A stretch of 64,000 nucleotides of DNA from Pelagibius sp. Alg239-R121 (GTDB lineage: Bacteria; Pseudomonadota; Alphaproteobacteria; Kiloniellales; Kiloniellaceae): positions 1 through 64,000 of the forward strand of contig NZ_CAMZOF010000011.1 of assembly GCF_947331435.1 (NCBI RefSeq), read 5' to 3'. The position numbers and the translations under genes were made by a program. The notes beneath the pieces were generated by a model. The model saw only the letters and a list, made by a program, of their open reading frames with translations, was not told the origin of the DNA and did no database searches. This document shows, piece by piece, positions 1 through 64,000 of the stretch (positions are counted from its first letter, which is position 1; each line of letters opens with the position of its first letter).

Positions 1-81
1 TTCCGCCGCGACGCCATGAAGAAACCTGTCGCCGTCGCAGGCATCGACCCCAACGACATGCGGCCACAGCCTTCTCTGTAA
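1..81 (+). CDS. C-terminal fragment of an unidentified protein
   Basis: The first 27 codons of the window read open in frame 1 and end in TAA. The last 26 residues end with MRPQPSL. The reading frame continues off the left edge, so start and length are unknown. No motif allows a family assignment. A strong hairpin lies 41 bases after the stop, which fits the end of a transcription unit. Confidence 0.5.
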   Translation, partial: FRRDAMKKPVAVAGIDPNDMRPQPSL

Positions 82-122
82 ACCGGGCCAAGCCTCTAAG
101 GCTCACCGCAGAGACGACAAAA

Positions 123-148
123 CGAAGGCGGGAGAAATCCCGCCTTCG
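123..148. terminator. Bidirectional hairpin terminator between convergent genes
   Basis: Two perfect 11-base arms (CGAAGGCGGGA and its complement) enclose a GAAA tetraloop. Read on the minus strand the stem is followed by TTTTG, so it suits the end of the redox operon whose last gene stops at 196. On the plus strand the following bases are T-rich but interrupted. It probably serves both converging units. Confidence 0.85.
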
Positions 149-195
149 TGCTTTCCTGTAGACACTTTGATCATCGACTCACGATGATGAGAACG

Positions 196-1380
196 TCACC
201 ATTGATTCTCCATCGGAAAATCGAGCACGCCGTAGGGTGGCGACTTAGGCCGTTCAACGAGAACTTCCGAACCGGAAAGACTGTCGAGGAAGGCAACGAG
301 ATCGTCTATCTCGGCATCACTTAAGCCCAAGGGTTTAATCTTGTCGGTCTTATTGCCGAAAGGCTCGGCCTCACCGCCCTTATTATAAAACTCAACGACC
401 TCACGAAGATCGAAAAAGACACCGTTGTGCATGTAAGGCGCTGTGTAGGCCAAATAACGTAGCGGTGGGGTGCGGAACTTACCGATGTCGGCAATGTCCT
501 TGGTCTTCCGGTATCGGCCCGGGTCACGGTCCAGATGCAGAAAGTCTTTCTCCTCGAATCCCGAGGAGCGCATGCGTTCGCGGAAGGCGATCTGGCGCTG
601 AAGGTTTTCGATAAATGCAGGGTTGGTCGGCAAACCGATGTTGTAGAAGGCCTGGTCGGTCATCAACGGCCCTTCATGGCAGGCAATGCAGCCAGCCTTC
701 CCCTCAAACAGCCCCTTACCGCGCAGCGCCCCTTCTGACAGCGCGCCCTCTTCACCGCCCATGTAACGGTCGAACGCGCTGTCATCAGAAATAACCGTGC
801 GTTCATAAGCAGCGATCGACGCAAGCGCTTTGTCGTAAGTCGGAGCGTCGCCCCAGACTTCCTCAAACAAACGAACGTACTCCGGAATCTGCTTCATGCG
901 CTCCTCCGCGAGAATCTTTTTCAGATTGCCTGCCAGTGCGCCGGAAATAGCCGAATGGGCCTGCGCTTCCAGAGTGTCTGCGGAGGACGTCCAGAACCAT
1001 CCCTTGGTCAGAAAAGCCGAATTGACCACGGTTTGAGAGTTACGCCAGTGCATGGTGCCTGGATAACCGCGAGAAAGATCCGCACCGTCACCCCAACCGA
1101 GTTTCGGATCATGGCAATCGACACAGCCAATCGAGCCGTCACCGGACAGACGCGCGTCGAAGAAAAGATGCTTACCCAGGGCGATGTTCGCTTCGGTCAT
1201 CGGGTTATCTTCGGGCACCGGCATGGGCGGCAGGACGCCGAGCGGTTCGTTCACCTCACTCTGTGCTTCGGCGAAATGGGTGAAGGCAAGGGCGGCGAAG
1301 GCCGTGAAAGCAATCGCGCTCAGGAGTTTGTTGCGTAGCCTGGAAATCATGGGTCTGGAAGTTATGGGTCTGAAAGTCAT
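196..1380 (-). CDS. Di-haem cytochrome c peroxidase, MauG/CcpA family
   Basis: This 394-residue exported protein has two haem c sites, CVDCH (residues 86-90) and CIACH (231-235), arranged as in bacterial di-haem peroxidases and MauG. Such proteins use one high-potential and one low-potential haem in the periplasm to reduce peroxide or to oxidise a partner protein. An N-terminal hydrophobic segment (about residues 18-38, ending AEA) is a signal peptide. I start at the ATG at 1380 because GAGGAG lies seven bases before it; an upstream GTG gives five more residues without a better ribosome site. It is the last gene of the molybdoenzyme operon. Iodate reductase clusters also carry di-haem peroxidases, usually two; only one is present here. 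Confidence 0.9.
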   Translation of the reverse strand: MTFRPITSRPMISRLRNKLLSAIAFTAFAALAFTHFAEAQSEVNEPLGVLPPMPVPEDNPMTEANIALGKHLFFDARLSGDGSIGCVDCHDPKLGWGDGADLSRGYPGTMHWRNSQTVVNSAFLTKGWFWTSSADTLEAQAHSAISGALAGNLKKILAEERMKQIPEYVRLFEEVWGDAPTYDKALASIAAYERTVISDDSAFDRYMGGEEGALSEGALRGKGLFEGKAGCIACHEGPLMTDQAFYNIGLPTNPAFIENLQRQIAFRERMRSSGFEEKDFLHLDRDPGRYRKTKDIADIGKFRTPPLRYLAYTAPYMHNGVFFDLREVVEFYNKGGEAEPFGNKTDKIKPLGLSDAEIDDLVAFLDSLSGSEVLVERPKSPPYGVLDFPMENQW

Positions 1381-1391
1381 ACACCTGCTCC

Positions 1392-2153
1392 TCACGCTTT
1401 CATATCGAGGGAAAGATCAAGGGTTTCGCCTGCGGCAAGCGTGATCTCGCGGGTTACCTCGCCCAGGATCGGATGCCACATCACGAGCTCATGATTTCCC
1501 GGCGGAACATCAGTGATATCGAACAGACCGTCAGCATCCGTTGCCGCGACATAGGGATGATCGGCGGTATAGATCCAGGCCGACATCCAGTTGTGCGCGT
1601 CACAGTCGATCTCCACCACGAACCCCCTTCGCACCTTCAGAGGCGCGATGTCGGTTTGCCCGGCCATCGGTTGAGCGATGTTGAAAAGCGTGCGCCGGGC
1701 CCTACCGATCTGTTCGTAGGTGTGAATGTTGTGCAAAAGCGGATCATGATTGACGATGGTGAGCTCTGCGCCTTTTGGCGCCACCTGAACGAACGGTTCG
1801 AAGAGACAACGCTTCTGATCGATCTTTGGTTGCGTCATCGCAGCAGGCCAGGGCTTGCCGGCCTCAACCTTGCGCAGAGCAACGACCCCGTCTTTCAAAG
1901 CGCCATCGGCGCCGATAGTCAGAGGGTTGGGATTGACCTCACCTACCCCGCAAATGTGCGAGTCCTTGGAAATTGAAACAGAATCTTCCGCAGGCGCTGC
2001 TCCGGTGAAACGTAGGACACCTTTAAGGCGCCCGCCGTCCTTTACGTCACCTTGTGCATAGGCCCTGCCGATCTGCGACCAGCCGATTCCCCCCAGAGCA
2101 AGGGTCGCGCCACCGGCGACGAGCGCCCGACGCCTGCTTATAGACTTGATCAT
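1392..2153 (-). CDS. Tat-exported cupredoxin-like protein with carboxypeptidase-regulatory-like tail
   Basis: The 253-residue product begins with a twin-arginine signal (SRRRALVAGG, residues 6-15) and an h-region ending AYAQ. A cupredoxin-like segment follows, with candidate type 1 copper ligands His141 or His144 and Cys184, His187, Met190 in CDAHNWM. The C-terminal stretch (about 195-245), with VPPGNHELVMWH, looks like a carboxypeptidase regulatory-like beta-sandwich. This domain pair is often annotated as a methylamine-utilisation-type protein. It probably shuttles electrons or protects the periplasmic redox chain. The start overlaps the upstream cytochrome stop by four bases (ATGA), and the peroxidase gene follows 11 bases after its stop, so the genes are co-translated. 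Copper binding is inferred from spacing only. Confidence 0.7.
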   Translation of the reverse strand: MIKSISRRRALVAGGATLALGGIGWSQIGRAYAQGDVKDGGRLKGVLRFTGAAPAEDSVSISKDSHICGVGEVNPNPLTIGADGALKDGVVALRKVEAGKPWPAAMTQPKIDQKRCLFEPFVQVAPKGAELTIVNHDPLLHNIHTYEQIGRARRTLFNIAQPMAGQTDIAPLKVRRGFVVEIDCDAHNWMSAWIYTADHPYVAATDADGLFDITDVPPGNHELVMWHPILGEVTREITLAAGETLDLSLDMKA

Positions 2154-2926
2154 TGTTTCTCCTCCTGCGAAGCCCCTGCTTCGGCTCTAAGGGTCAAAAG
2201 ATATTCAGTGAGGGCCCAGAGTTCTTCATGGGAGGCCCGGCCCGCGTAAGAGGGCATCGGTGAGCCGTCCAGGCCCGTGTAGAAACGCGTCCAAACCTCT
2301 TCCGGTGCATCACCACCCTTGTAACTTCCACTCACCAGGCTGGCGGCAAAGATGCGGCGCCTGTCGTCGTCTTTGAGAGTCAGGGACGAGGCCCCGTCCC
2401 CGTCGCCTTCATCGCCATGGCAGGCCGCACACTGCAGTCGCTCGTAGACCTGCCGTCCCAATTCCAGATTGACCGTCTCCGGCCTCGGTGGAACCGTGAC
2501 GGGCGCCCCCTCCTTGTCCATCCAGGCAAAGGTGCGTACGACCTCGACGAGAGCCCAGCGGTCTGCTTCCGATAGGGACGCAAAGCTTGGCATCTGCGCT
2601 CCGTTCGATCCGGCAAGACCATGGGTAATACTGTCGAAAAGATCTTGCGCCGTTGGAAATTCGCCGGTCGGAGTCGAGCGGATCTTGAAGACCCCGAGCG
2701 TGAGATTACGAGGACGTTGCGAAAGGTACTTTGCGCCGGGTCCATCTCCCTCGCCCTCGGCCCCATGGCAGGCGGAACATTCCCGCGCGTAAAGTTCCTG
2801 CCCGTGGGCGAGAGCTTGCGGATCGGGCGAGACATACTGCGCTACGGCATGTTTGGTGAGCGCGAACTGGACCAAAGCAGCGAAAATCAGAGCCAGGCCA
2901 GTGAAAAGAAGTGATGCAAGTTTCAT
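2150..2926 (-). CDS. Di-haem c-type cytochrome, periplasmic electron carrier
   Basis: The 258-residue protein has a hydrophobic N-terminal segment (residues 5-23) and two haem c sites: CSACH (50-54) and CAACH (166-170). Each lies in a class I cytochrome fold with a later methionine candidate (QMPSFA near 111, SPMPSY near 235). It looks like two fused mono-haem cytochrome domains. Its position directly after the molybdenum subunit gene suggests it accepts or donates electrons for that enzyme at the membrane or in the periplasm. A GGAG ribosome site precedes the ATG. Its stop overlaps the start of the cupredoxin gene. Standard aio operons often carry a single mono-haem cytochrome, so the di-haem form is different. 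Confidence 0.85.
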   Translation of the reverse strand: MKLASLLFTGLALIFAALVQFALTKHAVAQYVSPDPQALAHGQELYARECSACHGAEGEGDGPGAKYLSQRPRNLTLGVFKIRSTPTGEFPTAQDLFDSITHGLAGSNGAQMPSFASLSEADRWALVEVVRTFAWMDKEGAPVTVPPRPETVNLELGRQVYERLQCAACHGDEGDGDGASSLTLKDDDRRRIFAASLVSGSYKGGDAPEEVWTRFYTGLDGSPMPSYAGRASHEELWALTEYLLTLRAEAGASQEEKQ

Positions 2927-2939
2927 TTCGGAGCTCCCG

Positions 2940-5567
2940 TCATCCGATGCTGCGGGGAATGAAAGACATGGCGGAATCGACGCTTTTCAGCGGCGTTTCA
3001 CCGGCCTTCTCCACCCGTCCTTTCCCGATTTTGTAGTTGTAGACAGCGGTGACAGGATCAACGACCGCCGGTACGACGGTGTTGGAATTCTGTCCGGGGT
3101 AGAAGGCGTAGGTGTAGGTGACCCCCGGCGCGACTTCGTCCGTGAGATACGCAACCAGCGACAACACGCCCTTGGTCATGCGCCCGAGTTGATCGCGGAC
3201 CTGGTCGTTGGTGACATGAACCAGATCCCCGCTCTCGATCCCGCGGGCCTTCGCATCTTCAAAGTTGATGAAGAGCCAGTTCATCGGCCAGCGTTCGCGG
3301 ATATAAGGTTTGCGCAGGTCGTCGTACATAGTTTGCCAGATGTGATTAATCCGGCCATTCAGAACCCAAAGCTCGTCATCCTTGGGCTTAAACTCTTCGA
3401 AGATCGGCTCTGCCATCCGCCAGTCGCCGCGCATGAAAATCGCTTTACCGGATTTCGTCTTATGCTTGGTGACATTCCAGTTATGGTTCTCGGGGTCGGT
3501 AATGGCCTTGTCATGCAGACGGACCGTGCCGGTGAGCTTGCCATCGACGACCCGCGCCGGCAGTTGAATACCCGTGGTCGAGAGGGCACGAAGCTGTTCA
3601 TGGCCGGAGAGACCATTTGAGCGGGCAAATTCGATGACCTGGGTGTAGTCATAGTGCCCGCCTTTGGAGCGGGCGGCGGCCTCTTCAAAGACCGCGTTGC
3701 CATCCTTCCAGGCGAAGCCCTCGTAGCCCATCTTTGTGGCGATCTGTCCGACAATCCACCAGTCGGGTTTCGCAGATCCAGGAGCATCGTAGAATTTGGA
3801 ATAGATCCGCAGGCGGCGCTCGCCCTGGGCTCGAGTGAGGTCGGTTTCGCCCCAGGTCGCGGCGGGAAGCACCAGATCGACATATTCGGTTAGATCGTTT
3901 GGATAGATTTCCTGCACGACCAGCGCCATGCCGCCAGCATCCATACGCGCCTTGAGCTGAGCAATGATTTCGTCGCGGTCCAGGCTGTCGACCTGCTTTT
4001 CATGTCCCCGCGTGAAGCTGTGGATCTTCTCGCGCAAGGCCTGCCCTGCCGACATGGAGGTCACCCAGGTGTGTCCGATGACATGGCAGTAGCGGAGATT
4101 GCCCTCCATGGCATGGCGGTCGAAATGAAGCGGCAGTTTGTCCTCGGTCTTCTCGCCGGTAACCGGATGGACAAAGAGGTCGCCCGATTTTTTCAGCGGA
4201 TAGCCCGCGCCTTTCATCATTCCACGCTGGTGCCCGCCGAGGCGCCCGAGGATCCGGCCGGGACGGCCCGACGCGCCGTTCAGCAGCGCAAGACCAGAGA
4301 AAGAACTCGTGTTGGGGAAATTGAAGGACCAGTAATTGCCCTTCTCCAGGAAGAAAGACGCCTTCGGCCTCAGGGTGCCACGGGGCTTGGCCAGCATCTT
4401 CGCTGCGAGGATCAGCTTCTCTGCCGGAACGCCGGTAATCTCGGCGGCATTTTCGATTCGATAAGCGTCGTCTGAGAGGATGAAGGCTTTGTAGTCTTCG
4501 AAAGGCCCTCCAAAGCGTTTTCGCCGCCAGGAGGTTTCCTTCATCATGTCCTCGCTGGAAACCGTGTAATTGGTGATGAAATCGCTGTCTTCCCAGCCCT
4601 GCTCCAGGATGTAGCGGGCGATCGCATTGTTGAGCACGCTGTCGGTGCCGGGCGTCAGTTGCAGATGCAGTCCGCCCGTGCGTTCCGCATAGGCTGCCGT
4701 CGGGCTTTTTCGGGGATTGATCTGAATGATCTTGGCCCCGCCCGGCGCCATCCATTCGGTGAAAAGAATGGTGTGATTTTCGTAAGGGTCAGAGCCCGAA
4801 ATCACGATGACATCGGCCTCCATGACGTCAGGATAGCCATAGGAGAATCCGTCGACACCCGCATCGTCCACGCCGGTGGCGTCATTGGCGGCGGTGTTTT
4901 TATCGTGCTCCGCACCTGCGGGAGTCCCAACGGCACCATAGGCCCACTTGGTCAGCGCATAGGTGTTCTCCCAGAACTGGTAGGAGTAGTATTTGATCCC
5001 CCAGGCCTCTTCCCCCCACTTGTCGATGGCATAGCGGCCAAGTTCGGCGGCGATCGTGGTCGCGTCCTCCCAGGAGATGGCATGCAGCATGCCGCGTGAA
5101 CGGACCATCGGGGTTTGCAGGCGTTCGGCAGTGGGGCGTTTCGGATTGTAAGGCTTGAGCCCTAGGGTTCCGCCGCGGACTGAATGGTTACCTTTCCGGT
5201 TCACCGCCGTTTCGCCGTCCGGCAGGATGACGACGTGATGGGGTTCGCCGTTGTGGCGCACCACATTGTGCATATTCGGGCTGACCCACTTGCCCGAAAC
5301 AGGCCCGGTGGGAAACTGCTCATTGAAGGCGTTGTGGTCGGGCTTCGCACCGCCCTCGCTGTGATAGGGCCAGCGATAGACTTTGTAGCCGCAGCCGACG
5401 ATACAGTACTCGCAGGCGGTCGGCAGGACCTCCGCATCGGCTGGAGGTATCGGGACTTCGTCCACGGGCAAATCGTAGCTGCCGGTGTCGAGCGACGGCG
5501 TGCGGGCCGCGGTCAAAAATTCACGGCGCGATTTATCAAAAAGTGATCTTCTGGGTTTGTCAGTCAT
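2940..5567 (-). CDS. Molybdopterin oxidoreductase large subunit, arsenite oxidase/iodate reductase type
   Basis: The 875-residue protein belongs to the DMSO reductase superfamily. Cys52-x2-Cys55-x3-Cys59 (CEYCIVGCGYKVYRWP) is the 3Fe-4S signature and context typical of AioA, and SDPYENHT and RLGGHQRG match its pterin and substrate-channel regions. Compared by eye with AioA, the RxxxH pair (Arg442, His446) is kept, but the region holding the arsenite ligands His and Glu reads DATGVDDAGVD (229-239), without the His. This argues against simple arsenite oxidase activity. SRREFL near residue 13 resembles a Tat motif but lacks a hydrophobic region, so export probably depends on the Rieske partner, as in Aio. 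The start at 5567 follows AAGGA; an upstream start would overlap the Rieske gene. Iodate reductase IdrA is the nearest alternative; the substrate is not decidable by eye. Confidence 0.85.
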   Translation of the reverse strand: MTDKPRRSLFDKSRREFLTAARTPSLDTGSYDLPVDEVPIPPADAEVLPTACEYCIVGCGYKVYRWPYHSEGGAKPDHNAFNEQFPTGPVSGKWVSPNMHNVVRHNGEPHHVVILPDGETAVNRKGNHSVRGGTLGLKPYNPKRPTAERLQTPMVRSRGMLHAISWEDATTIAAELGRYAIDKWGEEAWGIKYYSYQFWENTYALTKWAYGAVGTPAGAEHDKNTAANDATGVDDAGVDGFSYGYPDVMEADVIVISGSDPYENHTILFTEWMAPGGAKIIQINPRKSPTAAYAERTGGLHLQLTPGTDSVLNNAIARYILEQGWEDSDFITNYTVSSEDMMKETSWRRKRFGGPFEDYKAFILSDDAYRIENAAEITGVPAEKLILAAKMLAKPRGTLRPKASFFLEKGNYWSFNFPNTSSFSGLALLNGASGRPGRILGRLGGHQRGMMKGAGYPLKKSGDLFVHPVTGEKTEDKLPLHFDRHAMEGNLRYCHVIGHTWVTSMSAGQALREKIHSFTRGHEKQVDSLDRDEIIAQLKARMDAGGMALVVQEIYPNDLTEYVDLVLPAATWGETDLTRAQGERRLRIYSKFYDAPGSAKPDWWIVGQIATKMGYEGFAWKDGNAVFEEAAARSKGGHYDYTQVIEFARSNGLSGHEQLRALSTTGIQLPARVVDGKLTGTVRLHDKAITDPENHNWNVTKHKTKSGKAIFMRGDWRMAEPIFEEFKPKDDELWVLNGRINHIWQTMYDDLRKPYIRERWPMNWLFINFEDAKARGIESGDLVHVTNDQVRDQLGRMTKGVLSLVAYLTDEVAPGVTYTYAFYPGQNSNTVVPAVVDPVTAVYNYKIGKGRVEKAGETPLKSVDSAMSFIPRSIG

Positions 5568-5577
5568 GTTTTTTCCT

Positions 5578-6174
5578 TCAACCGCGCATGAGCCGTCGGC
5601 CGGATCCGCTGGGTTTTTGCGCATCCTCGGCAAAGTCACCGCCTTCGAGATTGTTCCGTTGACCGTAAATCAGACCGATCACGCCGACGGCGACGATCTC
5701 GTCGCCATCCAGGCGCAAAACGATCTGAGGCAGGTTCTGTGTCGCCTGCGCATGAACGGGGATTCCGCCTTTGGTGAGATCGAAGGTCGAGAAGTGAAAG
5801 GGGCACGGCCCAAGCGCATTCACGTCATGCCGATAGCGCCCGCGCAGGGAACCGCCCATGTGCGGACAGAGGGTCGAGTAGGCGACGATATCCCGGTCAA
5901 CTCCGACGCCGCGTCGTGCAGTTGTCCCAAGCTTGACCAGAAGATTGGGTTGTTGCTTCAGGGGATAGGCAAAAGCGAGGGGCTCGCCCTCGATCAGCGC
6001 GGAAGCGTTCCCGATCCGGAGTTCCGGATAGATATCTCGGCTGAGATCCGCCTCACCCGTGGCTGCTTCGACAATATCGCTTGGCACAAAGCTCGCGGCC
6101 ATCACACCACAAGCTGCACCCTTCATCGCCAACCGGCGGCTAAAACAAAATTCCGAATCCTTTTGGTCGGTCAT
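5578..6174 (-). CDS. Tat-exported Rieske iron-sulfur subunit, AioB/IdrB type
   Basis: The 198-residue product starts with a twin-arginine leader (SRRLAMKG, residues 12-19, then a hydrophobic run to about 30). It has the Rieske 2Fe-2S ligands Cys103-x-His105 (CPHMGG) and Cys124-x2-His127 (CPFH). That spacing and size match the small subunit of arsenite oxidase and of iodate reductase, which carries electrons to or from the molybdenum subunit and pulls it through the Tat pore. The classical Rieske disulfide cysteines are not evident: position 107 is Gly and position 126 is Phe, as in many AioB-like proteins. A GAGGGA site precedes the ATG. The molybdenum subunit follows ten bases later, its ribosome site overlapping this stop codon. 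Confidence 0.88.
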   Translation of the reverse strand: MTDQKDSEFCFSRRLAMKGAACGVMAASFVPSDIVEAATGEADLSRDIYPELRIGNASALIEGEPLAFAYPLKQQPNLLVKLGTTARRGVGVDRDIVAYSTLCPHMGGSLRGRYRHDVNALGPCPFHFSTFDLTKGGIPVHAQATQNLPQIVLRLDGDEIVAVGVIGLIYGQRNNLEGGDFAEDAQKPSGSGRRLMRG

Positions 6175-6286
6175 GAAGCGTCCCTCGTTTGTTGATGATG
6201 CCTCTGATGAGTAAGAGCCTCGGTAGCCAGGCGCTTGTTACTCGCTCGACCTTCGATGCGAATGGTCCGAACGGATCTGGTACCGA

Positions 6287-6298
6287 GCGTCATGACGC
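6287..6298. promoter_or_regulatory. 12-base palindrome upstream of the molybdoenzyme operon
   Basis: GCGTCATGACGC is a perfect palindrome about 115 bases before the Rieske start, in the only intergenic stretch that can hold the operon promoter. I found no GGAAC-N16-CGTT copy here, so the operon may not be a direct target of the neighbouring sigma factor. The palindrome could be a regulator site or chance. Confidence 0.25.
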
Positions 6299-6350
6299 GT
6301 TCTCCCGTTGCCCGAATGCACGACATTGGGCTGGCTCGATTCAGAGACTG

Positions 6351-6377
6351 GAAAAAACCAGCGGCTAACCTAGCCGC
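6351..6377 (-). terminator. Terminator after the anti-sigma gene
   Basis: On the minus strand GCGGCTA-GGT-TAGCCGC forms a perfect 7-base stem with a 3-base loop, followed by TGG and six T residues. It lies 22 bases past the anti-sigma stop. It separates the sigma/anti-sigma unit from the molybdoenzyme operon, which therefore needs its own promoter between 6175 and 6350. Confidence 0.75.
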
Positions 6378-6398
6378 GGGCGCGGGTTAACTTGCTAT

Positions 6399-7364
6399 CT
6401 AGGTTTCGTGGTTTGCGGCCAGTTGGGCGCGGGTTCGATTTGGCTGTTTTCGACTGCGGTCTGCCAAAATTGGACTGCCGGTTGCGGCAGCCTTAAGCTT
6501 CAAGCCTCCGATGAAGCGCAGCATCTCGTTTTTCGGTTGATCCGAAACCAGGGCGTAAACGAGGTCTCCGCTTTGCCAGATCAGATTGCTATAACCCTTG
6601 ACCTCAGAGCTGGAGATGACCTGACTTGCCAGCGGTTCCCAGGTCCCTTCTGGAATCTCAAGGCCCTCCCCCGTCATGACATAAAGCGAAACGCGGTCGC
6701 CCGAACGCTCGTACATCAGGGCGGAAAGCCGCCGGTTCAGGAAATAACAGAGGCGGCTGCCGACCAGGCGAAAACCATCCGTCTCCGACCGGTCCAATGG
6801 CAGTCGGAAGTCGACCTTGCCATTAAACCATTCTTTCAATTTCGCGGGATCCGACGCCGCCATATCCAGAGAGCGCTCACTCATCTTGAAGGTGATGAAA
6901 TCGTTTACCGGCTCGACGACCAATGGGTTTTTCCCACCAAGGCGGCTCCAATAGGGTGAGGAAAAACCAACCCCAAGCGCCAGCAGAAAACCAGCGGCGA
7001 TCGCCCCGGCACGCCGCCGGCCAAACCGTGATACTCGGGTTGAATTCTGGTCTGGAGTGTCATCGCGATGAGGCTGGCCGGACACTTCCGTCAACGTGTT
7101 TTCGGACATACTATCGGGCCGGTCATCTGAGATCGAAAGCATAACATCGCCCCAGAGGCCATCCGGCGCCTGTTCATCACGACAAGTCTGTTGCAGCCGT
7201 CGCTCAATCGCGATTGTTTCCTCAACTGCCTTGGAACAACCTGAGCAATAGGTCAGATGACCTTCGACGATGCGGGCTTCGTGTGCAGGCAATTCCCCGT
7301 CCACATAGGCTGATAAAGCCTGTCTCATCAACTCACAGTTTGTCTTCGCCATATTCTCAGTCAC
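6399..7364 (-). CDS. Zinc-finger anti-sigma factor, membrane-anchored
   Basis: The 321-residue protein starts with a zinc-binding anti-sigma domain: MRQALSAYVDGEL near residue 13 and the His-x3-Cys-x2-Cys set HLTYCSGC near 36. A single membrane segment (about residues 113-135, AGAIAAGFLLALGVGF) follows, then a C-terminal sensor domain on the far side of the membrane. Such proteins hold their ECF sigma factor inactive until a periplasmic or thiol signal releases it. The start overlaps the sigma stop by four bases (ATGA), the usual translational coupling of sigma and anti-sigma. Linkage to the downstream periplasmic oxidoreductase suggests an oxidant signal; that is inference. Confidence 0.9.
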   Translation of the reverse strand: MTENMAKTNCELMRQALSAYVDGELPAHEARIVEGHLTYCSGCSKAVEETIAIERRLQQTCRDEQAPDGLWGDVMLSISDDRPDSMSENTLTEVSGQPHRDDTPDQNSTRVSRFGRRRAGAIAAGFLLALGVGFSSPYWSRLGGKNPLVVEPVNDFITFKMSERSLDMAASDPAKLKEWFNGKVDFRLPLDRSETDGFRLVGSRLCYFLNRRLSALMYERSGDRVSLYVMTGEGLEIPEGTWEPLASQVISSSEVKGYSNLIWQSGDLVYALVSDQPKNEMLRFIGGLKLKAAATGSPILADRSRKQPNRTRAQLAANHET

Positions 7365-8023
7365 TTTCTCTGGACCGATGGTTCGTCGCGCTGACTTTTG
7401 CGCGCCGGGCCGGTCCCTCCACCGCCAGGCCGAGCCGGGTCGGAATCAGATTTTACAAAACGGATAAGATCTTCCTGCAGCACCTGACGGCCACGGCTGA
7501 GACGCGACCGCACCGTACCAATCGGACAGCCGACGACTTCGGCGATCTCCGCATAGGTAAATTCCTCGAAAATCGCCAGGACAACGACAATGCGCAGATC
7601 GGGCGACAAGCGACCGACCGAACGTACAGCCGCATCGCGGAAATCCTTGTGTTGAAGATCGATTTCCGGATCGCTGTCTCCCACGCCCCGAAACGGAAGC
7701 ACCGTGGCGACCTGATGCAGCCTGGATGCCGATCCGCCCACATTGGCCTCGTGGCACAGACTGTCGAGATCCACCAGCCGCGGCTCCGCCTGCGCCCGCC
7801 GGAGGTCGATGCAGGTGTTGGTCATGATTTTAAAGATCCAGGCCCGGTAATTGGTCCCGGTTTCGAAACGATGAAGAGCCCGAAAGGCCTTCAGGCAGGT
7901 GTCCTGAACCAAATCCTCGGCAGCCTGCTTTTCCTGTGTCATGCGCAGCGCCGTCCGAAAGAGGCTATCGAGCAACGGTCGCGTCTTTGCTTCGAACGTC
8001 TGTTGCCTCGTTTGCAACGTCAT
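7361..8023 (-). CDS. ECF-family RNA polymerase sigma factor
   Basis: The roughly 220-residue product has sigma region 2 (AAEDLVQDTCLKAFRALHRF and WIFKIMTNTCID, about 35-75) and region 4 with a helix-turn-helix (YAEIAEVVGCPIGTVRSRL, about 170-188). There is no region 3 or 1.1, as expected for ECF factors. An insert of about 45 residues separates the two regions. A C-terminal tail rich in Gly, Pro and Arg is probably disordered. I prefer the ATG at 8023, which has GGGG five bases before it; a GTG two codons upstream is possible. It is transcribed from a GGAAC-N16-CGTT promoter and coupled to the anti-sigma gene. Confidence 0.92.
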   Translation of the reverse strand: MTLQTRQQTFEAKTRPLLDSLFRTALRMTQEKQAAEDLVQDTCLKAFRALHRFETGTNYRAWIFKIMTNTCIDLRRAQAEPRLVDLDSLCHEANVGGSASRLHQVATVLPFRGVGDSDPEIDLQHKDFRDAAVRSVGRLSPDLRIVVVLAIFEEFTYAEIAEVVGCPIGTVRSRLSRGRQVLQEDLIRFVKSDSDPARPGGGGTGPARKSQRDEPSVQRK

Positions 8024-8110
8024 AGACACCCCATTCGTTCCGGCCCTTCAATCCAGAAACCGGACCCCGGTCATCGCCACCCCGGCTGATTTGACCTTCT
8101 TACCTCCTAT

Positions 8111-8135
8111 AACGAGGCTCCACGAAAAGAGTTCC
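8111..8135 (-). promoter_or_regulatory. ECF-type promoter GGAAC-N16-CGTT for the sigma gene
   Basis: The minus strand reads GGAAC, 16 bases, then CGTT (followed by AT), ending 88 bases before the sigma ATG. This matches the EcfG general-stress promoter of Alphaproteobacteria exactly and is also typical of autoregulated ECF factors. Expected transcription start is near 8104. Confidence 0.7.
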
Positions 8136-8250
8136 AGGTTTTTTCGCGGGCGCCGAGATCTTATGAATCATATGGGAAGCTCTGATTGGATCTCGAACAT
8201 CTTCTTCACCAGTGACTCAGGATGTGACAGTATCAAAGCCACGCCGCAGT

Positions 8251-8280
8251 TCAAAAAAAGCCCGCCGGATGTTGGCGGGC
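8251..8280 (-). terminator. Rho-independent terminator after the nitroreductase gene
   Basis: On the minus strand GCCCGCC and GGCGGGC form a 7-base stem with a 7-base loop, followed by seven T residues. It lies about 107 bases beyond the nitroreductase stop at 8387. Together with the promoter at 8111-8135 it accounts for the visible content of the gap between 8024 and 8386. Confidence 0.85.
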
Positions 8281-8386
8281 CATTGATATTATGCTGTTGC
8301 ACCCGCCCCATGCTGGGCGCCCCTTTGAAGACTGAGCGTTACTCACTGGGCCAGCAGAAAAATCGAATTGTCTGATGCTTGTTCGC

Positions 8387-8995
8387 CTAGGTAAGGGGGA
8401 TGGCGTCCGGATAACTTACGACCGTTCCGGCATCAGGGCGTACACGCTCACTCGGCGGCTCGACGGCTGTTCCGAAATACATCAGGCCGACAATATGCTG
8501 ATCGCCGGTGACGCCCAATGCATGCTTCACGTTGTTGTTGTAGGCAGGCCATTCAGTCAGCCATTGTGCGGCATAGCCAAGTGCGGCAGCAGCATTGAGT
8601 AGGTTCATGCAAACAGCACCACACGAGAGCAATTGTTCGAATTCCGGCACGGAATGCTCTTTGTTCACGTTGCTGCTGACCACAATCAAAGTCGGAGCTC
8701 TTTGCGGTCGTAAGCGCTCAAACTCAATTTGTGCGTCGTTCGCATCGGGGATACGCGCCTTGAATTCGTTGGCCAGAACATCACCGAGCATGGCTTGAGC
8801 GGATTTATCGAGAACCTGTAGACGCCAGGGACCGATCTTACCATGATCCGGCACTCTGATTCCGGCCTCCAGAATTAACTCAAGCTCTTCGCTGGTCGGT
8901 CCGGGCTCGCTCATATTCTTAGCCACCACTGACCGCCGACTGCGCAGGAGTTCTATGGATTGTTTTGCTGAAGAATTAACTATGGTGTCCATCAT
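8387..8995 (-). CDS. Nitroreductase family flavoprotein (YdjA-like)
   Basis: This roughly 200-residue FMN-dependent reductase of the small YdjA-like group shows ELLRSRRSV near the start, then PDHGKIGPWRLQVL (GPWR phosphate and flavin contacts) and a C-terminal glycine-rich region LGYAAQWLTEW. Family members reduce nitro compounds or quinones with NAD(P)H in the cytoplasm. The first of two adjacent ATG codons (8995) is used; a GTG four codons upstream is the other candidate, and neither has a strong ribosome site. It appears to be a single-gene unit with its own terminator. No pathway link to the neighbours is visible. Confidence 0.85.
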   Translation of the reverse strand: MMDTIVNSSAKQSIELLRSRRSVVAKNMSEPGPTSEELELILEAGIRVPDHGKIGPWRLQVLDKSAQAMLGDVLANEFKARIPDANDAQIEFERLRPQRAPTLIVVSSNVNKEHSVPEFEQLLSCGAVCMNLLNAAAALGYAAQWLTEWPAYNNNVKHALGVTGDQHIVGLMYFGTAVEPPSERVRPDAGTVVSYPDAIPLT

Positions 8996-9093
8996 GTCGT
9001 CTAGCACTCACTTTTATCACTATGGCGCCTAAAACGAAACTGAGCCTTGCGCAGCCCAACAATCCCGGAAGTCGTATATCTATCATTCCGTCA

Positions 9094-9882
9094 CTAATCG
9101 ACAAAAGACTTCTCTACGACGAAATCACCGGGCTTTGAATTCGCCCCTTCGACAAAGCCAGCATTCTCAACCAGAGCACGGATATCCCGGATCATTCCCA
9201 TCGAGCCACAGATCATCACGCGATCACGCTCCGGATCAAAAGGCTCCGTGCCGACGGTTTGAAACAGCTGCCCATTCTCGATCAGATGATTGATTCGCCC
9301 CATATTAACGTAATCTTCGCGTGTCACGCTGCCGAAGTAGCAAAGCTGCGTAACAGCCTGCTCACCAACCAGCGGGTCTTTTTTGACGTCATCGACAAGC
9401 CTCTGCCCGTAAGCCAGTTCGGCAATTTCACGGCAGGTGTGGGTTACGATAACCCGTTCAAAATTCTCGTAAGTTGCGGGATCGCGAATAATACTGGCAA
9501 AGGGCGCAATGCCGGTCCCCGTCGACAAGAGATAAAGGTTTTTGCCTGGCTTCAGAGCATCCAAAACCAACGTGCCTGTCGGTTTCCGACCCAGTAGAAG
9601 ATTGTCGTTTGCTTGAATGGTCTGCAGGCGGCCGGTCAACGGACCGTCCGGCACCTTGATCGAGAAAAAGTCCAGGGCGTCGTCCCACGCCGGACTGGCG
9701 ATGGAATAGGCGCGAAGCAGAGGTTTTTCGCCGTTCATCAAGCCAATCATCACGAATTCACCAGATCTGAAGCGAAAGCTCGCCGGTCGCGTGATCCGGA
9801 AAGAAAAGAGTCGATCCGTCCAATGATGCACGTCGATGACCCGTTCAGCGGTCACCGATTTTGGCAGATTCGCAGTTTCCAT
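9094..9882 (-). CDS. fpr: Ferredoxin-NADP(+) reductase
   Basis: The 262-residue protein matches the bacterial Fpr subclass: FAD-binding RAYSIASP, the SIKVPDGPLTGRLQ segment, the NADP-binding STGTGIAPFASIIRD, and MICGSMGMIRDIR near the C-terminus. It ends VEKSFVD with the family's usual extra C-terminal residues. It transfers electrons between NADPH and ferredoxin or flavodoxin, often in oxidative-stress or iron metabolism. The start at METANLPKS (ATG 9882) fits the family's N-terminus VHHWTDRLF; an upstream GTG at 9945 would add 21 residues inside an inverted repeat, so I reject it. A Fur-like site lies about 255 bases upstream. Confidence 0.93.
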   Translation of the reverse strand: METANLPKSVTAERVIDVHHWTDRLFSFRITRPASFRFRSGEFVMIGLMNGEKPLLRAYSIASPAWDDALDFFSIKVPDGPLTGRLQTIQANDNLLLGRKPTGTLVLDALKPGKNLYLLSTGTGIAPFASIIRDPATYENFERVIVTHTCREIAELAYGQRLVDDVKKDPLVGEQAVTQLCYFGSVTREDYVNMGRINHLIENGQLFQTVGTEPFDPERDRVMICGSMGMIRDIRALVENAGFVEGANSKPGDFVVEKSFVD

Positions 9883-9938
9883 ACCCACTCTCAGCTCCAG
9901 TCTCGTTCCGTTTTCAATGGCACTCAAGGACTGACCTA

Positions 9939-9959
9939 TTTTCACTAACTCAGTGAAAA
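9939..9959. promoter_or_regulatory. Inverted repeat upstream of fpr, possible operator
   Basis: TTTTCACT and AGTGAAAA form perfect 8-base arms around AACTC. The centre is about 67 bases before the fpr start, a reasonable place for a regulator site. No family could be assigned. Confidence 0.45.
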
Positions 9960-9989
9960 GTCTGAATCAGCCGCTCATTCATATAGTTA

Positions 9990-10034
9990 GAGTGCAATCG
10001 GTCTCGACGGTTTCCGTCGAGACCGATTGCACTC
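9990..10034. repeat. Perfect 21-base inverted repeat with 3-base loop
   Basis: Arms 9990-10010 and 10014-10034 are exact reverse complements (starting GAGTGCAATCGG), separated only by TTT. A shorter flanking match, TTAGAGTGC at 9987-9995 and its complement GCACTCTAA at 10048-10056, extends the symmetry. There is no T-run on either strand, so it is not a typical terminator. It lies between the rpiB-like gene and fpr. Confidence 0.9.
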
Positions 10035-10136
10035 CAGCCCGCTTCGCGCACTCTAATAGTCGCCCGGATGGCTATTCGGAAAGCTTTAAGTGGGCGTCGT
10101 GCCAGAGACTGCAAGATAGGGATATCAAAGAAAATT

Positions 10137-10155
10137 GCAAACGATAATCATTATT
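10137..10155. promoter_or_regulatory. Fur-box-like sequence
   Basis: GCAAACGATAATCATTATT matches the 19-base Fur consensus at 15 positions by my count, including the core GATAATCATTAT. It lies in the 350-base gap between fpr and the rpiB-like gene, and could serve a leftward transcript through the inverted repeat into fpr. Alphaproteobacteria also use Mur or Irr, so the protein is uncertain. Confidence 0.5.
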
Positions 10156-10232
10156 AACACAAATCTACAAAAATCAATCTCCTTGCGGTCGAGCGATCAG
10201 ACGTTTCCCGGTCGGCAGATCAGCTAAAGGCA

Positions 10233-10700
10233 CTACCTCACCTGGTCCAGAGCTGCGAGTTTGGCTACCTTGGGTGCCGAGCGGCCACCTTGGAAGCTGT
10301 TCCGGATAAAGATATCGGCGAGCATCTTTGCAACGGATATTCCGGTGATCTGCGCACCGAAAGTCACGATCTGTGCATCGTTGCTCGCAATGGCCCGCTC
10401 CGCCGTATAGGGATCTGTCACACACACAGCCCGCACTCCCGGAATTTTGTTTGCAGCAATAGCCATACCTGCACCCGTCCCGCAGATCAGAATCCCACGC
10501 TCGAACGCGCCATCGGCAAGCTCCCGGGCAAGACCGGAGCCCATATCCGGGTAATCGACCGGGGTCTCGTCATGCACCCCGAGATCAACGACTTCGATGC
10601 CCTGTGAGGCAAGATGGTCGCGCAGGTCATTCTTCATCGTCAGGCCGAGATGATCACAGCCGATGCCAAGCTTTGTGACTTTGATATCGCTGTCCGTCAT
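10233..10700 (-). CDS. RpiB/LacA/LacB-family sugar-phosphate isomerase
   Basis: The 155-residue protein has the RpiB fold signatures: GCDHLGLTMKNDL at the start, DYPDMG near 50, and the catalytic cysteine loop CGTGAGMAIAANK near 73, then VRAVCVTDPYTAERA and ASNDAQIVTFGA. Family members interconvert phosphorylated aldoses and ketoses: ribose 5-phosphate, galactose 6-phosphate, or tetrulose phosphates (EryI/DerI types). It is the last gene of the polyol operon, and its start overlaps the preceding dehydrogenase stop by four bases. The context, with a kinase and polyol-phosphate dehydrogenases, favours a role such as tetrulose-4-phosphate to erythrose-4-phosphate; this is inferred, and plain ribose-5-phosphate isomerase remains possible. 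Confidence 0.88.
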   Translation of the reverse strand: MTDSDIKVTKLGIGCDHLGLTMKNDLRDHLASQGIEVVDLGVHDETPVDYPDMGSGLARELADGAFERGILICGTGAGMAIAANKIPGVRAVCVTDPYTAERAIASNDAQIVTFGAQITGISVAKMLADIFIRNSFQGGRSAPKVAKLAALDQVR

Positions 10701-11779
10701 TGGTTGTTCTCCAATGGATAAAGCGCGGTTCCCAGCGCGCCGTGGTCGAAGGCGAAGAGTTTGTTGTCGAGAATCGCTTCCAGCAGCCTGCAGGCGAGCG
10801 GAAAGGCAGCGGGGTCGAGAACGCGGCGCTCAAAGGCAGCAAAAAGTCCTGGCGCGAGGCTGCGGCCGGTATCGATCCCCTCAACGGTTTCTCCCTTAAG
10901 GGGTCCCTCCATGACCTGGCGCACGGCTAAGTCTTTGCCGAGATAATGCCCCAGTTTGCTGTTGCGCCCACCACCGACAGTCACATGCAGATCTCCCATG
11001 CCGGCCAGATCGAATGCGGCGTCGGGCCGCCCGCCGATCCAGGTCGACAGACGGGCCATCTCCCGGATCGCCTGGTTGAAGGCAGCCGCAGTCGGGTTCT
11101 TGGCCGGGCTCCCGGCGCTATCATCCGGATTTAGATAGTGGCTGGTCATCGCGCTGACGCCGATCGCATAGAAATTTTTGAGTGCTGCACAGGCTTCTAC
11201 GCCGATCAGGTCATCGCTGGTATGGACGCGGTAGTGTGGTGTCTGCATGATCCGCGCGAAGTCGGCGGCCACCGTAAGATCATCCGAAGCGAAGACAACT
11301 GAGGTCGGCTGGCGCAACGCAAGTTCCCGGGCAATGCAGGGGCCGCCGATGCCAATAAGAGGCGTATCGCCCAGGTTCGTTGCCGTGAGCGCAGCACGGA
11401 CTCGCTCGGTAAAGGCGCTGGGTTTATCTTGTCCGGTTTCGGCCAAACCCTTGGTCACCAAGGCGACCGGCTTCGGCCGGTCCATCAGACGAAGCAGTTG
11501 CTCAATCACCCAGCCGATGCCGGGGCTGCTGACACCAACGACAAGGACATCCGCTTCGGCACCGTGAGATGGGTTGACCTCGCTGATCTGCATTGGCGTG
11601 AGTGCGTCAGGCAGAGGCGCCCGCAATGTCGGATGCTTCGATCGATCCGCCTTAAGGGCTTCTATGATGCCAACATCCAAATGCGTCCCGGCCAGCAGAA
11701 CCTCATGACCGTTATCAAGGGCTGGAACAGCCAGAGAGCTCCCCATCACACCAGCGCCGAGGATAAGAATCTTTGCCAT
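10697..11779 (-). CDS. NAD(P)-dependent glycerol-3-phosphate dehydrogenase-like enzyme (GpsA family)
   Basis: The 360-residue protein has the N-terminal Rossmann motif GAGVMGSSLA (residues 8-17), VTKGL near 110, GIGGPCIARELA near 143 and the C-terminal catalytic region with KNFYAIGVSAM. These are GpsA landmarks, where the lysine acts as base and an Arg-Asn pair (GGGRNSKLG near 268) holds NAD. GpsA normally makes sn-glycerol 3-phosphate for lipids, but this copy lies inside a catabolic operon and is somewhat longer than usual. It is therefore more likely to oxidise a polyol phosphate from the FGGY kinase. It starts inside the ABC ATPase stop (TGATG). Confidence 0.85.
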   Translation of the reverse strand: MAKILILGAGVMGSSLAVPALDNGHEVLLAGTHLDVGIIEALKADRSKHPTLRAPLPDALTPMQISEVNPSHGAEADVLVVGVSSPGIGWVIEQLLRLMDRPKPVALVTKGLAETGQDKPSAFTERVRAALTATNLGDTPLIGIGGPCIARELALRQPTSVVFASDDLTVAADFARIMQTPHYRVHTSDDLIGVEACAALKNFYAIGVSAMTSHYLNPDDSAGSPAKNPTAAAFNQAIREMARLSTWIGGRPDAAFDLAGMGDLHVTVGGGRNSKLGHYLGKDLAVRQVMEGPLKGETVEGIDTGRSLAPGLFAAFERRVLDPAAFPLACRLLEAILDNKLFAFDHGALGTALYPLENNQ

Positions 11780-12846
11780 CAGTCGACCCGCATTTCGCTG
11801 CTTTGATCGAAAACGTGAACTTTGTCCGGATTGATCGTGAAATTCAATCTGTCACCATGATTGACACGCAATCTTCCAGGCGCGACTGCGCGGATATCAT
11901 GCCCATCGAAGCGAATGTGCAGATGCGTTTCGGCACCGGTGTTCTCAACAAACTCGACCGTACCTGAGGCCTCGCCATCAATGCCGACTTCGATATCCAA
12001 CGGCCGTATGCCATAGACAATCGACTGTCCCGCCGCAGCCGAGGTGGAATCCGGCAGGCGTAAGCTGTTGTCGCCAATTCGCATCGCCGGTTTGCCGTCC
12101 TGATTTTCGACAACACCCTTCAGGAGATTGATGGAGGGCGAGCCGATAAAATCGGCTACAAAGCAATTCGCCGGCCGGTCATAGATCTCTTCCGGTGAAC
12201 CGATCTGTTCGATGTTGCCGCCGTTCATCACCACAATTTCGTCGGCCATGGTCATGGCTTCGATCTGATCGTGAGTGACGTAAATGGTGGTGGTGTTCAG
12301 CCGGTCATGGATACGCCGGATTTCAAGACGCATTTGCCCGCGCAGCTTGGCATCGAGGTTGGAAAGCGGCTCATCGAAGAGAAACACCTGAGGATGCCGG
12401 ACCAAAGCACGGCCCATAGCAACACGCTGCCGTTGACCTCCGGAAAGGGCCCTGGGATACCGCTTCAGATAGTCGGTGAGGTCTAGGATTTCAGCGGCCT
12501 CTTCGACCTGCCTTTTTATCTCCTCAGCAGCGATCTTGCGGACCTGCAGACTGAAAGCGATGTTGTCGAACACCGTCATCTGCGGATAGAGCGCATAGGT
12601 CTGGAACACCATCGCAATATCGCGGTCGCGTGGATGGATTTCGTTCATCCGCTTACCACCCATGCGAATCTCACCCGCCGAGATAGTCTCCAGGCCTGCG
12701 GTCATTCGCAGCAGTGTGGTCTTGCCACAGCCAGACGGACCTAGCAGCACGACGAATTTCTGTGCGTCGATCGCGAAAGAAATATTCTCCATGACCGTTA
12801 CCGGCCCGAAGTTTTTTCCAATCCCGTCGTATTCAACGGTCGCCAT
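11779..12846 (-). CDS. ABC transporter ATPase, UgpC/MalK family
   Basis: The 355-residue ATPase has Walker A GPSGCGKTT (near 37), Q-loop VFQTYALYP, signature LSGGQRQRVAMGRAL (near 135), Walker B FLFDEPLSNLD and the switch THDQ. A C-terminal TOBE/OB region (about 240-350) is typical of the CUT1 carbohydrate class. It should energise the two permeases at 18313-20082 with the binding protein at 16701. It is placed inside the catabolic gene string rather than beside the permeases, which ties transport and metabolism to one transcript. An AGG ribosome site precedes the ATG. Confidence 0.95.
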   Translation of the reverse strand: MATVEYDGIGKNFGPVTVMENISFAIDAQKFVVLLGPSGCGKTTLLRMTAGLETISAGEIRMGGKRMNEIHPRDRDIAMVFQTYALYPQMTVFDNIAFSLQVRKIAAEEIKRQVEEAAEILDLTDYLKRYPRALSGGQRQRVAMGRALVRHPQVFLFDEPLSNLDAKLRGQMRLEIRRIHDRLNTTTIYVTHDQIEAMTMADEIVVMNGGNIEQIGSPEEIYDRPANCFVADFIGSPSINLLKGVVENQDGKPAMRIGDNSLRLPDSTSAAAGQSIVYGIRPLDIEVGIDGEASGTVEFVENTGAETHLHIRFDGHDIRAVAPGRLRVNHGDRLNFTINPDKVHVFDQSSEMRVD

Positions 12847-12887
12847 ACCTGTACTTCCCCAATCCTGAACTCTTCTTCCCAGAACGC

Positions 12888-14216
12888 TTAGACACTGCCT
12901 TCCGCGTAGCTTTCCAATTGCCCGCTGTCGGCGGCCAGGTCCAAGGCGCTGAAACGCTCTCTGATGAAACGAGCATAGCGCACCGCATCAGAATAAAATC
13001 CAGGCGGTAGCCCCAGTTCCTCTCCCGTTGTCTGGCAGTGCGCAGCATCCATGGCCGTCTTTACCTGCGCGTAAGGCAGCATGACGGCGCGCAGTTGGTC
13101 GGCAAAGCCCTGCCAGTCGTCTGCAAAGCGTTGGTTCAGACGGTCTGCCGCGCTCCGATCCAGGGCTTTCAGCTTCGTCTGCTCAATCATCATGGTGGCG
13201 TAGTCGCTGCCGAACTTACTGTGAAGATCGGCTTCGGGAATGACCGTCGGACGCATTTCGGGCGGTCCATCCGCATTCAGCAGCATGTTCTGCAGGCGTG
13301 ACATGGTCAGCGTAGCGACACCGACCTGCTCGCCGTGCGAAGTACGCGGATGGGCTTCGCCAGCGAACATATCAATGTAGTGGGAAATCATATGTTCGGC
13401 CATGCTGCCGCAGTGGGTTGTGCCGGTGAAGGATGTGCCCAGCCCCATGATCGCCGAGATTCGCGTCAACATGGCTAAGGATTCGACACTGCCGGACAAC
13501 ATCTGATCCGCGTTGGAAATCATGTCGCCTTCATCGTAATTGAGCAGTACATACGGCGTGTCGGAATAGGGTGTATCAAAGAGGAGGTGGGACATCAGCC
13601 AGTCAACCTGCGCCGTCGTCCGGCAGATGACATCGGCGAAGGCGGCCGAAATCAGCCGTGGCGGGCATTTGGCGATAACGCCCAAGTCGTAATAGATCCC
13701 CTTGGCTCCGTGGCAGGGGATTGATTTTTTGAAACCGCCAAATGAAACCGATGCCGTCGAGGTCGAATAGGCGTTCATAGGCGAAGTCGCGAAGACCGAA
13801 TAGTCGCGCCCGTCCAAATAGGTGGCATACTTGACGCTATCGTTGACCGTTCCCGAACCCACAGCAATCAGAACCTCGGTGCCGCGGGTCGCTTCCTGCA
13901 AAGCCTTTACGCCCTCTTCAGAACAGCTCGGTTTCTGCCAGACGTATTCCGTGACACCACCCAAGGGCTTGAGTGCTTCGTAAACGCGCTTGCCCAGGGC
14001 TTCCCGGGTAAAGGCGTCACAGACCACGACCATCGACTTGCCATGGTGGCGCGCGCTGATCAGATCGGCCTCGGCACCATCCAACGATGCAGCAATGACC
14101 ATGGCTTCGGGCGGGATGGAATGCTGTTCTCCGGTCTTAGGATTCACCCAGTTGCCGGCAACCAGTTCGTCCAGAACGCCGCCATAGCTGTCGATAGCTT
14201 CGGTTGCAGTGGACAT
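12888..14216 (-). CDS. Iron-containing dehydrogenase, glycerol-1-phosphate dehydrogenase (AraM) type
   Basis: This roughly 442-residue protein belongs to the metal-dependent dehydroquinate-synthase/glycerol-dehydrogenase superfamily. The nucleotide loop GSGTVNDSVKYAT (near 128), TSPMNAYSTSTAS and the metal-site region GTTHCGSMAEHMISH with a later HGEQVGVATL resemble AraM and archaeal sn-glycerol-1-phosphate dehydrogenase. It therefore probably acts on a polyol phosphate of the opposite stereochemical series from the GpsA-like neighbour. I use the ATG at 14216, preceded by AGGAACGGAG; a GTG at 14237 overlapping the kinase stop is the alternative. Substrate unknown. Confidence 0.83.
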   Translation of the reverse strand: MSTATEAIDSYGGVLDELVAGNWVNPKTGEQHSIPPEAMVIAASLDGAEADLISARHHGKSMVVVCDAFTREALGKRVYEALKPLGGVTEYVWQKPSCSEEGVKALQEATRGTEVLIAVGSGTVNDSVKYATYLDGRDYSVFATSPMNAYSTSTASVSFGGFKKSIPCHGAKGIYYDLGVIAKCPPRLISAAFADVICRTTAQVDWLMSHLLFDTPYSDTPYVLLNYDEGDMISNADQMLSGSVESLAMLTRISAIMGLGTSFTGTTHCGSMAEHMISHYIDMFAGEAHPRTSHGEQVGVATLTMSRLQNMLLNADGPPEMRPTVIPEADLHSKFGSDYATMMIEQTKLKALDRSAADRLNQRFADDWQGFADQLRAVMLPYAQVKTAMDAAHCQTTGEELGLPPGFYSDAVRYARFIRERFSALDLAADSGQLESYAEGSV

Positions 14217-14233
14217 GGTCTCCGTTCCTACAG

Positions 14234-15772
14234 TCACGCAGGTGTTCCTTCCGCGGCAAAGCGCACCAACCGCTTGTTGATGCTTGATGTGGCTTGATAA
14301 AGATCGCGATAGATTTCGAGCAGCGCGCGATAGCGCTCACCCTTCCCGGCATCGGGTTCGATTGCCTGAGTGCGTCCGGACATGGCGGCGGCGGCGGCCA
14401 CGATGGAGGGATACCAGCCAGCACCAAAGGCGGCGATCATTCCGGCGCCCAGAGCCGAGGCTTCGACCGTATCGCTGATCAGCACCTGCTTGCCCGACGC
14501 ATCGGCCAACATCTGCCGCCAGAGCGGGCTAGCCGCTCCGCCTCCGATCGCGACGTAATGGGAAATGGGATGGCCTAGGGCGGTTTCCGTCTCGCCTGTC
14601 CGCATGACCTGATCGATAGTGATGGCTTCCAGGATCGCGCGGTAAATATGTGCCGCGCCGTGACTGCCGCCCAAGCCAAGAATCGCGCCCCGTGCCGAGA
14701 TATCCCAATACGGATCCATCACGCCGGACCAGTAAGGCTGTATCAGCAGACCGTTGGATCCGATCGGAACTTCGAGTGCTTCTGCCTCCAGCCGGGTAAA
14801 GACCTCAGGATCACTTCTTCCGCCCGGCATGAAGCGGTCGACGAACCAGTCGACGAGAAAGGTGCCGGAACGCAGACAGTTCTCCAGGATGTAACCGTCC
14901 CCCTGTGCGGCAATCTCGGTGCGCCAGGCGGGCCCGGTGCGGTAATCCGGCGACCAGACGCCCGACACGACGGCGGTACCCAGGTTGATGTAGGCGCGGT
15001 CAGGCTGGACGCAATTCGTTCCCAACCCCGCACACTGCCCATCGCCACCCGCTGCAAAGATCGGTGTGCCCGCTTTCAGTCCCGTTTCCGTTTCGGCTTC
15101 TGAGGTCACTCGACCCAATTCAGCCCCCGGAGGACAGGCTTCCGGCAACTGGGAGGCATCGATCGCAAGTGCGGCGAGCAGTTCTTGCGACCAGCACTTT
15201 CCTTCCATGTCGAACAGGCCCATGGGATCAGCCGAAATCCAACCTGTTTTGAAGGGACCACCGGCAAGACGTTGGACCAGATAGCTCTGAACATCGACAA
15301 AGTTGGACGTGCGGGCATAAACCTCGGGCTCGTTCTCCTTCATCCAGAGCAGGCGGTAGAGACAGGGGGTGATATCCACCGGCCGGCCCGTGATCCGATG
15401 GATCCGCTCCGGCCCGAAGCTCTCGGAAAAGCTCTCAACCTGCACCCGGGCGCGCTCGTCCAGCCAAGTGATAGCTGGATAGGTGGCTTCGCCCCGATCG
15501 TCCAGAAACGCGATGGTTTCGCGCTGGTTGGATATTGCGACTGCGTCGATCCGCTCCGGCCCCACTTGTGCCACACAGGCGTTTAACGCCTCACTGCAGG
15601 CCGTCCACCAGTCCAGGGGGTCCTGTTCGAAGCAATCGAGTCTGGGATTGGAAAGAGGGATCAGCGCGCGCCCTTCAGCCACCGCTTCACCGGCCGCATT
15701 CCAGGCGATCGCCTTGGTGCTCTGCGTGGAGCTGTCGAGCCCGATAACCAACTTTTCGGAGCTGGAAGACAT
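14234..15772 (-). CDS. FGGY-family carbohydrate kinase
   Basis: The 512-residue kinase has the N-terminal actin-fold phosphate loop GLDSSTQSTKAIAWN (near 11), AISNQRET near 80 and TWLDERA near 105. The C-terminal domain carries GGDGQCAGLGTNC (near 247) and the ATP-binding AIGGGAASPLWRQMLAD (near 409). Length and motifs are close to xylulokinase and polyol kinases of the family, which includes erythritol and glycerol kinases. It should phosphorylate the imported polyol or the ketose made by the adjacent SDR. It follows the SDR gene by four bases. Confidence 0.93.
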   Translation of the reverse strand: MSSSSEKLVIGLDSSTQSTKAIAWNAAGEAVAEGRALIPLSNPRLDCFEQDPLDWWTACSEALNACVAQVGPERIDAVAISNQRETIAFLDDRGEATYPAITWLDERARVQVESFSESFGPERIHRITGRPVDITPCLYRLLWMKENEPEVYARTSNFVDVQSYLVQRLAGGPFKTGWISADPMGLFDMEGKCWSQELLAALAIDASQLPEACPPGAELGRVTSEAETETGLKAGTPIFAAGGDGQCAGLGTNCVQPDRAYINLGTAVVSGVWSPDYRTGPAWRTEIAAQGDGYILENCLRSGTFLVDWFVDRFMPGGRSDPEVFTRLEAEALEVPIGSNGLLIQPYWSGVMDPYWDISARGAILGLGGSHGAAHIYRAILEAITIDQVMRTGETETALGHPISHYVAIGGGAASPLWRQMLADASGKQVLISDTVEASALGAGMIAAFGAGWYPSIVAAAAAMSGRTQAIEPDAGKGERYRALLEIYRDLYQATSSINKRLVRFAAEGTPA

Positions 15773-15776
15773 AACG

Positions 15777-16499
15777 TCAGAATTCCTGACGGGTTGGCGT
15801 AACGACCATTTCCTGGATCAGCACGTTCTGCGGCATCTGGTACGCGAAGAGAATCATATCCGCCACATGGTTCGCCGAGATGCCGCCGCCAATTCGAACC
15901 TTGTTATCCTTGTAATTTTTCAGCGTGGTTTTATCGGTGACATGATCCAGCACCTCGGTTTCGATGATGCCGGGTGAGATGACGACGACACGCACGTTAT
16001 GCGGCGCAAGATAACTCCGGATGCTTTCGGAAATCGCATGCACAAAGAACTTGGTGCCACAGTAAACCGTGTGGTCGGGATAGACCTTTCGGCCAGCGAT
16101 CGAACTCATATTGACGATCGTGCCATGACCCCGCTCCTTCATGCCGTTCATAACAGCATGGAGAGCATTCATCACACCCTTGGTGTTGATATCGATTGTC
16201 TCGTCCCATTCAAGCGGGTTTTGATCACCGATGTCAGCCAAACGTGCGATCCCGGCGTTGTTGAACAGACAGTCAGCCGGACCATACAATGCCTCAGCTT
16301 CCTTTACCGCAGCAGTGATGGCATCTCGATCCCGTACATCCGCTTTGCGGCAAAGACAGTTTTCGAGCCCCAACGCCTCCATGCGCTCAAGACGCCGGGC
16401 GAGCAGCAGCAGCGGATGTCCCGCTTTTGCGAAGGCCTTGGCCGTAGCCTCGCCGATACCTGAACTTGCGCCCGTAATGACAACAAGAGGTTTATCCAT
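15777..16499 (-). CDS. Short-chain dehydrogenase, probably polyol or sugar oxidising
   Basis: The 240-residue classical SDR has TGASSGIGEATA (residues 9-20), NNAG near 86, a catalytic serine in NMSSIAGRK and YxxxK in YCGTKFF (near 148-154). The Asp/Arg pattern ARRLER after the second strand suggests NADP preference. It resembles serine/3-hydroxy acid dehydrogenase-type SDRs, but the operon (kinase, polyol-phosphate dehydrogenases, CUT1 transporter) favours a sugar alcohol or ketose substrate. No strong ribosome site precedes the ATG. It is the first catabolic gene after the transporter, separated by a hairpin. Confidence 0.85.
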   Translation of the reverse strand: MDKPLVVITGASSGIGEATAKAFAKAGHPLLLLARRLERMEALGLENCLCRKADVRDRDAITAAVKEAEALYGPADCLFNNAGIARLADIGDQNPLEWDETIDINTKGVMNALHAVMNGMKERGHGTIVNMSSIAGRKVYPDHTVYCGTKFFVHAISESIRSYLAPHNVRVVVISPGIIETEVLDHVTDKTTLKNYKDNKVRIGGGISANHVADMILFAYQMPQNVLIQEMVVTPTRQEF

Positions 16500-16655
16500 A
16501 GAACAGCTTTCCGACTGATAGCTTCGATATTTCGATCAAACAGCTGGAGCATGACCCTTCTTGAGGAACGCCATCAAGAACGTGAGCCATCTCCAACTAT
16601 ATGAATTAGAGACTGAACCTCGTTTACATTGACTCGGCGAAAACGATCAGCCTCT

Positions 16656-16681
16656 CGGGGCGGCACCTATGCGCCGCCCCG
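16656..16681 (-). terminator. Stem-loop after the solute-binding protein gene
   Basis: CGGGGCGGC and GCCGCCCCG form a perfect 9-base stem with an 8-base loop, about 20 bases past the binding-protein stop. There is no T-run. Such stems usually stabilise the upstream message or terminate partly, so the abundant binding protein is made in excess of the downstream enzymes. Confidence 0.65.
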
Positions 16682-16700
16682 TTACGACCTCTCCCTCGAG

Positions 16701-18215
16701 TCAGCCGCGAGCAACGATGCTGTCGACTTTCTCCGCAATCGAATCCATGGCGGCCTTCGGCGAATCATAGTCCCCCGCCCAGAAGCGACCCAATTCGACC
16801 GGAATGGTGTCGTTGGACAACTCTGCCCACTGCGGCAGATCCGGCTCGGACCCCATATGGTTCGCGATGGTATCGCGGACCGCATCAAGATGGCGCGTCG
16901 TGCCGCCGATACCCTTCTTGGAATTGGCTTTGATCCGCGGATCGTCGTAGACGCTCTTACGGGTTGGGCCGGTTCCGCCGCCCAGGGTCGTGATATAGAC
17001 CTGGGTATCGAATGACGTTGCCCACTGTGCAAACAGCCAGGCCGCATCTTCGTTCTTCGAGTACTTGGAAACAGCCAGGGACGAACCGCCCTGATGGCCG
17101 ACACCCGGAATTTCACCGTAACCCGTCTGAGCTGTAGTGCGGAGCGGCGCCTTCGGTGCCGGCGGAACGGCAGCTTCCATCAGACCTGAGACCTTAGAGG
17201 CTTCAGGGTTATCCCAGAAGGGGAAGAACTCACCCCAACTCAGAGCCTGACCAATGATACCTTGGGCCATGGACTGGCCCTGACCATCCCAGGTCCAGGT
17301 AGTGACACCTTCCGGCATGTTCTCTTTCAGTTTGATCCAGTACTCCATGGCTGCGAGTCCGGCCTCGTCGTTACCGGTGAACTTACCGTCAGGACCGAAG
17401 ATCGAGCCACCATGTGCCCAGAGCCAAGCAGTCCAATCGCACTCAAGGCTGTAGTGACCGGACTTCATCTGCCCATTGGTACCGTAGATTTCAGGCTGCT
17501 TCGCCTGTTGGATCGCAACGGCGTTGGCCATGTATTCATCCATCGTGGTTGGAACTTTCAGTCCCAGTTCCTCGTAGATGTCGGCCCGGTACATGGTGAT
17601 GAAGATCGGAATATCGTAAGGCACGCCGACCATGGTGTCCTCGTACATGGAGATACCATCGACCAACGCCGGCAGGAAGTCGTCCATGTTGTAGTTCGGC
17701 ATGGCCAGATCAGTGCTCGCCGCATACTTCTCACGCGGGTCGATAACATCGCCGGAGAAACTCGCCATCCAGCTTTGATCGATATAGTAGAGATCGTACG
17801 TTCCCAATCCGGATGCGACATCCAGGGTCAGTTTCTGAAGCACCTGTTCCAGCGGCAGGACTTCGATCTCGACTTTGATGCCCGTCGCGGCTTCAAAGAA
17901 AGGTTTGAGCGCCGAGTTGATTGCGTTTGAAGGCGGCGTGGATTCCGTCGCCAGACGAACCGTCTGCCCTGCGAAGGGTTTGGCAGTCTCTTTGAGCCAG
18001 GCCATCATCTCCGCGTCCGGCTCGATTTCTGCTGCGGCTGCCGGTGAAATAAATCCGCCGCGTCCGCCGAAGGGCATCATCGAACTCAGGCCCAGGACGC
18101 CAGCGCCCAGTCCAAGCTTGCCGGCTGCACGCAGGAAGCTACGCCGGTCCATCTTACCCTTCACGTAACGGTCCGTAATTGACGCCAGATATAATTTTCT
18201 ATCAATCGGATTCAT
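16701..18215 (-). CDS. Tat-exported ABC solute-binding protein, carbohydrate family 1
   Basis: The 504-residue periplasmic binding protein has a twin-arginine leader (MDRRSFLRAAGKLGLGAGVLG, residues about 22-42) ending near AAAAEIEPD. It is of the large extracellular solute-binding family 1 type (GLGTYDLYYIDQSW, GVPYDIPIFITMYR, AWLFAQWATS), which is rich in sugar and polyol binders. It should deliver substrate to the two downstream permeases' complex. A GGGAGGA ribosome site precedes the ATG. Tat export of such a protein is less common than Sec and suggests folding before export. Confidence 0.93.
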   Translation of the reverse strand: MNPIDRKLYLASITDRYVKGKMDRRSFLRAAGKLGLGAGVLGLSSMMPFGGRGGFISPAAAAEIEPDAEMMAWLKETAKPFAGQTVRLATESTPPSNAINSALKPFFEAATGIKVEIEVLPLEQVLQKLTLDVASGLGTYDLYYIDQSWMASFSGDVIDPREKYAASTDLAMPNYNMDDFLPALVDGISMYEDTMVGVPYDIPIFITMYRADIYEELGLKVPTTMDEYMANAVAIQQAKQPEIYGTNGQMKSGHYSLECDWTAWLWAHGGSIFGPDGKFTGNDEAGLAAMEYWIKLKENMPEGVTTWTWDGQGQSMAQGIIGQALSWGEFFPFWDNPEASKVSGLMEAAVPPAPKAPLRTTAQTGYGEIPGVGHQGGSSLAVSKYSKNEDAAWLFAQWATSFDTQVYITTLGGGTGPTRKSVYDDPRIKANSKKGIGGTTRHLDAVRDTIANHMGSEPDLPQWAELSNDTIPVELGRFWAGDYDSPKAAMDSIAEKVDSIVARG

Positions 18216-18312
18216 GCTGTTTTCCTCCCAAGTAATGGCTTATTTGCCGGAACTTTCTGGGTCTTGGCTCCTCTACGCGGCATGGTCGTCGCCAAGATGT
18301 GAATTGCTCCGG

Positions 18313-19188
18313 TCATTGCTTCAATGATCCCAAGGTGAGGCCGCGCACGAGATTCTTTTGAACGAGTAGGACAAAAATAAATGCCGGCAGCATGGCCGCT
18401 GTTCCCAGCGCCGCCATGTTGCCCCAGGCCGTGCCGGTCGAGGTCACGAAGGTCGAGGAGACCACCGGTACAGTCTTGAGTGATGTCTGCGTCAGAGTCA
18501 GGACGAAGAGAAACTCGGTCCAGCTGAAGATGAAACACAACACCGCCGTCGCGGCGATTCCACCCATCGCCATCGGCAATACGATCTTGCGGAAGATCAA
18601 AAAGCGCGAGGCGCCGTCGATCAGCGCGGCTTCATCGATCTCTGTCGGAATGTCGTCGAAGAAGCTCTTCAGCAGCAGAACTGCCAACGGCATGTTCATT
18701 AGTGCATGGATCAGGATGATGCCGATGTGCGTGTCGAGCAGACCGAAGTTCTTATAAATGAAGAACATGGGAATCGCGACGGCAACCGGCGGCATCATGC
18801 GTGTCGATAAAATCCAGAAGACGAAGTGATGCTGCCCTTTGATGCGCATGCGCGAAAGGGCATAGGCAGCGAGCACCGCAATAGCGACCGCAAGGATGGT
18901 CGAGAAAAACGCGACAACGATGCTGTCGACCAAACGCGGAGTCATGTAAAAATTACCGCCGCCCGGAATCACTTCCAGGCCGTTCTCAAACCCCAAAGAA
19001 ACGCCAAAGACCTCCTCAAAAGATTTCCAGCTAGGAGTGAACTGAAAAACCTTTGGAGGCAGGGAAAAGATCTCACGTTCAACTTTGAAGGCGACGGTGA
19101 TCCAGTAATAGATAGGGAAAACAAACAGTGCGACAACGGCCCAAGCGGCGAAGGCGCGCAGCAGTCGTTGGGTGGGACTAAGAAGCAT
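18313..19188 (-). CDS. ABC transporter permease (CUT1, MalG-like)
   Basis: The 291-residue integral membrane protein has about six predicted segments and the EAA loop EIDEAALIDGASRFLIFRKI (near 182-200), typical of MalG/UgpE permeases. A periplasmic loop lies after the first segment. Its start follows the partner permease stop by three bases, with GAGGTGG as ribosome site. A 97-base gap with no evident gene separates it from the binding-protein gene. Confidence 0.94.
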   Translation of the reverse strand: MLLSPTQRLLRAFAAWAVVALFVFPIYYWITVAFKVEREIFSLPPKVFQFTPSWKSFEEVFGVSLGFENGLEVIPGGGNFYMTPRLVDSIVVAFFSTILAVAIAVLAAYALSRMRIKGQHHFVFWILSTRMMPPVAVAIPMFFIYKNFGLLDTHIGIILIHALMNMPLAVLLLKSFFDDIPTEIDEAALIDGASRFLIFRKIVLPMAMGGIAATAVLCFIFSWTEFLFVLTLTQTSLKTVPVVSSTFVTSTGTAWGNMAALGTAAMLPAFIFVLLVQKNLVRGLTLGSLKQ

Positions 19189-19191
19189 CGT

Positions 19192-20082
19192 CTACCACCT
19201 CGTCTTCGTTAAACTGACAAAGATGTTGGCAGCAATCAGGATCACGAAGAGTGCAAAGAGGCTGATGGTCGCGCCGTAACCCCACTTGATGAAACTGAAG
19301 GTTTGCTGCCAGGCATAAAGACTCAGGGTGTAGGTCGAGGTGCCTGGTCCGCCGGACGTCATAACATAGACGTAGTCGAAGGTCCGAAAGAGGTCGATAC
19401 CCCGGATCAGGACCGCGATGGCAATGACTTTGCTCATCATCGGCAGCGTCAGGCGTCGGAAGATCTGCCAGCTTGAGGCGCCGTCGATCATTGCCGATTC
19501 GAAAGGATCGGTCGGCAATGCCCGCAGACCGGCAACGAAAATCAGGACCATGAAGGGCGTCCATTGCCAAATGTCGGCAAGCATGACCCCGACCAACGCA
19601 CTGGTGTTGTTCGCAAGAATAGAGCCGCCCGTCAAAAATCCCATGGACTGCAGGAAATAGGTGATGACCCCGAACTGGGCGTCTTCCATCAGAAGAAACA
19701 TCATGCCTGTGATTGCAGGCGGGATGACCAGTGTCAGGGTCAGAAGGCCGCGCAGAATGCCGAAACCGGGGTCATCGGAATCGATCAGCAGTGCGATTAC
19801 CATTCCCAGAACAAGCTGAATCGCCAGGCAGATGCCCGTGTAAAGCAGGGTGATCCAGAGCGCGCCCCACATCCGGCTGTCTTCGAATAGACGCTCCCAA
19901 TTTTCGATACCGACGAAGATCAGCTCCCGCTTGCGCGGCACGAACTCATGCAGGCTCAGGTAAATATTGTAGAAAAACGGATAGAGCGCGAAGACGACCA
20001 GGATTGCAATCAGCGGAATCAGCCACGGCAATGGACGGTCGGAAATGAAAATGCGGGGCGCCCTAAGGGGTAACGACGTCAT
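19192..20082 (-). CDS. ABC transporter permease (CUT1, MalF-like)
   Basis: The 296-residue integral membrane protein has six predicted segments and the EAA loop FESAMIDGASSWQIFRRLTLP (near 203-223). It pairs with the downstream permease to form the polyol/sugar channel. It is the first gene of the long minus-strand polyol operon, 125 bases from the inverted repeat at 20207-20236 that probably binds the divergent SorC-family regulator. Confidence 0.94.
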   Translation of the reverse strand: MTSLPLRAPRIFISDRPLPWLIPLIAILVVFALYPFFYNIYLSLHEFVPRKRELIFVGIENWERLFEDSRMWGALWITLLYTGICLAIQLVLGMVIALLIDSDDPGFGILRGLLTLTLVIPPAITGMMFLLMEDAQFGVITYFLQSMGFLTGGSILANNTSALVGVMLADIWQWTPFMVLIFVAGLRALPTDPFESAMIDGASSWQIFRRLTLPMMSKVIAIAVLIRGIDLFRTFDYVYVMTSGGPGTSTYTLSLYAWQQTFSFIKWGYGATISLFALFVILIAANIFVSLTKTRW

Positions 20083-20206
20083 TGCGACGACCGCGGCTCA
20101 GCCAAGCATGAAAAATGCCTAACACGCACGAATGAACCTCCCAGCACTTTTTACCGAACTTCTCAAAGGAACCCCGGTGTTTTTTCCTTATCATTCAGCG
20201 TGACAT

Positions 20207-20236
20207 AACAAATGTTCATATGCAATAACATTTGTT
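20207..20236. promoter_or_regulatory. Inverted repeat in the divergent promoter region, probable SorC-family operator
   Basis: AACAAATGTT and AACATTTGTT are perfect complementary arms separated by ten bases, one helical turn. The site is central in the 374-base gap between the polyol transporter operon and the regulator gene. Position and symmetry suit autoregulation plus control of the operon. I see no other gene in this gap. Confidence 0.7.
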
Positions 20237-20456
20237 CAACTTCAAACCAAAGCCCCTGTGAAAGGTGGTCCAAAACAGTGTTTCGCGGCTTTAGCAATTG
20301 CGGATGGGGTGTTATCTCTATGTGAGATCAGGGGATGGCAGAGACCAAATCAGCAATGGTGATCTCACGGAAAGAGTGGATCTGACGCTGGTTCATTGTT
20401 GGTTTGAATTTATCGATCCTGAAAATGTCTGGAAGAGAGAGTCGTACGGCAGACAA

Positions 20457-21446
20457 ATGGTTTCTATCAGCAACAGTGATACGCGGGAGAGTAGCGACCC
20501 GCAGGACTGGCCGGAGCAACTCGCTGTCCGGATTGCCTGGTGCTATTACGTCCTGGGGATGACCCAGCAGGAAATCGCGACCCGGGTCGGAGTCAACCGA
20601 ACCCGCGTTATCCGCCTGCTGGCGGAAGCGCGGCGCCGGGGCGTCGTCAGCATTTCGATCAACTCCAAACTGACGGAAAATGTCGAGCTGGCAGAGGCCC
20701 TGGCTGAGCGCTTCAAGCTGGATCTGGCCGAAGTCACCCTGGCTTATACCGAGGACGAGGATGACCTCTCCGGACTGGTTGGCGCCGCCGCCTGCGAACC
20801 TGTCCTAAGACGTCTGAAGAACGGTATGACCATCGGGCTTGGTTGGGGTGTCACTCTCAAGGCCTTTGCCCAGGCCATGCCGGAAACGCCCATGCGCGAC
20901 GTCTCGGTGGTCCCGCTGCTGGGGTCCCTGACCCGACGCTCCTCTATTGCCGCCTTCGAAGCCACCACCGAACTTGCCGGCAAGCTGCGCGCAGAATGCC
21001 TCTATCTACCGGGCCCTATCGTCTGCGACACCGAAGAAGGCCGGGACATTCTCTTCAAGCAGCCACTGTTGCAGGAAATTTACAAACGCGCCCTGAATTC
21101 CGAACTAGCAATCGTCAGCGTCGGCGGTTTGAACAGCGCGACCATCCGGCGTGTCGATTTCGTCAACGATGCCGACTTTGCGAGCGTCCGGGCCGCAGGC
21201 GCGATCGGCAATTTCCTGGGCTATTACATCGGCAGCGAGGCTGAAGTCATCGATCATCCGGTCAATCGCCGGGTTATTGGACTGCACCCCCGCGAATTCA
21301 TCAAGATCCGCCAACGCATCATGATTTCGGGTGGCGAGAACAAGGTTGCCGCTCTCAGCGCGATTCTCGAGCGGGGATTGGTCACTGGCCTGGTGACCGA
21401 TCAAAAAACGGCCCGCGCGCTTTTGGAACAAGCAGCGGGCCGCTAA
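20457..21446 (+). CDS. SorC-family sugar-binding transcriptional regulator
   Basis: The roughly 329-residue protein has an N-terminal helix-turn-helix (MTQQEIATRVGVNRTRVIRLL, within about residues 33-55) and a C-terminal sugar-binding domain related to DeoR/GlpR and sugar-phosphate isomerases (GLGWGVTLKAF, VPLLGSL, VSVGGL). SorC-type regulators sense a phosphorylated sugar or polyol. I start at the ATG at 20457; upstream open frame to 20298 begins with TTG and looks unlike the family. It faces away from the polyol operon and shares its control region, which marks it as the pathway regulator. Confidence 0.9.
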   Translation: MVSISNSDTRESSDPQDWPEQLAVRIAWCYYVLGMTQQEIATRVGVNRTRVIRLLAEARRRGVVSISINSKLTENVELAEALAERFKLDLAEVTLAYTEDEDDLSGLVGAAACEPVLRRLKNGMTIGLGWGVTLKAFAQAMPETPMRDVSVVPLLGSLTRRSSIAAFEATTELAGKLRAECLYLPGPIVCDTEEGRDILFKQPLLQEIYKRALNSELAIVSVGGLNSATIRRVDFVNDADFASVRAAGAIGNFLGYYIGSEAEVIDHPVNRRVIGLHPREFIKIRQRIMISGGENKVAALSAILERGLVTGLVTDQKTARALLEQAAGR

Positions 21447-21468
21447 GTTAATCAGGACAGGGTATTAT

Positions 21469-22248
21469 TCAGACAGTGCCGCCGAGCGAGCCTTCCAGTT
21501 CCGCCAGCTCCTGACCGCCGGCCATCAATTCCTGCAGTTCCTCGGGTGAAATCTCTCCACGCTTTGCCGTCCCCAGGGTCTGACCGCGGTTGAGAACCGT
21601 GAAGCGGTCTCCAACGGCCATCGCATGACGGACGTTGTGCGAGATAAAGACGACGCCAATACCCTTCTTGCGGACCTTATCGATCGTCGCCAGCACATTG
21701 GATGTCTGGCGCACACCCAGCGCCGAAGTCGGCTCGTCGAGGATCAGCACCTTGGCGCCGAAATGAACGGCCCGGGCAATGGCGACGGTTTGCCGCTCAC
21801 CGCCGGAAAGAGTCCCGACAGCCTGATTGGGTTCGCGCAGGCGGATACCCATCTTGGCCATCTCATCCATGGTGACCTGGTTCGCGGTACCAAAGTCTAT
21901 GAAATTGAAAGGCCCCACCCGCTTCTTGGGTTCGCGGCCCATCCAGAAATTCCGCGTCACCGACATCAGAGGAATCATCGCGAGGTCCTGATAGACCGTC
22001 GCAATACCCGCGTCGATCGCGTCACGCGTGCTGGCGAAACTGGTTTCCGCGCCATCCACCAGGATCGAGCCTTTGGTCGGCGAATGAACACCGGACATGG
22101 TCTTGATGAAGGTCGATTTTCCTGCCCCGTTGTCACCCAGCAGGCAGTGGCATTCGCCTGGATGGACGGATAGAGAAACACCGGCCAGGGCAATCACGGC
22201 ACCGAAGTGCTTTTCGATATCGCGGAGTTCGATCAAGGGTGTCGTCAT
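21469..22248 (-). CDS. Sugar ABC transporter ATPase (single-domain, FrcA-like)
   Basis: The 259-residue ATPase has Walker [10 protein letters not shown] (near 39), [12 protein letters not shown], signature [15 protein letters not shown] and Walker [13 protein letters not shown], with ISHN as switch. It is a single nucleotide-binding domain, unlike two-domain RbsA, matching FrcA or inositol transporters of Alphaproteobacteria. The ATG at 22248 is one base after the permease stop; upstream open frame inside the permease gene is rejected. With the neighbouring permease and binding protein it forms a CUT2 transporter, probably for inositol. It converges with the SorC-family gene, leaving 22 bases. 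Confidence 0.93.
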
Positions 22249-22249
22249 A

Positions 22250-23377
22250 TCAGCGCTCCCCCGTGATGATGCGGCGGATATAGGTATTGAGGATGACCGC
22301 AAGCAGCAAAATACCGCCAAGGAACACCCTGAACAGTGAGCTTTCCACACCGGCGAAGAATAGACCCTGCTGCACGACACCGAAGATCAAAGCCCCGAGG
22401 GCCGCACCGATCACCGAGCCATAGCCGCCGGTCAAAAGCGCGCCGCCGATCACGACCGAAATGATCGCTTCGAATTCTTTCAGCAAACCACGATCCGCGG
22501 CGGCAGACCCGAATTCCATCACCTGGCAGGTAGCGAATACGGTCGCGCAAAAAGCGGTGAACATGAACATCAGGATTTTCACGCGTTCGACCGGAACACC
22601 GGTATAGCGGGCCGCCTGTGCGTCACCACCGGCCGCATAGATCCAGTTCCCGAACTGAGTCCGCGTCAGCAACAGGTGCGCAAAGATGATCAGGACAATT
22701 GCCCATACGATCAGCATCGGCACGCCATCGACGATCGGTTGTCCGGCGCGGCTACCGGCGACGAATTTTCCAATAAGCCCTGCGTCAGCGAGCCAGACGA
22801 AGAGGCCCTTCAGAATCTTGCCACCGAACAAGGCCGCCAGCCAATCACCTTCGACCCTGTCACGAATGCCGCCGATGATGGTCTTGTTGGTCGTCGCAAT
22901 GGCCGCGAAGATCGTCAGACCACGCAAAATGTAAAGAAACGCCAGCGTTACGATAAAGGACGGCAGCCCGGTGCGAATCACCAGATAGCCATTCAGCCAG
23001 CCGATCCCGACCGCGACGACAAAAGCGGTGATGATGGCCACCCACATGGGGAAGCCCCAGGTGACCGACATCAGGGCGATGACAATGCCGGAGAACCCGA
23101 TCATTGAACCGACGGACAGATCGAATTCGCCGGCGATCATCAAGAGACAGGCGCCGACCGCGATGATGGCGAACTGGGCAGATACGACCCCCCAGTTGAG
23201 GGCGCCTTCGGCAGAGAACATGCCGGAATCGCGGGCCACCAAAAGGAAGAAAACGAATACCAGAATTGTGCCGCAGATCGAGCCGAGTTCGGGGCGGATC
23301 ATGGCTTTTCTAAAGCCGGATATTTCCTTGACCCGTTCGTCTTTCTCCAGCGCAGGTTCCGCTTTATCAGCCGTCAT
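22250..23377 (-). CDS. Sugar ABC transporter permease (CUT2, FrcC/RbsC-like)
   Basis: The 375-residue membrane protein has about ten predicted segments, with [15 protein letters not shown] (near 102-116) and [24 protein letters not shown] near 285, typical of ribose/fructose/inositol permeases. A GGGGAGG site precedes the ATG. The next gene starts one base after its stop. A 199-base gap with a stem-loop separates it from the binding-protein gene. Confidence 0.94.
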
Positions 23378-23535
23378 ATCATCCTCCCCACCGACCGGTT
23401 GGTCTCATAAAAAAGGAATTTGGACACGCCGTGAATCATCCCCCAAAAGATCAAGCGGCGCGATCGGCAGCCCTTACTTCAGTCGGCTATTGTCGTTTTG
23501 CGGGCGTTTAGGCTGCCCATACTTCATTAAAGGCA

Positions 23536-23565
23536 ACCCTCGAACAGAAGCATCTGTCCGAGGGT
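23536..23565 (-). terminator. Stem-loop after the inositol-type binding protein gene
   Basis: Arms ACCCTCGAACAGA and TCTGTCCGAGGGT pair at 12 of 13 positions around AGCA. It lies 12 bases past the binding-protein stop and has no T-run. Like two other stems in this window it sits between a binding protein and its permease or enzymes, probably as a message-stabilising or partial-termination element. Confidence 0.65.
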
Positions 23566-23576
23566 GCAGGAAAAGC

Positions 23577-24518
23577 CTAGCGGTATTCGCCAGCGTACTT
23601 TTCGATTTTCTCAAGTCCGTCCTTGGTGACAAAGCCCGGACCGGAATTGATATTGTTACCGGGGAGCACACCAAAGCGCTGATAGTTGGCAAGAACGATC
23701 ACCGGCATATAGGCCTGCAGGAAAGGCTGCTGGTCGATACCCCACTTGATGGTGCCGTCCTTGATACCTTTCACGATCTCAGAACCAAGATCAAAGGTAC
23801 CGAAATAGATCGTGCCGGCCATGCCGTTTTCCTTCAGCGCCTCGATCGTCGGGTCAGCAGAAGTCGGGCCGAGCGTTAGAACGGCATCCGTGTTTGGATT
23901 GGCGGAAAGATACGCCTTCACCTTGTTTTTGATTTCAGCCGGATCCTGTCCGGAATCGATCATGGATTTGCCGAGCTCGACACCAAGGCCGTCGGCGAAG
24001 CCGCGGCAGCGCTCACCGACCACCGGGTTGGAAACGACATGGTTCACGCACAGGAACGAACCAACGCCGTCACGCTTCGCCCGTTGCCCGGCAGCAAGAC
24101 CGGCATCGTATTCGGGCTGTCCGACGTACATCAGCGCGCCGACTTCCGCCGCCTGCTCCGGGGTCCCTGAATTGATTATAATGACCGGAATACCCTTCGC
24201 CACGGCATCCTCGATTGGTCCTTTGAGAACGTCCGGGTCGGCAAGTGTCGTGATGATACCGTCTGGATTGGACGCCGCAGCCTGAGAGATGATGCGCGCC
24301 ATGTCGCCGATATCGCCGGTCGGTGGATTGCGGTACTCCACGTCGGCCCCAACCTGCTTGCCGGCTAGCGCCATCGCATTCTTGATTGTATTCCACCAGG
24401 AGTCGGAGTCAGGCGCATGACTTACGAGAATGAATTTCTCGCCTTCCGCCGACGCAGTGGAAACAGTTGCTCCGACAAATGCCGCGGCGGCAACCACGGC
24501 ACACAATAGCTTCTTCAT
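23577..24518 (-). CDS. Sugar ABC solute-binding protein (periplasmic binding protein 4 / ribose-type)
   Basis: The 313-residue protein has a Sec signal peptide (MKKLLCAVVAAAAFVGATVSTASA, cleaved near residue 24) and a type 1 periplasmic fold: ILVSHAPDSDSWWNTIKNAM, DGIITTLADPD, GIPVIIINSG, VGQPEYDAGLAAGQ, FGTFDLG. This class binds monosaccharides or inositols. It is the first gene of a minus-strand operon with permease and ATPase and carries the LacI-type palindrome just upstream (24593-24616), the same site found before iolD, which points to an inositol-type ligand. A GGGAGGG site precedes the ATG. Confidence 0.93.
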   Translation of the reverse strand: MKKLLCAVVAAAAFVGATVSTASAEGEKFILVSHAPDSDSWWNTIKNAMALAGKQVGADVEYRNPPTGDIGDMARIISQAAASNPDGIITTLADPDVLKGPIEDAVAKGIPVIIINSGTPEQAAEVGALMYVGQPEYDAGLAAGQRAKRDGVGSFLCVNHVVSNPVVGERCRGFADGLGVELGKSMIDSGQDPAEIKNKVKAYLSANPNTDAVLTLGPTSADPTIEALKENGMAGTIYFGTFDLGSEIVKGIKDGTIKWGIDQQPFLQAYMPVIVLANYQRFGVLPGNNINSGPGFVTKDGLEKIEKYAGEYR

Positions 24519-24592
24519 TAGTTTTCCCTCCCGTAATTCAGGGCCAACGCGAGCGCTGACGACCCACAGTCATCATAAAACATAGAATGATT

Positions 24593-24616
24593 AATTTTGC
24601 AACCGGTTGCAAAATT
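24593..24616. promoter_or_regulatory. LacI-type operator, copy 1
   Basis: A perfect 24-base palindrome with core TTGCAACCGGTTGCAA. It lies 75 bases before the binding-protein ATG and about 100 bases before the LacI-family gene, so it can control both. An almost identical 22-base copy is at 28979-29000. Confidence 0.88.
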
Positions 24617-24715
24617 TTCCGTAAAAGGTCATCATTTCGTTAGGAGGGCACGGTTTCCTCGGGTAGGTCTTAGCGGGACGCGCCACATTCCCGAGGCGCT
24701 GGTGCGGTGTACCAT

Positions 24716-25717
24716 ATGGCAGTAACACTCAGAGAAGTCGCAGAACGCGCCGGCGTTTCCCGCTCGGCAGTCTCCCGCACCTTCACCCAGGGTGCGAGCG
24801 TTTCGGCGAAAACCCGAAAGAAGGTGGAGAAAGCTGCACGCGATCTCGGCTATTCGCCCAGCCTGATTGCCCGCAGCCTTGCCACCAACCGCACCAAGCT
24901 GATCGGCCTGATCGCCAACAACTTCCAGAATCCGGTCTTCCTGGAAGTATTTGACCTCTACACACGCGCGCTGCAGGAACGTAGTCTGCGGCCCCTGCTG
25001 GTCAATCTGACCGACCAAACGGACCCCTCCGCTTCGGTGCAGCTGTTAAAGCAGTACAGCGTCGACGGGGTGATCGTCGCGTCTTCAACCTTGCCTCCTC
25101 TGTTTGCGCATGCCTTCAAGGAAGCGCAGGTCCCGGTCGTCCATGCCTTCGGGCGATTCGCCTCAACACCTGACATCCACATCGTCGGTATCGACAACGA
25201 GCACTGTGGTGCCATGGCCGCCGAAACACTTTTCAAACACGGCTACAGGCATGTCGCTTTCCTTGGCGGCCCGCAGAGCGCGACCTCGGCGCAGGATCGA
25301 GCGGCCGGCTTTTTCCGGCGTGCGAAGGAGATCGATCTGAGTATCGCCGAGATCCAGTACGCCGACGCCTACGCCTACGATTCGGGGCAGCGTGCTATGG
25401 GTACTCTGCTGCAGAACCGCAAGTTTGAAGCGGTCTTTTGCGGTGACGATCTGATCTGCATGGGCGCCATGGACGCCGCACGGGATGCGGGCCTGTCGAT
25501 CCCACAAGACATCGGCTTCATCGGCTTCAACGACATGAATATGGCTGCCTGGCAGGCCTATAATCTCACGACCATACGGCAACCGACCAACGAGATCATT
25601 CTGAGCTCCGTGGAACTGGTCGTCTCCATGCTGGAGACGCCGGGGCGCGCACCTGAAGTGCGGCTCTTTCCCTGTTCCATCGTCGAACGAAGCACATTAA
25701 GACCGCTCAAAAAGTGA
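24716..25717 (+). CDS. LacI-family transcriptional regulator of the inositol locus
   Basis: The 333-residue protein starts with a LacI DNA-binding helix-turn-helix (TLREVAERAGVSRSAVSRTF) and hinge helix (LGYSPSLIARSLATNRT), then a type 1 periplasmic-binding-like effector domain (IGLIANNFQNPVF, DGVIVASS, GFIGFNDMNMA). I take the ATG at 24716, three codons after a GTG. It is divergent from the transporter operon and next to one of two matching palindromes, so it very likely represses the transporter, the dehydrogenase genes and iolDCBJ until an inositol-derived effector appears. Confidence 0.92.
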   Translation: MAVTLREVAERAGVSRSAVSRTFTQGASVSAKTRKKVEKAARDLGYSPSLIARSLATNRTKLIGLIANNFQNPVFLEVFDLYTRALQERSLRPLLVNLTDQTDPSASVQLLKQYSVDGVIVASSTLPPLFAHAFKEAQVPVVHAFGRFASTPDIHIVGIDNEHCGAMAAETLFKHGYRHVAFLGGPQSATSAQDRAAGFFRRAKEIDLSIAEIQYADAYAYDSGQRAMGTLLQNRKFEAVFCGDDLICMGAMDAARDAGLSIPQDIGFIGFNDMNMAAWQAYNLTTIRQPTNEIILSSVELVVSMLETPGRAPEVRLFPCSIVERSTLRPLKK

Positions 25718-25725
25718 CTTGGTAC

Positions 25726-26883
25726 TCACCGCTGCGATGGTGGTCGCGCATCAGTCCAACGGCTACCGTCTCCCGCTGATTCGACGGCAGCATATACCGC
25801 TGCCATGGAATTCAAACCATCAACCGCGTGTGGATAATGTGTCGCTGCTGGGTCGGGATCCCGACCCTCCTTGCGTGCGGCAATGACCTCCGCCAGATCG
25901 GAGTAGATATTAGCGAAGGCAAGCGGCATGCCTTCCGCATGCCCAATGGTCACACGTGATGCACGGTCTGCTTCGGGCGAAAGCCCCGGCCCGCCGCGCT
26001 CGAGCGTACGGGTCGATTGGTTCAAGGGCGTCCAATAGAGCTGGTTCGGCCACTCCTGAGCCCAGCGCAATCCGCCCTTTTCGCCAAAGACCTGAATGTT
26101 GAGACCGTGCATGCGGCCGACCGCAACCGCGCTGGTCCAGAGACGGCCAACCACGCCTTCAGTCATGCGGAACGAGACCATACCGTCGTCTTCAAGCATC
26201 CGGCTCTCGATGCAGGAAGCAAAGTCGGCGGAGATGCTCGTGACCTCCTGTCCGGTAACGAAACAGGCCATGTGCAAAGCATGAATGCCGCAATCGGCCA
26301 TGACCGCGGAAACTCCGGCCTGTGCTGGATCGTAGCGCCAGCGGACCCGTGGATTGTCGGCGTCTGCGGCATCGGCGTGAAAGCCGTGGGCAAACTCTGC
26401 CTTGACGAGACGCACCCGCCCGAGATCGCCGCGTGCTACCATTGCCCGCATGTGGCGGACCAGGGGGTAGCCGCTATAGCCGTAGTTGACCGCACAAATC
26501 CGCCCCGACTGCGCAGCGAGCGCGACGATCACTTCGCCCTCTTCAACCGTCATGGTCATGGGCTTTTCACACAACACATCGAACCCGGCCTCAAGAAAGG
26601 CTTTGGCGATTTCGAAATGCGTTGCGTTGGGAGTTGCGACCGTCACGAGATCGATCCGGTCCTCGCGCCCGCTTTCACCCGCCAGCATCTCACGCCAGTC
26701 GCCATAGGCGCGGTCCGCGGCGACACCAAGAGACTGGGCATAGGCGCGCCCTTTTCCCGCATCCGCATCCAGCGCACCGGCGGTCAGGGTAAAGAGCCCA
26801 TCGAGCCCGGCACCCAAACGATGGGCCGGTCCAATCTGGCTGCCTTCGCCGCCACCGATCATGCCCCACTTAAGCTGTGTCAC
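25726..26883 (-). CDS. Gfo/Idh/MocA-family dehydrogenase, probably inositol-related
   Basis: The roughly 385-residue NAD(P)-dependent oxidoreductase has the N-terminal Rossmann motif GMIGGGEGSQIGPAHR and the family hallmark CEKPMTMTVEEGE near 97. A conserved HALHM catalytic-helix region (near 201) follows. Members oxidise inositols, inososes or other cyclic polyols. The start is probably the GTG at 26883, with GGAG eight bases before; a TTG one codon upstream is possible. It follows the TIM-barrel gene by 14 bases and converges with the LacI gene, leaving eight bases. With two such dehydrogenases here, one may act on scyllo- or chiro-inositol. Confidence 0.85.
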   Translation of the reverse strand: MTQLKWGMIGGGEGSQIGPAHRLGAGLDGLFTLTAGALDADAGKGRAYAQSLGVAADRAYGDWREMLAGESGREDRIDLVTVATPNATHFEIAKAFLEAGFDVLCEKPMTMTVEEGEVIVALAAQSGRICAVNYGYSGYPLVRHMRAMVARGDLGRVRLVKAEFAHGFHADAADADNPRVRWRYDPAQAGVSAVMADCGIHALHMACFVTGQEVTSISADFASCIESRMLEDDGMVSFRMTEGVVGRLWTSAVAVGRMHGLNIQVFGEKGGLRWAQEWPNQLYWTPLNQSTRTLERGGPGLSPEADRASRVTIGHAEGMPLAFANIYSDLAEVIAARKEGRDPDPAATHYPHAVDGLNSMAAVYAAVESAGDGSRWTDARPPSQR

Positions 26884-26897
26884 CAATTAGTCTCCAC

Positions 26898-27791
26898 TCA
26901 AGAGAAGCCGATGGATTCAAGGTATAGTCGGTTGGAGCGCGCGTCGTCGATGGCAGAATCAGCGCGCACGGGATCGCAGTCCTGTTCGACAGTGCACCAG
27001 CCCTGAAAATCTGTCGCCATCAAGAGCTTCTGTACCGCCGGAAAATCCGTCTCGCCCCGGCCCAGCGCGCAGAATATGCCCTGTCCGCAAGCATCATAAA
27101 AATCGGTCCGCTTTGCGATGACGTCGGACTTCACCCGCGGATCGATATCCTTGAAATGCATATAGGAGATGCGCGTCATATGGCGTTGCATGAAGGCCAC
27201 CGGGTCGAAGCCGGCGTATTGTGCATGCCCGGTATCGAGACAGATCTTCAGGAGGCCTTCATCGATCTCCGACAAGAGACGCTCGACTTCAGGCTCGAAA
27301 TCCATAAAACCTGCGGCATGAGGGTGTATGGAAACGGTTAGGCCATAGTCCTCATGCCCCATCTTGGCGATTCTGCGGATGCGTTCGACATAGCCATTCC
27401 ATTCGGCTGCATCCATCTGCTCCGCCTCGGCCGGCCTGCCCGCTGTTGGCGCCCGGCGCGGCGATATCGAATCGATCAGCACGAGATGCTCTGCGCCATG
27501 TGCTTTGAGCGCAGCACAGGTTCGGGTCGCGCCATCCAGCACCTGATCCCACTTACCAGCATCATGAAATGGCCGGAACACAACGCCGCCGATCAACTCA
27601 AGTTCCCGCGCCGCCAAGGCGTCACCGAGCTCCCCGGGATCTTCGGGCATGAAGCCCACCGGTCCCAGCTCGATTCCCCGGTACCCCGCCGCCTTGCATT
27701 CATCGAGCACCCGCGCCCATGATGGGTTGCGGGGATCATCGGCAAATTCGACACCCCAGGAACAGGGCGCATTTCCAATTCTGATCGACAT
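26898..27791 (-). CDS. TIM-barrel sugar isomerase/dehydratase, IolE/IolI-like
   Basis: The 297-residue protein is of the xylose-isomerase-like TIM-barrel superfamily: GNAPCSWGVEFADDP at the start, GIELGPVGFMP, VSIHPHAAGFMDFEPE, CLDTGHAQYAG and HFKDIDPRV supply His, Asp and Glu metal ligands. In this superfamily are inosose dehydratase IolE, inosose isomerase IolI and the rhizopine protein MocC. No other IolE candidate is in the locus, so inosose dehydratase is the likely step. The track of upstream codons was rejected; the ATG at 27791 has AGGA five bases before it. Confidence 0.8.
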   Translation of the reverse strand: MSIRIGNAPCSWGVEFADDPRNPSWARVLDECKAAGYRGIELGPVGFMPEDPGELGDALAARELELIGGVVFRPFHDAGKWDQVLDGATRTCAALKAHGAEHLVLIDSISPRRAPTAGRPAEAEQMDAAEWNGYVERIRRIAKMGHEDYGLTVSIHPHAAGFMDFEPEVERLLSEIDEGLLKICLDTGHAQYAGFDPVAFMQRHMTRISYMHFKDIDPRVKSDVIAKRTDFYDACGQGIFCALGRGETDFPAVQKLLMATDFQGWCTVEQDCDPVRADSAIDDARSNRLYLESIGFS

Positions 27792-27835
27792 TCTTTTCCT
27801 GTTTATCTTGAGATTACCTTGTCGGACGCCACGGA

Positions 27836-28954
27836 TCAGATCTCGCTGAGCGGCACCCATCTTCGTGCTTCCTGGGAAACCCAGGCGGCGGCAATGACCC
27901 GGTTGACTTCCATCCCGTCGCGAAAGCTTGGCCAAACCGTCTCCCCGGTTTCAATCGCTTTCAAGAAGTCGCGTGCCTCGATAATGATTTGATCTTGATA
28001 TCCTGTACCGTGGCCCGGTCCCTGACAAAATACGACGTAGTCCGGATGCTCTGGACCGGTCAGGATCTTGGTGAAGCCTTGACGGTCGGTCACTGCGTCA
28101 CCCTTGTAGAGCCAGAGCGCATTCTGATCTTCCTGATCAAAGCGCAGTGCACCTTTGGTGCCGAAGACTTCGTATGCGTAACCCATCTTGCGTCCAGTGG
28201 CGATACGGCTGAAGTAGAGCATGCCCATGGCACCGCTCTCGAATCGGCAGAGGAACTGGGCCTGATCGTCATTGGTTACGACTTGCAGTTTTCCATCGTC
28301 GCCGGGCCGGAACTTGTGCACGGTCTCGATATCCGCCATCAGGCTTTCGATCGGGCCTGCCAGCGCCAGCGCACCGTTGATCATATGAGGCGCCAGATCT
28401 CCCATGGTGCCATTGGCCCGGCCGTCGGTTCGCCAACTCGCAGGCGCCGAGGGGTCGGCAAAAAAATCCTCTGTATGCTCGCCCCGGAAATAAGTGACGT
28501 CGCCGATCTCCCCCGAAGAGATGATCTGACGGGCAAGTTGGGATGCTGGCGTGCGGATGTAATTGAAGCCAGTCATGTTGGGACAGCCTGATCGTTCGGC
28601 TGCGGCGACCATGTCCCGGCTCTCGCTCAGACTCGCCCCGAGCGGCTTCTCACAGAAGACGGGTTTTCCCAAATCGAACGCCGCCAGCGCGATCTCCCGA
28701 TGGAACGTCTGCGGTGATGCAATCACCACCGCCTCCACCGCCGGATCGCCGACCAGCTCCCGCCAATGCGCCGTCGAACGGCGAAAACCAAAGGCCCGCG
28801 CCTTCTCGCGCGCGCCGTCTTCGCTGGTCGTGCAGATCATCTCGCAAACCGGACGAAGCCCGGTGTCAAAGACCGCGCCCACGGCCTGCATCGCCACCGA
28901 ATGGGCCTTGCCCATGTAGCCACCGCCGACGATGCCGATACCCAAACTTCGCAT
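27836..28954 (-). CDS. Gfo/Idh/MocA-family dehydrogenase, probably inositol 2-dehydrogenase type
   Basis: The 372-residue enzyme has the Rossmann motif GIGIVGGGYMGKAHS at the start, CEKPLGASLSESRD near 94, and the middle catalytic segment DLAPHMINGALAL with the expected aspartate and histidine. It is the first gene of a minus-strand trio with the TIM-barrel protein and a second dehydrogenase. The operator at 28979-29000 lies 25 bases upstream of the ATG, shared with divergent iolD. It probably supplies the oxidation of an inositol to an inosose (IolG step), although sequence alone does not fix the isomer. Confidence 0.85.
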   Translation of the reverse strand: MRSLGIGIVGGGYMGKAHSVAMQAVGAVFDTGLRPVCEMICTTSEDGAREKARAFGFRRSTAHWRELVGDPAVEAVVIASPQTFHREIALAAFDLGKPVFCEKPLGASLSESRDMVAAAERSGCPNMTGFNYIRTPASQLARQIISSGEIGDVTYFRGEHTEDFFADPSAPASWRTDGRANGTMGDLAPHMINGALALAGPIESLMADIETVHKFRPGDDGKLQVVTNDDQAQFLCRFESGAMGMLYFSRIATGRKMGYAYEVFGTKGALRFDQEDQNALWLYKGDAVTDRQGFTKILTGPEHPDYVVFCQGPGHGTGYQDQIIIEARDFLKAIETGETVWPSFRDGMEVNRVIAAAWVSQEARRWVPLSEI

Positions 28955-28978
28955 GATCGCCCCCGAAGGAAAGATTCT

Positions 28979-29000
28979 TTTTTGCAACCGGTTGCAAAAA
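28979..29000. promoter_or_regulatory. LacI-type operator, copy 2
   Basis: A perfect 22-base palindrome with the core TTGCAACCGGTTGCAA, the same core as at 24593-24616. It lies in the short divergent region between the dehydrogenase gene and iolD, so one bound repressor could block both. Confidence 0.88.
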
Positions 29001-29058
29001 CAACTAAGCTCGTTTTAGCTTAGAGCGTCAAGCATCAAATGGACTTCGGGAGAACTCA

Positions 29059-30930
29059 ATGACCGGGAACGGAAAAACCGTCCGGCTGACCATGGCACAG
29101 GCGCTGGTGCGTCACCTTGCGAACCAGTTTATCATGATCGACGGCGAGAAAGTCCGGCTCTGCGGCGGCGGTTTTGCAATCTTCGGTCATGGCAATGTGA
29201 CCTGCCTTGGCGAAGCGCTCTACAACCATCGCGAAGAGCTGCCGGTCTGGCGCGGGCAGAATGAACAGTCCATGGCGATGGCGGCTGTCGCCTATGCCAA
29301 ACAGAAACTCCGGCAGCGCTTCATGTTTGCAACCGCATCGGCTGGCCCGGGCACCACCAACATGCTGACAGCGGCTGGCATTGCGCACACCAACCGGCTG
29401 CCGATGTTGATGCTTGCAGGCGATGCCTTTCAAACCCGACTGCCCGATCCGGTCCTGCAGCAGGTCGAGCACTTCGGCGACCCGAGCCTGTCGGTGAACG
29501 ATGCCTTCAAGTCCGTGTCGCGCTATTGGGACCGGATCACACATCCGGCACAGATCATCCAATCCCTGCCGTCAGCCATCAATACAATGTTGGACCCTGC
29601 CGACTGTGGTCCTGCCTTTCTCGGTTTGCCGCAAGACGTTCAGGGCTGGGCCTATGACTATCCTCTGTCTTTTTTTGACGAGCGCATCCACCGGATCCGC
29701 CGGCAATCCTCAGACAGCGATGATATCGCCGCCGCAGCTACCTTGCTCGAATCAGCAGAACGCCCGCTGATCATCGCAGGCGGCGGTGTGCAGTACAGCC
29801 GGGCAACCGCGGAGCTGACCGCCTTCGCCGAACAGCACAATATCCCCGCCGTGGAGACCATCGCCGGCCGTGCAAACCTGCTGTTCGAACATCCGCTGAA
29901 CTGTGGTCCCGTCGGTGTTACAGGATCCAACTCGGCCAACAGTCTGGCTGAACAGGCCGACGTTGTCGTCGCAATCGGCACGCGCCTGCAGGACTTCACC
30001 ACCGGTTCCTGGACAGCCTTTGCTCATGACGCCCGATTCATCGGTGTCAACGTCGGACGCCACGACGCCGGAAAACACCTCTCTCAGCCTGTTGTCGGCG
30101 ACGCAAAATTGGCGATCGCTCAGTTGACCGAAGCGCTTGGCAGTTATCGCGCGCCGTCCGCGTGGACTGATCTCGCTGCTGAAGAACGGAGAGCCTGGAA
30201 CAGCTATGTCGACGACAACATCCGCCCAGGGAATCGCCCTCTGTCCTACGCTCAGGTCATTGGCGCGATTAATGAGCTTTGCGATGCACGCGACCGTGTG
30301 GTCGCCGCTGCTGGCGGCCTGCCCGCCGAAGTTACCGCCAACTGGCGCACGAAATCACTAGGGTCCGTCGATGTCGAATTCGGCTTTTCCTGCATGGGCT
30401 ACGAGATTTCAGGCGGTTGGGGCGCCCGAATTGCACAGCAGGAGAACGAGCCGGAACGTGAAACCATCATCTTCGTCGGCGACGGCTCCTACCTCATGCT
30501 GAATTCCGATATCTATTCCTCTGTTCTGTCAGGCAAGAAGATGATCGTGATTGTCTGTGACAATGGAGGTTTCGCGGTCATCAACAAGCTGCAAAACAAC
30601 ACCGGCAACGTGTCCTTCAACAATCTGATCAAGGACTGCAATCTGGCGACCGAGCCCTTTGCGGTCGACTTTGAGGCCCATGCCAAGGCCATGGGTGCCA
30701 ACGCCGAGACGGTCGCGTCGATTGCCGACCTGAAAGAAGCCTTTGGGCGCGCCAAAGCCTCGGACCGCACCTATGTGCTTTCTCTACAGGTCGACGCTTT
30801 CGACGGCTGGACCCAGGAGGGCCACACCTGGTGGGAGACCGGCATTCCAGCCGTCTCGGACCGCAGCGAGATTAACGCCGCCCGCGACGGCGCCGACGAA
30901 AGCCGCACGCGGCAAAGACCAGGCGTGTAA
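29059..30930 (+). CDS. iolD: 3D-(3,5/4)-trihydroxycyclohexane-1,2-dione hydrolase
   Basis: The 623-residue thiamine-diphosphate enzyme has the N-terminal pyrimidine-binding domain (WRGQNEQSMAMAAVAYAK with the catalytic Glu, ATASAGPGTTNMLTAAG), a central domain, and the C-terminal diphosphate motif GDGSYLMLNSDIYS with CDNGGFAVINKLQ. Length and motifs match IolD, which opens the inositol ring in the cytoplasm. A GGAG site is seven bases before the ATG. It heads a plus-strand operon iolD-C-B-J, with the LacI-type operator 60 bases upstream. Confidence 0.95.
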   Translation: MTGNGKTVRLTMAQALVRHLANQFIMIDGEKVRLCGGGFAIFGHGNVTCLGEALYNHREELPVWRGQNEQSMAMAAVAYAKQKLRQRFMFATASAGPGTTNMLTAAGIAHTNRLPMLMLAGDAFQTRLPDPVLQQVEHFGDPSLSVNDAFKSVSRYWDRITHPAQIIQSLPSAINTMLDPADCGPAFLGLPQDVQGWAYDYPLSFFDERIHRIRRQSSDSDDIAAAATLLESAERPLIIAGGGVQYSRATAELTAFAEQHNIPAVETIAGRANLLFEHPLNCGPVGVTGSNSANSLAEQADVVVAIGTRLQDFTTGSWTAFAHDARFIGVNVGRHDAGKHLSQPVVGDAKLAIAQLTEALGSYRAPSAWTDLAAEERRAWNSYVDDNIRPGNRPLSYAQVIGAINELCDARDRVVAAAGGLPAEVTANWRTKSLGSVDVEFGFSCMGYEISGGWGARIAQQENEPERETIIFVGDGSYLMLNSDIYSSVLSGKKMIVIVCDNGGFAVINKLQNNTGNVSFNNLIKDCNLATEPFAVDFEAHAKAMGANAETVASIADLKEAFGRAKASDRTYVLSLQVDAFDGWTQEGHTWWETGIPAVSDRSEINAARDGADESRTRQRPGV

Positions 30931-30935
30931 CTGTT

Positions 30936-31976
30936 ATGAACGCAGTGATCGAAAAGCTGAAGCAGAAGAGTTTCCTCGTCATCGGGCGGGCGGGCATGGA
31001 TTTCTACGCGGAGCCGCCTGGCACAGAGATGGAGCAGGCGGAAAGCTTTTCAGCCCATGTCGGCGGATCGGCGGCGAACACAGCGGTAGCTCTCGCCAGG
31101 CTCGGCTGCACGACCGAGGTGGTCACCTGCGTCTCGGACGATGCGGTCGGCCGGTTTGTGAGCGCAAAGCTCGCTTCGTTTGGTGTCGGCACCAAACACT
31201 TCCGCAGCATCGGCGGGGAAGCACGTAACAGCCTCGCAGTGGTCGAAACTCGCCTCGATAACTGCCAATCCGTGATCTACCGAAACGGAGCCGCGGATTT
31301 CGACATGGGTATCGAAGACATCGAAGCGCCTGACTACGAGAGCGCCGGCGGCGTTATCCTGTCAGGCACGGCTCTCGCAGCGGAACCCTCGAGATCCGCC
31401 ATCTTTCAAGCCATAGAACTGTCACGTGCGGCTGGAACGCCGGTGATCATCGATATGGACTACCGCCCATATTCCTGGCCATCGCAAGAAGAAGCCGCCG
31501 CGGTCTACACCCGCGCCATTGAACGCTGTGATCTGGTGATCGGCAACGACGTCGAGTTCAACGTTGCGGCGGGGCCCGGACGTGACGGCTTCGAACACGC
31601 CAGATCCCTGATTGACGGGACACCCGCGCTGGTCATCTACAAAATGGGCGAGCGTGGTTCCGTGACCTTTGCCGGTTCCGAGAGCTTTGAGACCGGGATC
31701 TTTCCGGTCCAAGCCATCAAACCGACCGGAGCCGGCGACGCTTTCATGGGCGGCTTTTTGTCGGGTCTGGCAAACGGCCTGTCCGTCAGAGGCGCAGTCG
31801 AACAGGGATCCGCCTCCGCCGCGATCGTCGTCACCAAAGTCGCCTGTTCCAGTGCCATGCCAGACCGCGTAGAACTCGACAGCTTTATTGCCAATCACAG
31901 CCTCTCATCTACAGACGATACTCCTGCACTCAACACCACTGCCCCCGGAGCACCCAATGCATATCGCGCCGTTTGA
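30936..31976 (+). CDS. iolC: 5-dehydro-2-deoxygluconokinase
   Basis: The 346-residue PfkB/ribokinase-family kinase has GRAGMDFYAEP, the GGSAANTAVALARLG motif and the catalytic PTGAGDAFMGGFLSGL (near 262). FLVIGRAGMDFY is characteristic of IolC, which phosphorylates 2-deoxy-5-keto-gluconate. Many proteobacterial IolC proteins are fused to a DUF2090 aldolase-like domain; this one is not, and a separate aldolase gene is present. It starts five bases after iolD. Its last 20 bases overlap iolB. Confidence 0.95.
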   Translation: MNAVIEKLKQKSFLVIGRAGMDFYAEPPGTEMEQAESFSAHVGGSAANTAVALARLGCTTEVVTCVSDDAVGRFVSAKLASFGVGTKHFRSIGGEARNSLAVVETRLDNCQSVIYRNGAADFDMGIEDIEAPDYESAGGVILSGTALAAEPSRSAIFQAIELSRAAGTPVIIDMDYRPYSWPSQEEAAAVYTRAIERCDLVIGNDVEFNVAAGPGRDGFEHARSLIDGTPALVIYKMGERGSVTFAGSESFETGIFPVQAIKPTGAGDAFMGGFLSGLANGLSVRGAVEQGSASAAIVVTKVACSSAMPDRVELDSFIANHSLSSTDDTPALNTTAPGAPNAYRAV

Positions 31977-32799
31977 CAACAAGAACCAGCCGATCATCGA
32001 TATCGAAGATTCGCGGGTTCCCCTCACCTACTTCAACATCGTCAAGCTGAAGAAGGGACAGGCCTTCGAATACCAGACGCCAGGTTATGAAACCTGCGTG
32101 GTGCCCGCCACAGGGACCGTGGATGTCGAGGTGGAAGGCGAGTCCTACGCTGGAATCGGCCAGCGCCGCGCGGATGTCTGGGATGGAGAGCCGGAAGGTG
32201 TCTACGTGCCGACCGCCGCCAAGGCCTCCTTTGTCTGCGCATCCGACGAAGCCGAAGTCTTCGTTGCCGGTGCACAGTACGATAAGGTTCTCGAACCATT
32301 TGCCGTGCGTGCCGAGGATATCGACCGTATTCAGTATGGCTCCGACGACACCAAAACACATCGTAAGATCAAGCACATCTTTGGCACCAAGTACCACGGT
32401 AAAGTGGGCCGTTTGTTGGTATCGGAACTCTTTACCGTCGGCCAGGGCGGCTGGTCCGGCTTCCCATCGCACAAGCACGATTCAGATCTGCTGCCGGACG
32501 AAAGCCGTCATGACGAGGTTTATAACTTCCGCTTCAAACCTGGGCACGGCTTCGGCATGCAGTTGCTGCAGAAAGATGAAAACGAGGTGGGTGAAGCCTT
32601 CCACATTGTCGACGGTTCGACCTTCATCATCGAAAAAGGCTATCACCCCTGCGTGGCAGCGCCCGGCTACGAGATGTATTACTTCACGATCCTCGGCGGC
32701 TTAAGTCAGCGGTCGCTTAAGCAGTATTTCCACCCGACGCACGCCTATCAGGTCGAAACCATCCCCGGCATCAAGGACATGGTTGCAAAGTTCAAATGA
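31957..32799 (+). CDS. iolB: 5-deoxy-glucuronate isomerase
   Basis: The 280-residue protein is a bicupin of the IolB family. FPSHKHDSD with DESRHDEVYNFRF and GFGMQLLQ matches the metal-binding and fold motifs. It isomerises 5-deoxy-glucuronate to 2-deoxy-5-keto-gluconate between IolD and IolC. The start is the ATG at 31957, with GGAG seven bases before, inside the end of iolC; the longer upstream frame is rejected. Confidence 0.95.
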   Translation: MHIAPFDNKNQPIIDIEDSRVPLTYFNIVKLKKGQAFEYQTPGYETCVVPATGTVDVEVEGESYAGIGQRRADVWDGEPEGVYVPTAAKASFVCASDEAEVFVAGAQYDKVLEPFAVRAEDIDRIQYGSDDTKTHRKIKHIFGTKYHGKVGRLLVSELFTVGQGGWSGFPSHKHDSDLLPDESRHDEVYNFRFKPGHGFGMQLLQKDENEVGEAFHIVDGSTFIIEKGYHPCVAAPGYEMYYFTILGGLSQRSLKQYFHPTHAYQVETIPGIKDMVAKFK

Positions 32800-33632
32800 C
32801 GGCGGCATCGCTCAGCGATGTTCTGCAGGCAGCGATGGGCGGCGGCTATGCCGTCGCAGGACTGGTCGTGCTCGGGTGGGAAGACGCTTGCGCCTATGTC
32901 GAAGCTGCTGAACAAGCTGGTATTCCGATCATCCTGCAGGCCGGCCCAGGTTGCCGCGCACACACACCGGTTCCTGTTCTGGGCAAGATGTTTCGCCATC
33001 TTGCGGATCGGGCCGGCGTACCGGTGGTCTGTCACATTGACCACGGATATTCGCTCGAGGATTGCCTGGAGGGCATCGATAACGGCTTCACCTCGGTCAT
33101 GTTCGACGGCTCCAAGCTGCCGATCTCCGAAAATGTCGACATCACGGCACGCATTGTCGAAAAAGCCCGCGCTGCCGGCGTCTCTGTCGAGGGGGAAGTG
33201 GGTTTCGTCGGCTATGCCGAAGGTGCAGCGTCAGCGACGACCGATCCTGGAGAGGCTGCCCGTTTCGAACGCGAAAGCGGTGCCGATGCCCTCGCCATCT
33301 CCGTTGGAAACGTTCATCTCCAGACTGAGAAAACTGCAGGCATCGACTTTAAGGTATTGGCATCTATCGAAGCTGCAACCACCCTGCCTCTGGTCCTGCA
33401 TGGCGGCAGCGGCATTCCAATCGAAACTCGCAGAAAACTGGCGAGAGAAACCCGGGTCTCGAAGTTCAACATCGGCACCGAGCTGCGCATGGCCTTCGGT
33501 CAAGCGCTCAAGGAAAACCTTCAAAGTCACCCCGAGGCTTTCGACCGTTTAGATCTGTTAAAGCCGACAATTCCGGCTGTACGCGACACAACGCTACAGG
33601 TCATTCGCAATATCGGACCAACGCCACCATAA
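32796..33632 (+). CDS. iolJ: Class II aldolase, 2-deoxy-5-keto-gluconate-6-phosphate aldolase type
   Basis: The 278-residue class II (zinc) fructose-bisphosphate-aldolase-family protein has CHIDHGYSLEDCL (zinc ligand and catalytic Asp), VEGEVGFVG, ISVGNVHLQ, VLHGGSGIP and KFNIGTELR. In this operon it should split 2-deoxy-5-keto-gluconate 6-phosphate to malonate semialdehyde and dihydroxyacetone phosphate. Its start overlaps the iolB stop (ATGA). The malonate-semialdehyde dehydrogenase (IolA) is not in the window. It converges with the next gene, with a 21-base gap. Confidence 0.88.
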   Translation: MTAASLSDVLQAAMGGGYAVAGLVVLGWEDACAYVEAAEQAGIPIILQAGPGCRAHTPVPVLGKMFRHLADRAGVPVVCHIDHGYSLEDCLEGIDNGFTSVMFDGSKLPISENVDITARIVEKARAAGVSVEGEVGFVGYAEGAASATTDPGEAARFERESGADALAISVGNVHLQTEKTAGIDFKVLASIEAATTLPLVLHGGSGIPIETRRKLARETRVSKFNIGTELRMAFGQALKENLQSHPEAFDRLDLLKPTIPAVRDTTLQVIRNIGPTPP

Positions 33633-33653
33633 GAGCCGAATGCTCGGCGGCGA

Positions 33654-34529
33654 TTAAACACCGCCGCGTGCCTTACGGATATCCCCACGCAGCAACTCGC
33701 TGATCATCAGGTCACCGTAACCTTCCGCTTCAGCACGAGAGAAGATATCAAGCACGGCCTTGTTCAAAGGCGAGCTTAGCCCAAGTTGTTCGTTCATCTC
33801 GGTGATGTAACGCATATCCTTATAGGCGCTCTTTACGGTAAAGACGTAACCCTTGAAATCATCTTCGATCGCGCCACCGATCACGCGGCGGAAGACGCCG
33901 GAATCTGCTGATCCCCGAATCACAACGTCATAGAGCTTTGTCCAGTCGGAGCCTGCTACATCGGCGGCGTGAAACGCCTCGAACACCAGCGCAGCGATGC
34001 CGAACACCATATAGTTGTTCACAAACTTCGCCCGCCCACCGGCGCCGACCGCGCCAAAATGCTGAACTGCAACGCAAAACCCGCGCAGGATGGGTTCGAT
34101 CCTATCGAACAGTGCGTCGTCCGCACCGACCAGAGCGCCCAGTTGACCTGCTTCGGCCTGCTTGGTTCCTCCGGTCAGCGGTGCTTCGGCAAATTCGACA
34201 CCGAGCGCGGACATGCGTTCGGCAAGTTTCGCAGTCGAGGAGAGGGAAGAAGTACCGGTATCGACCAGAATCTGACCCTTGCGAAGATTTGGCTCCAGTT
34301 CCGCAACGACCTGTTCCACTACATTGGAATCCGGCAAGCAGAGGAGCAGCACATCGCTCTGCAAAGCCAACTCCGCATAGCTTTTGCATTCCATAGCCCC
34401 CAGGGCAACAAGAGCCTCAATGGGTTGGCGATTACGGTTGGCAATAACGCGCAGATCGAAACCCTTAGCCAAGAGGTTCGATGCCATGCCATAGCCCATG
34501 GCCCCCAAGCCGATAAACCCAATGCTCAC
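33654..34529 (-). CDS. NAD-dependent 3-hydroxyacid dehydrogenase (HIBADH family)
   Basis: The 291-residue beta-hydroxyacid dehydrogenase has IGFIGLGAMGYGMASNLLAKG at the N-terminus (dinucleotide site), LTGGTKQAEAGQL (substrate-binding GG motif, near 118) and the catalytic lysine in AKFVNNYMVFG (near 165). Members act on 3-hydroxyisobutyrate, tartronate semialdehyde or related short hydroxyacids. It starts with GTG, seven bases after GGAGG. It is the last gene of a minus-strand operon with a BDH2-like SDR and a polar amino-acid transporter, and its role there is unclear. Confidence 0.88.
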   Translation of the reverse strand: MSIGFIGLGAMGYGMASNLLAKGFDLRVIANRNRQPIEALVALGAMECKSYAELALQSDVLLLCLPDSNVVEQVVAELEPNLRKGQILVDTGTSSLSSTAKLAERMSALGVEFAEAPLTGGTKQAEAGQLGALVGADDALFDRIEPILRGFCVAVQHFGAVGAGGRAKFVNNYMVFGIAALVFEAFHAADVAGSDWTKLYDVVIRGSADSGVFRRVIGGAIEDDFKGYVFTVKSAYKDMRYITEMNEQLGLSSPLNKAVLDIFSRAEAEGYGDLMISELLRGDIRKARGGV

Positions 34530-34557
34530 CGGGCTTCCTCCTCAAACTGAAGCTGCG

Positions 34558-35298
34558 CTAAATCGACCAGCCGCCGTCAACAATAAAGAACTGACCGGTC
34601 GCAACCTTCGATTCGTCCGAAGCGAGATAAACCACCATTGGCGCGATATCCTCCGGATGGGTCATCTCGCGGGTTGGCTGGCGATCCAGCATCTCTTCGT
34701 ACGCCTTGTCGTAGTTCCCGCGTGCCGCCATACGAGCCTTGAGAGACGGTGTCATAACCGTGCCCGGGCAGACCGCGTTGCAGCGGATCTTCTGTTGAAC
34801 ATAGTCCTTGGCGATCGACTTTGTCAGGCCCAGAACCGCGCCCTTCGTTGCGCTGTAGACGCATCGGCTGGCAACCCCCATCAGGCTGGAGGCCACTGTC
34901 GCCATATTAATGATTGAGCCGCCGCCGTTCTCGATCATGCCAGGCAGGAAGGTCTCGATCATACGGGCATGCGAACGCACGTTAATCTGAAACGAGCGGT
35001 TCCAGGCCTCGTCATCGGCCTCTAGCAAGGTTCCGTCGTGCACATATCCGGCACAATTGAACAACACATCCGGCGTCGGCACCTCATTGCGTAAGGCCAT
35101 AATCGCCGCCGCATCGGTCACGTCGAGCCGCACACATTCCAGGTTCACACTAACGGCGCAGAGGCTGTCAAGTGAAGGTTGATCGATATCGGTGGCGTAA
35201 ACTGTCGCTCCTTCGTCGGCCATGGCAATCGCACAGGCTCTCCCGATTCCCATGCCCGCGGCAGTCATTACTACCTTCTTACCTGAAAGACGTCCCAT
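34558..35298 (-). CDS. SDR dehydrogenase similar to BDH2 (4-oxo-L-proline reductase type)
   Basis: The 246-residue SDR has MTAAGMGIGRACAIA (NAD site), NCAGYVHDGTLL (near 82), NVRSHARMI, and YSATKGA (YxxxK, near 143). The segments VHDGTLL, NVRS and RCVYSATK, and IRCNAVCPGTVMTPSL, match mammalian BDH2 as I recall it. BDH2 reduces 4-oxo-L-proline to cis-4-hydroxy-L-proline and runs in reverse. Next to a hydroxyproline pathway, a cis-4-hydroxy-L-proline dehydrogenase role is attractive but inferred; sugar-acid SDRs of similar sequence exist. GGAGG precedes the ATG. Confidence 0.82.
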   Translation of the reverse strand: MGRLSGKKVVMTAAGMGIGRACAIAMADEGATVYATDIDQPSLDSLCAVSVNLECVRLDVTDAAAIMALRNEVPTPDVLFNCAGYVHDGTLLEADDEAWNRSFQINVRSHARMIETFLPGMIENGGGSIINMATVASSLMGVASRCVYSATKGAVLGLTKSIAKDYVQQKIRCNAVCPGTVMTPSLKARMAARGNYDKAYEEMLDRQPTREMTHPEDIAPMVVYLASDESKVATGQFFIVDGGWSI

Positions 35299-35352
35299 TC
35301 AAAGCCTCCACCGACCTCACTCGAATCCGTTCTGTTCCACTCTATCGGATCG

Positions 35353-36075
35353 TCAGCGGACATTCGCCAAGAACTTGCGGGTCTGTTCGCTTTGGGCCTC
35401 GCCGAAAATCTGCGCCGGCGGGCCGATCTCCTCCATCATACCCTGATGGAAGTACGCGACCCGGTCGGAAACATCGCGGGCGAACCCCATCTCGTGGGTC
35501 ACGCAGATCATCGTCATGCCCTCTTCCGCCAACAGGCGCATGGTGTCCAGCACCTCTCCAACGAGTTCCGGATCCAAGGCAGAGGTAGCCTCGTCAAACA
35601 ACATGTAATCCGGTTCCATCGCCAGTGCACGAGCAATGGCAAGGCGCTGCTGTTGCCCCCCCGAAAGCGCAGAAGGATAGACGTCGAGCTTATCTCCCAA
35701 CCCAACGTGTTCTAGCTGTTTCACCGCTATTTCCCGCGCTTCCTGCCGGGATTTTCCACTCACAATCTTAGGTGCCAGCGCAACGTTTTCCGTCGCCGTG
35801 AGATGCGGAAAGGAATTCCACTGCTGGAAGACCATGCCCAGATTCTGGCGAAGTTTGTTGATGTCCGTGCTTTTGGCATGCACCGAAACACCATCAACAA
35901 TCACTTCGCCCTGTTCGATCGTCTCAAGCGCATTGATGCAGTACAGCAGGGTTGACTTGCCGGAACCGGATGCACCAATCACGCTCAGCACTTCGCCTTT
36001 TTGAACCGTGAGGTCGATCCCCTTGAGCACGTGCAGAGCACCGAAGTACTTATGCAGATCTTTTACTTCAATCAT
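35353..36075 (-). CDS. Polar amino-acid ABC transporter ATPase
   Basis: The 240-residue ATPase has Walker A GASGSGKST (near 34), MVFQQWNSFPHLT, signature LSGGQQQRLAIARAL and Walker B YMLFDEATSALDPE. These are HisP/GlnQ-type hallmarks. Its ATG (36075) overlaps the permease stop by four bases, with AGGTGG as ribosome site. It couples to the two PAAT permeases and the family 3 binding protein. The putative hydroxyproline operators upstream of the binding protein suggest the cargo is hydroxyproline or proline betaine-like. Confidence 0.95.
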   Translation of the reverse strand: MIEVKDLHKYFGALHVLKGIDLTVQKGEVLSVIGASGSGKSTLLYCINALETIEQGEVIVDGVSVHAKSTDINKLRQNLGMVFQQWNSFPHLTATENVALAPKIVSGKSRQEAREIAVKQLEHVGLGDKLDVYPSALSGGQQQRLAIARALAMEPDYMLFDEATSALDPELVGEVLDTMRLLAEEGMTMICVTHEMGFARDVSDRVAYFHQGMMEEIGPPAQIFGEAQSEQTRKFLANVR

Positions 36076-36734
36076 GATTTCCACCTGCTCTCAAGGCGCG
36101 CGCTATATTGGGATAAGGGATAGGAAAGCGCGAAATAGAACGCGCCGGCCAGGGCCAGAATGATGAAGGGTTCCTGGGTGCGGGTAATGAGGATTTGCGA
36201 CGCCCGCAGCAACTCGACATAACCCAGAACCGAAACCAATGCACTGTCCTTTACAACACTCAGCGCCACGCCGACCCAGGACGGGAACACCGCGCGCAGG
36301 CCGATCGGCCAGACCACGTACCGCATATCCTGCCAGTAGGTCATACCCAGAGAACGCGCCGCTCTGCGCATGGGAACACCGACCGCCTCAATCCCGCCAC
36401 GCGCCACATTGGCAACCAGGGCGGAAGTGTAAAAACTCAGAATGATCGCACCCGAAAAGAAGGGATTGAGTGGCAGCCCAACCAGCGGGAAGAAATTGAA
36501 AAACAGGATCAGCTGAATAATCAGCGGCACTGAACGAAAGGCATCGAGGACGAGGCCCAGGGTAATCTCGATCCACCAGCGCCCGGCCTGAAGCGCCCAG
36601 CCGAAGATGCAGCCCATGACCGTGCCGGCAGCAACGGAGATTACGGAAATCAGGAGTGTCCGGCCCGCCGCCTCGGCTAGAAACCCCAGGTCACTGAACT
36701 GAAAACCGGTAAAGAAGGACGTCGTCGCATTCAT
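36072..36734 (-). CDS. Polar amino-acid ABC transporter permease
   Basis: The 220-residue HisM/GlnP-type permease has about five membrane segments and the EAA loop GGIEAVGVPMRRAARSLGMT (near 112-131). It starts 12 bases after the partner permease stop. Confidence 0.94.
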   Translation of the reverse strand: MNATTSFFTGFQFSDLGFLAEAAGRTLLISVISVAAGTVMGCIFGWALQAGRWWIEITLGLVLDAFRSVPLIIQLILFFNFFPLVGLPLNPFFSGAIILSFYTSALVANVARGGIEAVGVPMRRAARSLGMTYWQDMRYVVWPIGLRAVFPSWVGVALSVVKDSALVSVLGYVELLRASQILITRTQEPFIILALAGAFYFALSYPLSQYSARLESRWKS

Positions 36735-36746
36735 CTCATCGCTCCC

Positions 36747-37406
36747 TCAATACCGAAAGAGACGCCAACCGATCAGACGCGACAGTGCGAGAATGACCTT
36801 GACGATGACATAGTAGATGACCGCTGTAACGGCGAAGTATTCGAAGATGCGGAAGGTCTTGGATGCAAAGAACTGTGTCTCTCCGGACAGCTCGCGAAAG
36901 CCGACCAGCATGCCGAGCGAACTCATCAGCACGGCCCAGACCATATGATTGGTCATGGGGTGATAGACGATCCGTAGCACCTGCGGAATGATGATCCTGA
37001 CGTAAGCCTGGGTGGCGGTCATGCCGAGCGATCTGGCGGCGCGCAATTGGGTCGGCGGCACTGCCTGAAACCCGCCCCGAAAATTCTCCGCGAGATAACC
37101 CGCATTGTTAAACGACAATCCGACCAGCACGATGAAATAGGGGCTGAGGTGGATTCCAAAAGCCCCCAATCCGAAGCCGAAGAAGAACAGCTGAAACAGC
37201 GCCGGCGTATTACGCGCGACTTCAATCCAGGTCGTGGCAAACCAGCGCAGAGGCGCAGCACCGGTCAGGCGTGCAAGGGCGAGCAGAAGTCCGGTCACGA
37301 TGCCGATCACCATCGACAGGATCGCGACCTCCATGGTCAGAAGACCTGCGTCGAGCAGGTCCGGCAATGCGCGAAATACCGGCCGCCAATGAAAGGTATA
37401 ATCCAT
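36747..37406 (-). CDS. Polar amino-acid ABC transporter permease
   Basis: The 219-residue HisQ/GlnP-type permease has five predicted membrane segments and the EAA loop GGFQAVPPTQLRAARSLGMT (near 110-129). ARNTPALFQLFFFGFG is typical of the family. It pairs with the neighbouring permease as a heterodimer. A stem-loop separates it from the binding-protein gene upstream. Confidence 0.94.
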   Translation of the reverse strand: MDYTFHWRPVFRALPDLLDAGLLTMEVAILSMVIGIVTGLLLALARLTGAAPLRWFATTWIEVARNTPALFQLFFFGFGLGAFGIHLSPYFIVLVGLSFNNAGYLAENFRGGFQAVPPTQLRAARSLGMTATQAYVRIIIPQVLRIVYHPMTNHMVWAVLMSSLGMLVGFRELSGETQFFASKTFRIFEYFAVTAVIYYVIVKVILALSRLIGWRLFRY

Positions 37407-37425
37407 CGTGCCCTCTCGTGATGAC

Positions 37426-37472
37426 GTCGCCGCCCGTGACCGGCAAATGGATTACCGATTACGGGCGGCGAC
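37426..37472 (-). terminator. Stem-loop after the amino-acid binding-protein gene
   Basis: Perfect 12-base arms (GTCGCCGCCCGT and its complement) enclose a 23-base loop, ten bases after the binding-protein stop. No T-run. This is the third such stem directly after a binding-protein gene in the window. Confidence 0.7.
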
Positions 37473-37481
37473 AGGACTTCA

Positions 37482-38297
37482 TCAGTAGAAGACGCCCGGA
37501 ATCCGCAGTTCCGGCGCTTCGCCGCCGACGAACTGTCCCCAAAGCTCCTGATAGCGTCCGGAACGCACTTGATGCGTGACGAATAGGTTCAGGTAGTTCA
37601 GCCAGGCAATATCCTTACGCGGGCCGACGACCGAGGTGTAATCCGTGGTCCACGGCATACGCGGGCCGGCAATGATGGTGTCGTACTGCGCGGCGATCGG
37701 CTTAACCGCTGTATTGGTGGTAATGCCGGCATCGGCCTTGCCTTGTGCCACGGCAAGGAACACCTCGTTCTCAGACTGATAGCCCTGGTAGAGGTTTTCG
37801 GTACCCCACTCTTTGGCGATCTTCAGAAACTCCTGCTCCGGCACGGTCCCGATCGCAGCCGCGATCCGTTTGCCCTTCATGTCCTCGAAGGTCTTGATAC
37901 CGCTGTCCTTACCGACCACGGCCTGCGCGTAGTAGATTGCGTAAGGAATGGTGAAACCAACTGTCTTGGCGCGCGCGAGCGAATCCGACGTGCCGCCGAA
38001 CACCACGTCGGCGCGGTTGGTCACGATAACCGGCAGGCGCTCGGCCCAGGTCACGGGCAGGATCTCGAAATCGACCTCTAGCGCTTTGGCCAGGTCCTTG
38101 CAGTATTCGACGTCGAAACCGGCGGGTTCGTTGTTTGCGTCGCGAAACCCGATCGGCGGGAAGTCCAGCACGACGCCGCAACGCAGAACGCCCTCGCCAA
38201 TGACATCGTCCACCTTATCGGCTTGTGCACCCGTGGCGCAGGCGGCAATTCCCACGGCCACCGCAGCCGCGGCGACCAATTTGTGAGCCCTCAGCAT
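37482..38297 (-). CDS. Polar amino-acid ABC solute-binding protein (family 3)
   Basis: The 271-residue protein has a signal peptide (hydrophobic to about residue 20, cleavage near AQA) and family 3 motifs: GVLRCGVVLDFPPIGFRD, GFDVEYCKDLAKAL, RADVVFGGTSDSLARAKTVGFTIPY, ADAGITTN. This class binds amino acids and their relatives. A TTGTCGACAA-centred box lies 74 bases upstream of the ATG. It heads the transporter operon, divergent from the proline-racemase-family gene, so hydroxyproline is the likely ligand. Confidence 0.93.
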   Translation of the reverse strand: MLRAHKLVAAAAVAVGIAACATGAQADKVDDVIGEGVLRCGVVLDFPPIGFRDANNEPAGFDVEYCKDLAKALEVDFEILPVTWAERLPVIVTNRADVVFGGTSDSLARAKTVGFTIPYAIYYAQAVVGKDSGIKTFEDMKGKRIAAAIGTVPEQEFLKIAKEWGTENLYQGYQSENEVFLAVAQGKADAGITTNTAVKPIAAQYDTIIAGPRMPWTTDYTSVVGPRKDIAWLNYLNLFVTHQVRSGRYQELWGQFVGGEAPELRIPGVFY

Positions 38298-38370
38298 ATT
38301 CTTCTCCCTAAGTTTTTTTTACCTGTTTGGAGACTTATCAGCGTCTCGGTGAGTTAATATATCGAATTGA

Positions 38371-38387
38371 ATTCAAATTGTCGACAA
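38371..38387. promoter_or_regulatory. GntR-type box, copy 1
   Basis: ATTCAAATTGTCGACAA contains the palindrome TTGTCGACAA at 38378-38387, a form common for FadR/FCD GntR regulators. It is in the divergent region between transporter and epimerase genes. It matches the site at 42752-42768 at 16 of 17 bases. Confidence 0.75.
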
Positions 38388-38462
38388 CGAATAATTCAGA
38401 TTGAATGCAGCAAATGAGCACTCTAAGATCCCGTCTGTTATTGGAGATGCGGATCTGAGCCA

Positions 38463-39497
38463 ATGCGCTGGAAAAAAACAGCTAATCTTGTTGAGGCCCA
38501 TGCGGAGGGCGAGGTTGGCCGGGTCGTGACCGGCGGTGTGCTGGAGGTGCCGGGTGAGACAATATTGGACAAGCTGCGGCACCTGAACGAAGTGGACGAT
38601 TCCCTGCGCCAGTTTCTGGTGTTCGAGCCGCGCGGTTACGCGCAGATGAGTACCGATCTGCTGTTCGCCCCAACGCGGCCCGAGGCGGACGCCGGCTTCA
38701 TCGTCCTGCAGGGCGACAAGGCCCATGCCATGTCCGGCTCCAACTCCATCTGCGTGGTTACGGTATTACTGGAGACCGGAATTCTGGAAATGCAGGAACC
38801 GGAAACCATCGTCACCCTCGATACGGCAGCAGGGCTGGTGACGGCCACAGCCAAGTGCCGCGATGGAAAGTGCGAGAGCGTATCCCTTGCCATGCCACCC
38901 TCTTTCGTCGACCAGTTGGACGCGCGGGTCGAGGTGGAAGGCATCGGGGAAATTTCAGTCGATATCGCTTTCGGCGGGATCTTCTACGCCCTAGTCGATC
39001 CTGCGGCGATCGACACGGAAATCGGCCCTGATACTGCCCGCCGGCTCGTCGATATTGGGAGTCGGATTCACCGTGCGGTTAACCGCCAACTTGAGATCTC
39101 ACACCCGGAGATTCCGGGACTGAACGGTATCTCCTACGTCATGTTCGTTGGCCACAATACTGAGGGCGAGCTCAAGGGCGCGACAATCCTCCCACCGGGG
39201 CGGATCGACCGCTCGCCTTGCGGCACGGGAAACTCCGCACGGCTCGCCGTCATGGCAGCGCGCGGCGAAGCCGGCGTCGGAGACCACTTTACCGCGCGCT
39301 CGATCATCGACAGCCGCTTCGATGTCGAGATTACCGGCACGACCACAGTCGCCGGGCGCCAGGCGATTCTGCCTCGCGTGACCGGTCGCGGTTGGATCCA
39401 TGGTTTTCACCAGATCGGCCTCGATCCCTCCGACCCCTACCCCCAGGGTTACAAGGTTGCCGACTGCTGGGGCGACGCTTTCGACTTGCTGAAGTAA
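38463..39497 (+). CDS. Proline racemase superfamily enzyme, hydroxyproline 2-epimerase or 3-hydroxyproline dehydratase
   Basis: The 344-residue protein has the family's two active-site loops. The first reads MSGSNSIC (near 96), with Ser in place of the usual catalytic Cys of MCGH; the second is SPCGTGNSA (near 252) with Cys. In this superfamily Cys/Cys proteins are racemases or 4-hydroxyproline epimerases, Cys/Thr are trans-3-hydroxyproline dehydratases, and Ser/Cys is a recognised variant. Neighbours (FAD oxidase, DHDPS-family deaminase, aldehyde dehydrogenase) favour epimerisation of trans-4-hydroxy-L-proline to cis-4-hydroxy-D-proline. The FAD oxidase gene begins two bases after its stop. 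Confidence 0.85.
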   Translation: MRWKKTANLVEAHAEGEVGRVVTGGVLEVPGETILDKLRHLNEVDDSLRQFLVFEPRGYAQMSTDLLFAPTRPEADAGFIVLQGDKAHAMSGSNSICVVTVLLETGILEMQEPETIVTLDTAAGLVTATAKCRDGKCESVSLAMPPSFVDQLDARVEVEGIGEISVDIAFGGIFYALVDPAAIDTEIGPDTARRLVDIGSRIHRAVNRQLEISHPEIPGLNGISYVMFVGHNTEGELKGATILPPGRIDRSPCGTGNSARLAVMAARGEAGVGDHFTARSIIDSRFDVEITGTTTVAGRQAILPRVTGRGWIHGFHQIGLDPSDPYPQGYKVADCWGDAFDLLK

Positions 39498-39499
39498 CA

Positions 39500-40774
39500 G
39501 TGGCAGAGGTTCCGGCGACACAGGGCATTGCACCGGATGCAGAAGTCGGCATCATCGGTGCCGGAATCATTGGCGTCGCGAGCGCCTTCGAATTGTCCCG
39601 GCAAGGCTACCGGGTCACGCTCTTCGATCAAGATCAACCTGGCCGCTTCGGTCCTTCCTTTGGCAACGCCGGGCATATCGCGGGCTCGGACATTTTCCCA
39701 CTGAGCAAGCCGGGCATTGAGCGGACCGCACTTCGTATGCTGGCAGACCGCGACGGGCCGCTAAAGCTCTCTGCGTCTCACTTGCCGAAATCTCTCCCCT
39801 GGCTCTGGAACTTCTGGCGATCCGGACGCGGTGACAACTACCTAAGATCTATCCGGGCCCTTACCGCCATCAGCGCTGATGCGGTCGAATCCACCGAGAC
39901 GCTCTTCGCGCAAGCCGGCATCGCCGACAAGCTGCAGCGCAAGGCCGCGCTTTATCTCTACGAAAGCGATCGCTCCTATGATGCTTCGAAGGCGGATTGG
40001 GCAGAGAAAGCCTCCAACGGACGTGCCTCAATCACGGTCGATGATGCCGCTATCCGCGATCTGGAGCCCGATCTTGCACCACTCTTCCGCCACGGTGTTC
40101 TGTCGCAGGAATGGGCTCTGGTCAGCGACCCCTATGACGTCGTGACGGGGTTAGCCAAGGCTGCCCAACGGATGGGCGTCAATTTCGAGTGCGCGAAAGT
40201 CGAACGCATCGCTGTGTCCGATACTGGTGCGGAGATTTTCATCGACGGCAAGCCGCGCAGTTTCGATGCCGTTCTGATTGCTGCCGGTGTCTGGTCGCGC
40301 GGTTTCGCGGCGCAACTCGGCGAAGCTCTGCCCCTAGAGGCCGAACGCGGCTACAACCTCACCTATCCCGATGCCCCCGTGCGCAACGAACACCCGTTGG
40401 TTTTCGCCGACCGGGGTATCGTCTCGACCACACTCACAAGCGGCCTGCGCATCGGTGGCTGGGCAGAATACGCCGGCCTGCGTGCGCCTGCGGGGCAGAC
40501 CTACTTCCTACGCCTGCACCGGATCTGCCGAACACTCTTTCCCGGCATCGATGACAAAAGTGGAATCGAATGGATGGGGCCTCGCCCCTCCCTTCCCGAT
40601 TCAGTTCCCGTCCTCTCGCGCTCGGCACGTGCCCCACGTATATTTTACGCCTGCGGCCACGGTCACTACGGCCTGACCCAGGCCGCGAAATCGGCAAACC
40701 TCATCACAGATCTGATATCCGGCAAAGCAGCCGACGACGATCTCGCACTCTTCTCGATCAGGCGCTTTTCCTAA
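39500..40774 (+). CDS. FAD-dependent D-amino-acid/hydroxyproline dehydrogenase (DadA-like)
   Basis: The 424-residue flavoprotein has a FAD-binding GxGxxG near its start (VGIIGAGIIGVASAFELSRQG, then FDQD), and GRFGPSFGNAGHIA. The C-terminal region with YFLRLHRICRTLFPG and ACGHGHYGLTQAAKSA is typical of DAO-fold D-amino-acid dehydrogenases. In hydroxyproline pathways this class oxidises cis-4-hydroxy-D-proline to pyrroline-4-hydroxy-2-carboxylate. I start at the GTG at 39500, two bases after the epimerase stop; the much longer open frame from 39218 runs inside the epimerase gene and is rejected. Confidence 0.85.
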   Translation: MAEVPATQGIAPDAEVGIIGAGIIGVASAFELSRQGYRVTLFDQDQPGRFGPSFGNAGHIAGSDIFPLSKPGIERTALRMLADRDGPLKLSASHLPKSLPWLWNFWRSGRGDNYLRSIRALTAISADAVESTETLFAQAGIADKLQRKAALYLYESDRSYDASKADWAEKASNGRASITVDDAAIRDLEPDLAPLFRHGVLSQEWALVSDPYDVVTGLAKAAQRMGVNFECAKVERIAVSDTGAEIFIDGKPRSFDAVLIAAGVWSRGFAAQLGEALPLEAERGYNLTYPDAPVRNEHPLVFADRGIVSTTLTSGLRIGGWAEYAGLRAPAGQTYFLRLHRICRTLFPGIDDKSGIEWMGPRPSLPDSVPVLSRSARAPRIFYACGHGHYGLTQAAKSANLITDLISGKAADDDLALFSIRRFS

Positions 40775-40975
40775 CCTCTGGCTCTACAGAGTTCTTCGAA
40801 AGAGGTGGGCTTGAGGCCAAATACACTCCCGCGAAACTTGGAAAGACAGGCTTTGAGCACGGTTGGGCCTGCTCATGGCAGGTATGCGCCAATAGGTGAC
40901 AAATCTTGGCTAAGAACTGCTAATCCTGTTGAGAACGCAACGAACGTCTGATCGAACAAACGCCAGAGCGCCCCA

Positions 40976-41803
40976 ATGGACATACTCGAGCCTGACATCC
41001 TCATCAAGTTGATCGCAACAGCAACCGTCGTGGTCATCGCAACGTTGGTGGCGGAAAGGACAAGTTCTTTCGTTGGCGCAATGATAGCTGCGCTGCCGAT
41101 CTCTGCCGGGCCGGCTTATCTCTTTATCGCTATGGATCACGGCACGGATTTCCTTGCGGAAAGTGCATTGACCGGCGTGGGCGTCAACTCAGTGATGGCG
41201 CTCTTCCTCTGTACAACCGTCGTTTTGATCCCGCGATTGGGGATCGTCACGGGACTCGGTATAGCCCTCTCAATTTGGGCCATTGGATCTTTGCTGATTC
41301 TGCAGGCCTCCTTGGGCATCTTAACCTCCTTCGTCCTGAACATCGCTGCCTTTCCTGTCTTAGCGTTTTTGTCCAGCAGTTACCTCAGCCACAAAGCCCC
41401 GCCAGCCCTGAAATTTCGCGCGTCTGATATTGCGTTACGCGCATTCGCAGTGGTTTGTGTTGTCCTGGCGGTTCTTACGGTCGGCAAATCCTTCGGACCG
41501 AAAGCAGCTGGGCTTATGGCGCTCGTGCCCGTTGTTTGGATCAGTATGACGATTATCCTCTACACCAGACTGGGAGCAGATGCCTGCGTGGCCGTTCTCG
41601 CGAACGGCATTCTGGCCATGTTCGGCTACTGCTTTGCCTTGACCGCGCTACACCTGATCACGCTGCAGTCTGGACCATTAGCCGGCTTGAGTTCGGCGTT
41701 GTTTCTGAGCGTGGGCTGGAACCTTGGGCTAATGCTCCTGCGGCCGCATATCCCGATTTACAATGGTCGCCGCCGTCGATGCGGCGCCGGTGCAGATCAG
41801 TGA
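40976..41803 (+). CDS. Uncharacterised multi-pass membrane protein
   Basis: The 275-residue product has roughly eight hydrophobic segments (from about residue 10 to 255) and a short basic tail GRRRRCGAG. No catalytic or transporter motif that I recognise. It sits between the hydroxyproline oxidase gene and the GntR regulator. A 200-base gap before it shows nothing clear. Composition is like its neighbours. It could be a transporter for the pathway or unrelated. Confidence 0.65.
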   Translation: MDILEPDILIKLIATATVVVIATLVAERTSSFVGAMIAALPISAGPAYLFIAMDHGTDFLAESALTGVGVNSVMALFLCTTVVLIPRLGIVTGLGIALSIWAIGSLLILQASLGILTSFVLNIAAFPVLAFLSSSYLSHKAPPALKFRASDIALRAFAVVCVVLAVLTVGKSFGPKAAGLMALVPVVWISMTIILYTRLGADACVAVLANGILAMFGYCFALTALHLITLQSGPLAGLSSALFLSVGWNLGLMLLRPHIPIYNGRRRRCGAGADQ

Positions 41804-41892
41804 TGAAACGGAGGCTTGCCGAAGCACTCTCCCGCAACAGACCGCGTGTGTTTGCGTAAGGGTTGCAGGGCGTTAACGCCGATCAAACGACC

Positions 41893-42612
41893 CTAATAAA
41901 GTACCTTGATATCCTGGGTGCTGCGCCGGCTGATGTAGCGGATGAACTGCTGGTGGACCTCTTCCGCATGTTCGCGGGCAAGTCGCTCGGCAGCCTCGAC
42001 GTCATGTTGTTCAATCGCATCGATAACGTCGTCGTGGGCATGCGTAAGCTCGCTCGGCAAGGTGTCTCCGTACGAGCGGAAATATAGCCTGAGCGACCGG
42101 CGGCCCTCGTCCAGGATCCGGCGATATGTGTCGGTCAAGATCCGGTTGCCACCTGCTTCGGCAATCGCCAGATGGAAATCCCGGTTGCCTTCGATCATGC
42201 CGAGCACGTCGTTGGCGGCGACGGTCTTGCGAAAGCTCTCTTGCTTTTCCTTGATAATTCGAAGCTGCTCCTCGGTCCGGTTTTCCGCCGCCAGACGCGT
42301 GATTGCCCGCTGAACCAGATCCAGCGCATCAATGAAGATTGGAAATTCCTCAATGTTGAGGGGCGCCACGATCGTACCCTTGTTGGGTAAAGTCTTGATC
42401 AGACCTTCCGAGCCGAGCCGCACCAAGGCCTCGCGGATCGGTGAGCGGGAGACGTCGAAACGGGTCGCCAAACTGGCTTCGTCAATAAGCTGACCAGGTT
42501 CGAGCTCCAGGGACAGAATTTCGTCTCGGAGCTTCTCGAAGATCATCAGCGCGCCATAGCCCCGGCCACGCTTTTCGTTTGAAGCCGTCGGCGCCTCAAC
42601 CTGCTTATCCAT
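41893..42612 (-). CDS. GntR-family regulator, FCD (FadR/VanR) type
   Basis: The 239-residue protein has a winged helix (IFEKLRDEILSLELEPGQLIDEASLATRF then SRSPIREALVRLGSEGL, about 25-65) and an FCD effector domain with metal-binding His residues (DFHLAIAEAGG, THAHDDVIDAI, REHAEEVH). I use the ATG at 42612; an ATG at 42687 would add 25 Gly/Arg/Ala-rich residues. It is divergent from the DHDPS-family gene, with a matching box between them, so it is the probable repressor of this locus. Confidence 0.88.
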   Translation of the reverse strand: MDKQVEAPTASNEKRGRGYGALMIFEKLRDEILSLELEPGQLIDEASLATRFDVSRSPIREALVRLGSEGLIKTLPNKGTIVAPLNIEEFPIFIDALDLVQRAITRLAAENRTEEQLRIIKEKQESFRKTVAANDVLGMIEGNRDFHLAIAEAGGNRILTDTYRRILDEGRRSLRLYFRSYGDTLPSELTHAHDDVIDAIEQHDVEAAERLAREHAEEVHQQFIRYISRRSTQDIKVLY

Positions 42613-42751
42613 TCTCGCACCCCATTTTCCGCCCGCCTCAACACGCTGGATTGACGCACCAGCGCGCGCCCCCGCCCTGTCATCCATCAGCCGACACTAC
42701 CGCAGCACACAGCTTGCATTCAAGAGAGCATATCTATAGTGTGTAAATTGT

Positions 42752-42768
42752 ATTCAAATTGTCGGCAA
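42752..42768. promoter_or_regulatory. GntR-type box, copy 2
   Basis: ATTCAAATTGTCGGCAA differs from the 38371-38387 copy at one base. It lies between the GntR gene and the DHDPS-family gene, 140 bases and 87 bases from their starts, and so is placed for autoregulation and control of the deaminase/aldehyde dehydrogenase operon. Confidence 0.75.
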
Positions 42769-42854
42769 ATAAAAATCCACGTAAAATCAGTACGTGCGCC
42801 GACCTTAATCAGAGTTATAGCGCGGTTGAATCTGGCCGCATGCGGGAGGAACTG

Positions 42855-43763
42855 ATGAGGTTCGAGGGAATCTACACACCGATCATGACCCCATTCCATG
42901 ACGATGGCACCATCAATTGGGATGCTTACGCTGAAGTCATCGAATGGCAGATCGAGAGCGGCGTGGACGGTATTATTGTCGGCGGCTCAACTGGAGAGTT
43001 TTATGCCCTTTCCAAGGAAGAACGCCTGGAGCAATTTCGCTTCGCCAAGGAACGGATTGCCGGGCGCGCGCTCTTCATGGCGGGCGTCAACGACATCCGG
43101 GTCGATGAATGCCTGGAGATTACCGCAGCTGCGCGCGATATCGGAGCGGAAGCTCTCCTGGTTGCCGCGCCGCCCTATTCCTTGCCGTCGGAACTGGAGC
43201 TGGCCACGCATTTGCTGAAAATCGATCGCGTCGCCGGACTGCCGATCATGCTCTACAACTACCCCGGCAGAACAGGTGTCGAGATGGGCGAAGACTTCCT
43301 CGACCGGGTCGGCCAAAGCGCAAACATTTGCGCCATCAAGGAATCGAGCGGCGACCACAGCCGCATCCGTCTGCTGGCCCGCGAATACCCGCAAATCCAG
43401 TTGATCGCCGGCGGCGAAGACCAGGTGCTCGAATTCTATGCCTGGGGCGCGAAAGCCTGGGTCTGCGCCAGCGCGAACATTTTCCCGCGCGAGTGCAAAG
43501 CCTTCCACAACATCTGTGCAATGGGCGGTGACTTCGATCGCGGCCGCCGGATCATGTCTGCATTTCTGCCGCTGATGCATGCCCTGGAACAAGGCGGCAA
43601 GTTTTTGCAGTGCATCAAATACGGTGCCGAACTGCAGGGCCATCCAGGCGGCATGGTCCGTCCCCCGCTTTCGCCCATGAAGAAGGAACTCAGGCGCGAG
43701 ATGGAAGAAATCATCCGGACCGCCCGCACCACCGTCAACGCCATCATCGACGAAAAGGAGTGA
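42855..43763 (+). CDS. DHDPS-family lyase, probable pyrroline-4-hydroxy-2-carboxylate deaminase
   Basis: The 302-residue class I aldolase-type TIM barrel has GGSTGEFYALSKEER (near 43), the catalytic tyrosine in YNYPGRTG (near 134-136) and Schiff-base Lys162 in IKESSGD. These are DHDPS/NAL family residues. In hydroxyproline degradation this family deaminates pyrroline-4-hydroxy-2-carboxylate to alpha-ketoglutarate semialdehyde. The ATG at 42855 has GGGAGGA upstream; extra upstream codons overlap the GntR box and are rejected. The aldehyde dehydrogenase starts five bases after its stop. Confidence 0.87.
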   Translation: MRFEGIYTPIMTPFHDDGTINWDAYAEVIEWQIESGVDGIIVGGSTGEFYALSKEERLEQFRFAKERIAGRALFMAGVNDIRVDECLEITAAARDIGAEALLVAAPPYSLPSELELATHLLKIDRVAGLPIMLYNYPGRTGVEMGEDFLDRVGQSANICAIKESSGDHSRIRLLAREYPQIQLIAGGEDQVLEFYAWGAKAWVCASANIFPRECKAFHNICAMGGDFDRGRRIMSAFLPLMHALEQGGKFLQCIKYGAELQGHPGGMVRPPLSPMKKELRREMEEIIRTARTTVNAIIDEKE

Positions 43764-43767
43764 GATC

Positions 43768-45288
43768 ATGTCAGACCTCCTCACCTACGACGAATACAAA
43801 GCCATCGCTGCCGGTCTCACTTTTCCGGTCAATGCCTTCATCCACGGCAAGTTCCAGTCACCGCGTTCTGGCCAGACTCTGGAAACCATCAATCCCGCGA
43901 CGGGTGAAATTCTCGCGCAGATTGCCGCCTGCAATTCCGAAGATGTCGACTTCGCAGTCAGAAAGGCGCGCGAGGCTTTCGACAGCGGCGTCTGGTCTAA
44001 GGCTGCCCCTGCGGCCCGCAAGGAGGTTCTGATCAAGCTGGTAAAGCTGATCAATCGGCACCGTCACGAACTCGCTGTTCTGGAAAGTTTGGAGAGCGGA
44101 AAACCCATCAGCGAATGTCAGTTGACCGATGTCCCCGAGACCGCCAGTTGCATCGCCTGGCACGCCGAAGCCACCGACAAGCTTTATGACCAGATGGCTC
44201 CTGCCTCGGACGACGCAGTGGGAATGATCGTGCGCGAACCTCTCGGCGTGGTTGGCTGTGTGCTGCCCTGGAACTTCCCGCTCATGATGGTCGCCTGGAA
44301 GATCGGACCGGCTCTGGCAACGGGCAACAGCGTCATCGTCAAGCCAGCCGAACAGACCAGCATGACCACGCTGCGTCTGGCTGAGTTAGCATTGGAGGCT
44401 GGCGTTCCAGCAGGTGTCTTAAACGTGCTGCCGGGTCTGGGACCGGACGTAGGCGAGCCGCTCGGCCGGCATGAAGGTGTCGAGGCAATATCCTTCACTG
44501 GGTCGACCGAAATCGGCCGCCGCTTTCTCGAGTTTTCGGCCCAAAGCAATCTCAAAAAGATCGTACTGGAGTGCGGCGGAAAAAACCCGGCAGTCGTCCT
44601 CTCCGATGCAGATAATCTGGATTCGGTTGCCAGGCACGCGGTCTTCTCCGCTCTCTGGAACATGGGGCAGAACTGCACTGCCAACTCGCGCCTGATCGTG
44701 CATGAGAAGGTCAAAGATACATTGCTGACCTGCATAGAGCAGCAGCTCACCAATTGGAAAACCGGTGATCCCCTTGACCCGACGAACCAGCTGGGCGCAA
44801 TCATCAGCCGGGAGCAATACGACAAGATCCTGGGCTACATCGCGACCGGCAAGAAAGAGGGCGGTGAGATCCTTTGCGGCGGTAAGGCCCGCAAGGGTAA
44901 AGGTCTCTTCATCGAGCCAACGGTCTTCGACAAGATCACCCCGGATATGACCATCGCCAAAGAGGAAATCTTCGGTCCGGTCCTGGCCATCATGTCCGTC
45001 GCATCGGATGCAGAAGCCATCCAGGTCGCGAACGACACCTGTTACGGTCTGCAGGCCTCGCTTTACACGGCAAACGTTCGCAAAGCACATCGCTACGCGC
45101 GCGCCCTGCAGGCCGGCACCGTCTCGGTCAACTGCTATGGTGAGGGAGATATCACAACGCCCTTCGGCGGCTACAAGCTTTCCGGCTTCGGCGGCCGAGA
45201 CAACTCTCTCATGGCACATGACCAGTACACCGAAACCAAGACCATCTGGATCGACACGAGCGACGATCCCATCGACGACACGGTTTAA
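43768..45288 (+). CDS. Aldehyde dehydrogenase, probable alpha-ketoglutarate semialdehyde dehydrogenase
   Basis: The 506-residue NAD(P)-dependent ALDH has PWNFPLMMVAWKIGPALA, the catalytic Glu in LECGGKNP (near 271) and the nucleophile in GQNCTANSR (near 304), plus PFGGYKLSGFGGRD near the end. Sequence resembles PuuC-type aldehyde dehydrogenases; the operon points to oxidation of alpha-ketoglutarate semialdehyde to alpha-ketoglutarate, the last hydroxyproline step. An AAGGAG site precedes the ATG. Confidence 0.92.
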   Translation: MSDLLTYDEYKAIAAGLTFPVNAFIHGKFQSPRSGQTLETINPATGEILAQIAACNSEDVDFAVRKAREAFDSGVWSKAAPAARKEVLIKLVKLINRHRHELAVLESLESGKPISECQLTDVPETASCIAWHAEATDKLYDQMAPASDDAVGMIVREPLGVVGCVLPWNFPLMMVAWKIGPALATGNSVIVKPAEQTSMTTLRLAELALEAGVPAGVLNVLPGLGPDVGEPLGRHEGVEAISFTGSTEIGRRFLEFSAQSNLKKIVLECGGKNPAVVLSDADNLDSVARHAVFSALWNMGQNCTANSRLIVHEKVKDTLLTCIEQQLTNWKTGDPLDPTNQLGAIISREQYDKILGYIATGKKEGGEILCGGKARKGKGLFIEPTVFDKITPDMTIAKEEIFGPVLAIMSVASDAEAIQVANDTCYGLQASLYTANVRKAHRYARALQAGTVSVNCYGEGDITTPFGGYKLSGFGGRDNSLMAHDQYTETKTIWIDTSDDPIDDTV

Positions 45289-45343
45289 CGGACCGGCATC
45301 AGATCACGGAGGTGAAAATTGCCGAAGTTCCCATCTCCGTGTT

Positions 45344-46246
45344 TCAGCCTGGATCCGCCCGGCTTTCTTCCTTGATCCATTCAGCAAATGCCGCGACGGC
45401 CGGACTGGCGGACTTTGATGGCGGTGTGATGAGGTAATAGGCCTCCTCCATCGGCAAAGCGAAGTCGAATGGCCGCTTGAGCAGGCCGCGTTTCAGAAGA
45501 TCGTCCGCCACCGCCTCATGTGCCATTGCAACGCCGATTCCCGCTTGTGCCGCCGCCAGCGACACCACAAAAGTACTTGCCCAGTTGACGACCTTTCCGT
45601 TGGGAAGCGAGCGGTTCTGCCCGCTCAGCCAGCGCTCCCAGTTACATGACAAACCACTGCAGTCGAAAAGACGCTTTTCCAATACGGCATCGATATCTTT
45701 AAGCTCGGCTTCGACTCCTGGCGCGCAAACCGGAAAGAAGTTGCCCTGTAACAAGCGCTCGCCCTTGGCGCCATCCCACTCGCTTCTGCCAAAGCGGATT
45801 TCGATGTCCGCCGCTGCCGCCGTACGCTCGGGTGCCCAAAGTGCGGTCGTGACATTCACATTGATCCATGGATGCCGTTCGAAAAGCCGCCCGAGACGAG
45901 GCGCCAACCAAAAAACCGAGAAGGCAAGATTAGATTGAACTTCCAGAACCTGATCCCGGTCGACGCCCACCAGCGCCCGGGTGCCCACGAGGAGCGCAGC
46001 AAAGGCTTCCTGAACCGTCGGCAGATAGGTCATGGCTGCTTCTGTCAGTTCCAAGGCACGGGTTCGGCGATGAAACAGCGGTTTACCCAAAAAGTTTTCG
46101 AGACTCTTAATCTGCTGGCTGACCGCCGACTGAGTCATATGCAGTTCCTGCGCGGCATGGGTAAAACTGAGATGCCGTGCCGAAGCCTCGAAGGCCCGGA
46201 GCCAGTTGAGCGGAGGAAGGCTTTTGTTCACCACAGCCACACTCAT
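45344..46246 (-). CDS. LysR-family regulator (GcvA-like)
   Basis: The 300-residue protein has an N-terminal LysR helix-turn-helix (LNWLRAFEASARHLSFTHAAQELHMTQSAVSQQIKSLE in shortened form LSFTHAAQELHMTQSAVSQQ) and a type 2 periplasmic-like effector domain. I start at the ATG at 46246; the upstream frame of 86 codons is unlike the family. It is divergent from the oxygenase/ferredoxin pair across 121 bases, which suggests that it regulates them. Confidence 0.9.
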   Translation of the reverse strand: MSVAVVNKSLPPLNWLRAFEASARHLSFTHAAQELHMTQSAVSQQIKSLENFLGKPLFHRRTRALELTEAAMTYLPTVQEAFAALLVGTRALVGVDRDQVLEVQSNLAFSVFWLAPRLGRLFERHPWINVNVTTALWAPERTAAAADIEIRFGRSEWDGAKGERLLQGNFFPVCAPGVEAELKDIDAVLEKRLFDCSGLSCNWERWLSGQNRSLPNGKVVNWASTFVVSLAAAQAGIGVAMAHEAVADDLLKRGLLKRPFDFALPMEEAYYLITPPSKSASPAVAAFAEWIKEESRADPG

Positions 46247-46367
46247 AAGTGATCCATAAGTCAAACTGATTATATGGCGAAGCTTTATTCGTTGGTAAAG
46301 AGTTCTGGCGATTTGCAAGCTCCTAACAACATCGAACCACGCGTCGTAGGATTTGAGAAAACTGCGG

Positions 46368-47396
46368 ATGACAGGCAACATCGCAACGAACGCAGCCTCA
46401 TCAGGCATAGTATTTGACCGGAAGAAGCTAAAAGCCTTGGCCAAACGCAGCGATCGCCCGGGACTGATCTGGCTGGCGCAATGGGTAGTCCTACTGACCG
46501 TCACGGGCTGGATCGTCTATCTGACCCTCGGCAGCTGGTGGCTACTCCCTGCGATGATGGTCTATGGCACCGTCCTGACCGTGCCCGCCTACGCTCTCAG
46601 TCACGAATGCGCCCACGGCACCGCCTTCCGGACCCGCTGGCTAAACGAAGCCTGCCTCTGGCTCGGCTCCCTGATTTATTTCGAAGAGCCCCATCACCGG
46701 CGTTATTCGCACACCCGCCATCACACCTACACTTGGCACGTGGGCAAAGACAGCCAAATGCCCTTCGACACGCCCATGACCTTTCGTGGCTGGCTGTTGG
46801 AGACTACCGGCATCGCATTGTTCAGCTACGAAATCAGAGTCTTTGCGCTTAACGCACTTGGGCGTTTCAGCGATGAGACCCGCACCTTTACCCCAGTATC
46901 CGAACTACCGAAACTCAAATGGGGCGCAAGGGCTTGTTTGGCGGTCTATGCCCTGCTCACAGCGCTGGTCGCATCGGGCAGTGTCTGGCCACTTTACTTC
47001 ATCCTGTTGCCGCGCCTGCTGGGTGGGCCGGTGATGCTGCTCTTCACATTAATTCAACACGTTGAGCTGCAGGAAAACTCACCCTCGATCCTGGAGTCCA
47101 CGCGTTCATTCCGAACCGGCTGCATCGGGCGCTTCCTCTACATGAACATGAACAACCACGTCGAACATCACCTCTATCCGCTGGTACCCTTTCACGGGCT
47201 CCCAGCACTTAGCAAAGCGATAGCGGATCAATTACCCGAACCGGATCCAGGTTTCTTTCGCACAAATTGGGAGGTATTTCAGGTGGTGCTCCACCGCTCG
47301 CTCGGTCGTTCGACCAAGGCACCTAGCCTGCGCCAGGCGCCCAACATGATCACCGCCGGCGGTTTCGATCGGCTCTCGAAAGCAAGTATGTCATGA
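46368..47396 (+). CDS. Membrane fatty-acid-desaturase-fold oxygenase (MocD-like)
   Basis: The 342-residue di-iron membrane protein has His boxes HECAH (near 88), HTRHH (near 120) and NNHVEHH (near 258), with hydrophobic segments between. This is the fatty-acid desaturase/alkane hydroxylase fold; rhizopine MocD is one member. A Rieske ferredoxin gene overlaps its stop by four bases and should supply electrons. I take the ATG at 46368; a TTG five codons upstream is possible. It could demethylate or hydroxylate a small polar compound rather than desaturate lipids, as inferred from the ferredoxin partner. Confidence 0.85.
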   Translation: MTGNIATNAASSGIVFDRKKLKALAKRSDRPGLIWLAQWVVLLTVTGWIVYLTLGSWWLLPAMMVYGTVLTVPAYALSHECAHGTAFRTRWLNEACLWLGSLIYFEEPHHRRYSHTRHHTYTWHVGKDSQMPFDTPMTFRGWLLETTGIALFSYEIRVFALNALGRFSDETRTFTPVSELPKLKWGARACLAVYALLTALVASGSVWPLYFILLPRLLGGPVMLLFTLIQHVELQENSPSILESTRSFRTGCIGRFLYMNMNNHVEHHLYPLVPFHGLPALSKAIADQLPEPDPGFFRTNWEVFQVVLHRSLGRSTKAPSLRQAPNMITAGGFDRLSKASMS

Positions 47397-47701
47397 GCGA
47401 GTGGGTCCGGGTCTGCGCAGCCGAGGAGATCGACGAAGAAGATCTCATACGCTTCGATCATGGCGGGTGCAGCTTCGCCGTCTACAACACCGAAAAGGGC
47501 TTTTTCGCGACGGACGGTTACTGCAGCCACGAGGCACAGCATTTGGAAGACGGCTTGGTCATGGGAACTGTCATCGAATGCCCGCTGCATCAGGGCCGCT
47601 TCGAGATCACAACAGGCAAGGCGCTCTCTGCACCTGTCTGCGTTGATCTACAGACCTATCCAATCAAGCTGGAAGACGGCGACATATTCATTCGGCTTTG
47701 A
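47393..47701 (+). CDS. Rieske-type ferredoxin (MocE-like)
   Basis: The 102-residue soluble protein has 2Fe-2S ligands CSHEAQ (C-x-H) near 44 and CPLHQGRFE (C-x2-H) near 64. No membrane segment or leader. Size and pairing match ferredoxins such as MocE that feed oxygenases. It overlaps the upstream oxygenase by ATGA and its 3' end overlaps the convergent COG0523 gene by 14 bases. No ferredoxin reductase gene adjoins it; fpr at 9094 is a possible distant partner. Confidence 0.9.
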   Translation: MSEWVRVCAAEEIDEEDLIRFDHGGCSFAVYNTEKGFFATDGYCSHEAQHLEDGLVMGTVIECPLHQGRFEITTGKALSAPVCVDLQTYPIKLEDGDIFIRL

Positions 47702-48794
47702 ATCCGGCGGAGACCGGCCGCACCGGTTCTTCCTCCAGTTCCTGCCATGCCGAAAAAAACGCCTCAATAGTCGCCCTCGAGATGCCGCGCGTGATGAAGA
47801 CCAGCTTGCTGCGCCGGTCTTCGTCAGGCCAGGAGGTCAGTTCCCGCGGGTCGTGATAGATGTGCTGAACGCCATGAATCACGACAGGCCGGCCAGGCGC
47901 GTCCTTGAAAGCGACGATCCCTTTAACCCGCAACAGATCAGCACCCTGGTTCGCGACCAGGAACTTTAGGGCGAAGGTAAAGGCCATACGCTCCAGCGGC
48001 GCATCGAAGATCAGAGCAAAAGCCTGGATCTCCTCGCCGTGGCGGTTGACGTCGTGTTCGTGGTCGTGGCCGTGCGCATGGTCGTGGTCGTGACCTTGTG
48101 TTTCGGCAGCGCGATAGGCCTCGACCTTAAGCCAGTCCACGACCTCGGCGCCCTTGCCGGCCGGATCGTAGCGGTTGGCGCCGAAGAGTTTTATTAAATC
48201 AAAGGCGCTATCGTTCCGGTCATAAATCGCTGCGCCCGGGTTGAGGTGGCGCAAGGAGGTCATGAGCCGCGAGAGGTCGTTGCGGGAGGCAAGATCCTTT
48301 GCAAGGTCACTCTTACTTACCAGCAGCACATCGGCCATGGCGATCTGCTTCATCGCTTCGGGCTGCCCAGCGAGAGTCCTGCTGGCATTAACGCAATCAA
48401 CCAGAGTCACGACACCGACCAGCGTGAAATGGCGTTCAGCCATGAGCGTATGGATCACCGGCGCGGGATCAGCCAGCCCGGTGGTCTCGATCACCAGCCG
48501 TTCGAAGGCGGGAATCTCACCAGCGAGACGGCGTTCCTGCAGCCGCCGCAGGCTTTCTCGGATATCGCCCCGAATCGTGCAGCAAAGGCAGCCTGAGGTC
48601 ATTTCCAGCATTTCATCATCGGACCACTCAGCAGAACTGCACTCGACGAGAAGGTTGTCGAGTCCGAGTTCCCCGAATTCGTTGACGATAACTGCGGTAT
48701 TGGCGAAGTGGGGATCGCTCAGGATCTCCGACAGAAACGTGGTCTTGCCGCTGCCCAGAAAACCGGTAAGCAGTGTAACGGGAATAGTCGACAT
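47688..48794 (-). CDS. COG0523-family metal chaperone GTPase (CobW/ZigA-type)
   Basis: The 368-residue P-loop GTPase has Walker A GFLGSGKTT near the start, the metal-binding CLCC motif in SGCLCCTIRGD (near 68), the ETTGLADP switch and SKSD as guanine motif. A His-rich insertion (HDHDHAHGHDHEHD, near 235) favours zinc. These proteins insert or redistribute zinc during limitation. The ATG at 48794 is seven bases after the zur stop; upstream codons belong to zur's antisense frame. It is part of the zur-znuBC string. Confidence 0.92.
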   Translation of the reverse strand: MSTIPVTLLTGFLGSGKTTFLSEILSDPHFANTAVIVNEFGELGLDNLLVECSSAEWSDDEMLEMTSGCLCCTIRGDIRESLRRLQERRLAGEIPAFERLVIETTGLADPAPVIHTLMAERHFTLVGVVTLVDCVNASRTLAGQPEAMKQIAMADVLLVSKSDLAKDLASRNDLSRLMTSLRHLNPGAAIYDRNDSAFDLIKLFGANRYDPAGKGAEVVDWLKVEAYRAAETQGHDHDHAHGHDHEHDVNRHGEEIQAFALIFDAPLERMAFTFALKFLVANQGADLLRVKGIVAFKDAPGRPVVIHGVQHIYHDPRELTSWPDEDRRSKLVFITRGISRATIEAFFSAWQELEEEPVRPVSAGFKAE

Positions 48795-48801
48795 TTCAGC
48801 G

Positions 48802-49197
48802 CTACTGGCTGCAGCTACCACAACAGCCACGCAGCTCCACCATGGCGCTTTCGACGGTGAAGTCGCGTTCGACCGCGCGCTGCATGAGTTGGTCGTTGAC
48901 AACCTGATCGGTCAGTTCGTCCACATCCCCGCAACGACCGCAGATCACGAAGACCGTTGTTCCCTGATGTTTGTGGCTGTGCCGGCATGCGACAAAGGCA
49001 TTAAGGCTTTCAAGCCGGTGAATCAGTCCATGTTCCAGCAACTTGTCCAGCGCCCGGTAGACTTGCAGGGGAGCACGGAATCCCTCACTACGAAGCTGGT
49101 CCAGGATGGTGTAAGCGCTGAGCGGTGCTTCGGCCTGCGATAAGGTCTCGAACACAAGAGATTGGTTCTTCGTAAGATCGGGAAGAGATAAGGTCAT
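48802..49197 (-). CDS. zur: Zinc uptake regulator, Fur family
   Basis: The 131-residue Fur-family protein has a winged helix (SAYTILDQLRSEGFRAPLQVYRALDKL, about 28-54), the HSHKHQGTTVFVICGRCGDV metal region (near 73-92) and a CCGSCSQ C-terminus that gives the second CxxC zinc site. Linkage to znuB, znuC and a zinc chaperone identifies Zur rather than Fur. It overlaps znuB by four bases. Confidence 0.93.
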   Translation of the reverse strand: MTLSLPDLTKNQSLVFETLSQAEAPLSAYTILDQLRSEGFRAPLQVYRALDKLLEHGLIHRLESLNAFVACRHSHKHQGTTVFVICGRCGDVDELTDQVVNDQLMQRAVERDFTVESAMVELRGCCGSCSQ

Positions 49198-50018
49198 GTT
49201 GTTTTCCCGTCATTTGAAGGGGCGTGCTTTTTCAAGCCGCGAACGTGCAGAAGGCTGAGAAGGAAGAACACGAGAGCCGCGACCACGATGGACGGGCCCG
49301 ACGGCGTGTCGAACCTGAGCGAGCCGAAGAGCCCGCCAATGACCGAAAGCGCTCCGATGGCCGACGCCATCATGGCCATCTGTTCAGGAGTCATCGCGAA
49401 GCGTCTTGCCGTGGCCGCCGGAATAATGAGCAGCGCCGTGATCAGCAGGATACCGACGATCTTCATGGCAATGGCGATGACGCTCGCCATCAGGAGCATG
49501 AATATCAGCCGCGAGAGTTCGGGACGCAGTCCCTCTGCCTCGGCGATTTCGGCATTGACCGTCGCCGCCAGCAAAGGCCGCCAGAGCCAAATCAGGAGTC
49601 CCAGGATCAAGGCCCCGCCCAGATAGATAAAGACAATGTCCTGACGGGACACCGCCAGGATGTCGCCGAACAGGAAGCCCATTAGATCGATCCGCACCCA
49701 GGTCATAAAGGCGACCATCACCAATCCCAGCGCCAAGGTGGAATGCGAGAGGATCCCCAGCAGCGCATCGGTTGAAAGAGCGCCCCGCTTTTGCAGCAGA
49801 AGAAGCGCCAGAGAAACCAGCGCCGCCACCAGGAAAACGCCGACGATGAGATTGATATCGAACAGATAGGCCAAGGCAACTCCGAGCAGCGCCGAGTGCG
49901 CCATGGTGTCGCCGAAGTAAGCCATGCGCCGCCAGACGATGAAACAACCCAGCGGCCCCACGATGATCGCAAGCCCGACACCGGCAACAAGTGCCCTGAC
50001 GAAGAAGTCATCGAGCAT
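49194..50018 (-). CDS. znuB: Zinc ABC transporter permease
   Basis: The 274-residue membrane protein has about eight hydrophobic segments and the ABC-3 permease motifs GPLGCFIVWRRMAYFGDTMAHSALLG shortened to WRRMAYFGDTMAHSALLG near 30, and KIVGILLITALLIIPAATAR near 185. It overlaps the znuC stop by 11 bases and the zur start by four. Confidence 0.95.
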   Translation of the reverse strand: MLDDFFVRALVAGVGLAIIVGPLGCFIVWRRMAYFGDTMAHSALLGVALAYLFDINLIVGVFLVAALVSLALLLLQKRGALSTDALLGILSHSTLALGLVMVAFMTWVRIDLMGFLFGDILAVSRQDIVFIYLGGALILGLLIWLWRPLLAATVNAEIAEAEGLRPELSRLIFMLLMASVIAIAMKIVGILLITALLIIPAATARRFAMTPEQMAMMASAIGALSVIGGLFGSLRFDTPSGPSIVVAALVFFLLSLLHVRGLKKHAPSNDGKTT

Positions 50019-50943
50019 TGGCGGCTTCCGAATCCTTGTCAGGCGAATTCCCTGTCTGACGGGTCTTTTGATCCGCTAGCTGGACGATGTCGCCATTCCC
50101 CGGATCGGCACCATCGTGCTGCGGACTTGAATGATCGCAATGCGCATGATCGCCATGCACATGACCGCCGCCGTGGATTGAGCCGTCGGGATGCTGAATG
50201 CGGCCGTCAGGCAGATGAGTGTGGTCATGGTTATGGCGGTAAATCGCCAGGGTTTCCGCGGCGCGGCTGCCGAAGAGCTCCAGATACTCGGGACTCGAAA
50301 CAACGGAATCCGGCGTGCCTCGACAGCATACGTGGCCGTTCAAACAGACCACCGTATCGGTCTCAGCCATCACGACATGCAGGTCGTGGGAAATCAGCAG
50401 AATACCGCAGCCGGTCCGGTCGCGGATCTCCCTGATGAGATTGTAGAGTGCCACCTCGCCGGCGAAATCGACCCCTTGCACCGGTTCATCCAGCACAAGC
50501 AAATCAGGTGTCCCGATCATGGCCCGCGCGAGAAGCGCGCGCTGGAATTCACCGCCCGACAAATGCTGGACTTCGGCTTTGGCAAAGTTCGCGATGCCGA
50601 CTTCCTCAAGCGCGCGCGTGATTTCGGCGGCGCCGTAGCGGCCGGTCAGCGTCATCAGACGCTCCACGGTTAAGGGCAACGTCCAATCAATGGTCAGCTT
50701 TTGCGGAACGTAGCCAATGCGCAGGCCCGGCCTCCGCCGCACGTCGCCGATATCCGGTTTTTGAATACCGACTGCTATCTTAGCCGTTGTGCTCTTCCCG
50801 GAGCCGTTCGGTCCGATCAGAGTCACGATCTCGCCGGGATTGACTGTCAGGTCCACCCCGCTGACCAGCCAGCGTCCGGCCCGACGCAATCCGACGCCTG
50901 TTGCTTCCACAAGGGCTTCCGCTGCGCCCGAAGGCTTTATCAT
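50008..50943 (-). CDS. znuC: Zinc ABC transporter ATPase with His-rich C-terminal tail
   Basis: The 311-residue ATPase has Walker A GPNGSGKST, YVPQKL, signature LSGGEFQRALLARAM and Walker B LLVLDEPVQGVD. After the ATPase domain comes a tail from about residue 225 with HNHDHTHLPDG and HGGGHVHGDHAHCDH, a metal-binding extension found in some ZnuC proteins. The ATG at 50943 fits the family N-terminus. It is the first gene of the minus-strand zinc operon, with a Zur box upstream shared with znuA. Confidence 0.94.
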   Translation of the reverse strand: MIKPSGAAEALVEATGVGLRRAGRWLVSGVDLTVNPGEIVTLIGPNGSGKSTTAKIAVGIQKPDIGDVRRRPGLRIGYVPQKLTIDWTLPLTVERLMTLTGRYGAAEITRALEEVGIANFAKAEVQHLSGGEFQRALLARAMIGTPDLLVLDEPVQGVDFAGEVALYNLIREIRDRTGCGILLISHDLHVVMAETDTVVCLNGHVCCRGTPDSVVSSPEYLELFGSRAAETLAIYRHNHDHTHLPDGRIQHPDGSIHGGGHVHGDHAHCDHSSPQHDGADPGNGDIVQLADQKTRQTGNSPDKDSEAANAR

Positions 50944-51008
50944 AACTGCAATTACTCCGCCTCTTGCGATCCTGTATCGCATAGGTTATAGCGTTGCGCA
51001 ACAAACAC

Positions 51009-51026
51009 GTAATGTCATAACATATC
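51009..51026. promoter_or_regulatory. Zur box between znuC and znuA
   Basis: GTAATGTCATAACATATC matches the alphaproteobacterial Zur palindrome GATATGTTATAACATATC at 15 of 18 positions by my count. It lies 66 bases before znuC and 89 before znuA, so one site can repress both directions. Confidence 0.75.
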
Positions 51027-51114
51027 GATGTAAACGATCAAATTCACAGAACCGACCGCCACATCTTTGACGTTTCGAGGCGGGGGCGGTTCGGATAGCC
51101 GATGAGGAAAAAAG

Positions 51115-52323
51115 ATGAAGCGCTTGCGCCGACGGATGGTTTCCCTCTTTGCCCTTGCAGGAGCCGCAGCTTCGGCGGGTGCCACGCTTTACGCGCCAGA
51201 TGCCCAGGCACTTGACGACGGCACGGTTGTCACCTCCATCAAACCGGTTCATTCCCTGGTTTCCGGGGTCATGGAGGGCGTCGGCAAGCCGCATCTTATC
51301 GTTCGGGGCAGCGCTTCGCCCCACACCTACAGCCTTCGCCCTTCCGATGCTGGCAAGCTGCAAGAGGCGAAAGTAATCTTTTGGATCGGAGAAGGTCTCG
51401 AAACCTTCCTTACAAAGCCTTTGGAAAGCCTGGGCGAGAACGCCAAGCTTGTCACCCTGAGTGACGCGCATGACCTGGTGAAACTTCCATTCCGCGAGGG
51501 CGGTCCTTTCGAAAAACACGACCATGATGAAGAAGGGCACGAGGACGGGCATCACGACGAGCACGGCCACAAAGATGAGCATGCGCACGAAGACGAGCAT
51601 GGCCATAAGGATGAGCACGGGCATCACGAAGAAGCTGAGCATCACAAAGAGTCGGAAGCTCACGAGGATCACGATCACGACAAGCACGACGAAAGCGACC
51701 ATGCCAAACATGGTCATGACGAGCACGATCATGACGAGCATGGCCATGAGGATGAGCATGGTCACGGCGAAGAAGCACATGCCGACGAACATGCCCATGG
51801 CGAATTCGATATGCACTTATGGCTCGACCCGCAAAACGCCAAGGCCATGCTGCACGAGATCGAGGAAGCTCTGGTCGCCGTCGATCCCGCAAATGCCGCA
51901 ACATACGAATCCAACGCGAAACGCCTCTCTCAGCAGCTGGATGGGCTGATCGAGGAGGTTAAGGCCGAACTGGCGCCGCTCCACAACCGGCCCTTCATCG
52001 TGTTTCACGATGCCTATCAGTACTTTGAGCGGCGTTTCGATGTCACCGCCGCCGGCTCCATCACGGTCGACCCCGACGTGATTCCGGGTGTGCAGCGGGT
52101 GGCTGAGATTCAGTCGCGAGTGAAGGAACTCGGCGGCACCTGCGTCTTCGCGGAACCGCAGTTCGAGCCCAAGCTCGTCCAGGTCGTGACCGAAGGAACG
52201 ACCGCCCGCTCAGGCGTTCTCGACCCTCTCGGCACTGGGCTGGACGAAGGTCCGGGACACTATTTCCAGCTTATCCGCACGATGTCGAGTTCGATTAAGG
52301 ATTGTCTGTCCGGGAACTCATAA
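51115..52323 (+). CDS. znuA: Zinc ABC solute-binding protein with a very long His-rich loop
   Basis: The 402-residue protein has a signal peptide (cleavage near AQA-LDDG) and zinc ligands in KPVHSLVSGV (His46), SPHTYSLRP (His70) and FDMHLWLDP (His near 233), plus VFHDAYQYF. Residues about 134-229 are a low-complexity loop of His, Asp, Glu, Gly and Lys, with 32 His in about 96 residues by my count. Such loops capture zinc for ZnuA. The loop is encoded by near-repeats in 51514-51801. A GAGGA site precedes the ATG. Confidence 0.95.
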   Translation: MKRLRRRMVSLFALAGAAASAGATLYAPDAQALDDGTVVTSIKPVHSLVSGVMEGVGKPHLIVRGSASPHTYSLRPSDAGKLQEAKVIFWIGEGLETFLTKPLESLGENAKLVTLSDAHDLVKLPFREGGPFEKHDHDEEGHEDGHHDEHGHKDEHAHEDEHGHKDEHGHHEEAEHHKESEAHEDHDHDKHDESDHAKHGHDEHDHDEHGHEDEHGHGEEAHADEHAHGEFDMHLWLDPQNAKAMLHEIEEALVAVDPANAATYESNAKRLSQQLDGLIEEVKAELAPLHNRPFIVFHDAYQYFERRFDVTAAGSITVDPDVIPGVQRVAEIQSRVKELGGTCVFAEPQFEPKLVQVVTEGTTARSGVLDPLGTGLDEGPGHYFQLIRTMSSSIKDCLSGNS

Positions 52324-52483
52324 GCGGCGTCCGCCCGGCAGCAGCGTCATTCTGTTGCCTTTTACACATCATTTGTTGCAATTCGCTCAAAATTGGCAAT
52401 TCTGTGTATCAGCGCCACTGAATGGATCGACCGAACGGCGCTTCTGCATCGACTGCTGAGGGCTGAGCCGGACAGATGGCCAA

Positions 52484-53425
52484 ATGACCAACGTAATTTG
52501 CCTTGGGCTGGCGGTCTGGGACCAGATCTTTACGGTTGATCGTCTGCCGCAGGGCGGTGGCAAGAATTTTTCAAAATCTTTCATAGAAGTGGGCGGCGGC
52601 CCTGCAGCGACCGCCGCGGCAACGGCGGCCCGTCTTGGCGCCGAAGTCGCACTCTGGAGCCGGGTCGGTGACGACGACATCGGCCGTCGGATCACTGCCG
52701 ACCTTGAGACCTATGGCGTCGATACGACAGATGTTCGCAGTTTCAAGGAAAAGCGCTCAGGCTTGGCCGTGGTCCTGGTGGACGCCGAGGGCGAGCGCAT
52801 GATCGTGACACCTGGCGACCCCTTGCTGGAGAAGGATCCCACCTGGCTGCCTATCGAAAAGGTCGCTTCGACACAGATTGTCCTGACCGATGCACGCTGG
52901 CCCGAGGGTGCCTATTCGCTGCTCGAAGCCGCCCGGCGCTATGGCATCCCGTCCGTGCTTGATGCCGATCTCACCTCCGAGCCCGAAGCGCTTGTGCCTC
53001 TCGTCGAGAGCGCCAGCCACGTCGCTTTCTCAGCGCAGGGACTGCGGTCTTTTACCGGCATCGAGGATCTGCTGGACGCCTTACTGGCCGTGCGCGGCAA
53101 CACCAGCGGCATCGTTGCGGTCACCGCGGGCGAACAAGGATGCCATTGGATCGACGAAGACGGCAGACCCGGACACTGTCCGGCCTTTCACGTCGATGTC
53201 ATCGATACTCTGGGGGCGGGCGATGTCTTCCATGGCGCGCTGGCGGTTGCGCTCGCAGAACAGCAGCCCTTCCACGAGTCTGTGCACTTCGCTTCAGCGG
53301 CAGCGGCACTCAAATGCGGCAGATTCGGTGGCCGCGCCGGCACGCCGGAACGTACGGAACTGGAAGCTTTTCTGCAGAAAAACCACAAAATGAACCACAC
53401 AACGAGAATGGCCGATGAAAAGTAG
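52484..53425 (+). CDS. PfkB-family kinase similar to sulfofructose kinase YihV
   Basis: The 313-residue ribokinase-family protein has VGGGPAATAAATAARLGAEV (near 39) and DTLGAGDVFHGALAVALA (near 243) with the catalytic Asp. Segment by segment it resembles E. coli YihV as I remember it: RVGDDDIG, LTDARWPEGA (keeping the arginine that I recall as sulfonate-binding in YihV), AAALKCGRFGGRAGTP. YihV phosphorylates 6-deoxy-6-sulfofructose. A substrate-contact Asn remembered in YihV appears to be Thr here. The next gene, a DeoR regulator, overlaps its end by 11 bases. Confidence 0.85.
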   Translation: MTNVICLGLAVWDQIFTVDRLPQGGGKNFSKSFIEVGGGPAATAAATAARLGAEVALWSRVGDDDIGRRITADLETYGVDTTDVRSFKEKRSGLAVVLVDAEGERMIVTPGDPLLEKDPTWLPIEKVASTQIVLTDARWPEGAYSLLEAARRYGIPSVLDADLTSEPEALVPLVESASHVAFSAQGLRSFTGIEDLLDALLAVRGNTSGIVAVTAGEQGCHWIDEDGRPGHCPAFHVDVIDTLGAGDVFHGALAVALAEQQPFHESVHFASAAAALKCGRFGGRAGTPERTELEAFLQKNHKMNHTTRMADEK

Positions 53426-54182
53426 CGAACGCCGCGAAGCGATCCTGGACCACGTGCGCCGGCGCGGTGTCGGGGTCGTGGAAACTCTGGCCAAGGAGTT
53501 CGATGTTTCGACTCAGACAGTGCGGCGGGATATCGCTGAGCTCTGTGAGGCAGAGCTATTGGTCCGGCATCACGGCGGAGTCGGCTTGCCATCCAGCGTC
53601 ATCAACACCGACTACGCTTTACGTAAAATTTCCCACCTCGAGGAGAAAGAAGCCATCGGACGTGCGGTGGCAGAGTATCTTCCCGACAACAGTTCGGTCT
53701 TCATGACAATCGGCACGACGATGGAGGTGGTTGCCCGCAAACTGGTCGACCGCGACGGCCTGCGCGTCATCACCAACAATCTCCACGCAGCAACCGTGCT
53801 TCATACCCGGCCAAACATCGACACGCTGGTCGCCGGCGGCAACATACGTCACCATAACGGCGGCATCGTAGGAACGGCAGCGCTCGATTTCGTTGAACAG
53901 TTCCGTGCCGATTTCGCAATTGTCGGCGTCGGCGCAATCGACATCGACGGGACACTGCTCGATTACGACTACAACGAGACCATGGTTGCCCAGACCATGA
54001 TGCGCAACGCGCGCCGTGTCGTCGTGGCAGCGGATCATACCAAGTTCGGCCGCACGGCTTCGGTTAAGATCGGCAACATGTCGGACGTAACCGCCATCTT
54101 CACCGACAGTATGCCTGCGCCCGCAATGCAGAACGTCCTCGCCGACTGCAGTGTGGAAATCATGCTGAGCCAAGATCACTAG
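53415..54182 (+). CDS. DeoR/GlpR-family transcriptional regulator
   Basis: The 255-residue protein has an N-terminal DeoR winged helix (RREAILDHVRRRGVGVVETLA then FDVSTQTVRRDIAEL) and a sugar-phosphate-sensing domain (SVFMTIGTTMEVVARKL, TLVAGGNIRHHNGGIVG, VVAADHTKFGR). It overlaps the kinase gene and precedes a 356-base control region. E. coli sulfoquinovose genes are also governed by a DeoR-family protein, YihW. Confidence 0.92.
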   Translation: MKSSERREAILDHVRRRGVGVVETLAKEFDVSTQTVRRDIAELCEAELLVRHHGGVGLPSSVINTDYALRKISHLEEKEAIGRAVAEYLPDNSSVFMTIGTTMEVVARKLVDRDGLRVITNNLHAATVLHTRPNIDTLVAGGNIRHHNGGIVGTAALDFVEQFRADFAIVGVGAIDIDGTLLDYDYNETMVAQTMMRNARRVVVAADHTKFGRTASVKIGNMSDVTAIFTDSMPAPAMQNVLADCSVEIMLSQDH

Positions 54183-54538
54183 AGACCGATCGTTTTAACT
54201 GTCGAGTGAAATGCGCGAATTGACCTCCGAATCATATGGTTGGGGTGCGATTGCCGTTCACCAGATCATTGGAACGCGTGGCCCTTGCCTGCCCGCATCT
54301 ACGCGTCAGGAGATTGTTGCAAAATCGCCTCAATTCGCTGCGGAATTTTCAAAAATGTAAAAATATGAAAATTATTCTGGATATCTTTGTTAAAATTCGC
54401 GCAATATAGTCTAACGTACCAGCATATTTCGAAACTCAACCGCCAACGCCAGATCAAACGGCAACGGCGGAGATATGCGCGTAGTGAATCAAGGCTGGAA
54501 AACCAGTGATAGCGCCGTGGGAGCCGCGACAGGTAATA
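54183..54538. other. AT-rich control region before the aldolase-to-TRAP operon
   Basis: No gene is supported here. The stretch 54330-54430 is markedly AT-rich compared with its surroundings and is the likely promoter for the aldolase operon. The heptamer AATTCGC or its complement occurs at 54215-54221, 54332-54338 and 54394-54400, and again at 52380-52386 before the kinase gene. Confidence 0.5.
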
Positions 54539-55585
54539 ATGGAAATCTCCGCAGGAAAGCTCTGGTCCCTTCGCCGTCTCGCAGACGCGCAGGGGCGCTT
54601 CAAGATGGTGGCCGTCGACCAACGCCCACCTATTATGAACCTCATCGCCTCCGAAAAGGGCGTGGAAACCGCGCCTGACAAGGACGTTTCCGCCATCAAG
54701 GAAACCCTGACACGCAGCCTTGCACCTCAGGCCTCTGCGATGTTGCTGGATCCCATCTGGGCCTATTCTGACGCCGTGCGGCATGTTCACCCCGGACAGG
54801 GTCTGATCGTCACCCTCGAAGACCATCGGTTCGAAGAGACAATCGGCGGGCGAAAATCGGCCAGCATCACGGACTGGAGCGTCGAAAAGATCAAGCGCAT
54901 GGGCGCTGACGCAGTCAAGGTCCTGGCCTGGTACCGGCCCGATGCCGACCCGGAAATCTGCGCGCACCAGCAGGCTTATGTCGAAGAAATCGGACAGGCC
55001 TGCGCCCGTCACGACATCTGTTTTCTCTTCGAGTTGCTCGTCTACCCCTTGTCGGGTGAAGGCGACCAGACCCGGGACTACCGTGAACACAAAGTCAAAC
55101 GTCCGCAGAACGTGATCGACTCGGTTCGCACCTTTGCCGACCCCAAATATGGAGTCGATATATTCAAGCTGGAGAGCCCGATCCCCGCAAGCGAAGTGCC
55201 CGACCCCAATTCGGCTGAAGCCGCCTCCTGTCAAAAATGGTTTGACGAATTGGGCGAAGCCGCCGGCCGTCCCTGGGTTATGCTGAGTGCTGGTGCGGAT
55301 CAGTCATCCTTCAAAAATGTGCTGAGCTATGCCTATCGCGCCGGCGCCAGTGGTTTTCTCGCCGGCCGTGCGATCTGGTGGCAGGCCATGCAGCGCTATC
55401 CTGACATGGGCGCCGTGGAGTCAGCTCTGGCCGGAGACAGCACCACCTACATGCAGGAGATCAACCGCTTGACCGACGAGCAGGCCACGGCCTGGCAGGA
55501 CCACCCATCCTTCGCTTCGGGCTATGATATTGCGGGCGCCGGACCTCAGTTTCCAAAGTTCTACGGCGACGGAACCGCGGCATGA
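54539..55585 (+). CDS. Class I LacD/YihT-family aldolase, candidate sulfofructose-phosphate aldolase
   Basis: The 348-residue TIM-barrel aldolase shows VAVDQRPPIMN near 27, DAVKVLAWYRPDAD near 125, VDIFKLESPIP (candidate Schiff-base Lys, near 204) and MLSAGADQSSF with AGASGFLAGRAIW near 265. These correspond to tagatose-1,6-bisphosphate aldolase LacD and sulfofructose-1-phosphate aldolase YihT. Products would be dihydroxyacetone phosphate and an aldehyde. The ATG at 54539 has AGG six bases before it. Its stop overlaps the isomerase start (ATGA). Confidence 0.85.
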   Translation: MEISAGKLWSLRRLADAQGRFKMVAVDQRPPIMNLIASEKGVETAPDKDVSAIKETLTRSLAPQASAMLLDPIWAYSDAVRHVHPGQGLIVTLEDHRFEETIGGRKSASITDWSVEKIKRMGADAVKVLAWYRPDADPEICAHQQAYVEEIGQACARHDICFLFELLVYPLSGEGDQTRDYREHKVKRPQNVIDSVRTFADPKYGVDIFKLESPIPASEVPDPNSAEAASCQKWFDELGEAAGRPWVMLSAGADQSSFKNVLSYAYRAGASGFLAGRAIWWQAMQRYPDMGAVESALAGDSTTYMQEINRLTDEQATAWQDHPSFASGYDIAGAGPQFPKFYGDGTAA

Positions 55586-56940
55586 CGGCTCTGCTGCCTC
55601 AGGACCGGTTGCGCATCGGTATCGTTGCTGTTGGGCGACCGACTTTCGACGTCCCCTTTGCCGAATCCCTGCTGGCAACGGCGTTAGAAGGCTTGAACGA
55701 CCTGGACGCAGAGATCGTCGGGTCGCCGGAACTGCAGTTCGACGCCGAGACCGTACGCAGCAACCTCTCGACATTGACATCTCAGCCTTTGGACCTGCTG
55801 CTGATTCTGCAGGTGACCTTTACCGACGCCACCATGACAGTCGAATTGGCAAAGTCGGTCGACGCCCCTCTGGCGCTCTGGTCCTTCCCCGAACCACGCA
55901 GTGGCGGGCGCCTGCGGCTGAATGGCTTCTGCGGTATCAACCTGGCCGCCCATGCGCTGGGCAAGGCCGGCCAGGCATTTGAATACATTCACCGCGAAGC
56001 CGGCTCGCCCGATGCGCTGGACGAGGTCATGGCGCTTACACGCGCGGGCTATGTCAAACGCCGTCTCTCGCAGACCAATGTGGGCGTCATTGGCGAACAT
56101 CCCGCCGGCTTCGACACTTGCTCCTATGATACCGATGAGTTGAAAGCCCGCTTCGGTGTCGAAATCCAGACCCTTCCCATCGGCGACTTCATCGCGTCGG
56201 CTGCCGCCGTCGATGACGCCGATGCCGTGGCCGTTCGCGCTCGCGCGGTTGGAGATCTGGGATCGCTCGACGACCTGGATCAGGAATCTCTCCACAAGAG
56301 CATGAAGGTCTATGTCGCCCTGCGGCGCCTGGCCGACGAAGAAAATCTGCAGGCCATGGCAGTGCGCTGCTGGCCCGAGTTTTTCACGGATTTCGGCTGC
56401 GCCGCCTGTGGCCCCATGGCATTCATGAACCAGGACGGCACACCTTGCGGCTGCGAGGCAGATGTCTTCGGCACGCTGAGTTCGCTCGTCCTGCAGTGGA
56501 CCTCCGGGGAACCCGCTTTCAACACCGACCTGGTCGACGTCAACGTCGATGACGATACGGTTGTTTTCTGGCACTGCGGACAGGCCCCTATCTCCATGGC
56601 AGATCCGGAAGGCCCGATTGGCCCGACCATCCATTCGAACCGCAAACTGCCCTTACTGAACGAGTTCGCACTGAAACCCGGCAGGGTCACCCTGGCACGC
56701 CTGACCCAGGCCAAGAATGAGATCCGACTCGTTCTGGGCGGCGCCGAAGTCCTTCGTGCGCCACCAAGTTTCTCAGGAACCTCCGGGGTCGCGCGTTTCG
56801 ACAAGCCGGCGGGTGATGTTCTCGATCGCATCATGCGCGAAGGTTTGGAGCATCACACGGCCCTGGTTTACGGCGAACACCGGCCCGCACTCCGACGCCT
56901 GGCGGGCATGCTCGATCTGCCCGTCATCGAGTTGACTTGA
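55582..56940 (+). CDS. L-fucose/arabinose-isomerase-family enzyme, candidate sulfoquinovose isomerase
   Basis: The 452-residue protein resembles the FucI/AraA fold, shortened relative to FucI. AVRCWPEFF near 257, CGCEADVFGTLSSL near 293 and VFWHCGQAP near 332 give Glu, Asp and His metal candidates. In sulfo-EMP2 and transaldolase-type sulfoglycolysis an isomerase of this family (SqvD) converts sulfoquinovose to sulfofructose. It is translationally coupled to the aldolase gene. Another aldose-ketose substrate is possible. Confidence 0.75.
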   Translation: MTALLPQDRLRIGIVAVGRPTFDVPFAESLLATALEGLNDLDAEIVGSPELQFDAETVRSNLSTLTSQPLDLLLILQVTFTDATMTVELAKSVDAPLALWSFPEPRSGGRLRLNGFCGINLAAHALGKAGQAFEYIHREAGSPDALDEVMALTRAGYVKRRLSQTNVGVIGEHPAGFDTCSYDTDELKARFGVEIQTLPIGDFIASAAAVDDADAVAVRARAVGDLGSLDDLDQESLHKSMKVYVALRRLADEENLQAMAVRCWPEFFTDFGCAACGPMAFMNQDGTPCGCEADVFGTLSSLVLQWTSGEPAFNTDLVDVNVDDDTVVFWHCGQAPISMADPEGPIGPTIHSNRKLPLLNEFALKPGRVTLARLTQAKNEIRLVLGGAEVLRAPPSFSGTSGVARFDKPAGDVLDRIMREGLEHHTALVYGEHRPALRRLAGMLDLPVIELT

Positions 56941-56951
56941 AGAGAGATGAT

Positions 56952-59021
56952 GTGTCCGAGTTAACGCCTCACACTCTAACCCCGCTCTCCAGTCTCTATC
57001 TGGTTGAAGCGGGTGAACGGGTTGCCCGATTTTCACTGGCCGGCGAGCCGCTTGAGATATCGTTTCCGCTCACTGGAGTTGTTCGGGTTCGTTTGGGCGA
57101 GCAAGATGGCGCCAGCTATCCGATCCTGGTTGATCTTGGCCCATCTGCACCGCTGAACGTCGAAGATCGCGAAACGGGATACCTCGTCACTTCTGGCGAC
57201 CTGGAACTGGAGCTCTTGGATGAGCCCTTCCAATTCGTTCTCCGGAGCGCGAACAAGATTGTTTTTCGCTCCACGACAGACGGACACTTTCGGCGCAGCT
57301 TCAGGCTGCCGCCTTTTGCATCGACCCAGAAGGGCCTGTTCGCCGCCTTTCATCTGGACAGCGGCGACCCGGTCTTTGGGCTCGGGGAAAAATACGGTCC
57401 ACTGAACCGGCGTGGGCAGCTTGTCATCAGCCACAATGAAGACGCGCTTGGAGTCAATGCAGAGATCTCATACAAGAATGCGCCGTTTGCCTGGAGCCCG
57501 TCGGGATGGGGCCTCTTTGTCCATACACCCGCCGATGTAACCCACGCTGTCGGCTATCCGCAGTGGTCGCACCGCACCTACGGCCTCGAAGTCGAAAGCA
57601 GTGAACTCGATCTTTTCCTGATCTCAGCCGACGGACCGGCGGAAATCCTTGAGCGCTACACAGCCCTGACGGGGCGCCCGGCCAAGCCACCACGCTGGAG
57701 CTATGGTCTGTGGTTGAGCCGTGCCTACTATAAAACAGCAGATGAAGCCTTCTCGACCGCGCAGACCTTGCGTGAAAAGCGCATCCCCTGCGACGTCTTC
57801 ACCCTGGATGGCCGGGCCTGGCTCGATACACAGACGCGCTTCGCCTTCGAATGGGATGCCAGCCGTTATCCCGACCCCAAAGACTTTTCAGACAAGCTCA
57901 AAGACCTGAACCTGCGGCTTTGCGTGTGGGAATACCCGCTGGTTTCGGTCAATCATCCGCTGTTCAGTGAACTTGCCTCCAGAGGCTGGCTACTCACCGA
58001 CAAGGATGGCGAACCCTACATCTATCACTGGGATCCGGCGCCCTTCGGCGATGTTTTGACGGCCCTTCCACCGAGCGGGCTCGTCGACTTTACTCAGCCT
58101 GAAGCCTACGCTTGGTATGCCCGTGCTCATGATCGCCTGTTTGACAGCGGAATCGACATCATCAAAAGCGATTTTGGCGAGCAGGTCCCGCGCGATGCCC
58201 ATGCCGCAAACGGCGACGATGGGCGTCGGCTGCATAACATCTATCCCCTGCTCTACAACCGTTGTGTCTACGAGGCAACGCGCGAGCGCTTCGGCGATGA
58301 CGCCATGGTTTGGGCGCGTTCCGGCTGGAGCGGCAGTCAGACCGCGCCAATCCAGTGGGGTGGCGACCCGGAAGTCAGCTGGGAAGGACTGGCGGGAAGC
58401 ATTCGCGGCGGACTTTCCTGGGGCATGAGCGGCTGCCCCTATTACAGCCACGACATCGGCGGCTTTTACGGTGGCAATCCCGACCCAGAACTCTACGTGC
58501 GCTGGGTTCAGGCTGGCGTTCTCTCATCACACTGCCGCATGCATGGGATTGGTGACCGCGAACCCTGGGCCTTCGGCGCGGAGGTTGAGACCATCGTCCG
58601 GGATTGGCTTGAGTTGCGATATCGGCTTATCCCCTATCTGGAAGACTGTGCCGATCAATCGGTCACGGGCCTTCCGGTCATGCGATCGATGGTTGTCGCC
58701 TGTCCCGATGACCCCGCAGCCTGGGCCTTCGACGAGCAATACCTACTCGGCAATGATCTTTTTGTAGCGCCGGTATTGGAACCCGAAGGTGATGTCCGCT
58801 TCTACCTGCCGAAGGGCACCTGGTACGACTTCTGGACCGAGGAACCCGTGACCGGCGGGCTGGTTCTCGAGCGCAAAGTCTCGCTGCGCAAAGCCGTGCT
58901 CTACGTCCGTCAAGGCACCCGTCTGCCTCTGGGCCCCGTGGTTCAGCATACCGGTGAGCTCGACGAGGCAAACCGTATCGAGACCGTCAAACTCTATGGC
59001 GCCGAGGGAGTGACAACATGA
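56952..59021 (+). CDS. GH31 alpha-glycosidase, YicI-like
   Basis: The roughly 690-residue GH31 enzyme has the N-terminal beta-sandwich, FGLGEKYGPLNRRG near 145, the catalytic nucleophile in IIKSDFGEQVP (near 409) and acid-base region ARSGWSGSQTAPIQWGGDPEVSW. It is closest by eye to YicI alpha-xylosidase. The Arg-x2-Trp pair that I remember for sulfoquinovosidase YihQ is not visible in the aligned segment TRFAFEW. No signal peptide, so it works on imported glycosides. Start is probably GTG at 56952 after GAGAG; a TTG at 56937 overlaps the isomerase stop. Confidence 0.87.
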   Translation: MSELTPHTLTPLSSLYLVEAGERVARFSLAGEPLEISFPLTGVVRVRLGEQDGASYPILVDLGPSAPLNVEDRETGYLVTSGDLELELLDEPFQFVLRSANKIVFRSTTDGHFRRSFRLPPFASTQKGLFAAFHLDSGDPVFGLGEKYGPLNRRGQLVISHNEDALGVNAEISYKNAPFAWSPSGWGLFVHTPADVTHAVGYPQWSHRTYGLEVESSELDLFLISADGPAEILERYTALTGRPAKPPRWSYGLWLSRAYYKTADEAFSTAQTLREKRIPCDVFTLDGRAWLDTQTRFAFEWDASRYPDPKDFSDKLKDLNLRLCVWEYPLVSVNHPLFSELASRGWLLTDKDGEPYIYHWDPAPFGDVLTALPPSGLVDFTQPEAYAWYARAHDRLFDSGIDIIKSDFGEQVPRDAHAANGDDGRRLHNIYPLLYNRCVYEATRERFGDDAMVWARSGWSGSQTAPIQWGGDPEVSWEGLAGSIRGGLSWGMSGCPYYSHDIGGFYGGNPDPELYVRWVQAGVLSSHCRMHGIGDREPWAFGAEVETIVRDWLELRYRLIPYLEDCADQSVTGLPVMRSMVVACPDDPAAWAFDEQYLLGNDLFVAPVLEPEGDVRFYLPKGTWYDFWTEEPVTGGLVLERKVSLRKAVLYVRQGTRLPLGPVVQHTGELDEANRIETVKLYGAEGVTT

Positions 59022-59752
59022 GCACTGCCGGTAAATGGATTGTCATAACCGGCGCGGCCGGGGGTATCGGGCGTGCCTGCTGCCCAATCTTTCTTGCCCA
59101 GGGATACGATCTGCTGCTGCTCGACCGGCCCGGGAGTTCCGTCATGGATCTCTCTGTAGAACTCCAAAGCACAACAGAGCACTCTGTTCTCGCAGAAGCC
59201 CGCGACACGGACACACCGGCTGCGTTTGAAGCAGCTCTAGCGGCGATCACAGGTCCGATTTTCGGTTTCGTTCATCTCGCCGGCGTGTTCGAAGAGGACC
59301 CGGAGCTGGGAAACAATCACGGCATTTGGGATCGGGCGTTGGCCAACAACCTGACAAATGGCTACGACCTCGCGACGGCCATGGCAGAGCGTTTTCCGTC
59401 AGATGAGATGGGCCGCGTGGTATTCGTGACGTCGCTCGCCTACCGCCGCGGCGCCGTTGACCATGTTGCCTACAGCGCCGCAAAGGGTGGGCTTGTCGGC
59501 CTGACACGCGCCCTCGCCCGGCGCTTCAAAAACAAAGCGCTGGTCAACGCCGTATCGCCCGGAATTATCCAGACATCGATGCCGGCGAAAGTGATTGAAA
59601 AGCGGCGCGATATTCTGCTCCGGGAAATACCGCTGGGCCGCTTCGGCGAACCGGAAGAGGTTGCCTCGGTCATTAAGTTTCTACTGAGTGACGACGCGAG
59701 CTACGTGACCGGCCAAACCATTAACGTGGATGGTGGACAAGTGAACGACTGA
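59018..59752 (+). CDS. Short-chain dehydrogenase in the sulfosugar-like operon
   Basis: The 244-residue SDR has TGAAGGIGRACC (near 11), an HLAGVFEE segment where NNAG would be, a catalytic serine in VTSLAYRRG, YSAAKGG (YxxxK) and the C-terminal VTGQTINVDGGQ. It overlaps the GH31 stop by four bases. In a sulfoglycolytic operon it could reduce sulfolactaldehyde to dihydroxypropanesulfonate or oxidise the sugar; neither is shown. Confidence 0.85.
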   Translation: MSTAGKWIVITGAAGGIGRACCPIFLAQGYDLLLLDRPGSSVMDLSVELQSTTEHSVLAEARDTDTPAAFEAALAAITGPIFGFVHLAGVFEEDPELGNNHGIWDRALANNLTNGYDLATAMAERFPSDEMGRVVFVTSLAYRRGAVDHVAYSAAKGGLVGLTRALARRFKNKALVNAVSPGIIQTSMPAKVIEKRRDILLREIPLGRFGEPEEVASVIKFLLSDDASYVTGQTINVDGGQVND

Positions 59753-59821
59753 CGCTGGGCCAACCGCACCAATAAGGCACACGAAAAAAAGTGCCGCGCG
59801 GTGGTCTGAATGGGAGGGAAG

Positions 59822-60454
59822 ATGAAAAGTATCTTGCTGCTGGCGATAAGCGGTCTCCGACGGATCAATATTGCCGCGGAAGAGGTCTTAAAGCCGATTG
59901 CCTGGATCGGTATCGCCGTCATGCTGTTGACGGTCGTTCTTTCCGTTTTCGGGCGCAAGACAGGCATTTCCATGCCCTGGACCGAAAAAGCCTTCATAGT
60001 GATGCTGCCGGTTTCCGCCTTCGTTATCGCACCGATCGCCTATCGCCGCGCTGCCAACGTTTCACTCGATTTCTTCCACGATATGCTTGGTGGACGTATT
60101 GCCCGGCTGCATCTGCTGATCATTCATCTGATTCTGATGCTGTTGTTCATGATCGGACTGGATCTGACCTTCAGAAAGGTCGGCATCCGATTTATGCCGA
60201 CGGAAATCTTTCTCGACTGGCTCCTTGGCCTTGATCTCGCATCCATCCGGCCCTTCAAGGCCCGCGTGATGATTCCTGTGCTTAACCTGCCCTGGCGTTA
60301 TGTCTACTTCTCCATGCCGATCTGCATGACGCTGATGCTGCTGGCCAACTTCGAGCTGATCCTGCGCTACGTCCTCGGATTGTTCGACCCCAATGACGAG
60401 CGGGTTCGGCCCGTGCGGAGCTTCGAAGAAGTCGAAGCCAATCGGGCGGAATAG
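59822..60454 (+). CDS. TRAP transporter small membrane subunit (DctQ)
   Basis: The 210-residue protein has four membrane segments (about 22-44, 56-76, 96-118, 158-180) and the DctQ-like GRKTGISMPWTEKAF and PVSAFVIAPIAYRRAANVSLDFF. A GGGAGGG site precedes the ATG at 59822. It forms the membrane part of a TRAP transporter with the large subunit that follows. Confidence 0.92.
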   Translation: MKSILLLAISGLRRINIAAEEVLKPIAWIGIAVMLLTVVLSVFGRKTGISMPWTEKAFIVMLPVSAFVIAPIAYRRAANVSLDFFHDMLGGRIARLHLLIIHLILMLLFMIGLDLTFRKVGIRFMPTEIFLDWLLGLDLASIRPFKARVMIPVLNLPWRYVYFSMPICMTLMLLANFELILRYVLGLFDPNDERVRPVRSFEEVEANRAE

Positions 60455-60468
60455 GGGGAGCAACGAGT

Positions 60469-61773
60469 ATGCCGTTAGCTTTTCTCTGGCTCTTCCTCCT
60501 CTTCCTCGCCGTCAGCGTCCCGGTGGTCTTCGGGCTGCTGCTCGCGTCCGGTGTCACGGTCGTGAACGACTTTGGGAACGAGTTCAAATCGCGTGACCTC
60601 AATTCGCTGCTCAGCCAGCTCTTTTCGGGAATGTCATCCGTACCGCTAATGGCGTTGCCGATGTTCATTCTCGCCGGCGAAATCATGAACACCGGTGGCA
60701 TCACCGCCCGGCTGGTGCATTTCTCGCAAACCCTGATCGGACATGTGCGCGGCGGTCTGGCGCACGTCAACATCCTCTCTTCAATCCTTTTCGCCGGTCT
60801 TTCCGGCTCCGCGGTTGCCGATACCTCCGCCCTTGGATCCATGCTGATCCCGGCCATGGAAAAGAACGGTTACACCCGTCAGTTCGCAGCAGCCGTCACG
60901 GCGGCGTCCTCAGTCATCGGACCGATTATTCCGCCCAGCGGCATCATGATCATCTACGCCTTCATTATGGGCGTCAGCCCGGCGGCGCTTTTTGCCGCGG
61001 GACTGGTGCCGGGGCTTTTGGTCGGCGGCGGACTGATGGCGGTGACCTATTTTCTCGCCATCAAGCACGACTTCCCGGTCGCCAACAAACGCGCGCCCGC
61101 CCGCGAGGTCGCACGCGCAGCCGGCGCCTCCTTCTGGCCCTTGCTGACGCCGGTTATTCTGTTGGGTGGCATCCTGTCGGGTTGGTTCACGCCAACCGAA
61201 GCAGCCGGAGTCGCCGCCTTCTACGCCTTCATCGTAGCCCTGGTCGTTCTGCGCACACTGAAACTGCGCGAAGTCCCCAGAGTGTTCCTGCGCGCCGCCA
61301 TCGCATCCGGCATCATCCTGCTGCTGATCGGTGCCTCGAAGTCCTTTTCCTGGGTTGCCGATCAGGTCGGCGCAGCGCAGATGCTGTCGGAATTTCTCCT
61401 GTCACTGACCGACAATCCCTACCTGCTGCTGTTCCTCTGTAACATCATGCTGTTCATCGTCGGTATGTTCCTGGATGCGGGTCCGGCAATCCTGATTCTC
61501 GGTCCGATCCTGGGCAAAGTCTTTGTAACGGACCTTGGGCTCGATCCTGTGCATTTCGCCATTATCATGTGCGTGAATGTCACTGTCGGCCTCGCAACAC
61601 CGCCGATGGGACTGGTGCTCTTCGTTGCGTCCTCGGTCGCCAAAGTTAGGGTCGAGGCAATCGTGAAATCCATGCTGCCGTTCCTGGCAGTAGAGGTGGT
61701 GGTGATCTTTTTGATCACCTATGTGGAGGATCTGGTGCTCTTCGTGCCTCGGTTCCTCGGACTAATCCAATGA
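60469..61773 (+). CDS. TRAP transporter large membrane subunit (DctM)
   Basis: The 434-residue integral membrane protein has about 12 segments with DctM motifs ALPMFILAGEIMN, LSSILFAGLSGSAVADTSALG, VIGPIIPPSGIMIIYAF and FVTDLGLDPVHFAIIMCVNVTVGLATPPMG in shortened form. It couples uptake to a sodium gradient. GGGGAG precedes the ATG. Its end is close to the binding-protein start. Confidence 0.95.
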   Translation: MPLAFLWLFLLFLAVSVPVVFGLLLASGVTVVNDFGNEFKSRDLNSLLSQLFSGMSSVPLMALPMFILAGEIMNTGGITARLVHFSQTLIGHVRGGLAHVNILSSILFAGLSGSAVADTSALGSMLIPAMEKNGYTRQFAAAVTAASSVIGPIIPPSGIMIIYAFIMGVSPAALFAAGLVPGLLVGGGLMAVTYFLAIKHDFPVANKRAPAREVARAAGASFWPLLTPVILLGGILSGWFTPTEAAGVAAFYAFIVALVVLRTLKLREVPRVFLRAAIASGIILLLIGASKSFSWVADQVGAAQMLSEFLLSLTDNPYLLLFLCNIMLFIVGMFLDAGPAILILGPILGKVFVTDLGLDPVHFAIIMCVNVTVGLATPPMGLVLFVASSVAKVRVEAIVKSMLPFLAVEVVVIFLITYVEDLVLFVPRFLGLIQ

Positions 61774-61796
61774 GTAATAACAAGGAGGCATTAGGG

Positions 61797-62858
61797 ATGA
61801 TTACATGGCAAAAATGTGCAGCCATGACGGCTGCTGGCGGATTAGCGCTGAGCGCAATGGCGTTTACCGCCCCGTCGTTCGCTGCTGACACGAAGCTGAA
61901 GATCGCTTTTCTGGGATCTCAGGACGACGAGGACTACGACGGTTCCCTGGTCCTGAAGAATTACGTGGAAAGCGCGTCCAACGGCGCAATTGAAGTCGAA
62001 ATCTTCCCATCGGGACGGTTCTGCTCCAATGCCGACGAATGCTCGGAAGCGTTGCTCGACGGCCGGCTCGAAGTTTACATCACCACGAATGGCGGTCTCG
62101 CGGGCTGGTATCCTCCAGCGCAGTTCCTCGACCTTCCTTATTTGCTACCGAATGACCGCGTGGCTGAATGCGTCTTCGACGGTCCTTTGGTGGGGAAAAT
62201 TCGTGATGCCGTCCTTCAGGACGTCGGCGCCGCCCGGCTTATGGCTGTCTCGAACACCGGTGGCTGGCGCAACATCGCGACAACCGCAAAACAGGTCAAA
62301 ACGCCAGATGATGTCAAAGGCTTGAAACTCCGCACGATCGGCGCCGATATCCAGATCGAACTCGTCAAATCCATGGGTGGCAACCCAACTCCGATCGCCT
62401 GGCCGGAAGTCTATACGTCCCTGGGAACAGGTGTGGTCGAAGGTACTAAAAACGGCATCACCGACATCGTGAACATGAAGTTCCAGGATCATCTGAAGTA
62501 CATCTCGCTCGACGGGCATGCCTATATGGCCGCACTTTGGTGGATGAACGAGGATGCCTTCAAGGATCTGAGCCCGGAACATCAACGCATCGTCTACGAT
62601 GGCTTCCAGTTCCTGAAGCAGACCGCGCGCGTTCTGCCGATGCGTAAGGGCGTGGATGCCTTTGCGGCCTTCAAAGAAGCCGGTGGTACGGTTTACTCAC
62701 CGACCGCAGACGAAAAAGCGTCTTTCCAGAAAGCTGCCCAGCCGGTTTGGGCCTGGTACGAAAGCAATTTTGGCCGCGAATGGATCGACGCCGCACAGAC
62801 GGCGGTCAACGACTGCGAAGCCAAGCTGACGGCTGAATTCGAGGAAGCTGCAAAATAA
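61797..62858 (+). CDS. TRAP transporter solute-binding protein (DctP family)
   Basis: The 353-residue protein has a signal peptide (hydrophobic to about residue 30, cleavage near SFA-ADTK) and DctP motifs. The arginine in GLKLRTIGA near 178 normally binds the ligand's carboxylate or sulfonate, so an acidic ligand is expected. Two cysteines in SGRFCSNADEC could form a disulfide. The ATG at 61797 has AAGGAGG eight bases before it; an ATG at 61770 overlapping dctM is less likely. A strong terminator follows. Confidence 0.92.
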   Translation: MITWQKCAAMTAAGGLALSAMAFTAPSFAADTKLKIAFLGSQDDEDYDGSLVLKNYVESASNGAIEVEIFPSGRFCSNADECSEALLDGRLEVYITTNGGLAGWYPPAQFLDLPYLLPNDRVAECVFDGPLVGKIRDAVLQDVGAARLMAVSNTGGWRNIATTAKQVKTPDDVKGLKLRTIGADIQIELVKSMGGNPTPIAWPEVYTSLGTGVVEGTKNGITDIVNMKFQDHLKYISLDGHAYMAALWWMNEDAFKDLSPEHQRIVYDGFQFLKQTARVLPMRKGVDAFAAFKEAGGTVYSPTADEKASFQKAAQPVWAWYESNFGREWIDAAQTAVNDCEAKLTAEFEEAAK

Positions 62859-62898
62859 TTAACTCCCTGTGCAAATGCCCTGAAATTGGGGCGCACTG

Positions 62899-62929
62899 GC
62901 CGTCGGATTGACTCCGGCGGCTTTTTTTT
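62899..62929 (+). terminator. Rho-independent terminator of the TRAP operon
   Basis: GCCGTCGGA and TCCGGCGGC form a 9-base stem with one G-T pair and a 5-base loop, followed by eight T residues. It is 40 bases past the binding-protein stop and ends the operon. The rest of the gap to 63199 shows only the short frame listed next. Confidence 0.93.
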
Positions 62930-63117
62930 GCCTCACGGGGCTAGATTCGGCCAAGAGAAGCAACTCGGGGAGAAACCAATCTAATTCAAAAGGATAGGGC
63001 AGATTTCGATCCCTCGGCTGAGCTATTTATTGCCGCGGCTTTCAAAAATCGCTTCTAAAGATCCGCTAAACGTGAGCTATAATCGCCGGACACTGAACAA
63101 CCGGACCTATGAATGAA

Positions 63118-63198
63118 TGGATAGATGATTTCGTCAGTATCTGGGGATTGACTGATAATTTGGACAACAGTCGGCGCTTGAATGGGAGGGGAAGATAG
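63118..63198 (+). other. Short open frame before the AAA+ gene, doubtful
   Basis: An ATG at 63118 opens a 26-codon frame whose TAG abuts the ATG of the next gene (TAGATG). It contains the AGGGGAAG ribosome site of that gene. There is no good ribosome site of its own. It may be a leader, a remnant or chance. Confidence 0.2.
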
Positions 63199-63774
63199 AT
63201 GACTCCAAGAATCCAAGCCAATGATCTCAAAGCCTTTGGACGATCTTTTCCAGCACGCGAATTGACCACCGAACTGGCGTGGCGAGACGTCGAATCCTAC
63301 GAAACGATCGAAGACCAGCTCTCGGAGCTTCGCGAAGATGCAAGCAATCTTCGCAAGAAGGGATATACCGGGAGTTACCGGGTTCTTTTTAGTGGCCCGC
63401 CCGGCACCGGGAAAACGCTGTCCGGCCTACTAATGGGCCGGGAAAGCGGCCGCCGGGTCGTCTACGTCGACCTACCCAACCTGATCTCTCAATACATCGG
63501 TGAAACGGAAAAAAACCTAACCAAACTGCTCGATCGGGCCAGTGCGGAAAATTGGCTACTGTACTTTGACGAAGCAGACGCTCTTTTTAGCAGACGCACT
63601 CAGGTCAAGGACGCGCACGGCCACTATGCCAACCAGGAGGTTTCGTATCTTCTCCGGCGCATGGAACAGTTCGAAGACCTGGTCATCTTCGCGACCAATT
63701 CCTGCCCCGACCGTAACCAGGCACTGGGGAGCTATTTCCACAGAATTATCAGATTTTCAGGCTGTCCCAACTAG
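63199..63774 (+). CDS. Truncated AAA+ ATPase, possibly a decayed gene
   Basis: The 191-residue protein has Walker A GPPGTGKT (66-73), VDLPNLISQYIGETEKNL (pore-loop region), Walker B LLYFDEADALF (120-130) and sensor 1 ATNS (165-168). It resembles the AAA+ proteins often encoded with contractile injection systems. In those the sensor region is followed by ARRF arginine-finger residues and a C-terminal lid; here the segment reads LGSYFHRI and the frame ends at SGCPN, so the arginine pair and lid are missing. ATP turnover in a ring is unlikely. No partner genes are nearby. Confidence 0.65.
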   Translation: MTPRIQANDLKAFGRSFPARELTTELAWRDVESYETIEDQLSELREDASNLRKKGYTGSYRVLFSGPPGTGKTLSGLLMGRESGRRVVYVDLPNLISQYIGETEKNLTKLLDRASAENWLLYFDEADALFSRRTQVKDAHGHYANQEVSYLLRRMEQFEDLVIFATNSCPDRNQALGSYFHRIIRFSGCPN

Positions 63775-63817
63775 GTTCTGCTGAGGGCCAGGATGAGACA
63801 GGCCTCACAGATTGCAG

Positions 63818-64000
63818 CTACTGCATGCGGATAACCGGCTCAATACGTTCCAGCGCCCAATCAATCTGATCCTTGTCGATGATCAGCGGCGGCGCGAAGC
63901 GGATGGTATCGACATGGGTTTCTTTGCAAAGAATTCCTCCCTCGCGCAGGGCTTCGCAGTACTGGCGTGCGCCACCTGCTTCCTTGTGAAATTCGACCGC
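63818..64000 (-). CDS. rocD: Ornithine aminotransferase, C-terminal part (cut by window edge)
   Basis: The last 60 residues are visible. [19 protein letters not shown], then [20 protein letters not shown], is the C-terminal signature of ornithine-oxo-acid transaminase, a PLP enzyme that converts ornithine to glutamate semialdehyde. The lysine that binds PLP lies outside the window. Other class III aminotransferases are possible but fit less well. Confidence 0.8.

Follow-up and report, generated by a model that had tools for sequence, protein, structure and literature searches.

The genes at positions 196–8135 of the window, by which we mean the whole stretch of 64,000 nt from Pelagibius sp. 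Alg239-R121 analysed here, resemble both arsenite oxidases and iodate reductases. The question is to which group they belong and which substrate their enzyme may use. Our comparisons indicate that they probably code for a periplasmic Idr-type molybdoenzyme which would reduce iodate with a changed set of partners. The features are the following:

8111–8135, minus strand: ECF-type promoter-like element GGAAC-N16-CGTT, 5' of the sigma gene, proposed from pattern counts
7361–8029, minus strand: ECF sigma factor (Pfam Sigma70_r2/r4), with relatives 5' of the block in five of the six loci of its clade
6399–7364, minus strand: anti-sigma factor with a zf-HC2 head (4.7e-09), one membrane stretch and an outer domain
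5578–6174, minus strand: Rieske [2Fe-2S] subunit of IdrB type, preceded by a twin-arginine signal (TIGR02694; CxH-X18-CxxH spacing)
2940–5639, minus strand: IdrA-like molybdenum catalytic subunit (TIGR02693, trees, active-site columns, Foldseek)
2150–2926, minus strand: di-haem cytochrome c, presumably periplasmic (two CxxCH; PDB relative 6h5l_B)
1392–2153, minus strand: cupredoxin with a C-terminal carboxypeptidase-regulatory-like domain (alignment of 13 sequences, AlphaFold, Foldseek)
196–1395, minus strand: IdrP1-type di-haem peroxidase from the MauG/CcpA family (CCP_MauG, two CxxCH, tree)

All genes of the idr-like block and of the regulator pair lie on the minus strand, mostly overlapping or nearly abutting. 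The partners listed in the initial annotation, a di-haem cytochrome, a cupredoxin-like protein and one MauG/CcpA peroxidase, are all found where it had placed them, on the same strand. No RNA element was detected at the gathering threshold in positions 1–10,500. Six loci form the clade of this block: the window and five from genome contigs (L031 and G002:C8 being one contig). In the genome sets searched (58, 385, 398, 61, 48 and 369 genomes, with overlap between sets) the clade was seen only in the host genome (G000) and in a sister species (G002). The block is kept in the six loci, minus the peroxidase in locus L028. The sister species has the block and a separate canonical idr cluster in one genome.

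We will start with the two enzyme subunits, which had been taken for AioA/IdrA-like proteins. Family models bear this out: the Rieske subunit (6174–5578) scores 122.5 bits with TIGR02694 (cut-off 95.65) and the large subunit 445 bits with TIGR02693 (cut-off 359). The large subunit (5639–2940) also matches Pfam Rieske_3, and its start is probably ATG 5567 and not GTG 5639, since the frames in L027 and L028 begin at the corresponding place. The NCBI family model scores it as an arsenite oxidase, and its best Foldseek match, the closest solved fold, is AioA (1g8j, E 2.2e-55). Its phylogeny is different: it falls outside AioA and next to IdrA. In the tree it belongs to the six-member clade (support 100/100) beside IdrA. 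A second tree, from which 30 of the 65 rows were dropped (long branches, near-duplicates, fragments and outgroup), joins the clade with IdrA at 100/100 and gives the canonical IdrA rows as a group (92/96), with the clade as their sister. For a third tree 34 of the 65 rows were dropped and 10 were added. The AU test rejects a grouping of the large subunit with AioA (p 1.7e-72). It does not reject the clade joined with IdrA subclade B1 (p 0.109); with subclade B2 the value is p 0.019. Identity of the large subunit to the canonical rows compared is 41–51%. In the identity table, which leaves out L035 and L100, the median is 47.2% between the clade and B1 and 49.6% between B1 and B2; by this measure the clade is only slightly more distant from B1 than B2 is. 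As judged from these sequences, the clade lies on the IdrA side and is probably another branch within the iodate-reductase family, beside the two canonical subclades.

The residues of the predicted active site tell the same story. The His of the arsenite site had been reported as apparently absent and the RLGGHQ motif as kept; both are confirmed, and the site Glu, which had gone unmentioned, has also been lost. All six members of the clade have Thr255 in place of the His and Gly264 in place of the Glu; Arg466 and His470 are retained, with the RLGGHQ motif intact in the window. In AioA-type rows the His is found in 24 of 26 and the Glu in all 26, after removal from the 28 rows of L040 and L043, which have long branches and likewise lack the His. 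The NDATG..DDAG motif of the clade matches that of the Azonexus-type IdrA subclade. At 25 positions the clade has a fixed residue other than the one shared by at least 90% of the IdrA rows. Position 264, Gly in the clade and mostly Asn/Ser in IdrA, is not counted among the 25 because its conservation in IdrA is below 90%. Taken as an alignment pattern, the site is IdrA-like and AioA-unlike. The identity of a canonical AioA is ruled out by the tree, the AU test and the site residues.

The Rieske subunit agrees with this assignment. The spacing in its CxH-Xn-CxxH motif is 18 in 6/6 clade rows, 18–20 in 35/35 canonical rows and 13–15 in 24/24 AioB rows; the IdrB of Azoarcus DN11 is described with a CXHX18CX2H motif (PMC10149662). 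An Arg-Arg pair near the N-terminus is present in the six clade rows and also in all 24 AioB rows, so that spacing alone tells IdrB from AioB.

Gene content sets the block apart from the canonical idr and aio loci in our sample. The protein at 1395–196 has a CCP_MauG domain with two CxxCH haem sites and groups with IdrP1 in the tree (92/75). Such an IdrP1-type peroxidase is found in five of the six clade loci, the window included; L028 has no peroxidase across its 20.6 kb. None of the six has a second one (one or zero each). The rule that idr clusters have two peroxidases and aio clusters none, on which the initial annotation relied, holds in our sample. Of the 37 canonical idr loci, many of them close relatives, 32 reach 3 kb or more upstream (all but L050, L054, L055, L104 and L146), and 31 of these 32 contain both IdrP1 and IdrP2. 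The nine AioA-type loci all lack a peroxidase, though their flanks are only 0.1–6 kb a side. L035, whose record begins within the gene, is absent from this neighbourhood table. Because of its overlap filter the table does not show the cupredoxin of L027 and L030, the anti-sigma factor of L029 and L030 or the IdrP2 of L051, all of which were seen otherwise. In place of an IdrA from an experimentally tested strain, the comparisons used that of the Azonexus plasmid L034, which has two peroxidases ahead of B and A. Since the window begins at a contig end, a second peroxidase might have been hidden beyond it; this was rejected, as G002 has TetR-type and flavodoxin-like genes in that place and the host genome has no relative of IdrP2. 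The three other peroxidase relatives of the host all fall outside the Idr peroxidase groups.

The protein at 2153–1392 has no Pfam cupredoxin match. Its AlphaFold model (pLDDT 85.5) has pseudoazurin as top Foldseek match, and also finds amicyanin and plastocyanin. A set of His141, Cys184, His187 and Met190, invariant in 13/13 aligned sequences, is likely to form a type-1 copper site. This cupredoxin adjoins 9 of the 37 canonical idr loci; among 58 relatives it is found at E 1e-12 in four genomes, always beside idr. The di-haem cytochrome c has two CxxCH motifs and 6h5l_B as its best PDB relative (E 6.8e-45), and its gene is adjacent in all six clade loci.

The sigma/anti-sigma pair had been presented as linked to the block. 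The linkage is found upstream in five of the six clade loci, and no ECF pair was seen beside the canonical idr loci; the pair is also found apart from the block. The congeners G001 and G003 retain the pair without the block, and in G007, G030 and G010 such pairs have no idr gene around them to a distance of about 1.5 kb. Sigma similarity to that of the window is 33–45% in these last three and 35–48% in L028–L030. The regulator may therefore not be dedicated to the block. The anti-sigma and sigma genes share 4 bases; the topology of the anti-sigma factor, with one membrane stretch and an outer domain, was judged by eye. The promoter-like element has its first base at 8135, the end coordinate in the initial annotation, and also resembles EcfG promoters. 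The pattern GAAC-N15-18-CGT[TC], which was picked after being seen, is present in 7/7 sigma upstream regions, representing four lineages, versus 6/165 control upstreams (3/158 once frames over sigma genes are dropped). Immediately before the Rieske gene no ECF element was found with the pattern used.

The features above are best explained by the Idr-type enzyme with changed partners. Iodate is taken as its default substrate because the enzyme lies on the Idr side, its peroxidase is related to IdrP1 and its cupredoxin is found with canonical idr genes too. For the same reasons a new oxyanion is not needed: of the earlier proposal of a new branch for iodate or another oxidant, the separate branch stands, beside IdrA and not in AioA. 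For the canonical enzymes, two reports indicate that Denitromonas no longer grows on iodate once idrA is deleted (PMC8692401) and that the active band of Azoarcus DN11 contains IdrA, P1 and P2 (PMC10149662). In the block, electrons from the level of cytochrome bc1 would enter the Rieske centre by way of the di-haem cytochrome, the cupredoxin or both and move on via the [3Fe-4S] centre to the Mo site, where iodate would be reduced; hypoiodous acid is the probable product. The one peroxidase would clear H2O2 or related oxidants and may take electrons from the cupredoxin. Some bacterial di-haem peroxidases draw electrons from pseudoazurin. With less certainty, the membrane anti-sigma factor, which has an outer domain, may hold the ECF sigma factor until a signal of oxidant or envelope stress is sensed; the freed sigma factor would then activate its own promoter and transcription would read through into the block.

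Several observations stand against iodate reduction: the 25 fixed differences together with Gly264, the missing IdrP2 and the lack of a peroxidase in L028. The sequence differences equally favour a paralogous oxyanion reductase off the Idr line, acting on another oxidant (bromate, chlorate, hypohalite or selenite) to which the cytochrome and cupredoxin would be tuned. The changed partner set, the canonical idr cluster also present in G002, which hints at different roles for the two, and the linked ECF pair point the same way. We consider this unlikely: the divergence from IdrA is barely above that between the canonical subclades, the Arg/His pair and NDATG motif are IdrA-like, and the block has kept a peroxidase of the IdrP1 type as well as the cupredoxin associated with idr. 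There is a similarly small chance that the clade forms an oxyanion reductase of its own, respiratory or detoxifying, with a non-iodate substrate: a stress-induced system for reactive halogen species and not one of anaerobic respiration. The one peroxidase, the dedicated cupredoxin and the di-haem cytochrome would then be a narrower partner set, and the ECF switch might, with no greater likelihood, sense periplasmic oxidants.

Much less probable is that the peroxidase matures the cupredoxin, through a MauG- or MbnH-like protein modification, and that the cupredoxin is not an electron carrier. Their genes overlap by 4 bases, they also adjoin in canonical loci L101, L102, L142 and L145, and the peroxidase does score with the models of MauG (TIGR03791, 210 bits) and MbnH (TIGR04039, 209 bits). 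Both scores are far under the cut-offs of 444 and 363, so that membership in either family is rejected; moreover L028 has the cupredoxin without the peroxidase, and the complete, invariant set of copper ligands favours electron transfer. The weakest reading, and a very improbable one, is an oxidising enzyme whose substrate would be arsenite, antimonite or some other reduced compound, with electrons going to an oxidase via cupredoxin and di-haem cytochrome. The NCBIfam name, the AioA fold and, close to the block in L028, a cbb3-like oxidase that carries a fused di-haem cytochrome could suggest it, but it conflicts with the loss of the arsenite-site His and Glu in the whole clade, the rejected AioA grouping and a peroxidase in five of six clade loci versus none of nine AioA-type loci with their short flanks.

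An Idr-type branch of this kind has consequences for surveys. IdrA is used as a marker for iodate reduction in the ocean, with a score threshold (640 in the published model) chosen so that genomes lacking IdrP1 and IdrP2 beside IdrAB drop out (PMC8692401). One MAG, GCA_001771285.1, is reported to have idrP1-B-A only. From the way in which this threshold was set, clusters without IdrP2 probably fall outside the IdrA census. With its changed partner set and one peroxidase, the branch may thus be overlooked or misnamed; within the iodate-reductase family it is rarely sampled. If the clade reduces iodate, the minimal set is IdrAB with at most one peroxidase, and the role of the two Idr peroxidases becomes directly testable. 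The linked cupredoxin and cytochrome are candidate electron carriers from the respiratory chain to IdrAB.

Among known systems the nearest is idrABP1P2 of Pseudomonas sp. SCT, Denitromonas sp. IR-12 and Azoarcus sp. DN11. It shares with the window a large subunit on the IdrA side, an IdrA-like active site, the IdrB-type Rieske spacing, the twin-arginine signal, the IdrP1-type peroxidase and a CX2CX3C iron-sulphur motif. It differs in that the window block has no IdrP2, has its peroxidase gene downstream of B and A whereas the canonical one is upstream, and includes a di-haem cytochrome and a cupredoxin in the gene string, with an ECF sigma pair upstream in five of the six clade loci. AioBA has in common with the window the overall fold, the subunit plan and the R-x-GGHQ motif, but identity is about 31%, the site His and Glu are replaced in the window, the Rieske spacing is 18 against 13–15, and the window string has a peroxidase gene. 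The di-haem enzymes MauG and MbnH and the bacterial cytochrome c peroxidases share the CCP_MauG domain and two CxxCH motifs with the window peroxidase, which scores under the MauG and MbnH cut-offs and groups with IdrP1, not with the three other members of the family in its host.

Within its first 8 kb the window carries, on the minus strand, every gene that the initial annotation had named for this region: a Rieske and a molybdenum subunit, a cytochrome, a cupredoxin-like protein, one peroxidase and a sigma/anti-sigma pair. They are arranged as follows:

7361..8029, minus strand, ECF sigma factor
next gene, minus strand, anti-sigma factor
next gene, minus strand, Rieske subunit
2940..5639, minus strand, molybdenum (large) subunit
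next gene, minus strand, di-haem cytochrome c
1392..2153, minus strand, cupredoxin-type protein
196..1395, minus strand, di-haem peroxidase

These genes nearly touch or overlap; the exception is a gap of 224 bases between the anti-sigma gene and the Rieske gene of the Idr-type block. The window starts at the exact end of contig C11 in a host genome of 8.02 Mb. A stretch homologous to window positions 1-154 lies at a contig end in 4/4 congeners (the host, G001, G002 and G003), which suggests that a repeat adjoins the block locus.

The large subunit scores 445 bits with the NCBIfam arsenite oxidase model (cut-off 359), and its closest solved proteins are arsenite oxidases, both by sequence and by fold (structure model with mean pLDDT 76). 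Despite this score, a phylogeny of the kind that the initial annotation had proposed places it outside AioA. In a tree of 65 rows the enzyme falls in a clade of six members with support 100 (clade A: the window, G002 and the MAG contigs L027 to L030), beside 27 rows of canonical IdrA and well apart from 28 AioA-type rows. In a careful tree built with 35 rows of this set the support is 100/100 for clade A, 92/96 for canonical IdrA and 100/100 for the two together. Clade A stayed as it was when ten rows of another class of the phylum were included: eight of these joined canonical IdrA and two joined group C, a small separate Aio/Idr-type set (L057 = G046, L061 = G043, L150 = G1015, L151 = G903). 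A constraint joining clade A with AioA is rejected (p 1.7e-72); for IdrA subclade B2 the rejection is weak (p 0.019). In the best tree clade A appears as the sister of all IdrA, but it may instead be the sister of subclade B1, since that grouping is not rejected (p 0.109). Median identities are 47.2% (A-B1), 45.0% (A-B2), 49.6% (B1-B2) and 31.1% (A-AioA), so that clade A is only slightly more distant from B1 and from B2 than the two are from one another. Of the new branch that had been suggested, a separate clade beside IdrA and outside AioA stands; its enzyme is probably still an iodate reductase of the Idr family. In the congener G002 all three types occur together (clade A, canonical IdrA and AioA-type), at C8:230722, C2:595280 and C2:882544.

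The active site of AioA has His and Glu in EVH...GE, Arg and His in R-x-GGHQ; these residues, numbered in the Alcaligenes enzyme, bind arsenite. The loss of this His and the retention of the RLGGHQ pair had both been noticed initially, and they extend to the whole of clade A: all six members have Thr255 in the His column and Gly264 in the Glu column, and all six retain Arg466 and His470. Canonical IdrA has Pro, Thr, Val or Ala in the first column, Asn, Ser or Ile in the second, and keeps Arg and His in 27/27. AioA-type rows have the His in 24/26 and the Glu in 26/26, with exclusion of two long-branch rows (L040 and L043) which also have no His. The clade A motif NDATG-(V/L)DD-x-GVDG-F closely resembles NDATG-LDDAGIDSF of the Azonexus-type IdrA subclade. 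At 25 positions invariant in clade A the residue differs from one that 90% or more of IdrA share. In group C, L057 and L061 keep the His (EVHA), not the Glu.

The spacing between the Rieske motifs provides a test independent of the tree. It is 18 in all six clade A members, 18 to 20 in 35/35 canonical rows, 15 in 3/3 rows of group C and 13 to 15 in 24/24 AioB rows. The IdrB motif given for Azoarcus DN11 is CXHX18CX2H (PMC10149662).

A tree of 62 di-haem peroxidases unites the five enzymes of clade A (100/97) and sets them beside the peroxidase whose gene adjoins idrB (92/75). The second peroxidase of Idr clusters forms a branch of its own (100/99), and three further family members of the host lie outside the Idr groups. 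The gene order described in an mLife paper is idrP2, idrP1, idrB, idrA (PMC10989891); as it puts idrP1 beside idrB, the window peroxidase is of the IdrP1 type. When the tree is rooted on the other host members, the P1/P2 split is deeper than that between clade A and canonical P1; the simplest history is therefore that clade A has lost P2. With three peroxidases as queries, a direct search recovered one gene in each of five clade A loci, the window included, and none in L028 (20.6 kb). Among the 32 canonical loci whose upstream flank reaches 3 kb or more, 31 have both peroxidases. For this sample the initial annotation was correct in giving idr clusters two peroxidases as a norm and this locus only one. 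The sole exception among the 32, L143 (G1129, 4550-8035), has neither: its IdrA/IdrB pair is weakly placed on the canonical side (84), its large-subunit open frame is longer (973 aa) and no peroxidase gene was recognised within about 5 kb. By its gene content it is another exception to the idrABP1P2 rule. An incomplete operon idrP1-B-A is described in another MAG (PMC10989891), which may be a precedent or a cut contig. Other canonical loci have additional neighbours: a three-haem protein upstream of the peroxidases in L093, L144 and L148 (with an ethylbenzene-dehydrogenase-like domain in L093), and a HEAT-repeat protein after idrA in L093 and L099, where other loci have frames of similar length.

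The cupredoxin-type protein (253 residues) has no Pfam cupredoxin match. His141, Cys184, His187 and Met190 are common to 13 aligned sequences, a predicted type-1 copper ligand pattern. The best PDB match of its model (pLDDT 85.5) is pseudoazurin (E 6.8e-5, TM by target 0.49); a C-terminal carboxypeptidase-regulatory-like stretch scores 29.6 bits, below the cut-off of 32.3. Homologues adjoin 9/37 canonical idr loci, on one flank or the other, and a search of 58 relatives (E up to 1e-12) detects the protein in four genomes, always beside an idr-type cluster. The di-haem cytochrome is adjacent in 6/6 clade A loci; its best solved relative is 6h5l_B, a Kuenenia protein. In L028 (13281-18044), where the block has no peroxidase, genes for a Cox11-like protein, a DUF4382 protein, a COX1-type subunit and a FixO subunit lie downstream; the FixO subunit is fused to a di-haem domain like the block's cytochrome (39% identity).

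Relatives of the sigma and anti-sigma genes precede the block in 5/6 clade A loci, with 31 to 71% identity; L027 has none. Nor is any found in our table of 37 canonical idr loci, where flanks are limited. The pattern GAAC-N15-18-CGT[TC], picked after inspecting the upstream regions, lies at most 200 bases ahead of the sigma gene in 7/7 regions (window, three congeners, L028, L029 and L030); control upstreams have it in 6/165, or in 3/158 without frames over sigma genes. A GGAAC...CGTT box is also the EcfG type. G001 and G003 have the sigma pair with its flank but no block: genes for a TetR protein, a flavodoxin-like protein and molybdopterin-dependent oxidoreductases take its place. The first two are named from their likeness to G002, which has TetR and flavodoxin-like genes behind the block. 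The oxidoreductase genes lie beside the sigma pair in L115 (G001), with MoCoBD and Fer2 domains, and in L116 (G003). Genomes G007, G030 and G010 have further pairs (sigma 33-45%), which match the window's about as well as the L028-L030 pairs do; no idr gene lies within about 1.5 kb of them. The ECF linkage proposed initially holds as a position before the block in most of clade A, but the pairs of these five genomes count against a dedicated regulator. Since this regulator type also exists without the block, the block is a unit gained or lost behind it.

We propose that the AB pair would be exported by Tat and reduce iodate, with electrons passing through the cytochrome and/or the cupredoxin to the Rieske centre and then to molybdenum; the peroxidase would clear by-product oxidants and the block would be under ECF control. 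The canonical Idr model, as outlined in PMC8692401 and PMC10149662, has a four-electron reduction to hypoiodous acid, peroxidases acting against H2O2 and no quinone oxidoreductase in the cluster. All idrA-clade neighbourhoods are described as showing idrABP1P2, under a model threshold set to exclude genomes without the two peroxidases (PMC8692401). Among the iodate reductase papers searched, no title or opening of an abstract describes such a branch. In comparison with idrABP1P2, the window block is placed beside Idr and is Idr-like in its proposed working, but IdrP2 was tested for and is absent; for this reason we do not class it as canonical. Judged from sequence, it is a divergent, rarely sampled branch of Idr, with fewer peroxidases and with candidate electron carriers of its own.
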